36,604 bases of DNA from an archaeon (GTDB lineage Archaea; Iainarchaeota; Iainarchaeia; Iainarchaeales; GW2011-AR10), in contig JAUSEO010000030.1 of NCBI GenBank assembly GCA_030651515.1, forward strand, positions 1 through 36,604, read 5' to 3'. Made by a program: the position numbers and the translations under genes. Within the stretch, counting starts at the first letter, position 1; each line of letters starts with the position of its first letter. Below are positions 1 through 36,604 of this stretch, in pieces. The notes under the pieces were generated by a model. The model was given only the letters and a program-made list of their open reading frames with translations. It did not search any database and was not told the DNA's origin.

Positions 1-67
1 ACAAAAAGAAAAGTCAAGGTTTTACGACTATTTCCCTTGCTTTTCCCGCAGAAATTTTCCCTTTCTT

Positions 68-1366
68 TTAGCCAACGACTGTTCCAACTGCCGCTTTGTC
101 TGCAGCGTCAATGAGCCTTTTTGTGATTATCCCGTCAAAGACCACTGTTGAAACCCCCGGCGTTTTTGAGATTTCGTCCACGAGTTTTTTTGTCTCAACT
201 TCTTTTATTACCTTGAGGTCTTTGTCGTAAAGCCTTGCCTTAAGCGAGTTTTTAAGTTCGCCCATTGCAGGTGCAAATTTTTGGCTCTCATCAGTTGTCG
301 GAGTCGCGTCCACTTCAGGTGCAGAAAACACTTCAGGTTGCTGCTGCCCGAATGAAAAGCTTTCAATGCTTCGTGGCCCGCGTGGTGAGAATTCTCTGCG
401 TTCCCTGTGCTCCATTGGTGGGCCGTCCATTCCTCGTCTTGGCCCGCGTGGAGAAAATCCCCTTCCCATTCCTGGCCGCCGTGGAAAAATTTTTCTCGGG
501 CCACGAAAACCATTTTCAGCCATCATTGGGGGGCCGTGGCTTGAGTACCTGAGGAATTCCTCCATCGTGATTTTTTTTTGCAGTGACTGGATGATTTCTT
601 TTCTTGCAAGTTCCTCGACTTCTTTCCCGTCGGGGGCTTTTGCAACAAAACTTGCGCGTGCAATCTGTGCAAAATTCCTTGCAATCAGGGTCCCGCCCCT
701 GTCACCATCCACAAAGACAGTCACTTCTTTTTCGCGGCTTAAGTCAATGACTGTTTTTGGTATCTGTGAACCATTCATTGCGATGACGTTTTTTATGTTG
801 TTCCGAAGCAGGTTTATGACGTCAGCGCGCCCCTCAACGACAACGATTTCGTTGCTTGTTGCAATGTCCGGGCCTGCCGGGAGGTTTTCCGGGCCGAATG
901 CCACAAGTTCTGCTGACCTTGAATCTTCGCGCAGCGACTCTGTGAGTTCTGTTGCGTCAGGGATCTTTGAGCGGAACTGTTCAAGTATCTGCTGTGCCCT
1001 TGTTTTTATTTCCTGCCTCTTTTCAGAGCGCACGTCGTCAACGCTTGTTATTTTGAATGAAGCGTCATAAGGCCCGACTTTGTCAACAGATTCAACTGTT
1101 GCAGCCAAGAGGCTTGTCTGGACCATGTCCATGCTGCTTGGGACAAATATTTCCCCGCGCGTTTTTCCAAGCACGTTTGAGTGCGTGATTTCAATTCTCC
1201 CGATTTTCCCGTTCTTTTGCAGTTCTTTCAGGTCCATTTCATCGCCAAGCAATCCTTCGCTTTGGCCGAACACTGCACCGACTATGTCTGGCTTGTCAAC
1301 GACCCCCTGTACTTCAAAAGAAATTTTAACCATGTATTTGACGTTGTTAACGTAAGTTTTTGCCAT
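68..1366 (-). CDS. dnaG: Archaeal DnaG-type primase / exosome-associated TOPRIM protein
   Basis: A 432-aa protein of the archaeal DnaG family. Family members synthesise primers and also sit on the RNA exosome. The N-terminal archaeal domain spans roughly residues 1-165. The TOPRIM core follows, with the catalytic Glu in VVVEGR (about 175-180) and the metal-binding VDGDRGG (219-225). Residues about 284-340 form an Arg/Gly/Pro-rich linker holding two FSPRGPR repeats. A compact C-terminal domain (about 365-432) resembles the usual archaeal tail. The ATG start has an AAAGGAG site about 12 nt upstream; a second Met at residue 12 is a possible alternative. The upstream gene is the DUF167 gene, 96 nt away. 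The family call is secure. The basic linker looks unusual and could bind RNA or partner proteins, which is inference. Confidence 0.95.
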   Translation of the reverse strand: MAKTYVNNVKYMVKISFEVQGVVDKPDIVGAVFGQSEGLLGDEMDLKELQKNGKIGRIEITHSNVLGKTRGEIFVPSSMDMVQTSLLAATVESVDKVGPYDASFKITSVDDVRSEKRQEIKTRAQQILEQFRSKIPDATELTESLREDSRSAELVAFGPENLPAGPDIATSNEIVVVEGRADVINLLRNNIKNVIAMNGSQIPKTVIDLSREKEVTVFVDGDRGGTLIARNFAQIARASFVAKAPDGKEVEELARKEIIQSLQKKITMEEFLRYSSHGPPMMAENGFRGPRKIFPRRPGMGRGFSPRGPRRGMDGPPMEHRERREFSPRGPRSIESFSFGQQQPEVFSAPEVDATPTTDESQKFAPAMGELKNSLKARLYDKDLKVIKEVETKKLVDEISKTPGVSTVVFDGIITKRLIDAADKAAVGTVVG

Positions 1367-1462
1367 TTTTTATTCAACTCCTTTGCAAAACTATTTTTTT
1401 TCCAGAGAACCAGGTTTTTTTTTGATTGGCAAAAATTTTTTTTGTTTGAAAAGCTTTTTTTT

Positions 1463-1726
1463 TCAGAGTGATTCAAGAAAGCGCATGGCGCTTTCCTTTT
1501 TTTCGACCAGGATTTTCTTGTTTTTTGATTTATGGCCTGAAACAATCACTGTTTTTGCCCCCAATATTTTTCTGAGGGTTTTTTCGATTTCCTTGTTTGC
1601 TGCGCCTTTTAGTGCAGGGGCTTTTGTCTTCACTTTTAGTGAATTGGTTTGCCTGTCAAACGAAACGATTTTGAATTGCCTGGCGTTTGCATTCACGCTT
1701 AAGCCAAGAACCATTTCCTTAGGCAC
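1463..1726 (-). CDS. DUF167 / YggU-family protein
   Basis: An 87-aa protein matching the small DUF167 (YggU/UPF0235) family, which is widespread in bacteria and archaea and has no settled function. The diagnostic segment is present: a hydrophobic strand, then VKTKAPALKGAANKEI, then a strand with GHKSKNKKI that fits the family's conserved G-x-x-S-R/K-x-K motif. The start is GTG with a GGGTT purine stretch about 8 nt upstream; an in-frame ATG at 1714 would drop four residues. It lies upstream of dnaG on the same strand and is divergent from hjc. The 96 nt between it and dnaG is extremely T-rich on the plus strand and holds no visible gene. Confidence 0.85.
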   Translation of the reverse strand: MPKEMVLGLSVNANARQFKIVSFDRQTNSLKVKTKAPALKGAANKEIEKTLRKILGAKTVIVSGHKSKNKKILVEKKESAMRFLESL

Positions 1727-1831
1727 AAATAAAACCCATTGAAAAACTTTTCAAAAAAAAGGCTTCGTTTTTTTTGGAGCCTTTTTCCAATTTTTTCCCT
1801 AAAACCTTTGTATTTTCTGAAAAAACAACAA

Positions 1832-1853
1832 ATGTAATGTATAATTATTACAT
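1832..1853. promoter_or_regulatory. Palindrome in the DUF167/hjc divergent promoter region
   Basis: A perfect 7-bp inverted repeat, ATGTAAT/ATTACAT, with an 8-nt AT-rich spacer (GTATAATT). It lies in the intergenic region between two divergent genes. A TATA-like GAATATAAAT follows at about 1863-1871, suitably upstream of hjc. The geometry fits a dimeric repressor site overlapping or flanking the promoter. The role is inferred only from symmetry and position. Confidence 0.4.
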
Positions 1854-1908
1854 AAAGTGTGTGAATATAAATGCTTTTTAAGCTATTAGTTTTGGGGTGT
1901 TTTTTGGC

Positions 1909-2316
1909 TTGACGCGCTATTCAAAGGGTTCTAATGCTGAGCGCGAGCTCATTAAAGTGCTTTTTGGCAAGGGCTTTAGCGTGGTCCGCGCCGCGGGTTC
2001 AGGCAAGACTTCCCTGCCATCCCCCGATATAGTGGCCCTTAGTTCGACGAAAAAACTGGCTTTTGAGTGCAAGGCCTGGGATTCCGAATACCTGTCCATT
2101 CCGGTTGAGCAGATAGAGGAGCAGCTTTCCTGGGCACTCCGTGCGGGGGCAGAGTTTTTCGTGGCATGGAAAATGCCCCGGAGCGGCTTTTTTTTCCTTG
2201 CGCCAACAGACTTTGTCCGCACCGAAAAAAGCTTTGCAATCACCAAAAAAACTGCCTGCGAGAAAGGCGTGCGCCTTGAAGTCTTGCTTGGGGAACAGGA
2301 GAGGCTCAAGGTTTAA
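1909..2316 (+). CDS. hjc: Holliday junction resolvase Hjc
   Basis: An archaeal Hjc-type nuclease of 135 aa with a PD-(D/E)XK fold, which resolves four-way DNA junctions in recombination and fork repair. Visible family motifs are YSKGSNAERELIK at the N-terminus (catalytic Glu), GFSVVRAAGSG, PSPDIVAL (catalytic Asp) and LAFECKAW (the ExK pair). The ORF track begins at a GTG at 1897. I prefer the TTG at 1909, because GGGGTG at 1894-1899 then becomes a well-spaced ribosome site and the protein begins MTRYSKGS, as in relatives. The C-terminal third is less typical but in frame. A 55-aa gene follows 35 nt downstream. Confidence 0.9.
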   Translation: MTRYSKGSNAERELIKVLFGKGFSVVRAAGSGKTSLPSPDIVALSSTKKLAFECKAWDSEYLSIPVEQIEEQLSWALRAGAEFFVAWKMPRSGFFFLAPTDFVRTEKSFAITKKTACEKGVRLEVLLGEQERLKV

Positions 2317-2351
2317 AATAACCACGACGCCTAATATATAGGTGCTGTTTC

Positions 2352-2519
2352 TTGATTGAACTTGAGTTAATGATAAACGATTTAGGCAAAATCCTTGAAA
2401 AGGAAAAAGGGTTGCGGAACAAGCACCTGCTTGAAACCGCCGTGATTTCCCTCAAGGAATACGAAATGGCGATTTCGCGCGGGGATGCCACGTACGTCCA
2501 GAAAAGGAACATGCAATAA
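2352..2519 (+). CDS. Small uncharacterised protein downstream of hjc (55 aa)
   Basis: A short ORF missing from the track: TTG start, 55 codons, TAA stop. The product is charged and largely helical, with a Leu/Lys/Glu pattern (LGKILEKEKGLRNKHLLETA) and no cysteines. GGTG at 2341-2344 is a good ribosome site for the TTG. Alternatively, TAATATATA at 2332-2340 could be a TATA box driving a leaderless mRNA from the in-frame ATG at 2370 (49 aa). It follows hjc on the same strand and ends just before the convergent operon. I do not recognise the family. Codon use and the ribosome site argue that it is real. Confidence 0.55.
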   Translation: MIELELMINDLGKILEKEKGLRNKHLLETAVISLKEYEMAISRGDATYVQKRNMQ

Positions 2520-2555
2520 AGCTATTTTCTTCTTTCCATAAAGTAAACTTTTCTT

Positions 2556-3200
2556 TCAGATAACCGTTGCGACAAACAGCATAGTTACGCTAATCACTGC
2601 CACAAGCACCATGACTATGATTGAGTCGATGCTTGTGCCTGCAGAGTAACTCGTGAAAAAAAGGTAAAGGTCCGCCAGGCCAAAGAGTATTCCAAGGCCG
2701 ATGAGGGTGCGGCTGATGTTTTGGTTTCTGCCGCTGATTCCCTTGACTTTCATTTCATCCAAGTCAAGTTGCACGGTCCGGACTTCTGATGCTAGCTCCT
2801 CGATTTTTTCCTTGACTTTGTCGCCAAGGAAGGAAACTTTTTCTATTTTTTCCTGTGCCTGCTCGCGGAACAAACTCAGTTCTCCGCGCATGTCTTTTTC
2901 GTACTGCTGTATTTCAGTGATTGATTTTTTCGTCACGTCATCCTGTATGCTGCGCGCGGTTTTCTGCGTTTCATCCTCAATCGCTTTTTCAAGTCCGGGA
3001 ATTTCATTTTTGATGTTTTCCTTCACGATTTTTGACAACTCGCTTCTCAAGAGTGCAAACGTGTCGGCTTCCCCGATGAGAAGCAGTTTTTTTGCTTTTT
3101 TCTCGTCTACCCCAAGCTCTTTTAATGTCTTGACTATTGTTTCCTCGCTTTCCCCCTCTTTCACCATTTTCTGGATTATTTCAATTATGCTTGAATCCAC
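2556..3200 (-). CDS. Membrane-anchored coiled-coil protein, unknown function
   Basis: A 214-aa protein I do not recognise. Residues about 1-45 look like a compact helical module (EETIVKTLKELGVDEKKAKKL) reminiscent of small UBA-like three-helix bundles. Residues about 50-155 are a long charged coiled coil. Two hydrophobic segments near the C-terminus (about 163-183 and 192-214) should be transmembrane helices, leaving the coil in the cytoplasm or outside depending on topology. It is the last gene of the pth2 operon, 12 nt after its upstream neighbour. A scaffold or envelope-associated role is a guess. Confidence 0.7.
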   Translation of the reverse strand: MDSSIIEIIQKMVKEGESEETIVKTLKELGVDEKKAKKLLLIGEADTFALLRSELSKIVKENIKNEIPGLEKAIEDETQKTARSIQDDVTKKSITEIQQYEKDMRGELSLFREQAQEKIEKVSFLGDKVKEKIEELASEVRTVQLDLDEMKVKGISGRNQNISRTLIGLGILFGLADLYLFFTSYSAGTSIDSIIVMVLVAVISVTMLFVATVI

Positions 3201-3212
3201 TTTTTGTGCCGT

Positions 3213-3881
3213 TTACTTCACTTCCAGTATTTTTTCAATTGATTCGTTATAATTTTCTCCTTTGATGTTAAAAACAATTGCTCCACTTCCTGTTTTTAGC
3301 GGAGTGATGATGAATGACTGTGGCGAACAATCACCCGATTCTACAGTGACAAAGCTGTCCAGTTTTTGCTCTTCAAAAAAACCATTTTCAAGGACAATTT
3401 CAATCGTGAGTGTCTTTGGCTTTGTTGACCTGTTGCATAACTGTACGCCTGCAATTGTTTTTTCCCCTGCAAATGCGTTTTGTGGTGTTTCAATCAGGAC
3501 TTCTATTTCTTTTAATCCTCCGCCGAGGAAAAGCGTTTTTCTTGTTTCCTGGTAAAAAGGCGCTTTTGCAACCAGCACGGCTGTTTGCTGCCCGCTGATT
3601 TTTTCTGTGGGCACGCTTACTTCCTGCAATGCTGAAAGGATTTGTTCTTCAAGCAGCACGATTTCTGACCCGTTGATTATTGCAGTGACTTTCGCGTTTT
3701 TTATTTCCCGGGCCGTGGAATTTTTGAGGATTATTTTTCCTTCCTGCCCTTCGAGCAGGTCAAGGCCGGAGTTGAAGAAAAGAACCCATGCAAGCAGGGT
3801 GAAAAGCACCAGGTAAATGAGTGCAAAGACTTTGACTGATTCTTTTTTTTTCCCGTACAGCATGAATAAAAGGTTTTTCAA
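3213..3881 (-). CDS. Membrane-anchored extracellular beta-rich protein, unknown
   Basis: A 222-aa protein with a short basic cytoplasmic head (about residues 1-16), one hydrophobic anchor (about 17-38) and a long beta-strand-rich ectodomain with alternating hydrophobic residues and several N-x-S/T sites. The ectodomain looks like two Ig-like or CARDB-like beta sandwiches (about 45-115 and 130-222), and the second has a pair of cysteines (CNRST...GDCSP) that could form a disulfide. It sits inside the pth2 operon between the permuted GTPase gene (9 nt upstream) and the coiled-coil membrane gene (12 nt downstream). The domain assignment rests only on strand pattern. Confidence 0.7.
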   Translation of the reverse strand: MKNLLFMLYGKKKESVKVFALIYLVLFTLLAWVLFFNSGLDLLEGQEGKIILKNSTAREIKNAKVTAIINGSEIVLLEEQILSALQEVSVPTEKISGQQTAVLVAKAPFYQETRKTLFLGGGLKEIEVLIETPQNAFAGEKTIAGVQLCNRSTKPKTLTIEIVLENGFFEEQKLDSFVTVESGDCSPQSFIITPLKTGSGAIVFNIKGENYNESIEKILEVK

Positions 3882-3890
3882 ACCGGTATT

Positions 3891-4652
3891 TTAACCCGCG
3901 TTTTTTTTGAGTGTGATTTTTCCCTTTTGCCAGGCGCTGATTATCTGAAAAGTGATTGTTGAAACGTCTGGTTGTCCGCCTTGTTTGAGCCTTTTTTTCT
4001 TGAAGGCGATTTCTTCAAGAAGCTGTTCAGTGCTTTTCCCAGCCAGTTCGACTCCCCAGAGTTCTTTTGCTCCTTCTTCCCTCAGATAGTTGAAGATTTT
4101 TTGCACGGCTTTTTCCGGGTTTTTGAGTGCCTGTGGGTTTTTCGCGGCTATAAGTGTAAGGGTTGCCTCGCCGCCCTTGAAGAAAGGCATTACTCCTGGC
4201 GTGTCAACAAGCATTATTTTTTTGTCAAGGCGGATTAATTGTTCTCCTTTTGTCTGCCCTGCAGTGGAAGAAACGGGTGCGCTTCTTTTTCCCCTTAGGT
4301 AATTTATGATGCTGCTTTTGCCCGTGTTTGGGTATCCAAGCACGCAGACAAAGAGCTCTTTTTTCGCGGAAAAAATCTTTAACAGGCGCATGAGGTCGTT
4401 TTTTCCTTTCCTTTCGCGCGCTGAAAAAAGCAGTGCGGGAAACTCCTTTGAAATGCTGTTTTGGAGTTTTATTGCCTCGTGCTTTGAAACCAGGTCCGAC
4501 TTGTTTATCACGACAACCAGTTTTTTGTCTGCCTTGATTGCGCTTTTCTCAAGCTCCACATTCCGGGTCTGGTTTGGGAAACGCGCGTCAATTATTTCAA
4601 GCACCACGTTGCTTCCGCGCATTATTTTTCTTACACGTTTCCAGTAGTTCAT
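3891..4652 (-). CDS. Circularly permuted GTPase (YlqF/RbgA/MJ1464 type)
   Basis: A 253-aa GTPase with the motif order G4-G5-G1-G2-G3 that marks the circularly permuted YlqF/YawG family, whose members act in large ribosomal subunit assembly. Seen in order: NKSD (G4, about 50-53), SAR (G5), GYPNTGKSS (G1/P-loop, about 106-114), the switch region, and DTPGV (G3). A helical C-terminal region follows, as in archaeal MJ1464 relatives. It is cotranscribed with pth2 and three unknown genes, with 13 nt to the upstream gene and 9 nt to the downstream one. The family is clear; the ribosomal role is known for bacterial and eukaryotic relatives and inferred here. Confidence 0.92.
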   Translation of the reverse strand: MNYWKRVRKIMRGSNVVLEIIDARFPNQTRNVELEKSAIKADKKLVVVINKSDLVSKHEAIKLQNSISKEFPALLFSARERKGKNDLMRLLKIFSAKKELFVCVLGYPNTGKSSIINYLRGKRSAPVSSTAGQTKGEQLIRLDKKIMLVDTPGVMPFFKGGEATLTLIAAKNPQALKNPEKAVQKIFNYLREEGAKELWGVELAGKSTEQLLEEIAFKKKRLKQGGQPDVSTITFQIISAWQKGKITLKKNAG

Positions 4653-4665
4653 CTATTTCCCTCTA

Positions 4666-5493
4666 TTATGCTTTGGGTCGTTTAATTCTTTTAAATTTCA
4701 ACTTTTTTTCTTGTGCTGCTTTTTTTCTTCGAATTTCTTTTGCTGTATAATATACTCTCAATTCATCTAATCTTCTTCTTAGATAACTTTCTATAGCTTC
4801 GTCAGAAGGGGCTTTGCCATGCCATATCATATTTTTAGGTTTCATTGTTTTGTACAAATAAGCTGCGTGGCCCATTGCTGCAATTACTAATGCCGGTTTT
4901 TTTGCTTGGATTTTTCTTTGGAATGAAATGTCTCGTCTGGGGCCTGCCAATACATCTCGCCTAGATTCTATTCTGGCATGCTTTCTGAATTCAGATTCAT
5001 TGGATTTTGGCGGCTGCACGGCTGTCCTAGATAATCTGCTATTAGGTGTGTTAACTCCCTGTTCGAGTGATAAAACCTGCCTTCCATGGCTTTCTGCATA
5101 TTTTGCAAGCTCATGATACATATTAAGTTGGTGTTTTATTATGGCTTCCCAGAATTGTCTGTTCGCAATAGGTTCAGGATACCTCATTTTCATGAATGAT
5201 TCAAAAGTCCATTCTTCCGGGCTTTCAAGCATTACTATGTCACCAGGTTTGCTATTTTCATCAATTATTTTTTTACCATATTCAATTCCTTCTTTTATTC
5301 TATCCAAGGCTATCTTACTTGCTCTTAGCTCTGCTGTACCCTGTTCATATATTGCATCATGTACTGTTATATCTCTATGAATCTTTGAGGCAAAATCAAA
5401 CAAGTCTTCAATTCTCAAGTGGTTTAATTGAACCAATGTGAAATCCCTGTAAGGTCTTCTAATTAGTTTTCCAAGCCGGTCTAAGAACTTCAT
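4666..5493 (-). CDS. Uncharacterised protein, possibly TraB/ChaN-like; AT-rich
   Basis: A 275-aa protein I do not firmly recognise. Strand-like GDIVMLESPEEW (about 84-95) and a late ALVIAAMGHAAYLYK with an invariant-looking Gly-His, preceded by RRDISFQRKI, recall the R...GxH endings of the TraB/Tiki and ChaN/EreA-like superfamily. This is a weak resemblance. The C-terminal 40 residues are very basic and may bind nucleic acid. Base and codon use differ from the neighbours: the gene is visibly richer in A/T-ending codons and lacks the long T or A runs common elsewhere in the window. That could mean recent acquisition. It lies in the pth2 operon, 6 nt after the 72-aa membrane gene. Confidence 0.75.
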   Translation of the reverse strand: MKFLDRLGKLIRRPYRDFTLVQLNHLRIEDLFDFASKIHRDITVHDAIYEQGTAELRASKIALDRIKEGIEYGKKIIDENSKPGDIVMLESPEEWTFESFMKMRYPEPIANRQFWEAIIKHQLNMYHELAKYAESHGRQVLSLEQGVNTPNSRLSRTAVQPPKSNESEFRKHARIESRRDVLAGPRRDISFQRKIQAKKPALVIAAMGHAAYLYKTMKPKNMIWHGKAPSDEAIESYLRRRLDELRVYYTAKEIRRKKAAQEKKLKFKRIKRPKA

Positions 5494-5499
5494 TTTTTT

Positions 5500-5718
5500 T
5501 CACTTGAAGTAGTTTTTCATTCCTGCCACGCCTGCTTTGAGGAAATAAAAACCGGCTAATACGACTGCGCCCATGATGACGATTATTCCAACTGGGTTTG
5601 CGACTGAAAAGAACCCCTGCCCACCCGCGTCTTTTTGGAGTGCTGCAAGGAGTGCAAACATTTCAATTGCCAAAAACGCGAGGATGATTCCGCCAATCAG
5701 GTAACCGATTTTTTTCAT
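5500..5718 (-). CDS. Small two-helix membrane protein
   Basis: A 72-aa protein made almost wholly of two predicted transmembrane helices (about residues 5-28 and 43-63), joined by a Gly-rich loop and ended by a basic tail. I do not recognise the family. It is the second gene of the operon, 12 nt downstream of pth2 and 6 nt upstream of the 275-aa gene, so it is almost certainly translated. Similar two-helix miniproteins are common in small archaeal genomes, and no function can be assigned. Confidence 0.7.
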   Translation of the reverse strand: MKKIGYLIGGIILAFLAIEMFALLAALQKDAGGQGFFSVANPVGIIVIMGAVVLAGFYFLKAGVAGMKNYFK

Positions 5719-5730
5719 CCGTTTTTCCTC

Positions 5731-6084
5731 TTAAAGCAACTTGAGTTTTCCGGTGAACTTGTCGATTTTTTCTTCCGGTGCGGGCCCGATGCCAAGTGCT
5801 GTTGCAGAGCCAGGTGCGACTTGTGTGTGCCCCGCGTCTTTGATTAGCGCGCATGGGAGTTCTTTTTTTGCATGTTCAAAAAGCTCCAGTAACTCTTTTT
5901 CCGAACCAACTTTGAGGACGACTTTTTGCTGTCCCTGGCTTTTCCATTCTTCTGCCCATTGAGGGTTTTTTTGCTGTGTTTTTTCAAAGGCCGAAAGCGA
6001 AGCGTGTGCGGATTGGGCGGCTATTTTTCCTTTTCCCATTTTTAGGTCTGTCCTGACAACGATTGCCTGTTTGAATTCTGCCAT
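5731..6084 (-). CDS. pth2: Peptidyl-tRNA hydrolase, archaeal/eukaryotic type
   Basis: A 117-aa Pth2 enzyme that frees tRNA from dropped-off peptidyl-tRNA. The length is typical of archaeal Pth2. Diagnostic segments are [19 protein letters not shown] near the N-terminus, with the conserved lysines, then SAHASL, a mid-protein QKVVLKV strand, and [21 protein letters not shown] near the C-terminus with the conserved Asp and Thr. It heads a six-gene operon on the minus strand, divergent from nurA with 109 nt between the start codons. The association with a ribosome-assembly-type GTPase downstream suits a translation-linked operon. Confidence 0.96.
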
Positions 6085-6134
6085 GTGTTTTGCCTTTTTA
6101 CTAGAAAAGTGGGTGGTCTAAGAATTTATTTCTT

Positions 6135-6147
6135 TGCCGCACCGGCA
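6135..6147 (+). promoter_or_regulatory. Dyad motif TGCCG-CAC-CGGCA upstream of nurA (site 1 of 3)
   Basis: A perfect inverted repeat, TGCCG/CGGCA, around a CAC centre. It ends 46 nt before the nurA ATG and 16 nt before its TATA box. Near-identical copies lie at 13642-13654 and 21977-21989 at almost the same distance from other start codons. Position and symmetry suggest an upstream activator or repressor site. It could also affect pth2 on the other strand. Confidence 0.5.
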
Positions 6148-6163
6148 ACTCAGCCTGTAAGCG

Positions 6164-6171
6164 TTTAAATA
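6164..6171 (+). promoter_or_regulatory. TATA box of the nurA operon
   Basis: TTTAAATA lies 23-30 nt before the nurA ATG, which is the spacing expected between an archaeal TATA box and its transcription start. The mRNA is therefore probably leaderless. No convincing ribosome site precedes this ATG, in contrast to the downstream genes of the operon. Confidence 0.6.
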
Positions 6172-6193
6172 CATCTGGCTTTTCCTTTCTTTT

Positions 6194-7279
6194 ATGGGTT
6201 TTTCTGCTTTTATTGACCGGGCTGTGAGTTTTATTCATTTTTCGGAGGACTCCAAAAAAAAGCTTGCCGAAAAGCTTGTCCCGCTGCGTGAAAAAAAGTT
6301 GGTGGTTTCAGGGGAGATTCTTGAGGACAGCCTGGTTTTGCCCGTGCATGAAAAGGCTGTTGCCGGAAGGATTGGTGGCGTTGACTCTGGTTTTGTCGGA
6401 AAAAGGCTTTCTTCGCTTGACGTTTTGCTCGTGCGCGCTGTTGGCGTGGTTTTTGATTTTGAAGACGGGGCCGTGAAAAAATGCAGTTATGTCCCGACCG
6501 CTTATTCTTTCCCTGTCCCTTTCATCACCAAGGCGGGGCTTGAAGCTGATGAGGCAAATGCAAGCAACAGCCTGCTTCGCCTCAAAGAGGAAATCAAGAC
6601 TGCAATTGCTGTCATCAAAGAGCACTCTCCGTCAACAATGTTTCTTGATGGGAGCATTGTCCCCCAGTACGTGGACAAGCCAAGGTCTGACTCTGTTGTG
6701 AATAATGAATACCTGTCCACGATAAAATTGTTTGAGGAGCTTTTTGAAACAGCGACCCAGAACAATTGCCTGCTTGCAGGGTGTGTCGAGGACTCGCGCG
6801 GAAAAAGATTTGTTGACATAATTGAAACAGGCGTGATTGCGGGAAACGGTTTGGGTTTTTCCCTTGAACACATTTTCGACGCGTCTTTGCTTGATTATTT
6901 TTTGGAGCAGGGGCAGAGGACTTTTTGCTTTCCGTACACCAAGGACGCTTCACGCCACCCGATTCTCAAGGACTTTGACTCAAAGTGGTCGTCTTCTATT
7001 TTTTCTTTTTACGTCAAGCCAGCGGTGTTTGACCGCCCTTTGCGCGTGGAGTTCCTAAGCAGCCCTGCAAGGGCAAGCGCGACTGCGTCTGAAATAGCGT
7101 CGACTGTTTTTTCCCTCAGCAGCCATCACCGCGAGTATGCATATCCAAGCGTGCTGATTGAGGCTGACCTGCGAGCGCGGCTCACCCCGCAGGAAATTGA
7201 CACGGTGTATAACAAGATTGTTGACAAGGTTTCAAGGACAATCAAGCTTCGCTTGCGCAGGGACAAGAGGCCGTTTTAG
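6194..7279 (+). CDS. nurA: NurA 5'-3' nuclease
   Basis: A 361-aa NurA-domain nuclease, the partner of the HerA translocase in resecting DNA ends for recombination. The first catalytic motif is GGVDSG (61-66) and the second acidic motif is FLDGSIVP (about 150-157). Late in the protein, YPSVLIEADLRARL matches the C-terminal conserved helix with acidic residue. Length is typical. It begins a four-gene plus-strand operon (nurA, zinc ribbon, herA, exchanger) and appears leaderless from the TATA box at 6164. The rad50 gene lies elsewhere in the window rather than in this operon, and no mre11 gene is visible. Confidence 0.93.
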   Translation: MGFSAFIDRAVSFIHFSEDSKKKLAEKLVPLREKKLVVSGEILEDSLVLPVHEKAVAGRIGGVDSGFVGKRLSSLDVLLVRAVGVVFDFEDGAVKKCSYVPTAYSFPVPFITKAGLEADEANASNSLLRLKEEIKTAIAVIKEHSPSTMFLDGSIVPQYVDKPRSDSVVNNEYLSTIKLFEELFETATQNNCLLAGCVEDSRGKRFVDIIETGVIAGNGLGFSLEHIFDASLLDYFLEQGQRTFCFPYTKDASRHPILKDFDSKWSSSIFSFYVKPAVFDRPLRVEFLSSPARASATASEIASTVFSLSSHHREYAYPSVLIEADLRARLTPQEIDTVYNKIVDKVSRTIKLRLRRDKRPF

Positions 7280-7312
7280 GGAATTAAAACGATTTTGGTG
7301 GATTTCATGCTT

Positions 7313-7525
7313 ATGTCAGCGCAAAAGGAAAAGTTTTTCAAGTTCTGCCCGGACTGTGGTTCTTCCAACTGGAAACTCACGGACATTCCTGCCTTAATTG
7401 CATATAGGGAGCTTTACGTGCGGTGCGTTGACTGTGGCTTTCAGGCAAAAGAGTTTCCCGAAGGCACGGCGGAGTTCATTGAGGGTTTCCGCAGGCAAAA
7501 AAACAAGGCAAGTGATTTGCGTTGA
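7313..7525 (+). CDS. Zinc-ribbon miniprotein between nurA and herA
   Basis: A roughly 70-aa protein with two knuckles, FCPDCGSS near the N-terminus and RCVDCGFQ in the second half, giving a four-cysteine zinc ribbon like those of archaeal transcription or RNA-binding miniproteins. The ORF track starts at a TTG at 7295. GGTGGA at 7297-7302 is a good ribosome site for the ATG at 7313 (MSAQKEKFF), which I prefer; the ATG at 7307 is also possible. Its TGA overlaps the herA start (TTGA), so translation is coupled. The position suggests it works with NurA-HerA, for example as a DNA-binding accessory, but no named family or function can be given. Confidence 0.8.
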   Translation: MSAQKEKFFKFCPDCGSSNWKLTDIPALIAYRELYVRCVDCGFQAKEFPEGTAEFIEGFRRQKNKASDLR

Positions 7526-9057
7526 CTGAAGAAATCGGGACGATTATAAGCACGCTTGAGGGGCCGTCACCCGGCAAGGTGAGTTTTGTTGTCACGAGTG
7601 GCATAATGAACCGCGGCCAGTTTGTGGAAATTGACTACTCGCAGGGCCGGCTTGTGGGGCTCGTGGTTGACGTGTTTAAGACCAATAAGTATTTTGAGCG
7701 CGCAGAATCAGTAAAGGAATTCGAGTCTTCCGGTAAAAAGTTGTTTGAGCAGTTCCCTGTTTCTGAGTGGGAGTACCTGGTTGCTGAAACCAAGCCAATG
7801 GGCGTGTACACAAACGATGGCAAGATTATCCGCCATTCTTTTCCCCCAAGCCCCGGGGACAAGGTCAGGGTTGCGTCGTCTGAGACTATTGAAAAGTTTC
7901 TGGGCTTTGACAAAAATGGCGTGCACTTGGGTGAAATAAATTTTCACGGCACGATTGTGAAGCCAAATCTTTCGCGCCTGCTGAAAAAGCACCTTGCAAT
8001 ATTGGCCATGTCTGGTGCAGGCAAGTCAACTGCGGTTAAAACAATTATTGAGGAAGTGCTTGACAGAAAAAAGGAAAATGGAAGGCTTGCAGTTGTAGTC
8101 ATTGACGTGCATGGCGAGTACACTTGTTTTGGCGAGCCTGCAACAAAGCCCGGTGAAGTTGATTACACAAAAAAAACTTTTATCATAAGGTCGCATGAAA
8201 TAAAAATCGGCGTGCCCAAACTGAATGTCGGGCTTGTTTCAAGCATTGTGTCTGGTTTGAGTTCGCCGCAGAAACGCGAGCTTGAAAGGATTCTCAATTC
8301 CCTGAAGTCTGAAATGAAGCAGGGTGCAGGCCCGTTTGACTTGAACCGTGTTGAGGCCGTGATTTCCCAGGACAAGTCAATCAATGATGCAACCAGCAGG
8401 ATTTTGCTTTCATGGATTTCAAGTTTGAAGGATCTTGACTTGTTTGGGAAAACTGATTCACCAAGCGTTTTTGATGTTCTGCGCCCGGGGCATTTAACTG
8501 TCTTTGATTTGTCGGATGAAATAAACCTGAAAAAAAAGCAGATAATCGTTTCTTATTTCACACAGAGGTTTTTCTTTGAACGCAAGAATGGCGCGATTCC
8601 GCCTTTTTTGCTTGTTATCGAGGAAAGCCATCAGTTTGCACCCCAAGAGGCAAAGGAAGAGTATGCAATTTCCAGAAGAATAATTGAGACTATTGCGCGT
8701 GAGGGGCGAAAGTTTGGCGCTTGCCTTTGCCTTGTGTCCCAGCGCCCGATTAACCTTTCCACAACGGCTTTGTCTCAGTGCAATTCAAACATCATTCTGC
8801 GTGTAACTAACCCTTATGACTTGAAGCACATTGGGGAGTCAAGTGAGGGAATTGACTCAAAGAGCCTTGAAATGATTACCACTCTTGCAGTTGGAGAGGC
8901 CCTGCTTGTCGGCGAGGCCGTCAATCACCCTGTTTTTTTCCGCGTTAGGAAAAACAAGTGCCCGGAGTCAAAGCATGAAATTTCCCTTGAACAGGCTGCG
9001 CGCGTGTTTGAGGAAAAAAAAGAAAACTTAAATAAGGAAGCTCTGCAATTCCTTTGA
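7522..9057 (+). CDS. herA: HerA hexameric DNA translocase
   Basis: A 511-aa HerA/FtsK-type ATPase that pumps DNA into NurA during end resection. The N-terminal HAS-barrel domain covers about residues 1-120. Walker A is MSGAGKST (163-170). Walker B is FLLVIEESHQFAP (362-374). IAREGRKFG and the sensor-like VSQRP (about 391-409) follow. The C-terminus has the usual helical brace that docks NurA. The start is TTG, overlapping the zinc-ribbon stop as TTGA, with an AGTGAT ribosome site just before it. Seven nucleotides separate it from the next gene. The assignment is firm. Confidence 0.95.
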   Translation: MTEEIGTIISTLEGPSPGKVSFVVTSGIMNRGQFVEIDYSQGRLVGLVVDVFKTNKYFERAESVKEFESSGKKLFEQFPVSEWEYLVAETKPMGVYTNDGKIIRHSFPPSPGDKVRVASSETIEKFLGFDKNGVHLGEINFHGTIVKPNLSRLLKKHLAILAMSGAGKSTAVKTIIEEVLDRKKENGRLAVVVIDVHGEYTCFGEPATKPGEVDYTKKTFIIRSHEIKIGVPKLNVGLVSSIVSGLSSPQKRELERILNSLKSEMKQGAGPFDLNRVEAVISQDKSINDATSRILLSWISSLKDLDLFGKTDSPSVFDVLRPGHLTVFDLSDEINLKKKQIIVSYFTQRFFFERKNGAIPPFLLVIEESHQFAPQEAKEEYAISRRIIETIAREGRKFGACLCLVSQRPINLSTTALSQCNSNIILRVTNPYDLKHIGESSEGIDSKSLEMITTLAVGEALLVGEAVNHPVFFRVRKNKCPESKHEISLEQAARVFEEKKENLNKEALQFL

Positions 9058-9064
9058 AGGAAAA

Positions 9065-10210
9065 ATGGTTTTCATAGAACTTGCCTTGTTTGCCGCAGGC
9101 CTCCTGGTTTTGGTGCGGTCTAGTGATATTTTCGTAGAGTCTGCTGCGCGCTTGGCAAAGCTTTTTGGAATAAGTGCCTTTGTAATTGGCTTGACGATTG
9201 TTGCTGTGGGCACATCCTTGCCGGAGCTTGCAACTTCCATTGACGCATCCCTGAAAGGAGAATCCGGCATAGTGGTTGGCACTCTTATTGGAAGCAACAT
9301 TGCAAACATTGGGTTGATTCTTGGCCTGTTTGTCCTGGTTTCGGGGAGCATGGTTGTTTCAAAACAAGTTTTTGACAAGGACTTGTTCTTGATGCTTGTA
9401 GCGACCCTTGTTTTTTTTTATTTTATTTCTGATGGTGTGATAGGTTTTCTTGAAGGAGCTGTAATGTTTTTGATGTTTGTCGGCTATGCCTTGTTTTTGC
9501 TGCATTTTGTGCCGCGTTTTGAAACGATTTTCAATTTCCCCGTTTTTTTGAAATCCTTTGCCGGTGTAGGTTCTTTTTTTCTCAATGTGTCAGTTTACAA
9601 GGAGATTTTGCGCAGCGGAATTTCGCCTTCGACTTATGCTTCCCTTATAAGGGATGAGCCGGATGTGTTTGAAAAAAAATTCGGAAAGCACCTTGAAGGC
9701 AGTGAGAGAAAAAATTTTCTTGAGAAATACAAGTCAGAGGTACTGTCAAGGGTAGCCAGGCATTCTTTGCTTTTATTGTTCAGCCTTGCAGGGGTAATAG
9801 TGGGTGCTGACCTCCTTGTGGCCAACACGATTGTTTTGGCGTCAATTTTTGGGATTTCTTCACAGCTAATCAGCCTTACAATCATTGCAGTGGGCACTTC
9901 CCTGCCTGAATTGTCTGTTTCCATTTCAGCTGTAAGGAAGGGCGTGCCGGGCATTTTTCTTGGCAACATTATCGGGAGCAACATTGCAAACCTTTTGCTT
10001 ATCGGGGGCCTGAGCGCAATTGTTGCCCCGCTTGTGGTGCCCCTTGCAGGGGTTTCGTTGCCGCTTCTTTTCATGATTTTGATAAGCGTTTTTTTCTGGG
10101 CCGCGGTTTTTGGTTCATGGAAACTCACGCGTGCGGCAGGGCTTGGGCTTTTCCTGGTGTACGCTGCGTTCATTTACCTGCTTGCAATGGGGTATTCTCT
10201 CTCCGTGTGA
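9065..10210 (+). CDS. Na+/Ca2+ exchanger, CaCA (YrbG-like) family
   Basis: A 381-aa integral membrane antiporter of the CaCA superfamily with the hallmark duplicated alpha repeats: VGTSLPELATS plus GSNIANIGL (48-83) and VGTSLPELSVS plus GSNIANLLL (276-312). Each copy has the cation-binding Glu and Asn. The two halves are joined by an unusually long, partly charged loop (about 150-232), making the protein longer than the roughly 320 aa common in YrbG relatives. It probably exchanges Na+ for Ca2+ at the cytoplasmic membrane. It lies 7 nt after herA, so it is cotranscribed with the DNA-repair genes without an obvious functional reason. A nine-T run encodes part of one helix. Confidence 0.92.
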   Translation: MVFIELALFAAGLLVLVRSSDIFVESAARLAKLFGISAFVIGLTIVAVGTSLPELATSIDASLKGESGIVVGTLIGSNIANIGLILGLFVLVSGSMVVSKQVFDKDLFLMLVATLVFFYFISDGVIGFLEGAVMFLMFVGYALFLLHFVPRFETIFNFPVFLKSFAGVGSFFLNVSVYKEILRSGISPSTYASLIRDEPDVFEKKFGKHLEGSERKNFLEKYKSEVLSRVARHSLLLLFSLAGVIVGADLLVANTIVLASIFGISSQLISLTIIAVGTSLPELSVSISAVRKGVPGIFLGNIIGSNIANLLLIGGLSAIVAPLVVPLAGVSLPLLFMILISVFFWAAVFGSWKLTRAAGLGLFLVYAAFIYLLAMGYSLSV

Positions 10211-10282
10211 AGTGCCTTCGCAAAGAGTATTAAATAAGTTTTTACTTTTATTAATAGTAATTTTTTACTGGTCGTGGGGGTC

Positions 10283-12727
10283 ATGAAGCGCGTTTTTGCA
10301 GCCGCAATTTTTTTACTCGTTTTTTTTTCCCTGAACGCGTTTTCCGGAATTGTGACTGACAGGGTTTTTGAAATATGTGACGTTGTGGAGGATAAGTGGA
10401 ACTTCAACCCCCCACAGAATTATGAGGAACCAGGCTACTCGTATAATGGCTCGTATGGTGAACGCGGCGAGATGAGCCCGTATGGGCTAGGAAAGTATAT
10501 TTTTTCAGATACTTATTCTTACCACTTTTTCAAGGAACAGGGAAACCCCAATTGGCAGGGAGACGGGGGCTTTAGCCATGTAGGCAATGATTTTGGCGGG
10601 CCTGAAACAAGTGTCGGGCTGTACCTCAACTGGGAAAGAAAGTTCGTGGTTGACGGTAAAAGAATTGACTCGGAATCGTTTGATGTGAATGAGTCACAAA
10701 GGCTTTTTCCTTTTCTAAGGGAAAGCTTTCCCACTTTTTTTGGCGGCAAAATCAGGAACATTCCCAACATCTACAACCCCGAACTTCTTGGAACTTTTTT
10801 TTATCTTATCCCAAATCCTAAGTGGCCCAACTATCAATGTCTCCAGTCGTGGATGGATTATGGTGATGGGCGTGGAGAAGTGCCGTATGGGCCGTATGTT
10901 TGCCCGGAGTACGATTATGAGCCTCCGTTACAGGTGGAAGTTGTCTGTCCGCGTGTGTGCGACCGGTACCCAATAGATTTTGCTGGTGACCTCGGGGTTT
11001 ATGGGCTTTTCCAAAACAAGGGTTTCCAGATAATTGACGACGAGTATAATCCATGCGTGGGCGTAACTGTCACAGAGTATGACATTACCTGTGAAGGCGC
11101 GCCGCCTCTTCCTGTTAAAGAGGGTGGGCCTTTGGACAGCTGGCAGATTGCTAGTGGCTATAATTTCAGGGTTGAAGGCGTGTGCGATGCCTGTGGAAAC
11201 GGCTACCGTGACAAGTTCTGTGAAAAAGGCGACATGTTTGAGGGCGCGCCATGCACATCGGATGGTGAAAGATATATACCTGGAAGCTGTGAGGGCGGGG
11301 AACAAGCCTGCAAGTACAATGATTATGAGCAGTGTGACGATGGAAATGGGCGGTGGGATGATGGTTGCTCCCCGTTGTGCATTCTGGACGACACGCGGAA
11401 ATGCGGTAACGGAATCCTTGACTCTGATGAGCAGTGCGAGATTTTTAACCCATGCCCGAACAGGCAGGCGTGCACGCTCAACTGCCAGTGTGGTGCCGTG
11501 TGCGGCAACGGCATCCCTGAAATTGGGGAAGACTGCGATGACGGCATAGTTGACCCTGATGACACGCACTTGAATGGCTCTGCTGACGATGACGGTATAT
11601 GCGTGATTGACGTGGAAAGGCGTCCGGAGTCCTGCAAGACTAATTCTTGCGGTGACGGTTACCTTGACCAGCGCGTAGAAGAGTGTGATGATTGGAATAA
11701 TTCTGATGGAGACGGTTGCAGCGCTTCGTGCGAGATAGAAGAGGGCCCTGTTTGTGGTGACGGGAACATTGAGCCGCCAGAACAATGTGAACAGAACAGT
11801 GATTGTTCCAGCGGTAATGTGTGCCAGAACTGCAAGTGTGTTGAGGAAGAGTTTTGCGGCAACGGCAACCCTGACCCAGGCGAGCAATGCGATGACGGCG
11901 TAGACACTGACACTTATTACACGGAAAACAAGGCTGACGATGACGGGATGTGCGTGATTGATGGCCAGAAAATGCAGGTGTCATGCATGGATAATTTTTG
12001 CGGTGACGGTTACTTGTTCGGGTCTAGGGAAGGGGGGTCAGAAAAATGTGATGACGGCAGTCACTGTGAAGACGGTAGTGTATGTGAAAATGATGTTGAG
12101 TGTGCCGGCATAGGCGGTGGTTTGTGCCTGCCAAGAGACAATGATGGTTGCAGTGCTTCCTGTGTCATTGAGTATTGTGGCGACCGGATTATACAGCCTC
12201 CGCGCGAGCAGTGCGAAGCAACCCCTGACTGTGGCCCTTTTGGTGGTGACTTGGTTTGCTTCCAGTGCCAGTGCGTTGAAGAGCTTGACGACTATTACCA
12301 GCTTGGAATTTCTTCTGAAAGCGTTTATGGGCTCGGCAACCCACTTGTCGCTACCTATAATCTGGATAGAACCGTTTCAGATGGCCAAGTGACGACAAAA
12401 CTACATTACTATATTTCTAATCTAAAGGGGGAAATAATTGGCGGGGAAACTGCCAAGGATATAACTTTTTTAAATGGCGAAACTGGTTTCTTGCATCTCT
12501 GGAATGACTTGCAGCTTTCATCTGAAAATGGCTTTCAGCCTGGCACATACATTTTGTTTGGCAGGGTTGAGCCGTTTGATGGGGAAAAATTCACTGCAAA
12601 CAACCATGCAAGCAAATACATTACAATAACCAGCCAGGAAGTTCAAGTGAACATCCCTGAAACAAACCTGTTGCTTGTTGTTGTGTCTGCCTTGGCGGTG
12701 GTTTTCATTGTCCGCAGAAAAAAGTGA
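10283..12727 (+). CDS. Large secreted cysteine-rich protein with DUF4215 repeats and C-terminal anchor
   Basis: A secreted surface protein of 814 aa. I take the ATG at 10283 (the track uses a GTG at 10274), giving a clean signal peptide, MKRVFAAAIFLLVFFSL. The first 300 residues or so are an unknown Tyr/Pro/Gly-rich domain. The middle is a long series of Cys-rich repeats of the DUF4215/Myxococcus type: CGDG..., ECDDWNNSDGDGCSASC and close variants, interleaved with CGNG...GEDCDDG units. A beta-rich CARDB-like domain follows, then a tail of VNIPETN, a hydrophobic helix and RRKK. The tail resembles PEF-CTERM/archaeosortase signals. The Cys content implies an oxidising exterior. The promoter is probably TTAAATAAG near 10231. 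It is convergent with the next gene. Confidence 0.85.
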   Translation: MKRVFAAAIFLLVFFSLNAFSGIVTDRVFEICDVVEDKWNFNPPQNYEEPGYSYNGSYGERGEMSPYGLGKYIFSDTYSYHFFKEQGNPNWQGDGGFSHVGNDFGGPETSVGLYLNWERKFVVDGKRIDSESFDVNESQRLFPFLRESFPTFFGGKIRNIPNIYNPELLGTFFYLIPNPKWPNYQCLQSWMDYGDGRGEVPYGPYVCPEYDYEPPLQVEVVCPRVCDRYPIDFAGDLGVYGLFQNKGFQIIDDEYNPCVGVTVTEYDITCEGAPPLPVKEGGPLDSWQIASGYNFRVEGVCDACGNGYRDKFCEKGDMFEGAPCTSDGERYIPGSCEGGEQACKYNDYEQCDDGNGRWDDGCSPLCILDDTRKCGNGILDSDEQCEIFNPCPNRQACTLNCQCGAVCGNGIPEIGEDCDDGIVDPDDTHLNGSADDDGICVIDVERRPESCKTNSCGDGYLDQRVEECDDWNNSDGDGCSASCEIEEGPVCGDGNIEPPEQCEQNSDCSSGNVCQNCKCVEEEFCGNGNPDPGEQCDDGVDTDTYYTENKADDDGMCVIDGQKMQVSCMDNFCGDGYLFGSREGGSEKCDDGSHCEDGSVCENDVECAGIGGGLCLPRDNDGCSASCVIEYCGDRIIQPPREQCEATPDCGPFGGDLVCFQCQCVEELDDYYQLGISSESVYGLGNPLVATYNLDRTVSDGQVTTKLHYYISNLKGEIIGGETAKDITFLNGETGFLHLWNDLQLSSENGFQPGTYILFGRVEPFDGEKFTANNHASKYITITSQEVQVNIPETNLLLVVVSALAVVFIVRRKK

Positions 12728-12732
12728 AAAAC

Positions 12733-13623
12733 TCACTTGCTGATTTCAAGTGCCTCAAACAGCCATGAGGCGTCCTTGCCCGTGATTTTTTCTGTTTCCT
12801 GTTTTATGATTTCATTTGTCGGGAAAGGAGAAGCATGTGAAAAACCTTTTCCCTGCGCAATTTTTTCCACGCGCAGTGCATGGAGCTGTTTGAAAAGCCG
12901 TGCAGCGCATTCTTTCCCGCACTCCAATTCTTTTTCAAGCGCGTAAAAAAAAGCTGCCCCCCTGTCATGCTCTGTAGGGTGTGCAATTATTTCACTGATT
13001 TTTTCCCCGTTTTTTAGCTGCAGCAAAACAGGCCCGAGTTTTTCATCGCCCATTCTTTTTTCAGGGAACTGCTTTGGGTGGCAGTTTAACCGCGCGTCTG
13101 TCTGGATTGCAAGGCCCTCATCAAACCACTTTGGTATCCCCGACCCAAGTGCGTGGAACTCAAATGCGTGGGCTGTTTCGTGCACGTCTGCTTGGATGTT
13201 TCCATTTTCGGGCAGTTCTCCAAAACGTGTTATTGACGGGAATTCTGCAAAAGACACTGCCCCGTTGAACGAGATGCCTTCGTTTATGCAGGCATCGCGC
13301 GTGCACAATGTTCCTTTTGGCTCCCTGACAATGTAAAAAATTTTTTTTGGCGGTGCAAAACCAAAGTAATCAGAAAGGCATTCTGCAACGGTTTCCTGGT
13401 ATTCACTCATTGTCCGAAGGAGTGCCAATTGTTCTTGTTTGCAGCCATTGCAGGTTACTTCTGTTTTCTCGCCGCAGTATTTGTTTTCACCGCAGGAAGC
13501 GGTTTTTTCTGCACTCCCAAAGAGCACGGCTTGGCCTGCATTTTTTGTTTCAGGATAGTCAAAAGCCAGGAAAAAAACCGGCAGGAAAACCACTGCCAGA
13601 ACAACTGCGAGTTTTTCTTTCAT
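12733..13623 (-). CDS. Secreted gluzincin-like metallopeptidase
   Basis: A 296-aa secreted protein. I use the ATG at 13623 rather than the track's upstream start, because it begins a textbook signal peptide (MKEKLAVVLAVVFLPVFFLA). A Cys-rich segment follows (about 44-61, including CNGC). The catalytic motif is HETAH (148-152), with a downstream Glu in GIPKWFDEGLA (about 163-172). This HExxH plus WFxEG arrangement is that of MA-clan gluzincins such as the peptidase MA-like family. More cysteines suggest disulfides. The substrate is unknown; shedding or processing of surface proteins such as the adjacent 814-aa cysteine-rich product is speculation. The stop codons of the two convergent genes are 5 nt apart. 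Confidence 0.82.
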   Translation of the reverse strand: MKEKLAVVLAVVFLPVFFLAFDYPETKNAGQAVLFGSAEKTASCGENKYCGEKTEVTCNGCKQEQLALLRTMSEYQETVAECLSDYFGFAPPKKIFYIVREPKGTLCTRDACINEGISFNGAVSFAEFPSITRFGELPENGNIQADVHETAHAFEFHALGSGIPKWFDEGLAIQTDARLNCHPKQFPEKRMGDEKLGPVLLQLKNGEKISEIIAHPTEHDRGAAFFYALEKELECGKECAARLFKQLHALRVEKIAQGKGFSHASPFPTNEIIKQETEKITGKDASWLFEALEISK

Positions 13624-13641
13624 ACAAATGCCTTTTTCCAA

Positions 13642-13654
13642 TTCCGCACCGGCA
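13642..13654 (+). promoter_or_regulatory. Dyad motif TTCCG-CAC-CGGCA (site 2 of 3)
   Basis: Identical to site 1 over CCGCACCGGCAAC, with four of five dyad base pairs kept. It ends 50 nt before the ATG of the 491-aa gene. It also sits 18 nt upstream of the divergent protease start, so either gene could be controlled. Confidence 0.45.
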
Positions 13655-13704
13655 ACGCGGTGTTCCAAAAGAATGTTATTCCAGGTTTTTTCCTTTTATA
13701 TTTA

Positions 13705-15180
13705 ATGACTCCCAATCTTTTTTATTTATCGAATGTATTGTACGTTCCGGAAAAAAGGCAGATAGTTGCCGAATTCACTTGCGGGTGTGGGAAAAAATCC
13801 TGCCGCTATTCTTTTTTTCCTTTTCTCCACCTCCCAAAAACCGGCTCGGTTTCTTCAGTGCTTTTTTCCTCTGACCGCAAAAAAATAAAGCTTGAAGAAA
13901 AAGACGGTTCATTTGAAGTAATCGGCTCAACCATGGAAGAGCTTGAAAAAATCCTTTCCACCCTGAGGCAAAAAGGCATTGATTTTTCAGCCATTGAGCC
14001 TGAGCGCCAGTTTTTGCTTCTTTCAGGCTGGAGTTTTTTTGACGCATTTTCTTTTGAAAATGGTTCTCCGCAAAAAACTGGTTCTTTTCCTGACAATTCA
14101 GCCTTTTCGGCGATTGAAAAAAGCCTTTCAGGTATTTTTGGCCTTTTGTACCGCGACTCTGGTGAAAGCGCAGGGGTTTTCCTCAAAAAAATATGCCTTT
14201 CACACATTCTCCGGCTTCACCCCTCAAAATCAATGGCCGGGGTTTCCCTGCAGGTTCTTTTCGAGAACTGGTTTTTTTCAAATTCCAAACCCATTCCCAC
14301 CGGTTTTTCAGAGCCGGCAAAAAAACCGCTTTCTTCCACTGGCCCAGGTGCATTGTTTGACTTTTCACCGGTGCTGGCAGCCCTTTTTTCGGAAAACAAT
14401 CTTGGCATTGAAACCATTAACTGTGAGTGCTGCACCCCTTCATCAGTCAATGATTCAAACGTCCTGCCTGATTCGCTTGTCAGTGCAGAGTTTTTGCTGA
14501 ATGGTTTTTACTTTGAGTCAAAAAACCCGTTTTGGCTTGAAAAATTCCACTCTTCAAAACCGTTTGCAGAACACAGGGTGAACCGCATGAATGAATGGTT
14601 TCTTCCCTCTGTCCCTGCCGGCCCGTTCTACAAAAATGAAATTCAGGCAATACCGCTTGTTGATGCAAAGTCTCTTGACAAAAAAGCAGTAAAAATCATT
14701 GGCGATGAAAGCCTGTCATGGTCCTGCAGGAAAAAAAAGTCTTTTCTTGCAGAAGGGCTTGGCGCTCTTTTGTCTTTGAGGGGCAGGGCATTGCAGACAA
14801 TGGGCTCTCTTGAGTCTGAAAACCTTGCAAAAAGCGGTGTTTTGTTTTTTGCTTCAAAGCAGCAGAGCTTCCACGTGTCCTGCATTGAACAACTTGCAGT
14901 AACCGCAGAAGAGCTTGCATTCAGTGTCCCTATGGCTGTTTCTTCAAACAGGCATTTTTTTGGCGGGCATTTGGCCAGCGCTTTTTTGTGCCTTTCAGAA
15001 GAGTGCTTTTCGCGCTTTTGTTCCCTTGCAGAGAAAAACAGTTTTTGCGTACTTTCGAGGTGTGGCAACAGGGTTTTTGCAGAGTGTGAAAAACCCCTTG
15101 CATTGGCTGAGCTTTTTTCCTGTTCTTTTGGCCTGCCTCGGCCCCTCATTTTGAGCCAGAGCCTTCCAGAAAAGACTTAA
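13705..15180 (+). CDS. Uncharacterised 491-aa protein with CGCGKKSC and CECC motifs
   Basis: A long single ORF. The track extends it upstream to 13429, but that part is antisense to the protease gene. The ATG at 13705 (MTPNLFYLSNV) is the natural start. A Cys cluster near the N-terminus (CGCGKKSC) and a CECC motif in mid-protein, followed by a region rich in conserved-looking aromatic residues (FYFESKNPFWLEKF), suggest metal binding. No signal peptide or transmembrane helix is evident. Size and the CECC block remind me of an uncharacterised archaeal family, perhaps DUF530, but I cannot confirm this. It is followed by the S17e gene and may share the regulatory motif at 13642 with nurA and the 45-aa zinc ribbon. 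Confidence 0.75.
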   Translation: MTPNLFYLSNVLYVPEKRQIVAEFTCGCGKKSCRYSFFPFLHLPKTGSVSSVLFSSDRKKIKLEEKDGSFEVIGSTMEELEKILSTLRQKGIDFSAIEPERQFLLLSGWSFFDAFSFENGSPQKTGSFPDNSAFSAIEKSLSGIFGLLYRDSGESAGVFLKKICLSHILRLHPSKSMAGVSLQVLFENWFFSNSKPIPTGFSEPAKKPLSSTGPGALFDFSPVLAALFSENNLGIETINCECCTPSSVNDSNVLPDSLVSAEFLLNGFYFESKNPFWLEKFHSSKPFAEHRVNRMNEWFLPSVPAGPFYKNEIQAIPLVDAKSLDKKAVKIIGDESLSWSCRKKKSFLAEGLGALLSLRGRALQTMGSLESENLAKSGVLFFASKQQSFHVSCIEQLAVTAEELAFSVPMAVSSNRHFFGGHLASAFLCLSEECFSRFCSLAEKNSFCVLSRCGNRVFAECEKPLALAELFSCSFGLPRPLILSQSLPEKT

Positions 15181-15232
15181 AAAGGATTCGCTTCGGAATT
15201 GTTTTTACAAGCCTTAAAAGGTGTTTTTTTTC

Positions 15233-15430
15233 ATGGGTAAAGCTGTTCCAAAGGGAATAAAGTCAAAGTCAAACCTCTTGGTTGCCAAGTTTGCAGACAG
15301 GTTCTCGCCTGATTTTGTCCAGAACAAGGACTTCATAAAGACCCTTGAACTGCCGTTTTCAAAAAAGGAAAGAAACTTGATGGCCGGCTTCATTACAAGA
15401 AAAATGAAGCAGTTAAAACAGGCCGCATAA
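15233..15430 (+). CDS. Ribosomal protein S17e
   Basis: A 65-aa archaeal/eukaryotic small-subunit protein eS17. The pattern GIKSKSNLL...FADRFSPDFVQNKDF...KKERNLMAGFITRKM matches the family from start to end, including the conserved (R/K)NxxAGYITR-like signature. The track's start at 15221 is a GTG inside the ribosome site. The real start is the ATG at 15233, with AGGTG nine nucleotides upstream. It lies 52 nt after the 491-aa gene and is convergent with rad50. Confidence 0.93.
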   Translation: MGKAVPKGIKSKSNLLVAKFADRFSPDFVQNKDFIKTLELPFSKKERNLMAGFITRKMKQLKQAA

Positions 15431-15462
15431 ATCCATGTTTTTTTTTAGTTCAAATTTTTAGT

Positions 15463-17520
15463 TCAAATAATTTCCTGTGCTGTTGGCCTTGAAGGCATTT
15501 CTTCCCCCCTTTCTCTTTCAATGAAGTAGAGGGTTGCGCTTGCCGCTTTCTCCATTTCTTTTTCGTGCGTGATGATGAAAACCTGTTCGACCAGTTCCGG
15601 CAGGTGGGTTTTGAGGAACTCGCTGAGTTTTTTGACAGTGTTTTTGTCAAGGTTGTGCGTTGGCTCGTCCAGTATCATCAACCCAATGTTTTGCGTTAAG
15701 ACCAGTGCTATTGCCATTCTGACTGAGAGTGCTGCACAGCTTCGTTCGCCGCCGCTCAATATGCCTTCTACTTTTTTCCATGCAGTGTTTTTTTCCTGTA
15801 CGAGTATTTCGTAGTTTCCGTCCACAGTGATGTTTACGCGGCAGTTTGTCAGGTCACTGTATGGGTAGATGTTTGCCCAGATGTCGCTTATTGCCTCGTT
15901 GATTGATTCAATGAGGCTGTTCCGCAGCTCTGATTGCGCTGCGCGAAGTGCGTTCACAAAGATGCTGAGTTTTTCTGTCTTGTTTGACAGGTTTTCCACT
16001 TCTTTTCTCAGCTCGCTTGTTTTCCGCAGTTCATCCTCTGCCATTTTTGTTCTATTGTGTAGTTCCAGAATCATTTCTTCAATGTTTTTGGCTTCTTTTT
16101 CCATTGAGCGGAGCTTTTCGCTTGCCTCAACCAGGGCTTTTTTTTGCTCTTCAAATCTTTTTTCGTCAAACGAAAGCACGCTGATTTTTTGCATTGTTTC
16201 TTTTTTTTCTTTTTCAAGCCTTTCAAGCTCCAGGGTCGCATTGTGTTTTTCTCTTGCTTTTTCTTCAAGCCCCAAAGCAGCGAGCTCTTTTTTCCTTGCT
16301 TCAAGGATGCTTGTTTCAAGGAGTGAAGCCGCCTTTTCAGTGGCGAGTATTTTTTCCCTTACAAGCCCGTGTTCTTTTTCAAGTGACAGTATTTTTTCTT
16401 CAAGGCTCTTTTTTTCTTCCAACGCCTCTTTTGTTATTTGTTCCTTCATTTTGTCGTCAAGCTCTCTTCTGCACACGGGGCATGATGCATGGGAATTCAC
16501 CAACTCTGCCAGGTGCTTGCCTGTTTTTGCAAGCTGTTCCCTTGCAAGCCCTGCTTCCTGAAATGATTCCAAGCTTTTTTTGCGGAGCTCTTCAATGTCT
16601 TGCCGTGCCGCTAAAAGTTTTTTTTCACTGGTTTTTTTTTCTTCGCTGGCTAGCCGTGCGGCAGTTTTTGCCTCAAGAGTTTCTTTTAGCGCCTTTTCCA
16701 GTTTTTCAATTTCCTTTTTTTTCGCACTTGCAGCGGCATCTGCCCTTATTGCGTGTTCAGCAAGCTCTTTGTGGCGTTTTTCATTTTCCTTTGACGCGAG
16801 GCTGCTTTCTTCAAGCGCGTTTTTTTGTCGTGCAAGCCCTTTTTTTTCTTCTTCCAGGGCTTTTTTTTGCCCTTCTTTTTGCACTGTTTTTTTCTTTAAC
16901 TCCAGTAATTCGCTTTCAAGGTTTCTTTTTTCCTGTTCTTTGGCCCAGTTTTTCTTGAGTTCGAGCTCTTTTCTGAACCTGTTCTGCAGGCTCACCGCGT
17001 TTTGCCTCACGTTCTCGTATTTTTTTATCAGCAAGAGGTCGTCTATTTTTTCTTTCCTCTCCTGGTTGTTCAGCCGCAGGAAATAGTCTGCCTGGTTTTG
17101 CTCAGTGTAAACCGCGCGCGAAAATAATTCATAAGTTACTTCAAGTACTTCTTCGACGCGTGAAGTGACTTCTGTGGGGCGGGGCCCTGCAATGAGTCTC
17201 CCGTTTTCAAAGAGCTTTGCTTCGTTCAGGCCTTTTTTTTTGATTGTGCGCTCAACCGTGAAATCCTTTCCTGCATATGAGAAATCAACGCTTACAACCG
17301 CGTGTTCCCTTTGCACGGGCTTTGACATGATTACTTCTTCGAGTTTCACTGTTTTTGAATTTGCAAGGGGGAACGTGCCGAACAACCCAAAGCAGAGTGC
17401 ATCCATGACTGATGTTTTTCCTGAGCCGCTGATTCCTACAAGGACGTTTGTGCCTTTGGAGAAAGAGAGTTCGGTTTTTAAGTGGCTTTTCCAGTTCTCA
17501 AGGGTTATTCTCTTTATCAT
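15463..17520 (-). CDS. rad50: Rad50 SMC-like ATPase (compact)
   Basis: A 685-aa Rad50, the ATPase of the Mre11-Rad50 complex that tethers and processes DNA breaks. The Walker A is GISGSGKTS (29-37). A coiled coil runs from about 165 to 530, interrupted by the zinc hook CPVC (347-350). The ABC signature is LSGGERS (588-594) and Walker B is LMILDEPT (614-621), followed by the His switch in FIITHEKEM. The two coils are each about 160 residues, shorter than in many archaeal Rad50 proteins, so the molecule would have short arms. No mre11 gene lies beside it, which is unusual. An 8-bp palindrome sits immediately upstream of the start. Confidence 0.95.
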   Translation of the reverse strand: MIKRITLENWKSHLKTELSFSKGTNVLVGISGSGKTSVMDALCFGLFGTFPLANSKTVKLEEVIMSKPVQREHAVVSVDFSYAGKDFTVERTIKKKGLNEAKLFENGRLIAGPRPTEVTSRVEEVLEVTYELFSRAVYTEQNQADYFLRLNNQERKEKIDDLLLIKKYENVRQNAVSLQNRFRKELELKKNWAKEQEKRNLESELLELKKKTVQKEGQKKALEEEKKGLARQKNALEESSLASKENEKRHKELAEHAIRADAAASAKKKEIEKLEKALKETLEAKTAARLASEEKKTSEKKLLAARQDIEELRKKSLESFQEAGLAREQLAKTGKHLAELVNSHASCPVCRRELDDKMKEQITKEALEEKKSLEEKILSLEKEHGLVREKILATEKAASLLETSILEARKKELAALGLEEKAREKHNATLELERLEKEKKETMQKISVLSFDEKRFEEQKKALVEASEKLRSMEKEAKNIEEMILELHNRTKMAEDELRKTSELRKEVENLSNKTEKLSIFVNALRAAQSELRNSLIESINEAISDIWANIYPYSDLTNCRVNITVDGNYEILVQEKNTAWKKVEGILSGGERSCAALSVRMAIALVLTQNIGLMILDEPTHNLDKNTVKKLSEFLKTHLPELVEQVFIITHEKEMEKAASATLYFIERERGEEMPSRPTAQEII

Positions 17521-17526
17521 CCAAAA

Positions 17527-17549
17527 AACAGTTTGGGCAGAAAACTGTT
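17527..17549. promoter_or_regulatory. Palindrome AACAGTTT-N7-AAACTGTT upstream of rad50
   Basis: A perfect 8-bp inverted repeat with a 7-nt spacer, located 7-29 nt before the rad50 ATG. It touches a TATA-like element on the minus strand (CTTTTTAAC as read on that strand, overlapping 17548-17556). The position fits a repressor site or a 5' hairpin. No function is known. Confidence 0.45.
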
Positions 17550-17626
17550 AAAAAGACTCTCTGCCAAGGTTCACAAAGCGTATGTGCCCATTCTTCGGTG
17601 GACAGTGATTTGGTGGAAAATTAGAA

Positions 17627-17716
17627 GAATATAAACAGCTCAAAAAATAGCTAAGGTGACCACGAAATCACAAAGTGTAGCCACCTATCCTGGTGTTAAC
17701 AACTGCATTTTTTTTA
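17627..17716 (+). other. Possible small RNA locus between rad50 and aEF-1beta
   Basis: The 215-nt gap between these two minus-strand genes holds a TATA-like GAATATAAAC at about 17627-17636. About 20 nt later comes a potential hairpin (AGGTG...CACCT with inner CAC/GTG pairs), and then an eight-T run near 17708-17715 that could end transcription. No C/D box pair or convincing ORF is visible; an ORF from the GTG at 17656 is mainly antisense to the elongation factor gene. This is a weak candidate for an untranslated RNA. Confidence 0.2.
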
Positions 17717-17735
17717 GCGATGATGAAGTTATTAT

Positions 17736-17999
17736 TCAGAGCAGTGTCATTGCGTCGGTTTCCGCGTCCTTAACCCGCGTGTTTTTCCTTATTTCTTCAA
17801 GGGTTTTTTCAACCGCGTCAGGGTTCTTCTCGTCCACAAGCACGCCGACTTTGATTATCTCAATTCCAAAGCCTATGGGTTCGGTTTTAACGTCTTTTAC
17901 AACAGCATTCTTGAGGCTCTTTAATTCTTCCGCGAGTTTTTTCGTTTCATCAGGGTCTTTTGCGCTGACCTTGTAGATTACAAAAATTTTTCCAGGCAT
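17736..17999 (-). CDS. Elongation factor 1-beta (aEF-1beta)
   Basis: An 87-aa archaeal EF-1beta, the nucleotide exchange factor for aEF-1alpha. The start is the ATG at 17999 (MPGKIFVIYKV), 5 nt after the preceding gene; the track's longer start is not needed. Family features include the KVSAKDPDE beginning, LKNAVVKDVKTEPIGFGIEIIKVGVLVDE in the middle and the DAETDAMTLL ending. Length is typical. In many archaea this gene directly follows a small four-CxxC zinc-ribbon gene; here a 172-aa gene separates the two. Confidence 0.93.
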   Translation of the reverse strand: MPGKIFVIYKVSAKDPDETKKLAEELKSLKNAVVKDVKTEPIGFGIEIIKVGVLVDEKNPDAVEKTLEEIRKNTRVKDAETDAMTLL

Positions 18000-18004
18000 G
18001 AAAA

Positions 18005-18523
18005 TCACTTTTCCAATAGTTTTCCTTTTTCTAAATCATGCAAAATAAGTGCCCCGATTATTGTCCCCGCTATTTTCCCTGCTTTTCTTGGGTCGGTTGG
18101 TTCGCCTTGTATTTTATCCAGTAACCGTAGCGCCCTGTCATGTAACGGGCTGCTTTCTGAAAAAAGCGCCCTTTCATAAATTTGAAGTGTTTGTAACATA
18201 CTCGTTTGGTCTCTGTCTCCCAATTTGCCCATTGCCTCTTTTAGCCTTGTGCTTTCCCTAAGCCCTGTTATGTATTCGCTTTTTTTGTCTCTTTTCATTT
18301 CCTGGATTTCTCCCAGTTTTTCCGCCGCTTCGAACCACTTGGTTACCTGGTCTTCCCTGACTGGAGTTCCTTTTCTAGTTAATCTTCTAAAGAGATTCTC
18401 TTGCTCTTTGGGAGGCAACAAGTTTGGTTCTTTTGGTTTTACGGGTTTTTGTACCTGTGGAGCTGGTTTTGTTGTCTGCAGGGTTTTTGGCTGTTTTCTG
18501 AATCTGTTGAAAAACCCTGGCAT
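18005..18523 (-). CDS. Uncharacterised protein inserted between zinc ribbon and aEF-1beta
   Basis: A 172-aa protein that I do not recognise. The first 45 residues or so are Pro/Lys/Gln-rich and probably disordered. The rest is helical and charged, and one moderately hydrophobic stretch near the end (AGKIAGTIIGALILHDL) looks like a buried helix rather than a clear membrane span. No cysteines or catalytic motif stand out. It lies 21 nt after the zinc-ribbon gene and 5 nt before aEF-1beta, so the three are almost certainly one operon. A translation-related role would be guilt by association only. Confidence 0.65.
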   Translation of the reverse strand: MPGFFNRFRKQPKTLQTTKPAPQVQKPVKPKEPNLLPPKEQENLFRRLTRKGTPVREDQVTKWFEAAEKLGEIQEMKRDKKSEYITGLRESTRLKEAMGKLGDRDQTSMLQTLQIYERALFSESSPLHDRALRLLDKIQGEPTDPRKAGKIAGTIIGALILHDLEKGKLLEK

Positions 18524-18544
18524 TTTTTCCCTTCAAAATAGCTT

Positions 18545-18700
18545 TTATGGCCCGCCGAAGCTGCATTCTGGGCAGGAATAGCTTTTGCTTGTGGTCCTGC
18601 AGTGGCTGCATCGGACAATGCTTGCCTGCCCGCATTGTGGGCACTTGAATTCAACGAATTTGCCGCTGATGACAGAATTGCAGGTAGTGCATGTTTTCAA
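18545..18700 (-). CDS. Four-CxxC zinc-ribbon RNA-binding-type miniprotein
   Basis: A 51-aa protein absent from the ORF track. It has four CxxC knuckles (CTTC, CPQC, CSHC, CPEC at residues 4-7, 20-23, 31-34 and 43-46) and ends in GGP. This is the pattern of the small archaeal zinc-ribbon protein usually encoded next to aEF-1beta and annotated as a predicted RNA-binding protein. The start is TTG at 18700, with an AGTGAT ribosome site a few nucleotides upstream. Its position two genes before aEF-1beta supports the call. It probably binds two zinc ions; the molecular role is unknown. Confidence 0.82.
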   Translation of the reverse strand: MKTCTTCNSVISGKFVEFKCPQCGQASIVRCSHCRTTSKSYSCPECSFGGP

Positions 18701-18802
18701 GAAAAAATCACTTTTTTTGCCAAAAAGAATTGGTTATACATTTTCTTTCCAGTAACCTTTAAAAATGTTAAATCGGGGGCTTTTTGGCGTTTGTAAAAGG
18801 CC

Positions 18803-18810
18803 TTAAATAT
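18803..18810 (+). promoter_or_regulatory. TATA box of tRNA-Arg
   Basis: TTAAATAT lies 22-29 nt before the first base of the tRNA, as expected for an archaeal tRNA promoter. Confidence 0.6.
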
Positions 18811-18831
18811 TTTGGGCAGCCATAGTTTGTT

Positions 18832-18930
18832 GGGCCCGTAGCATAACGGACTGTGCGCTTCGCTTCGGCTATTGTCTTTTAGGCTTTAGAGGCAACGAAG
18901 TGGTTGGGGGTTCGAGTCCCTCCGGGCCCG
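18832..18930 (+). tRNA. tRNA-Arg(UCG) with a 26-nt intron at 37/38
   Basis: The cloverleaf can be folded by hand. The acceptor is GGGCCCG/CGGGCCC, the D-stem GCAT/GTGC with GG in the loop, the anticodon stem CTTCG/CGAAG, the variable loop TGGTT, and the T-arm GGGGG-TTCGAGT-CCCTC. The discriminator is G and CCA is not encoded. The anticodon loop is interrupted by a 26-nt intron (18869-18894). With it removed, the loop is CTTCGGA, giving anticodon UCG and a 73-nt body. A bulge-helix-bulge forms at the junctions: exon CUUC pairs with intron GAGG, flanked by 3-nt bulges. The archaeal splicing endonuclease should cut it. C35 suits arginine identity. Confidence 0.92.
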
Positions 18931-18933
18931 CTT

Positions 18934-20325
18934 TTAGAGGAAAACCTCTTTTCCGCGCATGAATGAAGAAAAGAACTCCGCAAACTTTTTGTCAGAAGAG
19001 TATTTTTTGAGTATTTCCTTGCTGGAAAGTATTTTTGCCTTTTTTTTGAGTGCTTTCCTTATTTCCTCTTTTTCGGTTTTTTTTGAGTGTTCAAGCGTTT
19101 TTTGCACAAATTTTTTGGCGTCCCACTCCTGCCGTTCTATTTCAACTACCCATCTCCCGTTTTCAATCATCGGCCCGCTCAGGTTTTTTTTGTGAGCTGA
19201 CAAAAAACTGTCTGAATTGTGCCCGTCAAAAACCTCCGGGCCCGTCCTCATCATTGCTTTTTCCAAAACATTTGCCTTCAAATCAAAAACAAGCACCATG
19301 TAGTTTTTCTCGTCAGTGAAAACTTCTCTTCGCAGCACAGCAAATTCTTTTTGTTCAAACTCGTTCTGGATTTTTTTTGACAAGCGCTTCAACTGCCCCC
19401 ATGCAATGTCCCACACCACGTTTGGGTAACCGGTTTCAATCACGAGCGGCTCTTCTTTTTCAAGCCTTTTTTTGATTTCGCCTGCAGAAAGGGTTTTTTG
19501 TTTGTGTGAGAAAAAAAAATGTTCACCTGGCTTTTTCAAAAACTCTCGTGAGGCTGCAATGAACCTGGCCATCTGGTTGAGTGAAAGCGCCGCGGCAACG
19601 TTTCTGTTTTTGTCAACAGGGTCGATTATGATGAGCGGGCTGTCAAATGTTTCACTGGCTTTGTTTTCCGCAAGCCGTTTTTCTATGTCAATGACTTCAT
19701 GTTTTTTCCAGTTTGATGCGGCTGCCAGTGCTTCAAGAAAAGAGCCATAGTGGATGATTAGCAGTTCTGTGACGTAGCCTGGCACGCTCTCGGTTTTTAT
19801 TTCCGCGCCGTAAGCCTGTATCCCTTTAAGGAATTGTTTGAGGAGGCGCACTTCGTCTTTTTGTTTTTCAGAAAGTTTGTGTACAACGTATTTTGCGTGA
19901 AGCGGGCTTCTGTCAACCGCGCTTTTCAGGTTTTCAGCGTTTTCAACCTTGTAGCCTGGAACTATTTCAATGACGTGTTCGCCGATTTTTCCGCGTGCGT
20001 ATGGGTGCTGTGAGAAAGCTTTTTCCCATTTTTTTTTGCCAAACACGTGGTCGGCTATCCTTGAAGTGTGTGATTCAAGCTCGTTTTCGTTGACGTTGGA
20101 CGGGAAAAGGGTGAATACATCAATGTCTTTGTCGTTTTTGAGGTGGGTATTTCTTGCAACAGAACCGGCAAGGACCACTTCAATGTGTTTTCCTTCAAGG
20201 CCGCGGATTTTTTGTACAATTTGTTCTGCGAATTTTTGGTCATTTTCCTGTTCTTTTGGCAGCGGTTTTATTTTTTCCAGGACGCTTTGCATTATGCCGC
20301 GTGTTTTGTCTCTTCCGATTGGCAT
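18934..20325 (-). CDS. cca: CCA-adding enzyme (class I tRNA nucleotidyltransferase)
   Basis: A 463-aa archaeal CCA-adding enzyme, needed here because the tRNA in this window lacks an encoded CCA. The polymerase-beta-type signature is LAGSVARNTHLKNDKDIDVF (Gly-Ser plus the catalytic DxD). It is followed by the archaeal central domain with an RLLKQFLKGIQAYGAE segment, the conserved TELLIIHYGSF, and IIIDPVDKNRNVAAAL. Length is normal for the class. The ATG at 20325 has a TATA-like element about 25-30 nt upstream, shared with the divergent ATPase gene. Its 3' end lies 3 nt from the tRNA end, on the opposite strand. Confidence 0.95.
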   Translation of the reverse strand: MPIGRDKTRGIMQSVLEKIKPLPKEQENDQKFAEQIVQKIRGLEGKHIEVVLAGSVARNTHLKNDKDIDVFTLFPSNVNENELESHTSRIADHVFGKKKWEKAFSQHPYARGKIGEHVIEIVPGYKVENAENLKSAVDRSPLHAKYVVHKLSEKQKDEVRLLKQFLKGIQAYGAEIKTESVPGYVTELLIIHYGSFLEALAAASNWKKHEVIDIEKRLAENKASETFDSPLIIIDPVDKNRNVAAALSLNQMARFIAASREFLKKPGEHFFFSHKQKTLSAGEIKKRLEKEEPLVIETGYPNVVWDIAWGQLKRLSKKIQNEFEQKEFAVLRREVFTDEKNYMVLVFDLKANVLEKAMMRTGPEVFDGHNSDSFLSAHKKNLSGPMIENGRWVVEIERQEWDAKKFVQKTLEHSKKTEKEEIRKALKKKAKILSSKEILKKYSSDKKFAEFFSSFMRGKEVFL

Positions 20326-20342
20326 GATTTAATTAACAGGGT

Positions 20343-20359
20343 AGTTTATTAATATAGTT
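20343..20359. promoter_or_regulatory. AT-rich bidirectional promoter between cca and the ATPase gene
   Basis: The stretch AGTTTATTAATATAGTT contains TATA-like sequence readable on both strands. It lies about 20-35 nt before the cca ATG and about 30-45 nt before the ATPase GTG, so the 62-nt gap probably holds one shared divergent promoter. Confidence 0.4.
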
Positions 20360-20387
20360 AACCATTTTTTTTGACGGGGTTTTTTTT

Positions 20388-21968
20388 GTGCCGGCGATTG
20401 TCAGCCAAGCAAAGGGAAACATTGTTGACTCAAGCGTAGAAACACAGATTGTTGAGGGGTTTCCTTTCTTTTTTTACGAGGTAAAAAAGCCAGTGCTTCC
20501 TGAAAACGAGCGCCTGATGCTGTCATCTCTCACACAGATTCTGCAGGGGAAAAAAACTGACGAGCTTTCTGCGGAAAAAGAGCGCGGCATAATCACCGTT
20601 GGTTTTTTTTCCGAGCTTCAGCGCGAGGTTTTTTCAAAAGGTTTTTTCCGCTTTGGCGGTTCAAAACTTTTGAGTTTTCAGGAAATAGACGATCTTGCAT
20701 CCCTTATTGAAAAGATTCTTGGCTCTTTTTTTCCAAAGCTGCAGTCAAAAGAGTTCATTGCAAAAACCGCTGTGGACAATGTTTTTGGGTATGGTTTTGT
20801 AGGCGTGCTTTTGAGGGACCGCGAGCTTGAAGAAATAATGGTGAACGGGTATGGTTTTGACGTGTTTGTTTTTCACCGCCGTTACGGGATGTGCAAGACA
20901 AACATTGTTGTTGAAGAAAAACAGCTGGACAACCTGCTTCAGCGTATTGCTTTTACTGCAAACAAGTCTTTTGGGGAAGCCTCCCCATTTCTTGACGCGC
21001 GGCTCCTTGGAGGCAACAGGGTGAACGCGACGTTTGCAAACGTCACTCCGTTTGGATCCACTTTGACAATCAGGAAGTTCACGACCACGCCTTTATCGGT
21101 TGTTGACCTGCTTGCAAACCGGACGCTGTCAAGCGAGCTTGCAGCGTTTCTGTGGGTCATGGTTGAAGGAATGAACGTCCAGCCCATGAACGTCATAATA
21201 ACCGGCGGGAGCGGCTGCGGGAAAACCACGACCCTGAATGTGCTGAGTTTTTTTGTCAGGCACAGTGACCGTGTGGTTACAATCGAGGACGCGCTTGAAC
21301 TTGACCTTGGCAGCCACGACAACTGGGTCCGCATGGAGACAAAGCCAAAAATAATGGATTCGCCCGAAGTCACAATGGATGATCTCCTCAAGAATTCTTT
21401 GCGCATGAGGCCTGACAGGATAGTGCTTGGTGAAGTGAGGAGCGCTGAAGCCCAGACTCTTTTTGTTGCAATGGATACAGGGCATGACGGCAGCATGGGG
21501 ACGCTTCATGCAAACAATTCAAAGGAAGCAATTCTGCGCATGACTTCACCGCCCATGTCTGTACCGGAGTCAATGATTTCGCTTCTTGACCTGATTGTTG
21601 TCCAGAACAGGTTTTACGTGAAAGGCAAGGGGATGTTAAGGAGGGTTTCGCAGGTGGCGGAAGTTTCTTCAATGGAGAGAAAGGCACTTGTGGGGACTCT
21701 TTTTGAGTGGGACAGGAAAACCGATGAAATCAAGCGCACTGATGTTCCAAGCAGGCTAATGGAGGAGCTTGCAGACCGGCTCCAGGTCACGAAAAAAGAA
21801 ATAATGCGCGAAATAACCGTGCGGAAAAAAATATTGGAGTTTTTGCTTGAGGAAAAAATCACTTCAAACATTGAAGTCGAAAAAATAATCCAGCAGTACT
21901 ATTACAATCCTGAGTCAGTCCTTGAGCTTGTGGTCAAGCAGTCCGGGGATGTCGAAGAAGTTGAATAA
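20388..21968 (+). CDS. Type II/IV secretion system ATPase (PilT/TadA-like)
   Basis: A 526-aa hexameric secretion or pilus ATPase. The N-terminal domain covers about residues 1-240. Walker A is GGSGCGKTTT (273-282), the Asp box TIEDALELDL (298-307), Walker B RIVLGEVR (344-351) and the His box TGHDGSMGTLHAN (364-376). The C-terminal 100 residues or so are helical and extend beyond the core ATPase. The start is GTG with a GGGG ribosome site 8 nt upstream. It would power assembly of type IV-like filaments. No TadC-like membrane platform gene is adjacent. The pilin-like operon about 10 kb away and the class III signal peptide protein at 28.8 kb are possible clients. Confidence 0.93.
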   Translation: MPAIVSQAKGNIVDSSVETQIVEGFPFFFYEVKKPVLPENERLMLSSLTQILQGKKTDELSAEKERGIITVGFFSELQREVFSKGFFRFGGSKLLSFQEIDDLASLIEKILGSFFPKLQSKEFIAKTAVDNVFGYGFVGVLLRDRELEEIMVNGYGFDVFVFHRRYGMCKTNIVVEEKQLDNLLQRIAFTANKSFGEASPFLDARLLGGNRVNATFANVTPFGSTLTIRKFTTTPLSVVDLLANRTLSSELAAFLWVMVEGMNVQPMNVIITGGSGCGKTTTLNVLSFFVRHSDRVVTIEDALELDLGSHDNWVRMETKPKIMDSPEVTMDDLLKNSLRMRPDRIVLGEVRSAEAQTLFVAMDTGHDGSMGTLHANNSKEAILRMTSPPMSVPESMISLLDLIVVQNRFYVKGKGMLRRVSQVAEVSSMERKALVGTLFEWDRKTDEIKRTDVPSRLMEELADRLQVTKKEIMREITVRKKILEFLLEEKITSNIEVEKIIQQYYYNPESVLELVVKQSGDVEEVE

Positions 21969-21976
21969 CTATTTTT

Positions 21977-21989
21977 TTTCGCACCGGCA
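21977..21989 (+). promoter_or_regulatory. Dyad-type motif ending CGCACCGGCA (site 3 of 3)
   Basis: The core CGCACCGGCA is identical to sites 1 and 2, but the left arm is weaker (TTTCG). It ends 48 nt before the 45-aa zinc-ribbon ATG and 15 nt before a TATA-like CTTTTAAAG (22005-22013). The nearest minus-strand gene is convergent, so only the plus-strand gene can be its target. Confidence 0.45.
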
Positions 21990-22037
21990 GAGTGGTCTGG
22001 GGAGCTTTTAAAGCTTTAGAACCGTTTTCTTTTCTTT

Positions 22038-22175
22038 ATGCAAAAAGTTGTTGAGTTCAACCCGCTTGAGGATTACAAGAACTGCCCGTCGTGCGGAGCA
22101 GGGCTTGTGGAAATCCATGCAAAAACCGTGTGCACGCGCTGTGGTTATCGGCGCGGTTGCTGTGACCTTATGTAA
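22038..22175 (+). CDS. 45-aa zinc-ribbon miniprotein
   Basis: Too short for the ORF track. It has an ATG start, 45 codons and TAA. Two knuckles, NCPSCGAG (C16, C19) and VCTRCGYR (C32, C35), form a zinc ribbon, and a GCC near the C-terminus adds two more cysteines. The upstream TATA box CTTTTAAAG lies about 25-33 nt before the ATG, so the mRNA would be leaderless. It has its own promoter rather than reading on from the ATPase gene. Such mini zinc ribbons are common in archaea and usually bind nucleic acid or partner proteins. No specific function is known. Confidence 0.72.
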   Translation: MQKVVEFNPLEDYKNCPSCGAGLVEIHAKTVCTRCGYRRGCCDLM

Positions 22176-22185
22176 ATAAATTTCC

Positions 22186-22722
22186 TTATTCTTCCAGTTC
22201 TTTTGAAAACACGGGCGCGTAAACTGCTCCGCGTGGCGAGAGCCTTGACTCAAATAACACGGTTTCTTTTGCCAAAAAAACAAGTTTTTCCTTGCCTTTG
22301 CCAAGTTTTTCAACAAACTTTACGAATTCTTCTGGCCTCATTTTTTTGTTGCGTGCAAGCGTGACGTGGGAATGGAATTTTCCCTCGCACATCCCAGTCT
22401 GCTCTGCTAATTCCATGCTTATTTTTTCCAGTTCCCCTGCTCCGCTGGTGATTTGCAAAAAGAGAACTCTTTTGTCAAAGTGCGAGATTCCAAAAAGCCC
22501 AACTTCAAATGGCTTCTGCTTTATTTTTTCAAGCGCGTGTTCGGCTTTTTTTTGTTCTTCAGGCGTCCGGTTTCCGAGAAAGCACAGTGTCACATGCAGG
22601 TTGCCCTTGTCCACAACCGATAGCTGGCCTTTTGGAAGTTTTTTTCCTGTGCTCTCCCATATTTTTTCCTGTATTTCCTGTGGCAGTGGTAATGCAATGA
22701 ATACTCTTTTTGTTTCATTCAT
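22186..22722 (-). CDS. thpR: RNA 2',3'-cyclic phosphodiesterase (ThpR/LigT family)
   Basis: A 178-aa member of the 2H phosphoesterase superfamily, with both catalytic motifs visible: HVTLCF in the N-terminal half and HVTLAR in the C-terminal half. It starts with the typical RVFIALPLPQEI strand. Bacterial and archaeal relatives open 2',3'-cyclic phosphates and can ligate tRNA halves in vitro. I move the start from 22740 to the ATG at 22722, because it overlaps the TYW3 stop as ATGA, which indicates translational coupling. The pairing with a tRNA-modification gene supports an RNA role. Confidence 0.93.
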   Translation of the reverse strand: MNETKRVFIALPLPQEIQEKIWESTGKKLPKGQLSVVDKGNLHVTLCFLGNRTPEEQKKAEHALEKIKQKPFEVGLFGISHFDKRVLFLQITSGAGELEKISMELAEQTGMCEGKFHSHVTLARNKKMRPEEFVKFVEKLGKGKEKLVFLAKETVLFESRLSPRGAVYAPVFSKELEE

Positions 22723-23321
22723 GTCAAGCTTTTCCTGCATTCCTGTTCGAACTTTTCAAGGGACTGGTAGTTTTTTGCAAGTTTTTTGTTTGCGCGTGCA
22801 AGGATTTCCCGTGCATATTCCTCAGTAAACAAAATCCTGTCTTCTTTTTTTGCAGGGCATGAAATGCGCTGCGTGCCTGTCAGTTCAAGGATGATTTTTC
22901 CTTCCTTTAATACCTGTATCCCGCCTCTTTTGATGCCGCATTTTTTCATTATTTCAAGGAGTTTTTCAGCGTTTTTTACTGTGCCTGTCCCGATGTGGAT
23001 AATGAATGGCTCCATTTTGAACCAGAGTTCCTCGGCTGATTTTTTGTTTAGTGCGGCCCATAGTTCGGGGAACTCGACTTCCCTGTGCCATTTTGCGTGA
23101 AACGCGGCTTCTTTTTTTGTTTCCTGTTCGTTCACCTTCAAAAGCACTATCCTCCCTGAGCACGTGCTTGAAGTGAAAAAGTTTTCCGCACCTGCAATGA
23201 AAGTGCACAAAGAAATTATCTGCGGGTCGGCTCTTTTTTTTTCAACTGCCTCAAAAAAGGTCTGGCAGTGCCGCTTCTTGACCATTGAGAACCTTGTGCT
23301 TGCTTTGTCCCGGGAAACCAA
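22719..23321 (-). CDS. tRNA wybutosine-synthesis protein 3 (TYW3/Taw3)
   Basis: A 200-aa methyltransferase-like protein of the TYW3 family, which methylates the wyosine precursor at G37 of tRNA-Phe. Key family segments are the N-terminal ENFFTSSTCSGRIVLL and the central MEPFIIHIGTGTVKNAEKLL followed by KRGGIQVL. The track begins at a TTG at 23330, directly abutting GGGGG. The in-frame TTG at 23321 has that GGGGG as a properly spaced ribosome site and is preferred; an ATG at 23285 would remove 12 residues. It is cotranscribed with thpR. Other wyosine enzymes are outside this window. Confidence 0.9.
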   Translation of the reverse strand: MVSRDKASTRFSMVKKRHCQTFFEAVEKKRADPQIISLCTFIAGAENFFTSSTCSGRIVLLKVNEQETKKEAAFHAKWHREVEFPELWAALNKKSAEELWFKMEPFIIHIGTGTVKNAEKLLEIMKKCGIKRGGIQVLKEGKIILELTGTQRISCPAKKEDRILFTEEYAREILARANKKLAKNYQSLEKFEQECRKSLT

Positions 23322-23372
23322 AAAAAACAACCCCCTATTTTATGTATACTTTTCTTTTTTTTCTTCAGGCAA

Positions 23373-23380
23373 TTTTTAAA
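23373..23380 (+). promoter_or_regulatory. TATA box of the secreted protein/elp3 operon
   Basis: TTTTTAAA lies 26-33 nt before the ATG at 23406, implying a leaderless transcript for the first gene of this four-gene plus-strand run. Confidence 0.45.
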
Positions 23381-23405
23381 CTCTTTTGGTGCGTTATTAC
23401 TTTTT

Positions 23406-24218
23406 ATGAAGCCATTGTTTAAAGCACTTGTTTTCCTGTTTTTTTTCTCTTTGCCCGTTTTTTTTGTTTCGGCTGAAGTGTCTCTTTTCGAGCCGGTTGA
23501 AACGCGTGTTTTTGACGGTGACAGCGTGGAACTTGGCTCGGCCGCATTTGGGGAAACCTTCAGGATTATTGCCTCAACTGAGTCCGGCTTTGAGGGGATA
23601 ACCTGGGACTCTCTTTCGGCGCAAGCTTTGGGCGCGGCTTCCATATGGGCTTTTGAGTCAGGCCACGAGAATGCAAAGAGGATTTTTTTGCAGGTGACCC
23701 TTCCAAAGGAAATGAAGGAAGGAATTTACGAGTTTGAGGTTAGTGCATCCAACTCTGCACTTTCATTCACTGAATCTTTTACTGCCCGCCTTGAAGTGCG
23801 CAGAAAACTGGTGAAAATAGCGGTTTCCGAATCAGAGCCGTCTTCCCCGGTTACTGTGAACGGCGTGAAAAAGTACCGGCTTACTTTTACCAATCCTTCA
23901 ATTGCACCCGAGTCGCTTGAAGTCGGGTCAAGCCTTCCGCTTGACTGGTTTTCCGGCAAAACCCTGGTTGTGCCGTCAAAAAAGACTGTCGAGGAAACGG
24001 TTGAGGTAAGGCCGCTTGTGCATGGCAAAAAGGATTTTTCTCTGCAGGTTGTTTCAGGGCAAAGCGGGGACACTGTTTCTTCTTTTGGCTTGGCAGTTGA
24101 ATCAACTCCGACTTTTGCCGGAAAATTTTCTTCTGTTGCATCTGGTTTTCCATTTTTTGCTCCGACTCTTTTCTCTGCATATTTTTTCACCGGTTTTGTG
24201 GGTTCTTTTTTTTCATAA
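23406..24218 (+). CDS. Secreted or membrane-anchored beta-sandwich protein
   Basis: A 270-aa protein with a strong signal peptide (MKPLFKALVFLFFFSLPVFFVSA). It has two beta-rich domains with alternating hydrophobic strands (about 24-130 and 130-235), and a hydrophobic, Phe-rich C-terminal segment (about 245-268) likely to anchor it. No cysteines lie in the ectodomain, unlike in the large DUF4215 protein. The strand pattern is reminiscent of CARDB/NEW3-like extracellular domains. I cannot name a family. It is followed 18 nt later by elp3, so the two are probably cotranscribed despite unrelated roles. Confidence 0.72.
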   Translation: MKPLFKALVFLFFFSLPVFFVSAEVSLFEPVETRVFDGDSVELGSAAFGETFRIIASTESGFEGITWDSLSAQALGAASIWAFESGHENAKRIFLQVTLPKEMKEGIYEFEVSASNSALSFTESFTARLEVRRKLVKIAVSESEPSSPVTVNGVKKYRLTFTNPSIAPESLEVGSSLPLDWFSGKTLVVPSKKTVEETVEVRPLVHGKKDFSLQVVSGQSGDTVSSFGLAVESTPTFAGKFSSVASGFPFFAPTLFSAYFFTGFVGSFFS

Positions 24219-24236
24219 ATCTGTGGTGGTGCCTGC

Positions 24237-25835
24237 TTGAAGCAAAGCGCAGCGTCAGTCATTCTTGAAGAAATAAGGTCCGGAAAGCTTTCCACCCAGT
24301 CTGAATTGAATAGTTTTCGGTTAAAGGTTTCGCGTGACTTTTCCCTTTCAAGCCTGCCGTCCAATGCTGAAATAATTTCTCTTGCGTCTTCTGCTGATAG
24401 AAAAAAATTCCGCGGCCTGCTTAGCATCAAGCCTACGCGCCGAAGTTCCGGGGTCACAGTGGTTGCAGTCATGACAAAGCCTGCTGGCTGTGTCGGAAAA
24501 TGCATTTTTTGCCCTTCTTCGCTGGTGCCTGGAAAAAAGACTCCAAAGAGTTATACTGGGCGTGAGCCTTCGACCATGCGCTCGATGATGTTCAACTATA
24601 ACCCTTACCTTGTTGTGCAGAACCGGCTTGAACAGTACATTGCTGCAAACAATTTTTCCCCAAAAATAGAGCTCATTTTGCAGGGTGGCACGTTTACTGC
24701 AGAGCCCTGGCATCGCCAGAAATATTTTGTCAAGCGCTGTTATGACGCGGTTCTTGGCTTTACTGCAAAAAATTTTTTGGAAGCAAAAAAACTCCTTGAG
24801 TCTTCAAGCCGCCGTGTTGTTGGATTGACGATTGAGACCCGGCCTGACTGGTGCATGGAGAAAGAAATCAACCGTATGCTTTTTCTTGGTGCAACGCGTG
24901 TTGAGCTTGGAGTACAGGTCCTCGATGACGGGGTTTACAAAAAAAACGTGCGCGGGCACCTGGTGAAAGATGTTGTAAAGTCAACTTGCCTTCTGCGCGA
25001 CTCGGCGTTCAAGGTTTGTTATCATCTCATGCCAGGTTTGTATGGTTCAACTCCTGAAATTGACTTGGATTCTTTCAGGCAGGTTTTTTCCGGCCCTGAC
25101 TTTAGGCCTGACATGGTGAAAATTTATCCATGCCTTGTCATAAAGGGCACGCCTCTTTACAGGCTGTGGGCGCAGGGGAAGTTTGAACCACTTTGCACTG
25201 AAGAGGCGGCTGACATGATAGTTGAACTAAAAAAAGCCATTCCGCCCTATGTGAGAATCATGCGCATTCAGCGCGACATTCCCTCAACGCTGGTTGATGG
25301 TGGCGTGAAAAAAACGAATTTGCGCCAGATTGTTGAAGAAAAAATGAAGAAAAAGGGGCTTAAATGCAGGTGCATCAGGTGCAGGGAAGCGGGGCTGAAT
25401 GCTTTGCGTGGAAATTTTTCTTTTTCAGAGCCGGAACTCTGTAGGCTTGACTATGAAGCCGGGGGTGGAAGAGAGGTTTTTTTGTCGTTTGAGGACAAGA
25501 AAAACGATTTGCTTTATTCTTTTTGCAGGTTCCGCGTGCCGCACGCACCGTTCAGGAAGGAAATCACTGCCAAAACAGGCCTTGTTCGGGAACTGCACGT
25601 GTATTCAACAGCTCTTGCGCTTGGTGAAACGCCTGGCGAGTCTGACTTTCAGCACAAAGGCCTTGGCACCCGCCTTGTAAAGGAAGCCGAAAGAATGGCT
25701 ATTGAAGAGTTCAATTTGGAGAAAATGGTGATAATTTCAGGCCTAGGGGTCCGGGAATTTTACCAAAAAAAACTGGGTTACAAGCCTGACGGGGCGTACA
25801 TGTCAAAGAACCTGAAAAAACCACTCAATTTATAA
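24237..25835 (+). CDS. elp3: Elp3: tRNA U34 radical SAM / acetyltransferase
   Basis: A 532-aa Elp3, which modifies the wobble uridine of tRNA with acetyl-CoA-derived groups. The radical SAM Fe-S motif is CVGKCIFC (C85, C89, C92). Around it are KPTRRSSGV, SYTGREPSTMRS, LILQGGTFTAEPW and IETRPDWC, all typical. A zinc-binding cluster (KCRCIRCRE) sits in the linker. A C-terminal GNAT domain contains the acetyl-CoA loop HKGLGTRLVKEAERMA and a YQKKLGYK end. The start is TTG with GGTGGTG just upstream. The Fe-S loop is shorter than the CPHGxC form I know in other archaeal Elp3 proteins. The protein likely works alone, as in other archaea. Confidence 0.95.
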   Translation: MKQSAASVILEEIRSGKLSTQSELNSFRLKVSRDFSLSSLPSNAEIISLASSADRKKFRGLLSIKPTRRSSGVTVVAVMTKPAGCVGKCIFCPSSLVPGKKTPKSYTGREPSTMRSMMFNYNPYLVVQNRLEQYIAANNFSPKIELILQGGTFTAEPWHRQKYFVKRCYDAVLGFTAKNFLEAKKLLESSSRRVVGLTIETRPDWCMEKEINRMLFLGATRVELGVQVLDDGVYKKNVRGHLVKDVVKSTCLLRDSAFKVCYHLMPGLYGSTPEIDLDSFRQVFSGPDFRPDMVKIYPCLVIKGTPLYRLWAQGKFEPLCTEEAADMIVELKKAIPPYVRIMRIQRDIPSTLVDGGVKKTNLRQIVEEKMKKKGLKCRCIRCREAGLNALRGNFSFSEPELCRLDYEAGGGREVFLSFEDKKNDLLYSFCRFRVPHAPFRKEITAKTGLVRELHVYSTALALGETPGESDFQHKGLGTRLVKEAERMAIEEFNLEKMVIISGLGVREFYQKKLGYKPDGAYMSKNLKKPLNL

Positions 25836-25838
25836 ATA
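25829..25838 (+). promoter_or_regulatory. TATA box of the 115-aa gene, overlapping the elp3 stop
   Basis: TTTATAAATA lies 21-30 nt before the ATG at 25859, and the palindrome ATATAATTATAT (25841-25852) sits between it and the start. This indicates an internal leaderless promoter, possibly with an operator. Confidence 0.45.
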
Positions 25839-25858
25839 TTATATAATTATATATCATT

Positions 25859-26206
25859 ATGGATAAGGTTTTTATCGCAAGTTTGGGTGTCGGAAAGGGC
25901 ACATGGGGCCATGTTGCAAGGATTATTTCTGACCAGGAATTTGACAAAAGGCTGCTTATTGCCACTGAATGGGTGAAGGAAAACTTTGTCCCCCCCAAGG
26001 AATGCGAATGGATTCTGATTAACAACCGCGCTGGCTTTGACGTCATAAAAGATGAAATAAAGTCCAAGCTCCCCAAGGGTGAGTTTTTGGTTTCACTTGT
26101 TTCAGGTTCTGGAAAAGAACACATGGCACTCATTGCGGCTTTCAGGGAAATCGGCGTTGACTACAAGCTTGTTACCCTGACTGGTGACGGCGTCAAATAC
26201 TACTAG
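25859..26206 (+). CDS. Small Rossmann-like protein, possibly CARF-related
   Basis: A 115-aa protein with a first strand and glycine-rich turn (VFIASLGVGKGTWGHV) and a late LVSLVSGSGKEHMALIAAF helix start. This resembles the nucleotide-pocket pattern of CARF-like Rossmann domains, where a (S/T)GGTK-like turn precedes a helix rich in small residues. The resemblance is by eye and could be misleading. There is no effector domain in the same chain. It is followed 19 nt later by a membrane-anchored nuclease-like gene with its own ribosome site, so the two are probably cotranscribed. No CRISPR array or cas gene is present in the window. Confidence 0.65.
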   Translation: MDKVFIASLGVGKGTWGHVARIISDQEFDKRLLIATEWVKENFVPPKECEWILINNRAGFDVIKDEIKSKLPKGEFLVSLVSGSGKEHMALIAAFREIGVDYKLVTLTGDGVKYY

Positions 26207-26225
26207 GCAAAAGGGGTTATTTTTT

Positions 26226-26594
26226 TTGGCAGACCTGGTCCTCCTTGTCCTGCTCTCCCTGGCAATGCTTCTTGGAATTGCCGCTTTTTTTCTCCTGCAA
26301 AAAATTTCTGTGCTTGAACAAAAAATTTCCAGCCTGTTGTTTGACAAGTCAAGTTCTGCCGTGCGGTTTGGAAAAATGTCAGAGCAATTAATGCCTTTTT
26401 CCGGCAGGACTCCTTTTGCTCCTGAAAATTTCCGCTTCATTGGAGCGCCTATTGACGGCATTGCCTTTGAAGACGACAGGATTGTTTTTTGCGAGTTCAA
26501 GTCCGGTGGCGCTGTCCTTTCGGAGCGGCAGAAAAAAATCAAGAAACTGGTTGAAGAAAAAAAAGTGCGCTGGGAAGAAGTCAGGCTTTCCTAG
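26226..26594 (+). CDS. Membrane-anchored endonuclease-like protein (Holliday-resolvase-related)
   Basis: A 122-aa protein with one N-terminal transmembrane helix (about residues 2-24), a short coil, and a small PD-(D/E)XK-like core: RFIGAPIDGIAFEDDRIVFCEFKSG, holding a candidate catalytic Asp and an ExK pair, then SERQKKIKKLVEEKKV. This matches the family annotated as predicted secreted endonucleases distantly related to archaeal Holliday junction resolvase. The real start is the TTG at 26226, with GGGGT eight nucleotides upstream; the track's extension overlaps the preceding gene. Topology decides whether the nuclease faces in or out, which cannot be told here. It overlaps the end of the convergent Pelota gene by 4 nt. 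Confidence 0.8.
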   Translation: MADLVLLVLLSLAMLLGIAAFFLLQKISVLEQKISSLLFDKSSSAVRFGKMSEQLMPFSGRTPFAPENFRFIGAPIDGIAFEDDRIVFCEFKSGGAVLSERQKKIKKLVEEKKVRWEEVRLS

Positions 26595-27634
26595 TAATTC
26601 ATCCTGTAACGCAACAGGCACGCGGTTCCGCCAAGGCCGCTGAGTTTTTTCCCTGCCTCTGTTTTTGAAGAAAGTATGTGGATTTTTCCGCCGTTTTGCT
26701 CCACCATTGCCAGGAGTTCTTCTGCGTGCTTCCTGTTTTTCAAAAGGTAATCATCGCTTAAGAGAAAGTGTTCGACTGCGCCTGCCTGGATTGCTTTTTC
26801 AGAGTCTTGTGAACCAACCACTGCCATGCCGCTTCCGCGTCCCAGTTCTTCAAGGATTTTTTCCACAAGCTTTGTTTCTTTTGCCAGTTGTGACTGTGCA
26901 ATTATTTCCTCTATTGCACCGCTTTTTATAAGCTCGTTTAATCCTGTCACTCCGACTGAGTCAGTGTGCAGGTAAAAGGCTGGGAGTTTTATCCTCTTGT
27001 CTTCGAGAAATTTTTTGAAATTGTCTTTTGTAAAGCCCGGGCCTGCAAAAATTATTTTTTGTGGTGCTTCTTCAACCACTTTTTTTGCTATTGTTTCAAA
27101 GAAAACGTCTTTTTTTTCCTGGGTGAAAAACATTTTCCCGCTTTTTTGCGACCGTATGCGCGCCTTTGTCTCAAAACCCTTTTCTGCAAGCAATGCGATT
27201 TCTGCTTCCTCGTCATCAAGCACTACGATGAGTGTTTTTCCTCTTCCTGAAGCCTGTTTGGCTTCTTCGAGTCGTTCAACCTGGTAATTTTTGAGGGCTT
27301 TTTTTTTCACAAGGGTTTCTTTTGAGGGAAAAATCTCAAGTGAGTGGTGTGCCTTCATTTCCACCAGTTCAACCGGCTTTCCACCTACTATTACCCCAAG
27401 TACCCTTAGGTGCCCGCTTGACTCGTGGAATTCTATGCGCTCTGCCTCGATTTCGTAGTAAACGTTTTCCTTGGTTACCTCCATGCCTTCCTCTTTGGGC
27501 TTTATTTTTCTCTCAGTCTTAGCGCACACCACGTCCTGCGGCTCAATTATTCTTTCCAGGTGCCACAGGTCATCCATGTTGTCCGGCACGACCTCGAAAA
27601 AATTGTTTTTCCTGTCAATCTTCAAAATGCGCAT
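26591..27634 (-). CDS. pelA: Pelota (Dom34/aPelota) ribosome rescue factor
   Basis: A 347-aa archaeal Pelota, which enters stalled ribosomes with an EF1alpha-like GTPase and, with ABCE1, promotes subunit release. The N-terminal Sm-like domain carries PDNMDDLWHLERII and GGKPVELVEMKAHHSLEI. The central domain holds KTLIVVLDDEEAEIALL and IIFAGPGFTKDNF. The C-terminal eL30-like domain includes AVEHFLLSDDYLL and ends with GLGGTACLLRYRM. Length and motifs are typical. The gene is monocistronic, convergent with the nuclease-like gene and divergent from the surface-protein gene at 27758. Confidence 0.95.
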   Translation of the reverse strand: MRILKIDRKNNFFEVVPDNMDDLWHLERIIEPQDVVCAKTERKIKPKEEGMEVTKENVYYEIEAERIEFHESSGHLRVLGVIVGGKPVELVEMKAHHSLEIFPSKETLVKKKALKNYQVERLEEAKQASGRGKTLIVVLDDEEAEIALLAEKGFETKARIRSQKSGKMFFTQEKKDVFFETIAKKVVEEAPQKIIFAGPGFTKDNFKKFLEDKRIKLPAFYLHTDSVGVTGLNELIKSGAIEEIIAQSQLAKETKLVEKILEELGRGSGMAVVGSQDSEKAIQAGAVEHFLLSDDYLLKNRKHAEELLAMVEQNGGKIHILSSKTEAGKKLSGLGGTACLLRYRMNY

Positions 27635-27757
27635 AAAAACCGCTCATTGAGCCAATAAAGCCTAAAAGAGTTAAAATACCCTCTCTGGAAAGCATTTAAA
27701 AAAAGAATTATGTTTAAGTATTTGGGCTTTTTTTGTGCCTAAGTGGGGGTAACTTTA

Positions 27758-28711
27758 ATGGTTTTTGGAAAATTTTTTGGAAGAATTTTTTTAATCATGG
27801 TTTTTTCAGTTATTGGCTCTTTTAGTGCTTTTGCCCTTGCATGCGGCGACACAATTGCAACTGACGCCATTCTCACAGAAGACCTCCTTAACTGCCCCGC
27901 AGATGGAATCACCGTTGGCGCAGACAATGTAACGCTTGACTGCCAGGGGCATAAAATAACTGGAAACGGAGACGGCTCTGGAATAGTTATTGTAGGCGTT
28001 AAAAGGACGTCTGTGGAGAATTGCTTTGTTGAGAATTTTTCAAACGGGTTTTATCTTGAAGCAACGAAAGAAAATAATTTAACCAATAATGTCATGCGGT
28101 ACAATGATAGTGGAATCTCTTTGTCTACAAGGAGCAACTACAATCTGGTTTCAGATAACCTTGCCGAAAACAACATTAACGGGTTTGAACTGTCTGGTAT
28201 AGGTCTAAACCATAACCTGGTTACCCGTAACACAGCCATAAACAACAATGTCGGTTTTTTTTCAAATGGCAGAAATAATCAGGATAATAATTACACTTAC
28301 AACCGTTCTTTTTCTAACCAATATGGGTTTATTGTGGGTGCTTGGGCATATTTTTCTGGGCCTAATGAGATATCTTCAAATGTAATTGCCAATAATTCAA
28401 AGGCCGGTATAAAAGTAAAAAATGCAATCCGGAATTTGGTTTATAATAATCTTGTTAGAAACCAGATTAACGCCACTCAAGAGAATGCCACGACTTTTTG
28501 GAATATCCAAAAAACGCCCGGGATTAATATAGTTGGTGGTCCATTCTTGGGCGGAAACTACTGGTCAGATTATAGGGGGCTTGACCTGAATGACGACGGT
28601 TTAGGTGATACCGAGGTTCCCTACGATTCCAATGGGCAAATACCGCATGATGGAGATATGTTGCCACTCGTCAGCCGAATACCGATGATAGTCCCGCCAA
28701 GGATACCATAA
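27758..28711 (+). CDS. Secreted right-handed beta-helix protein (NosD-like repeats)
   Basis: A 317-aa secreted protein. The ATG at 27758, after a GGGGG ribosome site, gives the signal peptide MVFGKFFGRIFLIMVFSVIGSFSAFA; the track start at 27743 is a GTG in the leader. An opening domain has a Cys pair (ALACGD...LLNCPADG) and leads into a parallel beta-helix built of NosD/CASH repeats, with many Asn ladders such as NNLTNNVMRYND. It ends with the classical GNYWSDYRGLDLNDDGLGD motif of archaeal surface NosD proteins. No C-terminal anchor is evident, so it may be released or held by partners. It probably binds or processes surface glycans; the substrate is unknown. Confidence 0.88.
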   Translation: MVFGKFFGRIFLIMVFSVIGSFSAFALACGDTIATDAILTEDLLNCPADGITVGADNVTLDCQGHKITGNGDGSGIVIVGVKRTSVENCFVENFSNGFYLEATKENNLTNNVMRYNDSGISLSTRSNYNLVSDNLAENNINGFELSGIGLNHNLVTRNTAINNNVGFFSNGRNNQDNNYTYNRSFSNQYGFIVGAWAYFSGPNEISSNVIANNSKAGIKVKNAIRNLVYNNLVRNQINATQENATTFWNIQKTPGINIVGGPFLGGNYWSDYRGLDLNDDGLGDTEVPYDSNGQIPHDGDMLPLVSRIPMIVPPRIP

Positions 28712-28738
28712 CGGGTTTTGTTGAAACTCTCGTTTTGC

Positions 28739-28792
28739 TAAAATAAAAGTTATGCCAGTTTACGGGGTTTCAGCCATAACTTCCTTATTTTA
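28739..28792. other. Strong imperfect hairpin between two surface-protein genes
   Basis: The two arms, TAAAATAA-AAGTTATG and CATAACTT-CC-TTATTTTA, pair over 16 bp with only a 2-nt bulge, enclosing a 20-nt loop. It lies in the 140-nt gap between two plus-strand genes. It is not followed by a U-run typical of a simple terminator, although the second arm is itself U-rich. It could be a terminator, an RNA-processing site or a protein-binding site. Confidence 0.5.
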
Positions 28793-28820
28793 TTTTGCAG
28801 CCAGTGGCTCACTCAAATTA

Positions 28821-28829
28821 TTATATATG
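28821..28829 (+). promoter_or_regulatory. TATA box of the pilin-like adhesin gene
   Basis: TTATATATG lies 23-31 nt before the ATG at 28852, with no ribosome site in between. The transcript is probably leaderless and separate from the upstream beta-helix gene. Confidence 0.5.
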
Positions 28830-28851
28830 TTAATCTTTTACTTAATATTGG

Positions 28852-30168
28852 ATGTTTTCCAAGAAAGGGCAGGGCGCGCTTGAATTATTGCTTTTAATCG
28901 GTGGGGCAGTACTGGTTTCAGTTATCGCTATAACCATAATTACTTCTGCAAGCGAACCGGCCGGCCAGCAGACAACAGGGAATTCTGCAGAAGCCATTTG
29001 CAGGACAAGGGGAATCGGTGGCCCATCCAGCTGCACTGGCCAAGTTACCATAAATAAGCGGGTTTTTGAGTGTAAGATTGACCCGCCAGGCAGTGGGCAA
29101 TGCACAGCTTCTTTTGGGGAAGAGGCAGGGGAATGCGGTGATGGCAAGTTGAATCCCGGGGAAGACTGTGATGGCAGTGAGTTTAATAGCGCTACTTGTT
29201 TGTCTGTTACCCAAAATGAGGATCCGCCCAGGGACGGGTCAATAGAGTGTTTTCCTCCTGAGGCCATAAACGGGTGTAACTTTGACATTTCTGACTGCAC
29301 CTGTGGAGATGGCATTAAAAATGGTGGCGATGACTGTGATGGAATTGATTTGGGTGGAGAAAATTGTTACAATCTTACTAGAAAAGACGGCGAGCTTGGT
29401 TGTTATCCTCCTGGCACTCTAAATACTTTTTGCACGTTTGATACTTCTGGCTGCAACATTGACATAGTCTGCGGTGATGGAAAAATTGGTTCTAGCGAGC
29501 AGTGTGATGATGGTGAACAGCCTCCGGATAATGGTGATGGTTGTAGCTCAACTTGCCAACTTGAGGTAAATTATTTCTGCCAAGGAGAGCCAAGCGAGTG
29601 TGGCCTAGAAGTAGATAGTTGTATTCCTCTGAGTGGAAGTGGAACTAACATTTATTTCCTAACGCAAGATGTGAGTACCCCGGATGCATACAGCTACTGC
29701 TTTTCAATAGCCTCACCTGGTATAACACTTGACTGCAAAGGCAACACCATTAATGGTGGATCAAGTGATGAAGGTGGAATAAGAGTTAATAGTACTGCTT
29801 CAAACTCGGTTGTAAGGAACTGTGACATAATTGCCGAGGGTTCTTTTAACGGTATTCAGGTTAGAGGAAACTCTAGAGAAAACGCTTCAAATGTCAAGTT
29901 GGAAAACAATACTATACATGTTAATGGCACCGGGAAAGCCATATTTTTGGAATCATATGTTACTAATGCCCTGCTTATCGGAAACGACGTGTGTGGTGGA
30001 ACCACAGACAAGTCAATCGTCATAAACAATGCGGGCAATCCGCAGGGCCAGTCCTCTGGTAATACATGTGCTGTGGATTTTTGCAGCCACGGTAACCCAA
30101 ACAGCGGGGTTTGCAAGAATATTGTAGGCGATAATGGCAACAACGACTGCGACCTTCAATGTCCATGA
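28852..30168 (+). CDS. Pilin-signal adhesin: class III signal peptide, DUF4215 repeats, beta-helix
   Basis: A 438-aa surface protein. The N-terminus KKGQGALELLLLIGGAVLV is an archaeal class III (type IV prepilin-like) signal: cleavage is expected between G and Q, and a Glu stands at +5 of the mature chain. Residues about 90-235 contain cysteine-rich repeats of the DUF4215 type (CGDGKLNPGEDCDG, CGDGIKNGGDDCDG, CDDGEQPPDNGDGCSSTC). The C-terminal 180 residues or so are a beta-helix with CASH-like turns (GITLDCKGNTINGG, SNSVVRNCDI). It is thus a pilin-type anchor carrying a disulfide-rich stalk and a beta-helix head. It probably needs a prepilin peptidase and a secretion ATPase such as the one at 20.4 kb. 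Confidence 0.87.
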   Translation: MFSKKGQGALELLLLIGGAVLVSVIAITIITSASEPAGQQTTGNSAEAICRTRGIGGPSSCTGQVTINKRVFECKIDPPGSGQCTASFGEEAGECGDGKLNPGEDCDGSEFNSATCLSVTQNEDPPRDGSIECFPPEAINGCNFDISDCTCGDGIKNGGDDCDGIDLGGENCYNLTRKDGELGCYPPGTLNTFCTFDTSGCNIDIVCGDGKIGSSEQCDDGEQPPDNGDGCSSTCQLEVNYFCQGEPSECGLEVDSCIPLSGSGTNIYFLTQDVSTPDAYSYCFSIASPGITLDCKGNTINGGSSDEGGIRVNSTASNSVVRNCDIIAEGSFNGIQVRGNSRENASNVKLENNTIHVNGTGKAIFLESYVTNALLIGNDVCGGTTDKSIVINNAGNPQGQSSGNTCAVDFCSHGNPNSGVCKNIVGDNGNNDCDLQCP

Positions 30169-30211
30169 CTTTTCCTTTTTTTAACCCTTTTTCTCTGGAA
30201 TTTTCTTTAAC

Positions 30212-31633
30212 ATGTGTTCCATTGCTGGTGCTGTTTCAAAAGGGAAAAAAGGCGTTTTTTCCGTGCTTGTGGAAATGCTTTCCTTCATGAGCCACAGGGG
30301 GCCTGACGGCTTTGGCGTGGCAATCAGCGGGCAAGCGGTGAAAGCAAAGTCCATCAAGGAGTTAAGGCAAAAGCATTTGCCGGGCCAGTTGGGAATCGGG
30401 CATTCCTTGCTTTCAATTACCGGCCACGGGGCACAGCCTTTTTCTTCGTGTGATGGTAAAACCTTTTTGTGCCACAATGGCCAGTTGTACAATTACCTTG
30501 AGCTAAACGAAAACCTCGGGCAAAAGCACTCTTTTGCCTCGACTTCCGACTCTGAGACAATCCTGCATTTTCTCGAAGAGAATCGTTTTGACCCAAAAAA
30601 ATTTTTCCCAGTTTCGCGTGGAGTGTTTTCATGCGCAGTTTCTTTCAAAGACCGCCTTGTCGCCTTCCGCGATGTAATCGGTGAAAAGCCCTTGTGGTTT
30701 GGGGAAACCGAAGAATTTTTTGTTTTTGCTTCCGAACCACAGGCACTCAAGAGAATCGGTGTTGCGTTTCCATCGTCACTTTCACCAGGTTTTTCTTTAA
30801 CCGTTTCCAGGAAAGGTTTTTTGGTGAAAAAAGTTTTTTCCCTTTCAGGCTTCAAAAAAACTGTCCCAAAAAAAGCTTCTTTTGAATCTTTGCTTGGCGC
30901 ATTTGGTGAAAGCGTTTCCCTGATGGCAAAAAATGTTTCGCGTGCAGGGGTTTTGTTTTCCGGCGGAATAGATTCAAGCGTGATTGCAAAAGCGGTTTCT
31001 GAAAGCGTGAAAGAAACATGCCTTTTCACCTGCGGGGTTGAAGGAAGCCATGATCTTTCGGTTGCAGACAAGACTGCTCAAACGCTTGGCCTGAAACTTG
31101 TTGAAGCGGTCGTTGCAAAGGACGAAGTCCCGCAAATGGCATTGAGTGCTTCAAATTCTTTGTTTTTTTTTGACAAAATGCAGCTTGGAATCGGTTTGCC
31201 ATTGTTTGGAGCATGCAAAGAAGCTTCAAAAAAAGGTTTTCGCGTGGTTTTTTCAGGCCAGGGAAGCGACGAGGTTTTCTGTGGTTATTCTTATTACATA
31301 AAGGCGCTGCAGGAGAATGGTTTTTCCGGTGTGGAGAAAGAAATCCGGTCTTCTCTTGAACGAATGTGGCACCGTGACTTGTTCCGTGATGATGCCTTGT
31401 CAATGGCAAACTCTGTGGAACTGCGCCTGCCTTTTTTGGAGACAGAATTTTTGAGGCAGGCACTTGCTGTCCCTGCTTCAGAAAAAATAAAGTCACCAAC
31501 AGACGCGCTTAGAAAGCACCCTGTGCGAAAAATCGGTGAAAAACTCGGCCTGTCAGCAGAAATTGTCTCCCGCCCCAAAAATGCAATGCAGTACGGGTCC
31601 GGTTTTGCAAGAGAGCTTGAAAAATTGTTTTGA
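30212..31633 (+). CDS. asnB: Asparagine synthetase, glutamine-hydrolysing (AsnB type)
   Basis: A 473-aa class II amidotransferase that makes asparagine from aspartate, ATP and glutamine. Cys2 after the initiator Met (MCSIAGA) is the glutaminase nucleophile. MSHRGPDGFG, LGIGHSLLSI and CHNGQLYNY line the glutamine site. In the synthetase half, LFSGGIDSSVIAK is the pyrophosphate loop and VFSGQGSDEVFCGY is the second signature. It is shorter than E. coli AsnB. A TATA-like CTTTTTTTAACC about 30 nt upstream suggests a leaderless mRNA. It could instead amidate a sugar or other substrate, since AsnB paralogs also occur in surface polysaccharide clusters. It is convergent with the pilin-like operon. 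Confidence 0.92.
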   Translation: MCSIAGAVSKGKKGVFSVLVEMLSFMSHRGPDGFGVAISGQAVKAKSIKELRQKHLPGQLGIGHSLLSITGHGAQPFSSCDGKTFLCHNGQLYNYLELNENLGQKHSFASTSDSETILHFLEENRFDPKKFFPVSRGVFSCAVSFKDRLVAFRDVIGEKPLWFGETEEFFVFASEPQALKRIGVAFPSSLSPGFSLTVSRKGFLVKKVFSLSGFKKTVPKKASFESLLGAFGESVSLMAKNVSRAGVLFSGGIDSSVIAKAVSESVKETCLFTCGVEGSHDLSVADKTAQTLGLKLVEAVVAKDEVPQMALSASNSLFFFDKMQLGIGLPLFGACKEASKKGFRVVFSGQGSDEVFCGYSYYIKALQENGFSGVEKEIRSSLERMWHRDLFRDDALSMANSVELRLPFLETEFLRQALAVPASEKIKSPTDALRKHPVRKIGEKLGLSAEIVSRPKNAMQYGSGFARELEKLF

Positions 31634-31637
31634 TAGT

Positions 31638-32162
31638 TCACGGCGGGAATGTGTTTCCGGAGTCAAGGTCTCTTATTGTCACAGTGCACGGGCCACTGCC
31701 GTTTGAGCGCGTCATGTTGTAGTCATAGTTTTTCTTTACTTTTACAAAAAGCGCTTCATCCTGTTTGCCTGCAGTGCATTTTATTTCCACTGCTACATTG
31801 TATTGTTCTAGCCCTTCGTTTCCCGGTTGGTCAAGGCGAGAGCCCAGAAATGTTACTTCACACTCATAGTTTTCTGGAGTGTCGTTTATTGTTTTGAGAT
31901 AACCATTTGTTTTTGTGTCAAGTTCTCCCGGGTTTGAAGGTTCTTCACAATTTCCACCTTCTGTTTGTTCAAGCGCGTGGTCCGCGAATGCTTCCGTGAT
32001 TGCCTGGTTTGCCATGAACCAGATGACCTGTTTTTTGTAGTCTGTTTTTTCAATGAATGAGTAAATCGGGCTTTTCTCGTTTTCAAGTTCAAATGGCCTT
32101 GAAAGCACAAGGGCAGTAACCAGCACGCTGATGCCGATTAAGGCGATGACTGAGTTGGTCAT
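31638..32162 (-). CDS. Pilin-operon membrane protein 4 (single-anchor)
   Basis: A 174-aa protein and the last gene of a four-gene operon. I use the ATG at 32162 (MTNSVIALIGISVL), which overlaps the preceding stop as ATGA. The N-terminus is one hydrophobic helix without a clear prepilin cleavage site. The rest is an extracellular domain with four cysteines (CEEPSN, CEVTF, IKCTAG, GPCTV), probably two disulfides, and several N-x-S/T sites. The family is unknown. Its arrangement matches minor pilin-like subunits of archaeal type IV filaments. The final strand region (CTVTIRDLDSG) is beta-rich. Confidence 0.72.
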   Translation of the reverse strand: MTNSVIALIGISVLVTALVLSRPFELENEKSPIYSFIEKTDYKKQVIWFMANQAITEAFADHALEQTEGGNCEEPSNPGELDTKTNGYLKTINDTPENYECEVTFLGSRLDQPGNEGLEQYNVAVEIKCTAGKQDEALFVKVKKNYDYNMTRSNGSGPCTVTIRDLDSGNTFPP

Positions 32163-32497
32163 TCCTTTTTCCATTCAATCACCCTGCAGTAGTTTTTCAT
32201 CTCGCCAAATCTTGACTGGTTTATGCCGTTGGGCTGAAGGTCAAATATCTGGTGTCGTGCACACTCGTAGAATTCCTGGTTGTCGATTGTGTCATTGAGC
32301 CCCAGTTCTGCGCCATTCTTGTTTGTGTAAAAACCTACAATTGCCCCGTCGTTTGTTTCAGAGCCGGTTTTTTTTGCAAAACTGCCAGTGGTTGTTGCCC
32401 CGGTGTAGTAAAATGACAGCATGCTTAGTACAAAGAACACTGCAAGCAGTCCGTACGTGGCGTCAACAGAAAAAATTATTCCCCTCTTCAATCTCAT
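32159..32497 (-). CDS. Pilin-operon protein 3 (pilin-like)
   Basis: A 112-aa protein. Starting at the ATG at 32497, which overlaps the preceding stop as ATGA, the N-terminus reads MRLKRGIIFSVDATYGLL. This resembles a prepilin leader with basic residues, Gly at the expected cleavage point and an acidic residue at +6. A single hydrophobic helix then leads to a short ectodomain with two cysteines. A GTG at 32506 is an alternative start. Third gene of the operon; its stop overlaps the next start. The filament role is inferred from the leader pattern and the neighbours. Confidence 0.7.
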   Translation of the reverse strand: MRLKRGIIFSVDATYGLLAVFFVLSMLSFYYTGATTTGSFAKKTGSETNDGAIVGFYTNKNGAELGLNDTIDNQEFYECARHQIFDLQPNGINQSRFGEMKNYCRVIEWKKE

Positions 32498-33027
32498 TGC
32501 CTCCACACGGCTATTGTCAGATTGGCGTCAGTCAACAGGCAGTTCCCGTTGTTGTTCCCATTGTTTATGCATTCTTCCAGCTGTCCCTTTGTGACATTCT
32601 GGTCATTGTTGTTGACCACTATTTTTCTTGTCACTGAATAATAGTTGTTCACGTCATTGTCTATTGCCTCTCCACACCCTGTGGCAGTGAAAATTTCCCC
32701 AGGCTCGGTTATTATTGCGCACCCAAATTCAAGAGGTATCCAAATGTTTTCTTTTGTCAGCCTTCCTGGTTCACTTGGTATGCAGTTTGGCAGGACCCCA
32801 ATGTATTTTGTGTAGTCATTGTTTGTGAGCCTGCATGCAATGTCCGGGCTTGCAAGCGCAAGCCTCGCAGCTCCCTCTGCAAGGGTTTCAAGTTCGCTGC
32901 TTAGCTGTGCTTCTTTTGCGTTCACTGTTTGCAGTTCGAAAAAATTCAGGAGCAATCCAAGTGCAAGCAGTACGAGTATGAGTGAAATCACGTAGTCAAG
33001 TGACAAAATCTGCCCGCGTTTATCCAT
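32494..33027 (-). CDS. Pilin-operon protein 2 (class III signal-like)
   Basis: A 177-aa protein. The N-terminus MDKRGQILSLDYVISLILVLLALGLLL has the RG-Q cleavage pattern and an acidic residue at +6 of the predicted mature chain, followed by the usual hydrophobic helix. The ectodomain carries about five cysteines (IACRL, PNCIP, FGCAI, GCGEA, NCLL) and Asn-rich stretches with N-x-S/T sites. Six nucleotides separate it from the first gene and it overlaps the third, so the four are one transcription unit. I do not recognise a named family beyond pilin-like. Confidence 0.74.
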   Translation of the reverse strand: MDKRGQILSLDYVISLILVLLALGLLLNFFELQTVNAKEAQLSSELETLAEGAARLALASPDIACRLTNNDYTKYIGVLPNCIPSEPGRLTKENIWIPLEFGCAIITEPGEIFTATGCGEAIDNDVNNYYSVTRKIVVNNNDQNVTKGQLEECINNGNNNGNCLLTDANLTIAVWRQ

Positions 33028-33033
33028 GTTTTT

Positions 33034-33483
33034 TCAGCTTCCGTCCGTTTTCTTTATTTCAAGCGTGCTTCCGCAATTGGCGTTAAACGAGTGCACTCCG
33101 ACAATGTATGGTGTGGTTTCTGTGATTGTTTCGTTTTCCAAAAGCTTGTTGTAGTCTGCATGGCCAATTGAGAGGATTATGATGTCATTTTCGGGATTGA
33201 CTGTAATGTCACAGCTTGTAACTGCAGGCCCCCCGTCCCCCTGCGAGGAGGAAAGGCTTATCCACGGGATAACATATTTGATGGTGTAATCGTCGTTTTC
33301 TTCCAAAGTATGAGCATATTTGAGTGCCTTGCCAAGGTCGCTGATTATGTGCTTTGCCTGCAGTTTTATTGAAGTTTTTTCTTGGTTGAACAAAAAGTTT
33401 TCCCCAAAAGCAGACAATGCCTGTATGAGGATGAGTGTCATCACTATTGCAATCATTAAATCCAGGCTTAGTTGTCCTTTCAT
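33034..33483 (-). CDS. Pilin-operon protein 1 (class III signal peptide)
   Basis: A 149-aa protein with a short class III leader, MKGQLSLDLMIAIVMTLILIQAL: cleavage is predicted between G3 and Q4, and Asp is at +5 of the mature chain, the position of the critical acidic residue in type IV pilins. A beta-rich ectodomain with one Cys pair follows. The ribosome site TAGGAG is just before the ATG, and TATTAAATA on the minus strand (about 33508-33516) is a candidate promoter, overlapping the end of the phosphoglycerate mutase gene. It heads the operon. This is likely a (minor) pilin or pseudopilin; family unnamed. Confidence 0.78.
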   Translation of the reverse strand: MKGQLSLDLMIAIVMTLILIQALSAFGENFLFNQEKTSIKLQAKHIISDLGKALKYAHTLEENDDYTIKYVIPWISLSSSQGDGGPAVTSCDITVNPENDIIILSIGHADYNKLLENETITETTPYIVGVHSFNANCGSTLEIKKTDGS

Positions 33484-33515
33484 CTCCTAGATATTGTTTT
33501 TAGAGTTATTTAATA

Positions 33516-35066
33516 TTAGCGGCTTTTTTCGGTCAGGGGCGTTCCGGTCATTTCCTTTGGCTTTTCAAGCCCAAAGAGTTCAATGATTGTTGGCGCAATG
33601 TCTGACAGTGCGCCGTTTTTTCTGAGCCTTGTTTTCTCCAGTTTTTTGTCTTTTGAAGCAATTATGAATGGCACGGGGTTTGTGGAGTGGCTTGGGATTT
33701 TTTCGCCCAAAGGAGTTAGTTTTTCTTCTGCATTCCCGTGGTCAGAAGTGACCATTGCCGTGTAACCATTTTCAAGGGCTGTTTTGCACACTTTTTTCAG
33801 GCAGTCATCAACCACTTCAACGGCTTTAATGATTGCGGGAATGTTTGCAGAGTGCCCTACGAGGTCGGGGTTTGCATAGTTTATCACGACAAAATCAAAT
33901 TTTTTTGCAGCAAGCTGTCCGCACGCCTTTTCAGTTATCTCCTGTGCGGACATTTCTGGCGCCATGTCATAAACAGGGACTTTTTTTGACGGGACGACTA
34001 TTCTCTCCTCGTTCCTGTTCGGTGCCTCAACCTGTGAATTAAAGAAATAAGTCACGTGCGCGTACTTTTCTGTCTCGGCTATCCTTAACTGTTTCAGCTT
34101 GGCTTTTGCAATCACTTCCCCAAGGGTGTTTTTCACTTCCACTGGGTTGAAAACCGGCACGCATTTGTCTTTTGGGATTGTTTCATCTGTCTGGACAAAA
34201 GAGTAAAAGTCCACGCGTGGTTTTTTTGCCCTTGCAAAGTGGTGGAAATTTTCTTCCGTGAAGCACTTGATTAACTGCCGTATCCTGTCAGTGCGCGTGT
34301 TGAAAAAAATCACTGTGTCGCCGTCGTTTATTGCTGCAACGGGTTTTCCATTTTCCATTATGGCGGTTGGCTGGATGTAATAGTCTGTCTGGTCACCGCG
34401 TGCATAGGCGTTGTCAATTGCTTCAAACACGTTTTTTGCAGAAAAGCCTTTGCCAAGCACAAGCAGCTCAAAGGCTTTTTGTGTGCGGTCGTAATTGTTG
34501 TCCCTGTCCATGGAGTAGAATCTCCCGCAAATCCCGGCAATTTTCCCAACCCCGAGTTCCCGTGTTTTTTTCCCTATTTGTTCCGCATATTTTTTCGCGC
34601 TTTTTTCAGGTACGTCGCGGCCGTCTGCAAAAAAATGGATGAACACTTTTTCCATGCCTTCTTTTTTTCCAAGTTCAAGAAGTGCAAAAAGATGGTTTAA
34701 CGAAGAGTGCACTTGGCCATCAGAGCACAGGCCCATTAAGTGGAGTGCAGTTTTGCGCTCTTTTGCACTCCTGATTGCCCCGCGCAGAATATTGTTTTTG
34801 TAGAACCCGCCGTTTTTTATCTGGGCGTCAATCAGTGCAAGCGGCTGCCACACGGTTCTACCTGCTCCTATGTGCAGGTGGCCGACTTCGCTTGTCCCCA
34901 TTGCGCCTTGCGGCAAGCCCACGGAGTTTCCGCTTGCGCAAAGCTCTGTGTGCGGGTATTTTTCAAGCAGTGAATCATAAAAAGGCGTTTTTGCAAGTGA
35001 AATGCAGTTGCCTTTCCCTGGCGGGGCGATTCCAAAGCCATCGATTATTATGAGGGCTATTTTCAT
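33516..35066 (-). CDS. gpmI: 2,3-bisphosphoglycerate-independent phosphoglycerate mutase (GpmI type)
   Basis: A 516-aa alkaline-phosphatase-superfamily mutase that interconverts 3- and 2-phosphoglycerate in glycolysis or gluconeogenesis. It starts with the metal-binding IIIDGFG, has the phosphoserine site MGTSEVGHLHIGAGR, HFFADGRDVP, the conserved GRFYSMDRDNNYDR, TVIFFNTRTDRIRQ and late MVTSDHGNAE. The length and inserted transferase domain are those of the bacterial-type GpmI rather than the shorter archaeal ApgM, hinting at past transfer. It is cotranscribed with the JAMM gene, 15 nt upstream, and lies 32 nt before the pilin-like operon. Confidence 0.95.
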   Translation of the reverse strand: MKIALIIIDGFGIAPPGKGNCISLAKTPFYDSLLEKYPHTELCASGNSVGLPQGAMGTSEVGHLHIGAGRTVWQPLALIDAQIKNGGFYKNNILRGAIRSAKERKTALHLMGLCSDGQVHSSLNHLFALLELGKKEGMEKVFIHFFADGRDVPEKSAKKYAEQIGKKTRELGVGKIAGICGRFYSMDRDNNYDRTQKAFELLVLGKGFSAKNVFEAIDNAYARGDQTDYYIQPTAIMENGKPVAAINDGDTVIFFNTRTDRIRQLIKCFTEENFHHFARAKKPRVDFYSFVQTDETIPKDKCVPVFNPVEVKNTLGEVIAKAKLKQLRIAETEKYAHVTYFFNSQVEAPNRNEERIVVPSKKVPVYDMAPEMSAQEITEKACGQLAAKKFDFVVINYANPDLVGHSANIPAIIKAVEVVDDCLKKVCKTALENGYTAMVTSDHGNAEEKLTPLGEKIPSHSTNPVPFIIASKDKKLEKTRLRKNGALSDIAPTIIELFGLEKPKEMTGTPLTEKSR

Positions 35067-35081
35067 GAAAAATTGGTGCTG

Positions 35082-35447
35082 TTAAATGGTTTTAATTTTA
35101 ACTTCTTGGCCGCTCTGGTCATATGCCCTGATGGCTTCCATTGAATACGGCCTGCAGGCAATGAAGTGGATGGCCCCTGTTTTTGAGAATGTGTGCACGT
35201 CCTGTGGCGAAGGCCTGTTTGAGAATGAGGGGTGTGAGTGGCAAGTGCCGATAATGGATTCATCAAGTGGCAGCATGTGGAAGTAAATCTGTGAAAATGT
35301 TTCCCCGAAAATTGCCGGCACTACAACCAGTTCTTCGACTGTTTGTGTTTTTTTGTTGCCTGCAAGCATGCCGATGAACTCGTTTGGAAAAGTGTTCCTG
35401 GCAGCTTCAAGGAATGCCTCAATGGCTTGTGTTTTCACGCGAAACAT
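35082..35447 (-). CDS. JAMM/MPN+ metalloprotease (desampylase-like)
   Basis: A 121-aa single-domain JAMM protease. The zinc motif is complete: Glu23 near the start (FPNEFIGML), then H70-S-H72-P with S80 and D83 (CHSHPSFSNRPSPQD), matching HxHx7Sx2D. Archaeal stand-alone JAMM proteins of this length remove ubiquitin-like SAMP modifiers or process small sulfur-carrier proteins. It sits between the TctA-like permease gene (16 nt upstream) and gpmI (15 nt downstream). Activity is expected because all ligands are present; the substrate is inferred from family members. Confidence 0.92.
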   Translation of the reverse strand: MFRVKTQAIEAFLEAARNTFPNEFIGMLAGNKKTQTVEELVVVPAIFGETFSQIYFHMLPLDESIIGTCHSHPSFSNRPSPQDVHTFSKTGAIHFIACRPYSMEAIRAYDQSGQEVKIKTI

Positions 35448-35463
35448 TGCAAATATTTTTTGT

Positions 35464-36604
35464 TCAGTGGGTTACATAAAACAATATCGCGGGCACAATC
35501 AGGAAAGCCATGCACGTGCTCCTGTTGACCCTGCACGAAACTGCAAGCAGGCCAATGCAGGAAGCTATTGCAAGTGCAATAAATCCTATTGGCCCGCTGA
35601 GGAAAAAAACAAGCAAAAGCACGAACGCAAACACTGCCCTGCTGAGGAGGCTATAGTCTGTTTTTTCGAATTTTTTTACCGCGGTTTCGGCGAGCGTTTC
35701 TGTAATCAGGGCTGCAAGAGCGCCTGCAGTTATCACTGTTGCCATTGCAAGGAAAAAGTTTTCATCTGTAAGCGGCAGTGCCTGTTTTAGGAAAACTGCT
35801 GCGCCAGTCCGGGTTTTTCCGATTAAGAAAAGTGCGGCAAAGCTTGTCACAAAGTTTGCGGTGCTGACCCCTCCGCTTAGCAAAAGGTATTTTGTGCGGG
35901 ATGGTTTTTTCGAAAGATTGGCTGACGCGAGGATTGCCTCGTTTGGCCCGATTGCCGGCAAAAAAACCGTGAAACAGGAGGCGATGCCTGAAAGAAAACC
36001 TGCTGCTGCTGCTTTTTCAAGGCGTATTTTTTTTGGCGTGCCCAGTTGTTTTGGAAGCGCGTTTTTTTCTGAAATCGAAAGCAATAGCCCCGGCACAGTG
36101 AAAAAACCCGTGACGAGCACAAAAAGGTTGCTTGTGAAAAGCGAGTTGTTGAGGAGTGCAACGCCGCTTAATGCAGAGAGTGCGACCACTAAAAGCGTTA
36201 GTGCTTTTTTTTCAGGCGTTTTTTCCCGCCAAACCATGGATGCGAGTATTGCGGCAAGTGCAAGGGGCGTGAATGGGAGAAAATACTCAAAAGTTTGTTC
36301 AAGGAGTTTTCCAAGGAGCGGTACAAAAGCGACTGAGAAAAGGAGCCCCAAAAAACCGCCGATGGTTGTGAGCCTTATTGCGTGCAGTGCAAGGCCTTTT
36401 TTTGCAAAGTAGTGGCCTGGGAGTACGGAAAGTGCCTTGTCCTCGGTTGGGATTCCAAGGAGCGTGCTTGGAATAAAGCCGACAAAAGAGTGCGTAACAG
36501 CAAGTGCAACTATCCCCAGTGCAAGTTGTGCCTGTAATTGTCCGGGCAGGGCAACCAGGGTGGAAAGGAGGGCAAGCAGGGTATTCACGTGCAGTCCGGG
36601 AACT
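35464..36604 (-). CDS. TctA/DUF112-like membrane permease (5' end beyond window)
   Basis: An integral membrane protein of at least 379 aa with about ten hydrophobic segments and the conserved loop FVGFIPSTLLGIPTEDKALSVLPGH, matching the archaeal DUF112/TctA-like transporter family. The ORF track starts it at a GTG at 36588. The frame stays open to the window edge, where it reads VPGLHVNTLLALL. A PGxHxN motif is what I expect near the family's N-terminus, so the true start almost certainly lies outside the window. Related bacterial TctA proteins import tricarboxylates with partner subunits; none is seen here. Substrate unknown. It leads a co-directional run with the JAMM and gpmI genes. Confidence 0.85.
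   Translation of the reverse strand, partial: VPGLHVNTLLALLSTLVALPGQLQAQLALGIVALAVTHSFVGFIPSTLLGIPTEDKALSVLPGHYFAKKGLALHAIRLTTIGGFLGLLFSVAFVPLLGKLLEQTFEYFLPFTPLALAAILASMVWREKTPEKKALTLLVVALSALSGVALLNNSLFTSNLFVLVTGFFTVPGLLLSISEKNALPKQLGTPKKIRLEKAAAAGFLSGIASCFTVFLPAIGPNEAILASANLSKKPSRTKYLLLSGGVSTANFVTSFAALFLIGKTRTGAAVFLKQALPLTDENFFLAMATVITAGALAALITETLAETAVKKFEKTDYSLLSRAVFAFVLLLVFFLSGPIGFIALAIASCIGLLAVSCRVNRSTCMAFLIVPAILFYVTH

Follow-up and report, generated by a model that had tools for sequence, protein, structure and literature searches.

The window, that is, the whole stretch of 36,604 nucleotides analysed here, contains three exact copies of the ten-base sequence CGCACCGGCA, located on the plus strand at positions 6138-6147, 13645-13654 and 21980-21989. 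The mean number expected by chance in the window is 0.06, and none of 100 dinucleotide shuffles reached three copies. The copies lie 46, 50 and 48 nt ahead of start codons at 6194, 13705 and 22038, respectively; a search of the window thus confirmed the coordinates, orientation and ATG gaps given in the initial annotation and placed the copy number far above chance. The TATA boxes that the annotation reported behind two of the sites are likewise present, with TTTAAA found 16-17 nt 3' of sites 1 and 3 (none expected). At the TATA position, site 2 has only a weak GTTATT; a divergent ORF also begins at an ATG just 21 bp away from this site. The features are as follows:

6136-6156, plus strand: element site 1, with the core GCACCGGCA at 6139-6147, aligned with the 129 sites described below
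6164-6169, plus strand: TATA box TTTAAA of the nurA promoter
6194-7279, plus strand: nurA, 361 aa, first gene of a nurA-ZnR-herA operon (Pfam NurA, E 3e-11)
7295-7525, plus strand: 76-aa zinc-ribbon protein between nurA and herA (weak zinc-ribbon matches)
7522-9057, plus strand: herA helicase, 511 aa (Pfam DUF87/HerA central domain, E 4e-26)
13643-13663, plus strand: element site 2, core at 13646-13654
13675-13680, plus strand: weak TATA-like GTTATT, found at the same place in a second promoter of this genome (L012)
13705-15180, plus strand: 491-aa predicted B-family-DNA-polymerase-like protein (27 relatives; AlphaFold2 and Foldseek)
21978-21998, plus strand: element site 3, core at 21981-21989
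22007-22012, plus strand: TATA box TTTAAA of the site 3 promoter
22038-22175, plus strand: 45-aa zinc-ribbon protein (Zn_ribbon_3, below cut-off)

The genome to which the window belongs is a Candidatus Diapherotrites metagenome-assembled genome (MAG) of 770 kb in 84 contigs, estimated to be 73% complete. It contains seven exact copies of CGCACCGGCA, versus two for the reversed control, and by inspection all seven are intergenic and oriented like the gene or ORF that follows them: nurA, the 491-aa gene, the 45-aa zinc ribbon, a LAGLIDADG ORF, an exonuclease-like ORF, an HTH ORF and a small-ORF region. In the same MAG, copies with a single mismatch, at the first base, precede radA (L023) and XPD (L014). 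Two element copies situated 1 kb apart near a Bro-N gene (L004:400-530 and 1430-1550, contig C65) have similar flanks, both upstream and downstream, over more than 50 bp (CCCAATGRGC...), like a duplicated promoter cassette.

Scanning of 93 genomes with the pattern GCACCGGCA-N12-20-TTWAAA revealed enrichment in the genus and family of this archaeon (f1) and in families f6 and f15, and near absence elsewhere, with a maximum of 18 matches in one genome (control 0). A looser TATA then gave a fuller list, in which 16 related Candidatus Diapherotrites genomes together contain about 129 copies of GCACCGGCA-N16-18-TATA-N~25-ATG, versus zero to two per genome for the reversed pattern. The logo of the 129 aligned sites reads YYC-GCACCGGCA-AYGA-RSYCT, with the TATA mostly 16-18 nt past the core; because site finding demanded the exact 9-mer and an AT-rich hexamer, the core of this logo is invariant by design, and the regulon list, drawn from incomplete MAGs with mechanical ORF calls, is itself incomplete. 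The second part of the element is mainly ACC, ACT or GGT, and its two bases AC/GG covary across the 129 sites. The perfect 13-bp dyad to which the initial annotation gave prominence is present at site 1 and in only three of the 129 sites; the conserved element is asymmetric, and the dyad, discarded as a functional feature, is incidental.

The distances from site to ATG peak at 45-48 nt, with 21, 8, 17 and 6 sites at these four offsets versus a mean of 2.7 at each other offset. Scatter throughout coding sequence and a lack of positional preference were looked for genome-wide and in the relatives, and neither was found; the constant position relative to the promoter that had been proposed from three sites thus extends to the larger set. 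This constancy reflects the fixed position of the TATA box and the apparently leaderless nature of the transcripts. Leaders are present at the RadA and DinD-like genes, several with a Shine-Dalgarno-like GGAGG. The related genomes are not independent of one another; the different target genes are.

At the same position, the 27 relatives of the 491-aa gene and the NurA genes of many families usually carry a diverged form of the element, such as CACCGGAAACCCACTC, CAGCGGAAATCC or CAGTGGAAATCCACTC. This GGAA pattern is enriched in families f7, f8 and f18, and its loci with a TATA box precede NurA, NreA, the PolB-like gene, an XPD-like gene, a LAGLIDADG ORF, TnpB and a conserved small protein; loci that lack one lie in coding DNA or have no assigned gene. 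Judged from these promoter sequences, the element is kept at orthologous promoters across families. Such conservation, like the near-zero controls across genomes and the excess over shuffled sequence in the window, reduces to a vanishing probability the idea that the motif reflects chance or a dispersed repeat, for which one can cite the isolated matches without a TATA box in coding DNA.

Target genes were assigned by Pfam, NCBIfam and clustering. Repair-type targets, including the Bro-N/DinD-like and PolB-like proteins, account for 54 of the 129 sites. The element was found ahead of RadA (10 sites), NurA (8, each in a different genome), MCM (6), Hel308 (5, some of them second genes), Hef (3; 909 bits), archaeal RecJ (3), NreA (3), XPD/Rad3 (1) and a ZnR-HerA operon (1), as well as ahead of Bro-N/DinD-like proteins (9; the NCBIfam DinD match is marginal, E 0.001) and the PolB-like protein (5). 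Most remaining sites precede LAGLIDADG endonucleases, DNA methyltransferases, TnpB, an OB-fold ORF and unknowns, and others precede PIN/MazF/RelE/HicB-like toxin-antitoxin ORFs, partly assigned by eye. Core repair genes thus make up less than half of the sites, many of which belong to mobile or toxin-antitoxin genes and some of which are chance matches. Bacterial SOS regulons typically mix repair genes with mobile or toxin genes. The initial annotation had envisaged a small regulon linking DNA repair with two unknown proteins; the link with repair stands (radA, nurA, mcm, hef and others), and the small size gives way to a broad repair and replication set that includes mobile elements. It is very unlikely that the motif is a general strong-promoter or alternative core-promoter (TFB/BRE-type) element lacking a dedicated regulator: the fixed spacing to the TATA box and the many unrelated genes would suit such an element, but each genome has few sites, these are strongly biased toward DNA repair, and ribosomal, RNA-polymerase or metabolic genes do not dominate.

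Several further features were noted among the target loci. A conserved protein of 78-94 aa (GAVHVAVWEN..KEG...PKAILALQKAYE) recurs among the regulon genes of different families (L102:2233-2490, minus strand; also L115, L127 and L153, and near L251, L252 and L256); it matched nothing in Pfam or NCBIfam and nothing significantly in the PDB. The MCM genes of L120 and L170 contain inteins according to Pfam, and the RadA ORFs of L090 and L125 both exceed 820 aa, suggesting inteins there as well. In this archaeal MAG, a 224-aa ORF just ahead of a Hel308-like gene (L012:390-1061, minus strand) matches sigma-70 region 2 with an E value of 2.9e-7. At L001:591-1534, an apparent intron-containing tRNA gene precedes a LAGLIDADG ORF, after which the 5' end of the tRNA is repeated, as if a homing element had inserted there.

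The initial annotation left two of the three downstream genes as unknowns, and one of these can now be given a fold. The 491-aa protein belongs to no Pfam or NCBIfam family, and PDB sequence searches with its family returned non-significant matches only, all of them PolB in one search (E 0.2-0.6). A single-sequence NurA search of the genome contigs returned no relatives; a search with an alignment of the 491-aa protein found 27. An earlier AlphaFold2 model built from five sequences (pLDDT 58) was set aside; with 26 relatives, the model reached a pLDDT of 90 and a pTM of 0.89, and the best 50 PDB matches in Foldseek were all B-family DNA polymerases, with E values from 6e-8, a probability of 1.00 and a TMq of up to ~0.5. 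The predicted structure thus has a PolB fold. At 491 aa, versus about 750-780 in B-family polymerases, the protein falls ~250 residues short, as would be expected if the exonuclease domain is missing. In the 26-row alignment, inspected by eye, the DxD of motif C and the KxxxNSxYG of motif B are absent and the motif A aspartate varies; the protein is therefore read as an inactive PolB relative that has apparently lost both its exonuclease domain and its catalytic motifs. Sulfolobus PolB2 is damage-induced and was long thought inactive before it proved active (PMC11791011). Like PolB2/Dpo2, the 491-aa protein appears to combine a B-family polymerase fold and a degraded active site with membership of a putative damage regulon; unlike PolB2/Dpo2, it is shorter, lacks the exonuclease domain and carries a CxCC motif (C240, C242, C243 and C341 may form a metal site), and the identity between the two is too low for sequence-based family assignment. 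The 45-aa zinc ribbon stays without assignment; a possible diverged counterpart occupies the same place in archaeon GW2011_AR10 (L081:388-504, E 0.08). Through the element, both formerly unknown proteins are placed in DNA repair.

It has long been asked whether archaea mount a coordinated response of the SOS type, and we know of no described DNA-damage regulon for DPANN archaea. A search of the open-access literature found no paper on this element or on a Diapherotrites damage regulon. In Halobacterium NRC-1, radA1 and a few other UV-induced genes carry the UV motif TTTCACTTTCA upstream of their TATA box, ~50 nt before the start codon; the motif was proposed from expression data as a regulator site for about five genes, one of them encoding a putative transposase (PMC2556686). 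The Diapherotrites element shares its distance from the ATG, its position upstream of the TATA box and radA as a target (with a longer leader in that case), but its logo (YYCGCACCGGCA...) is unrelated in sequence, and its regulon is wider and known here from sequence alone. In Sulfolobales, the damage-responsive promoter element ANTTTC is read by the Orc1/Cdc6 paralog Orc1-2 (PMC9738581, PMC5817253), the damage regulator of this group (PMC9738581), and one Sulfolobus study saw no rise in the expression of DNA-repair genes after UV (PMC2246294). The conserved Diapherotrites element, in contrast, does not contain ANTTTC and has core repair genes among its targets; an Orc1/Cdc6 paralog as reader would be common to both systems, in Diapherotrites as a candidate only. 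The known archaeal elements of Halobacterium and Sulfolobus cover few core repair genes, whereas one conserved promoter element in Diapherotrites joins RadA, NurA-HerA, MCM, Hef, Hel308, XPD, RecJ, NreA and DinD-like genes.

In gene content, the putative regulon parallels the LexA/RecA system of bacteria. As in the SOS response, a RecA-family recombinase, helicases and nucleases (radA, nurA, mcm, hef, hel308, recJ, xpd) share one operator-like element, which also stands ahead of a B-family polymerase relative and of DinD-like, mobile and toxin-antitoxin genes. With its sequence, position, conservation and gene set established by computation, the element is very probably the cis-element of a dedicated DNA-repair regulon in Diapherotrites, an assessment that does not extend to the identity of its reader. 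It appears to be the binding site of a common putative regulator, which would provide something like the bacterial SOS response. A sequence-specific regulator would recognize it immediately ahead of the BRE/TATA, the usual binding place of archaeal activators, at genes that are mostly leaderless; one protein may bind all sites, would from this position activate rather than repress, and would presumably take DNA damage as its signal. An unlikely variant makes the element the operator of a repressor that is removed upon damage, with LexA-like logic in a non-LexA protein. SOS regulons elsewhere do act through repression, and DinD-like, toxin-antitoxin, mobile-element and polymerase genes are their typical content, but the Diapherotrites element lies upstream of the BRE/TATA and not over the TATA box or start site. 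Moreover, the LexA-type S24 peptidase (PF00717) is absent from 11 of 12 genomes, including that of the window; this speaks against LexA/S24 regulators and, together with the activator position of the site, distinguishes the system from bacterial SOS. WYL regulators of the DriD/PafBC type were likewise dismissed, as WYL domains are missing from 14 of 16 genomes. A single conserved, autoregulated HTH gene was not seen among the targets; the HTH ORFs under the element are isolated cases.

The initial annotation had predicted one DNA-binding regulator, a proposal that the analysis supports. Orc1/Cdc6 proteins are encoded in all 20 genomes searched, nearly all of which have two paralogs. In each of the seven f1/f15 genomes examined, an element facing away from orc1-b lies upstream of this gene, at a distance of up to ~300 bp. 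A position weight matrix (PWM) of the diverged sites detected the element (p <= 0.05) upstream of 8 of 18 orc1-b genes versus 1 of 19 orc1-a genes; the orc1-b promoters of families f6 and f8 are without it. The archaeal ORB consensus CTTCCAGTGGAAACGAAAGGGGT (PMC4153887) resembles the element in its GG-AA core, its GC-rich second part and the sites beside orc1-b. The Diapherotrites sites differ in being single and ahead of TATA boxes, in their GGCA form and in their ACC/GGT second part, and the similarity is only marginally significant, with p ~0.02 on the order-wide PWM, whose 35 sites were chosen by eye, and 0.61 (not significant) on the PWM with the GGCA 9-mer fixed. Residue 339, in the ERRLRD helix of the Orc1-b winged helix domain, is L in each of the eight GGCA genomes, and the eight GGAA genomes have I, V or F there; the recognition helix of Orc1-a is nearly constant. 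In the Orc1-b tree, the GGCA genomes fall into a single clade, so this correlation between helix and motif may represent a single event of descent.

Taken together, these comparisons make Orc1-b, the second Orc1/Cdc6 paralog, the leading candidate for a regulator using an ORB-like site, in analogy to Orc1-2 of Sulfolobales, a tentative assignment that falls somewhat short of probable; its link to the element is suggestive only. The fuller scenario, in which Orc1-b would be the master regulator of an SOS-like regulon across Diapherotrites through ORB-like sites upstream of TATA, with co-divergence of helix and site (from GGAA to GGCA) and with an inactivated PolB that lacks its exonuclease domain as a core effector, is possible but doubtful as a whole. 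The resemblance to ORB, the sites beside orc1-b and the presence of MCM among the targets could also mean that the element is an ORB through which Orc1/Cdc6 ties the transcription of replication and repair genes to replication initiation or growth, and not to damage. This is quite improbable: the targets are mostly recombination and repair genes and mobile elements, not general replication genes, and the resemblance to ORB is weak in the GGCA form. For the damage regulon favoured here, the element offers a defined site for DNA-binding pull-down and suggests, in testable form, that damage control may be linked to a protein that binds origins. Should Orc1-b prove to be the reader, a lineage far removed from Sulfolobales would have recruited replication initiators to regulate the response to damage.

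Two other features were observed around the orc1 genes. Divergent from orc1-b and downstream of the regulon element with its TATA box lies a conserved hairpin-forming stretch (L043:16110-16225, minus strand, in contig C43 of the same genome as the window; also L315, L307, L298, L306 and, in G029, L308), possibly a small RNA, for which Rfam gave no credible match. Its stem, GTTAAGG/CCTTAAC, is perfectly kept in five of six genomes. Upstream of orc1-a, several families share an inverted repeat like GGAAGTGGTTTGCTTCC (L286, L287, L288, L291, L294 and L295), which is probably an origin element.
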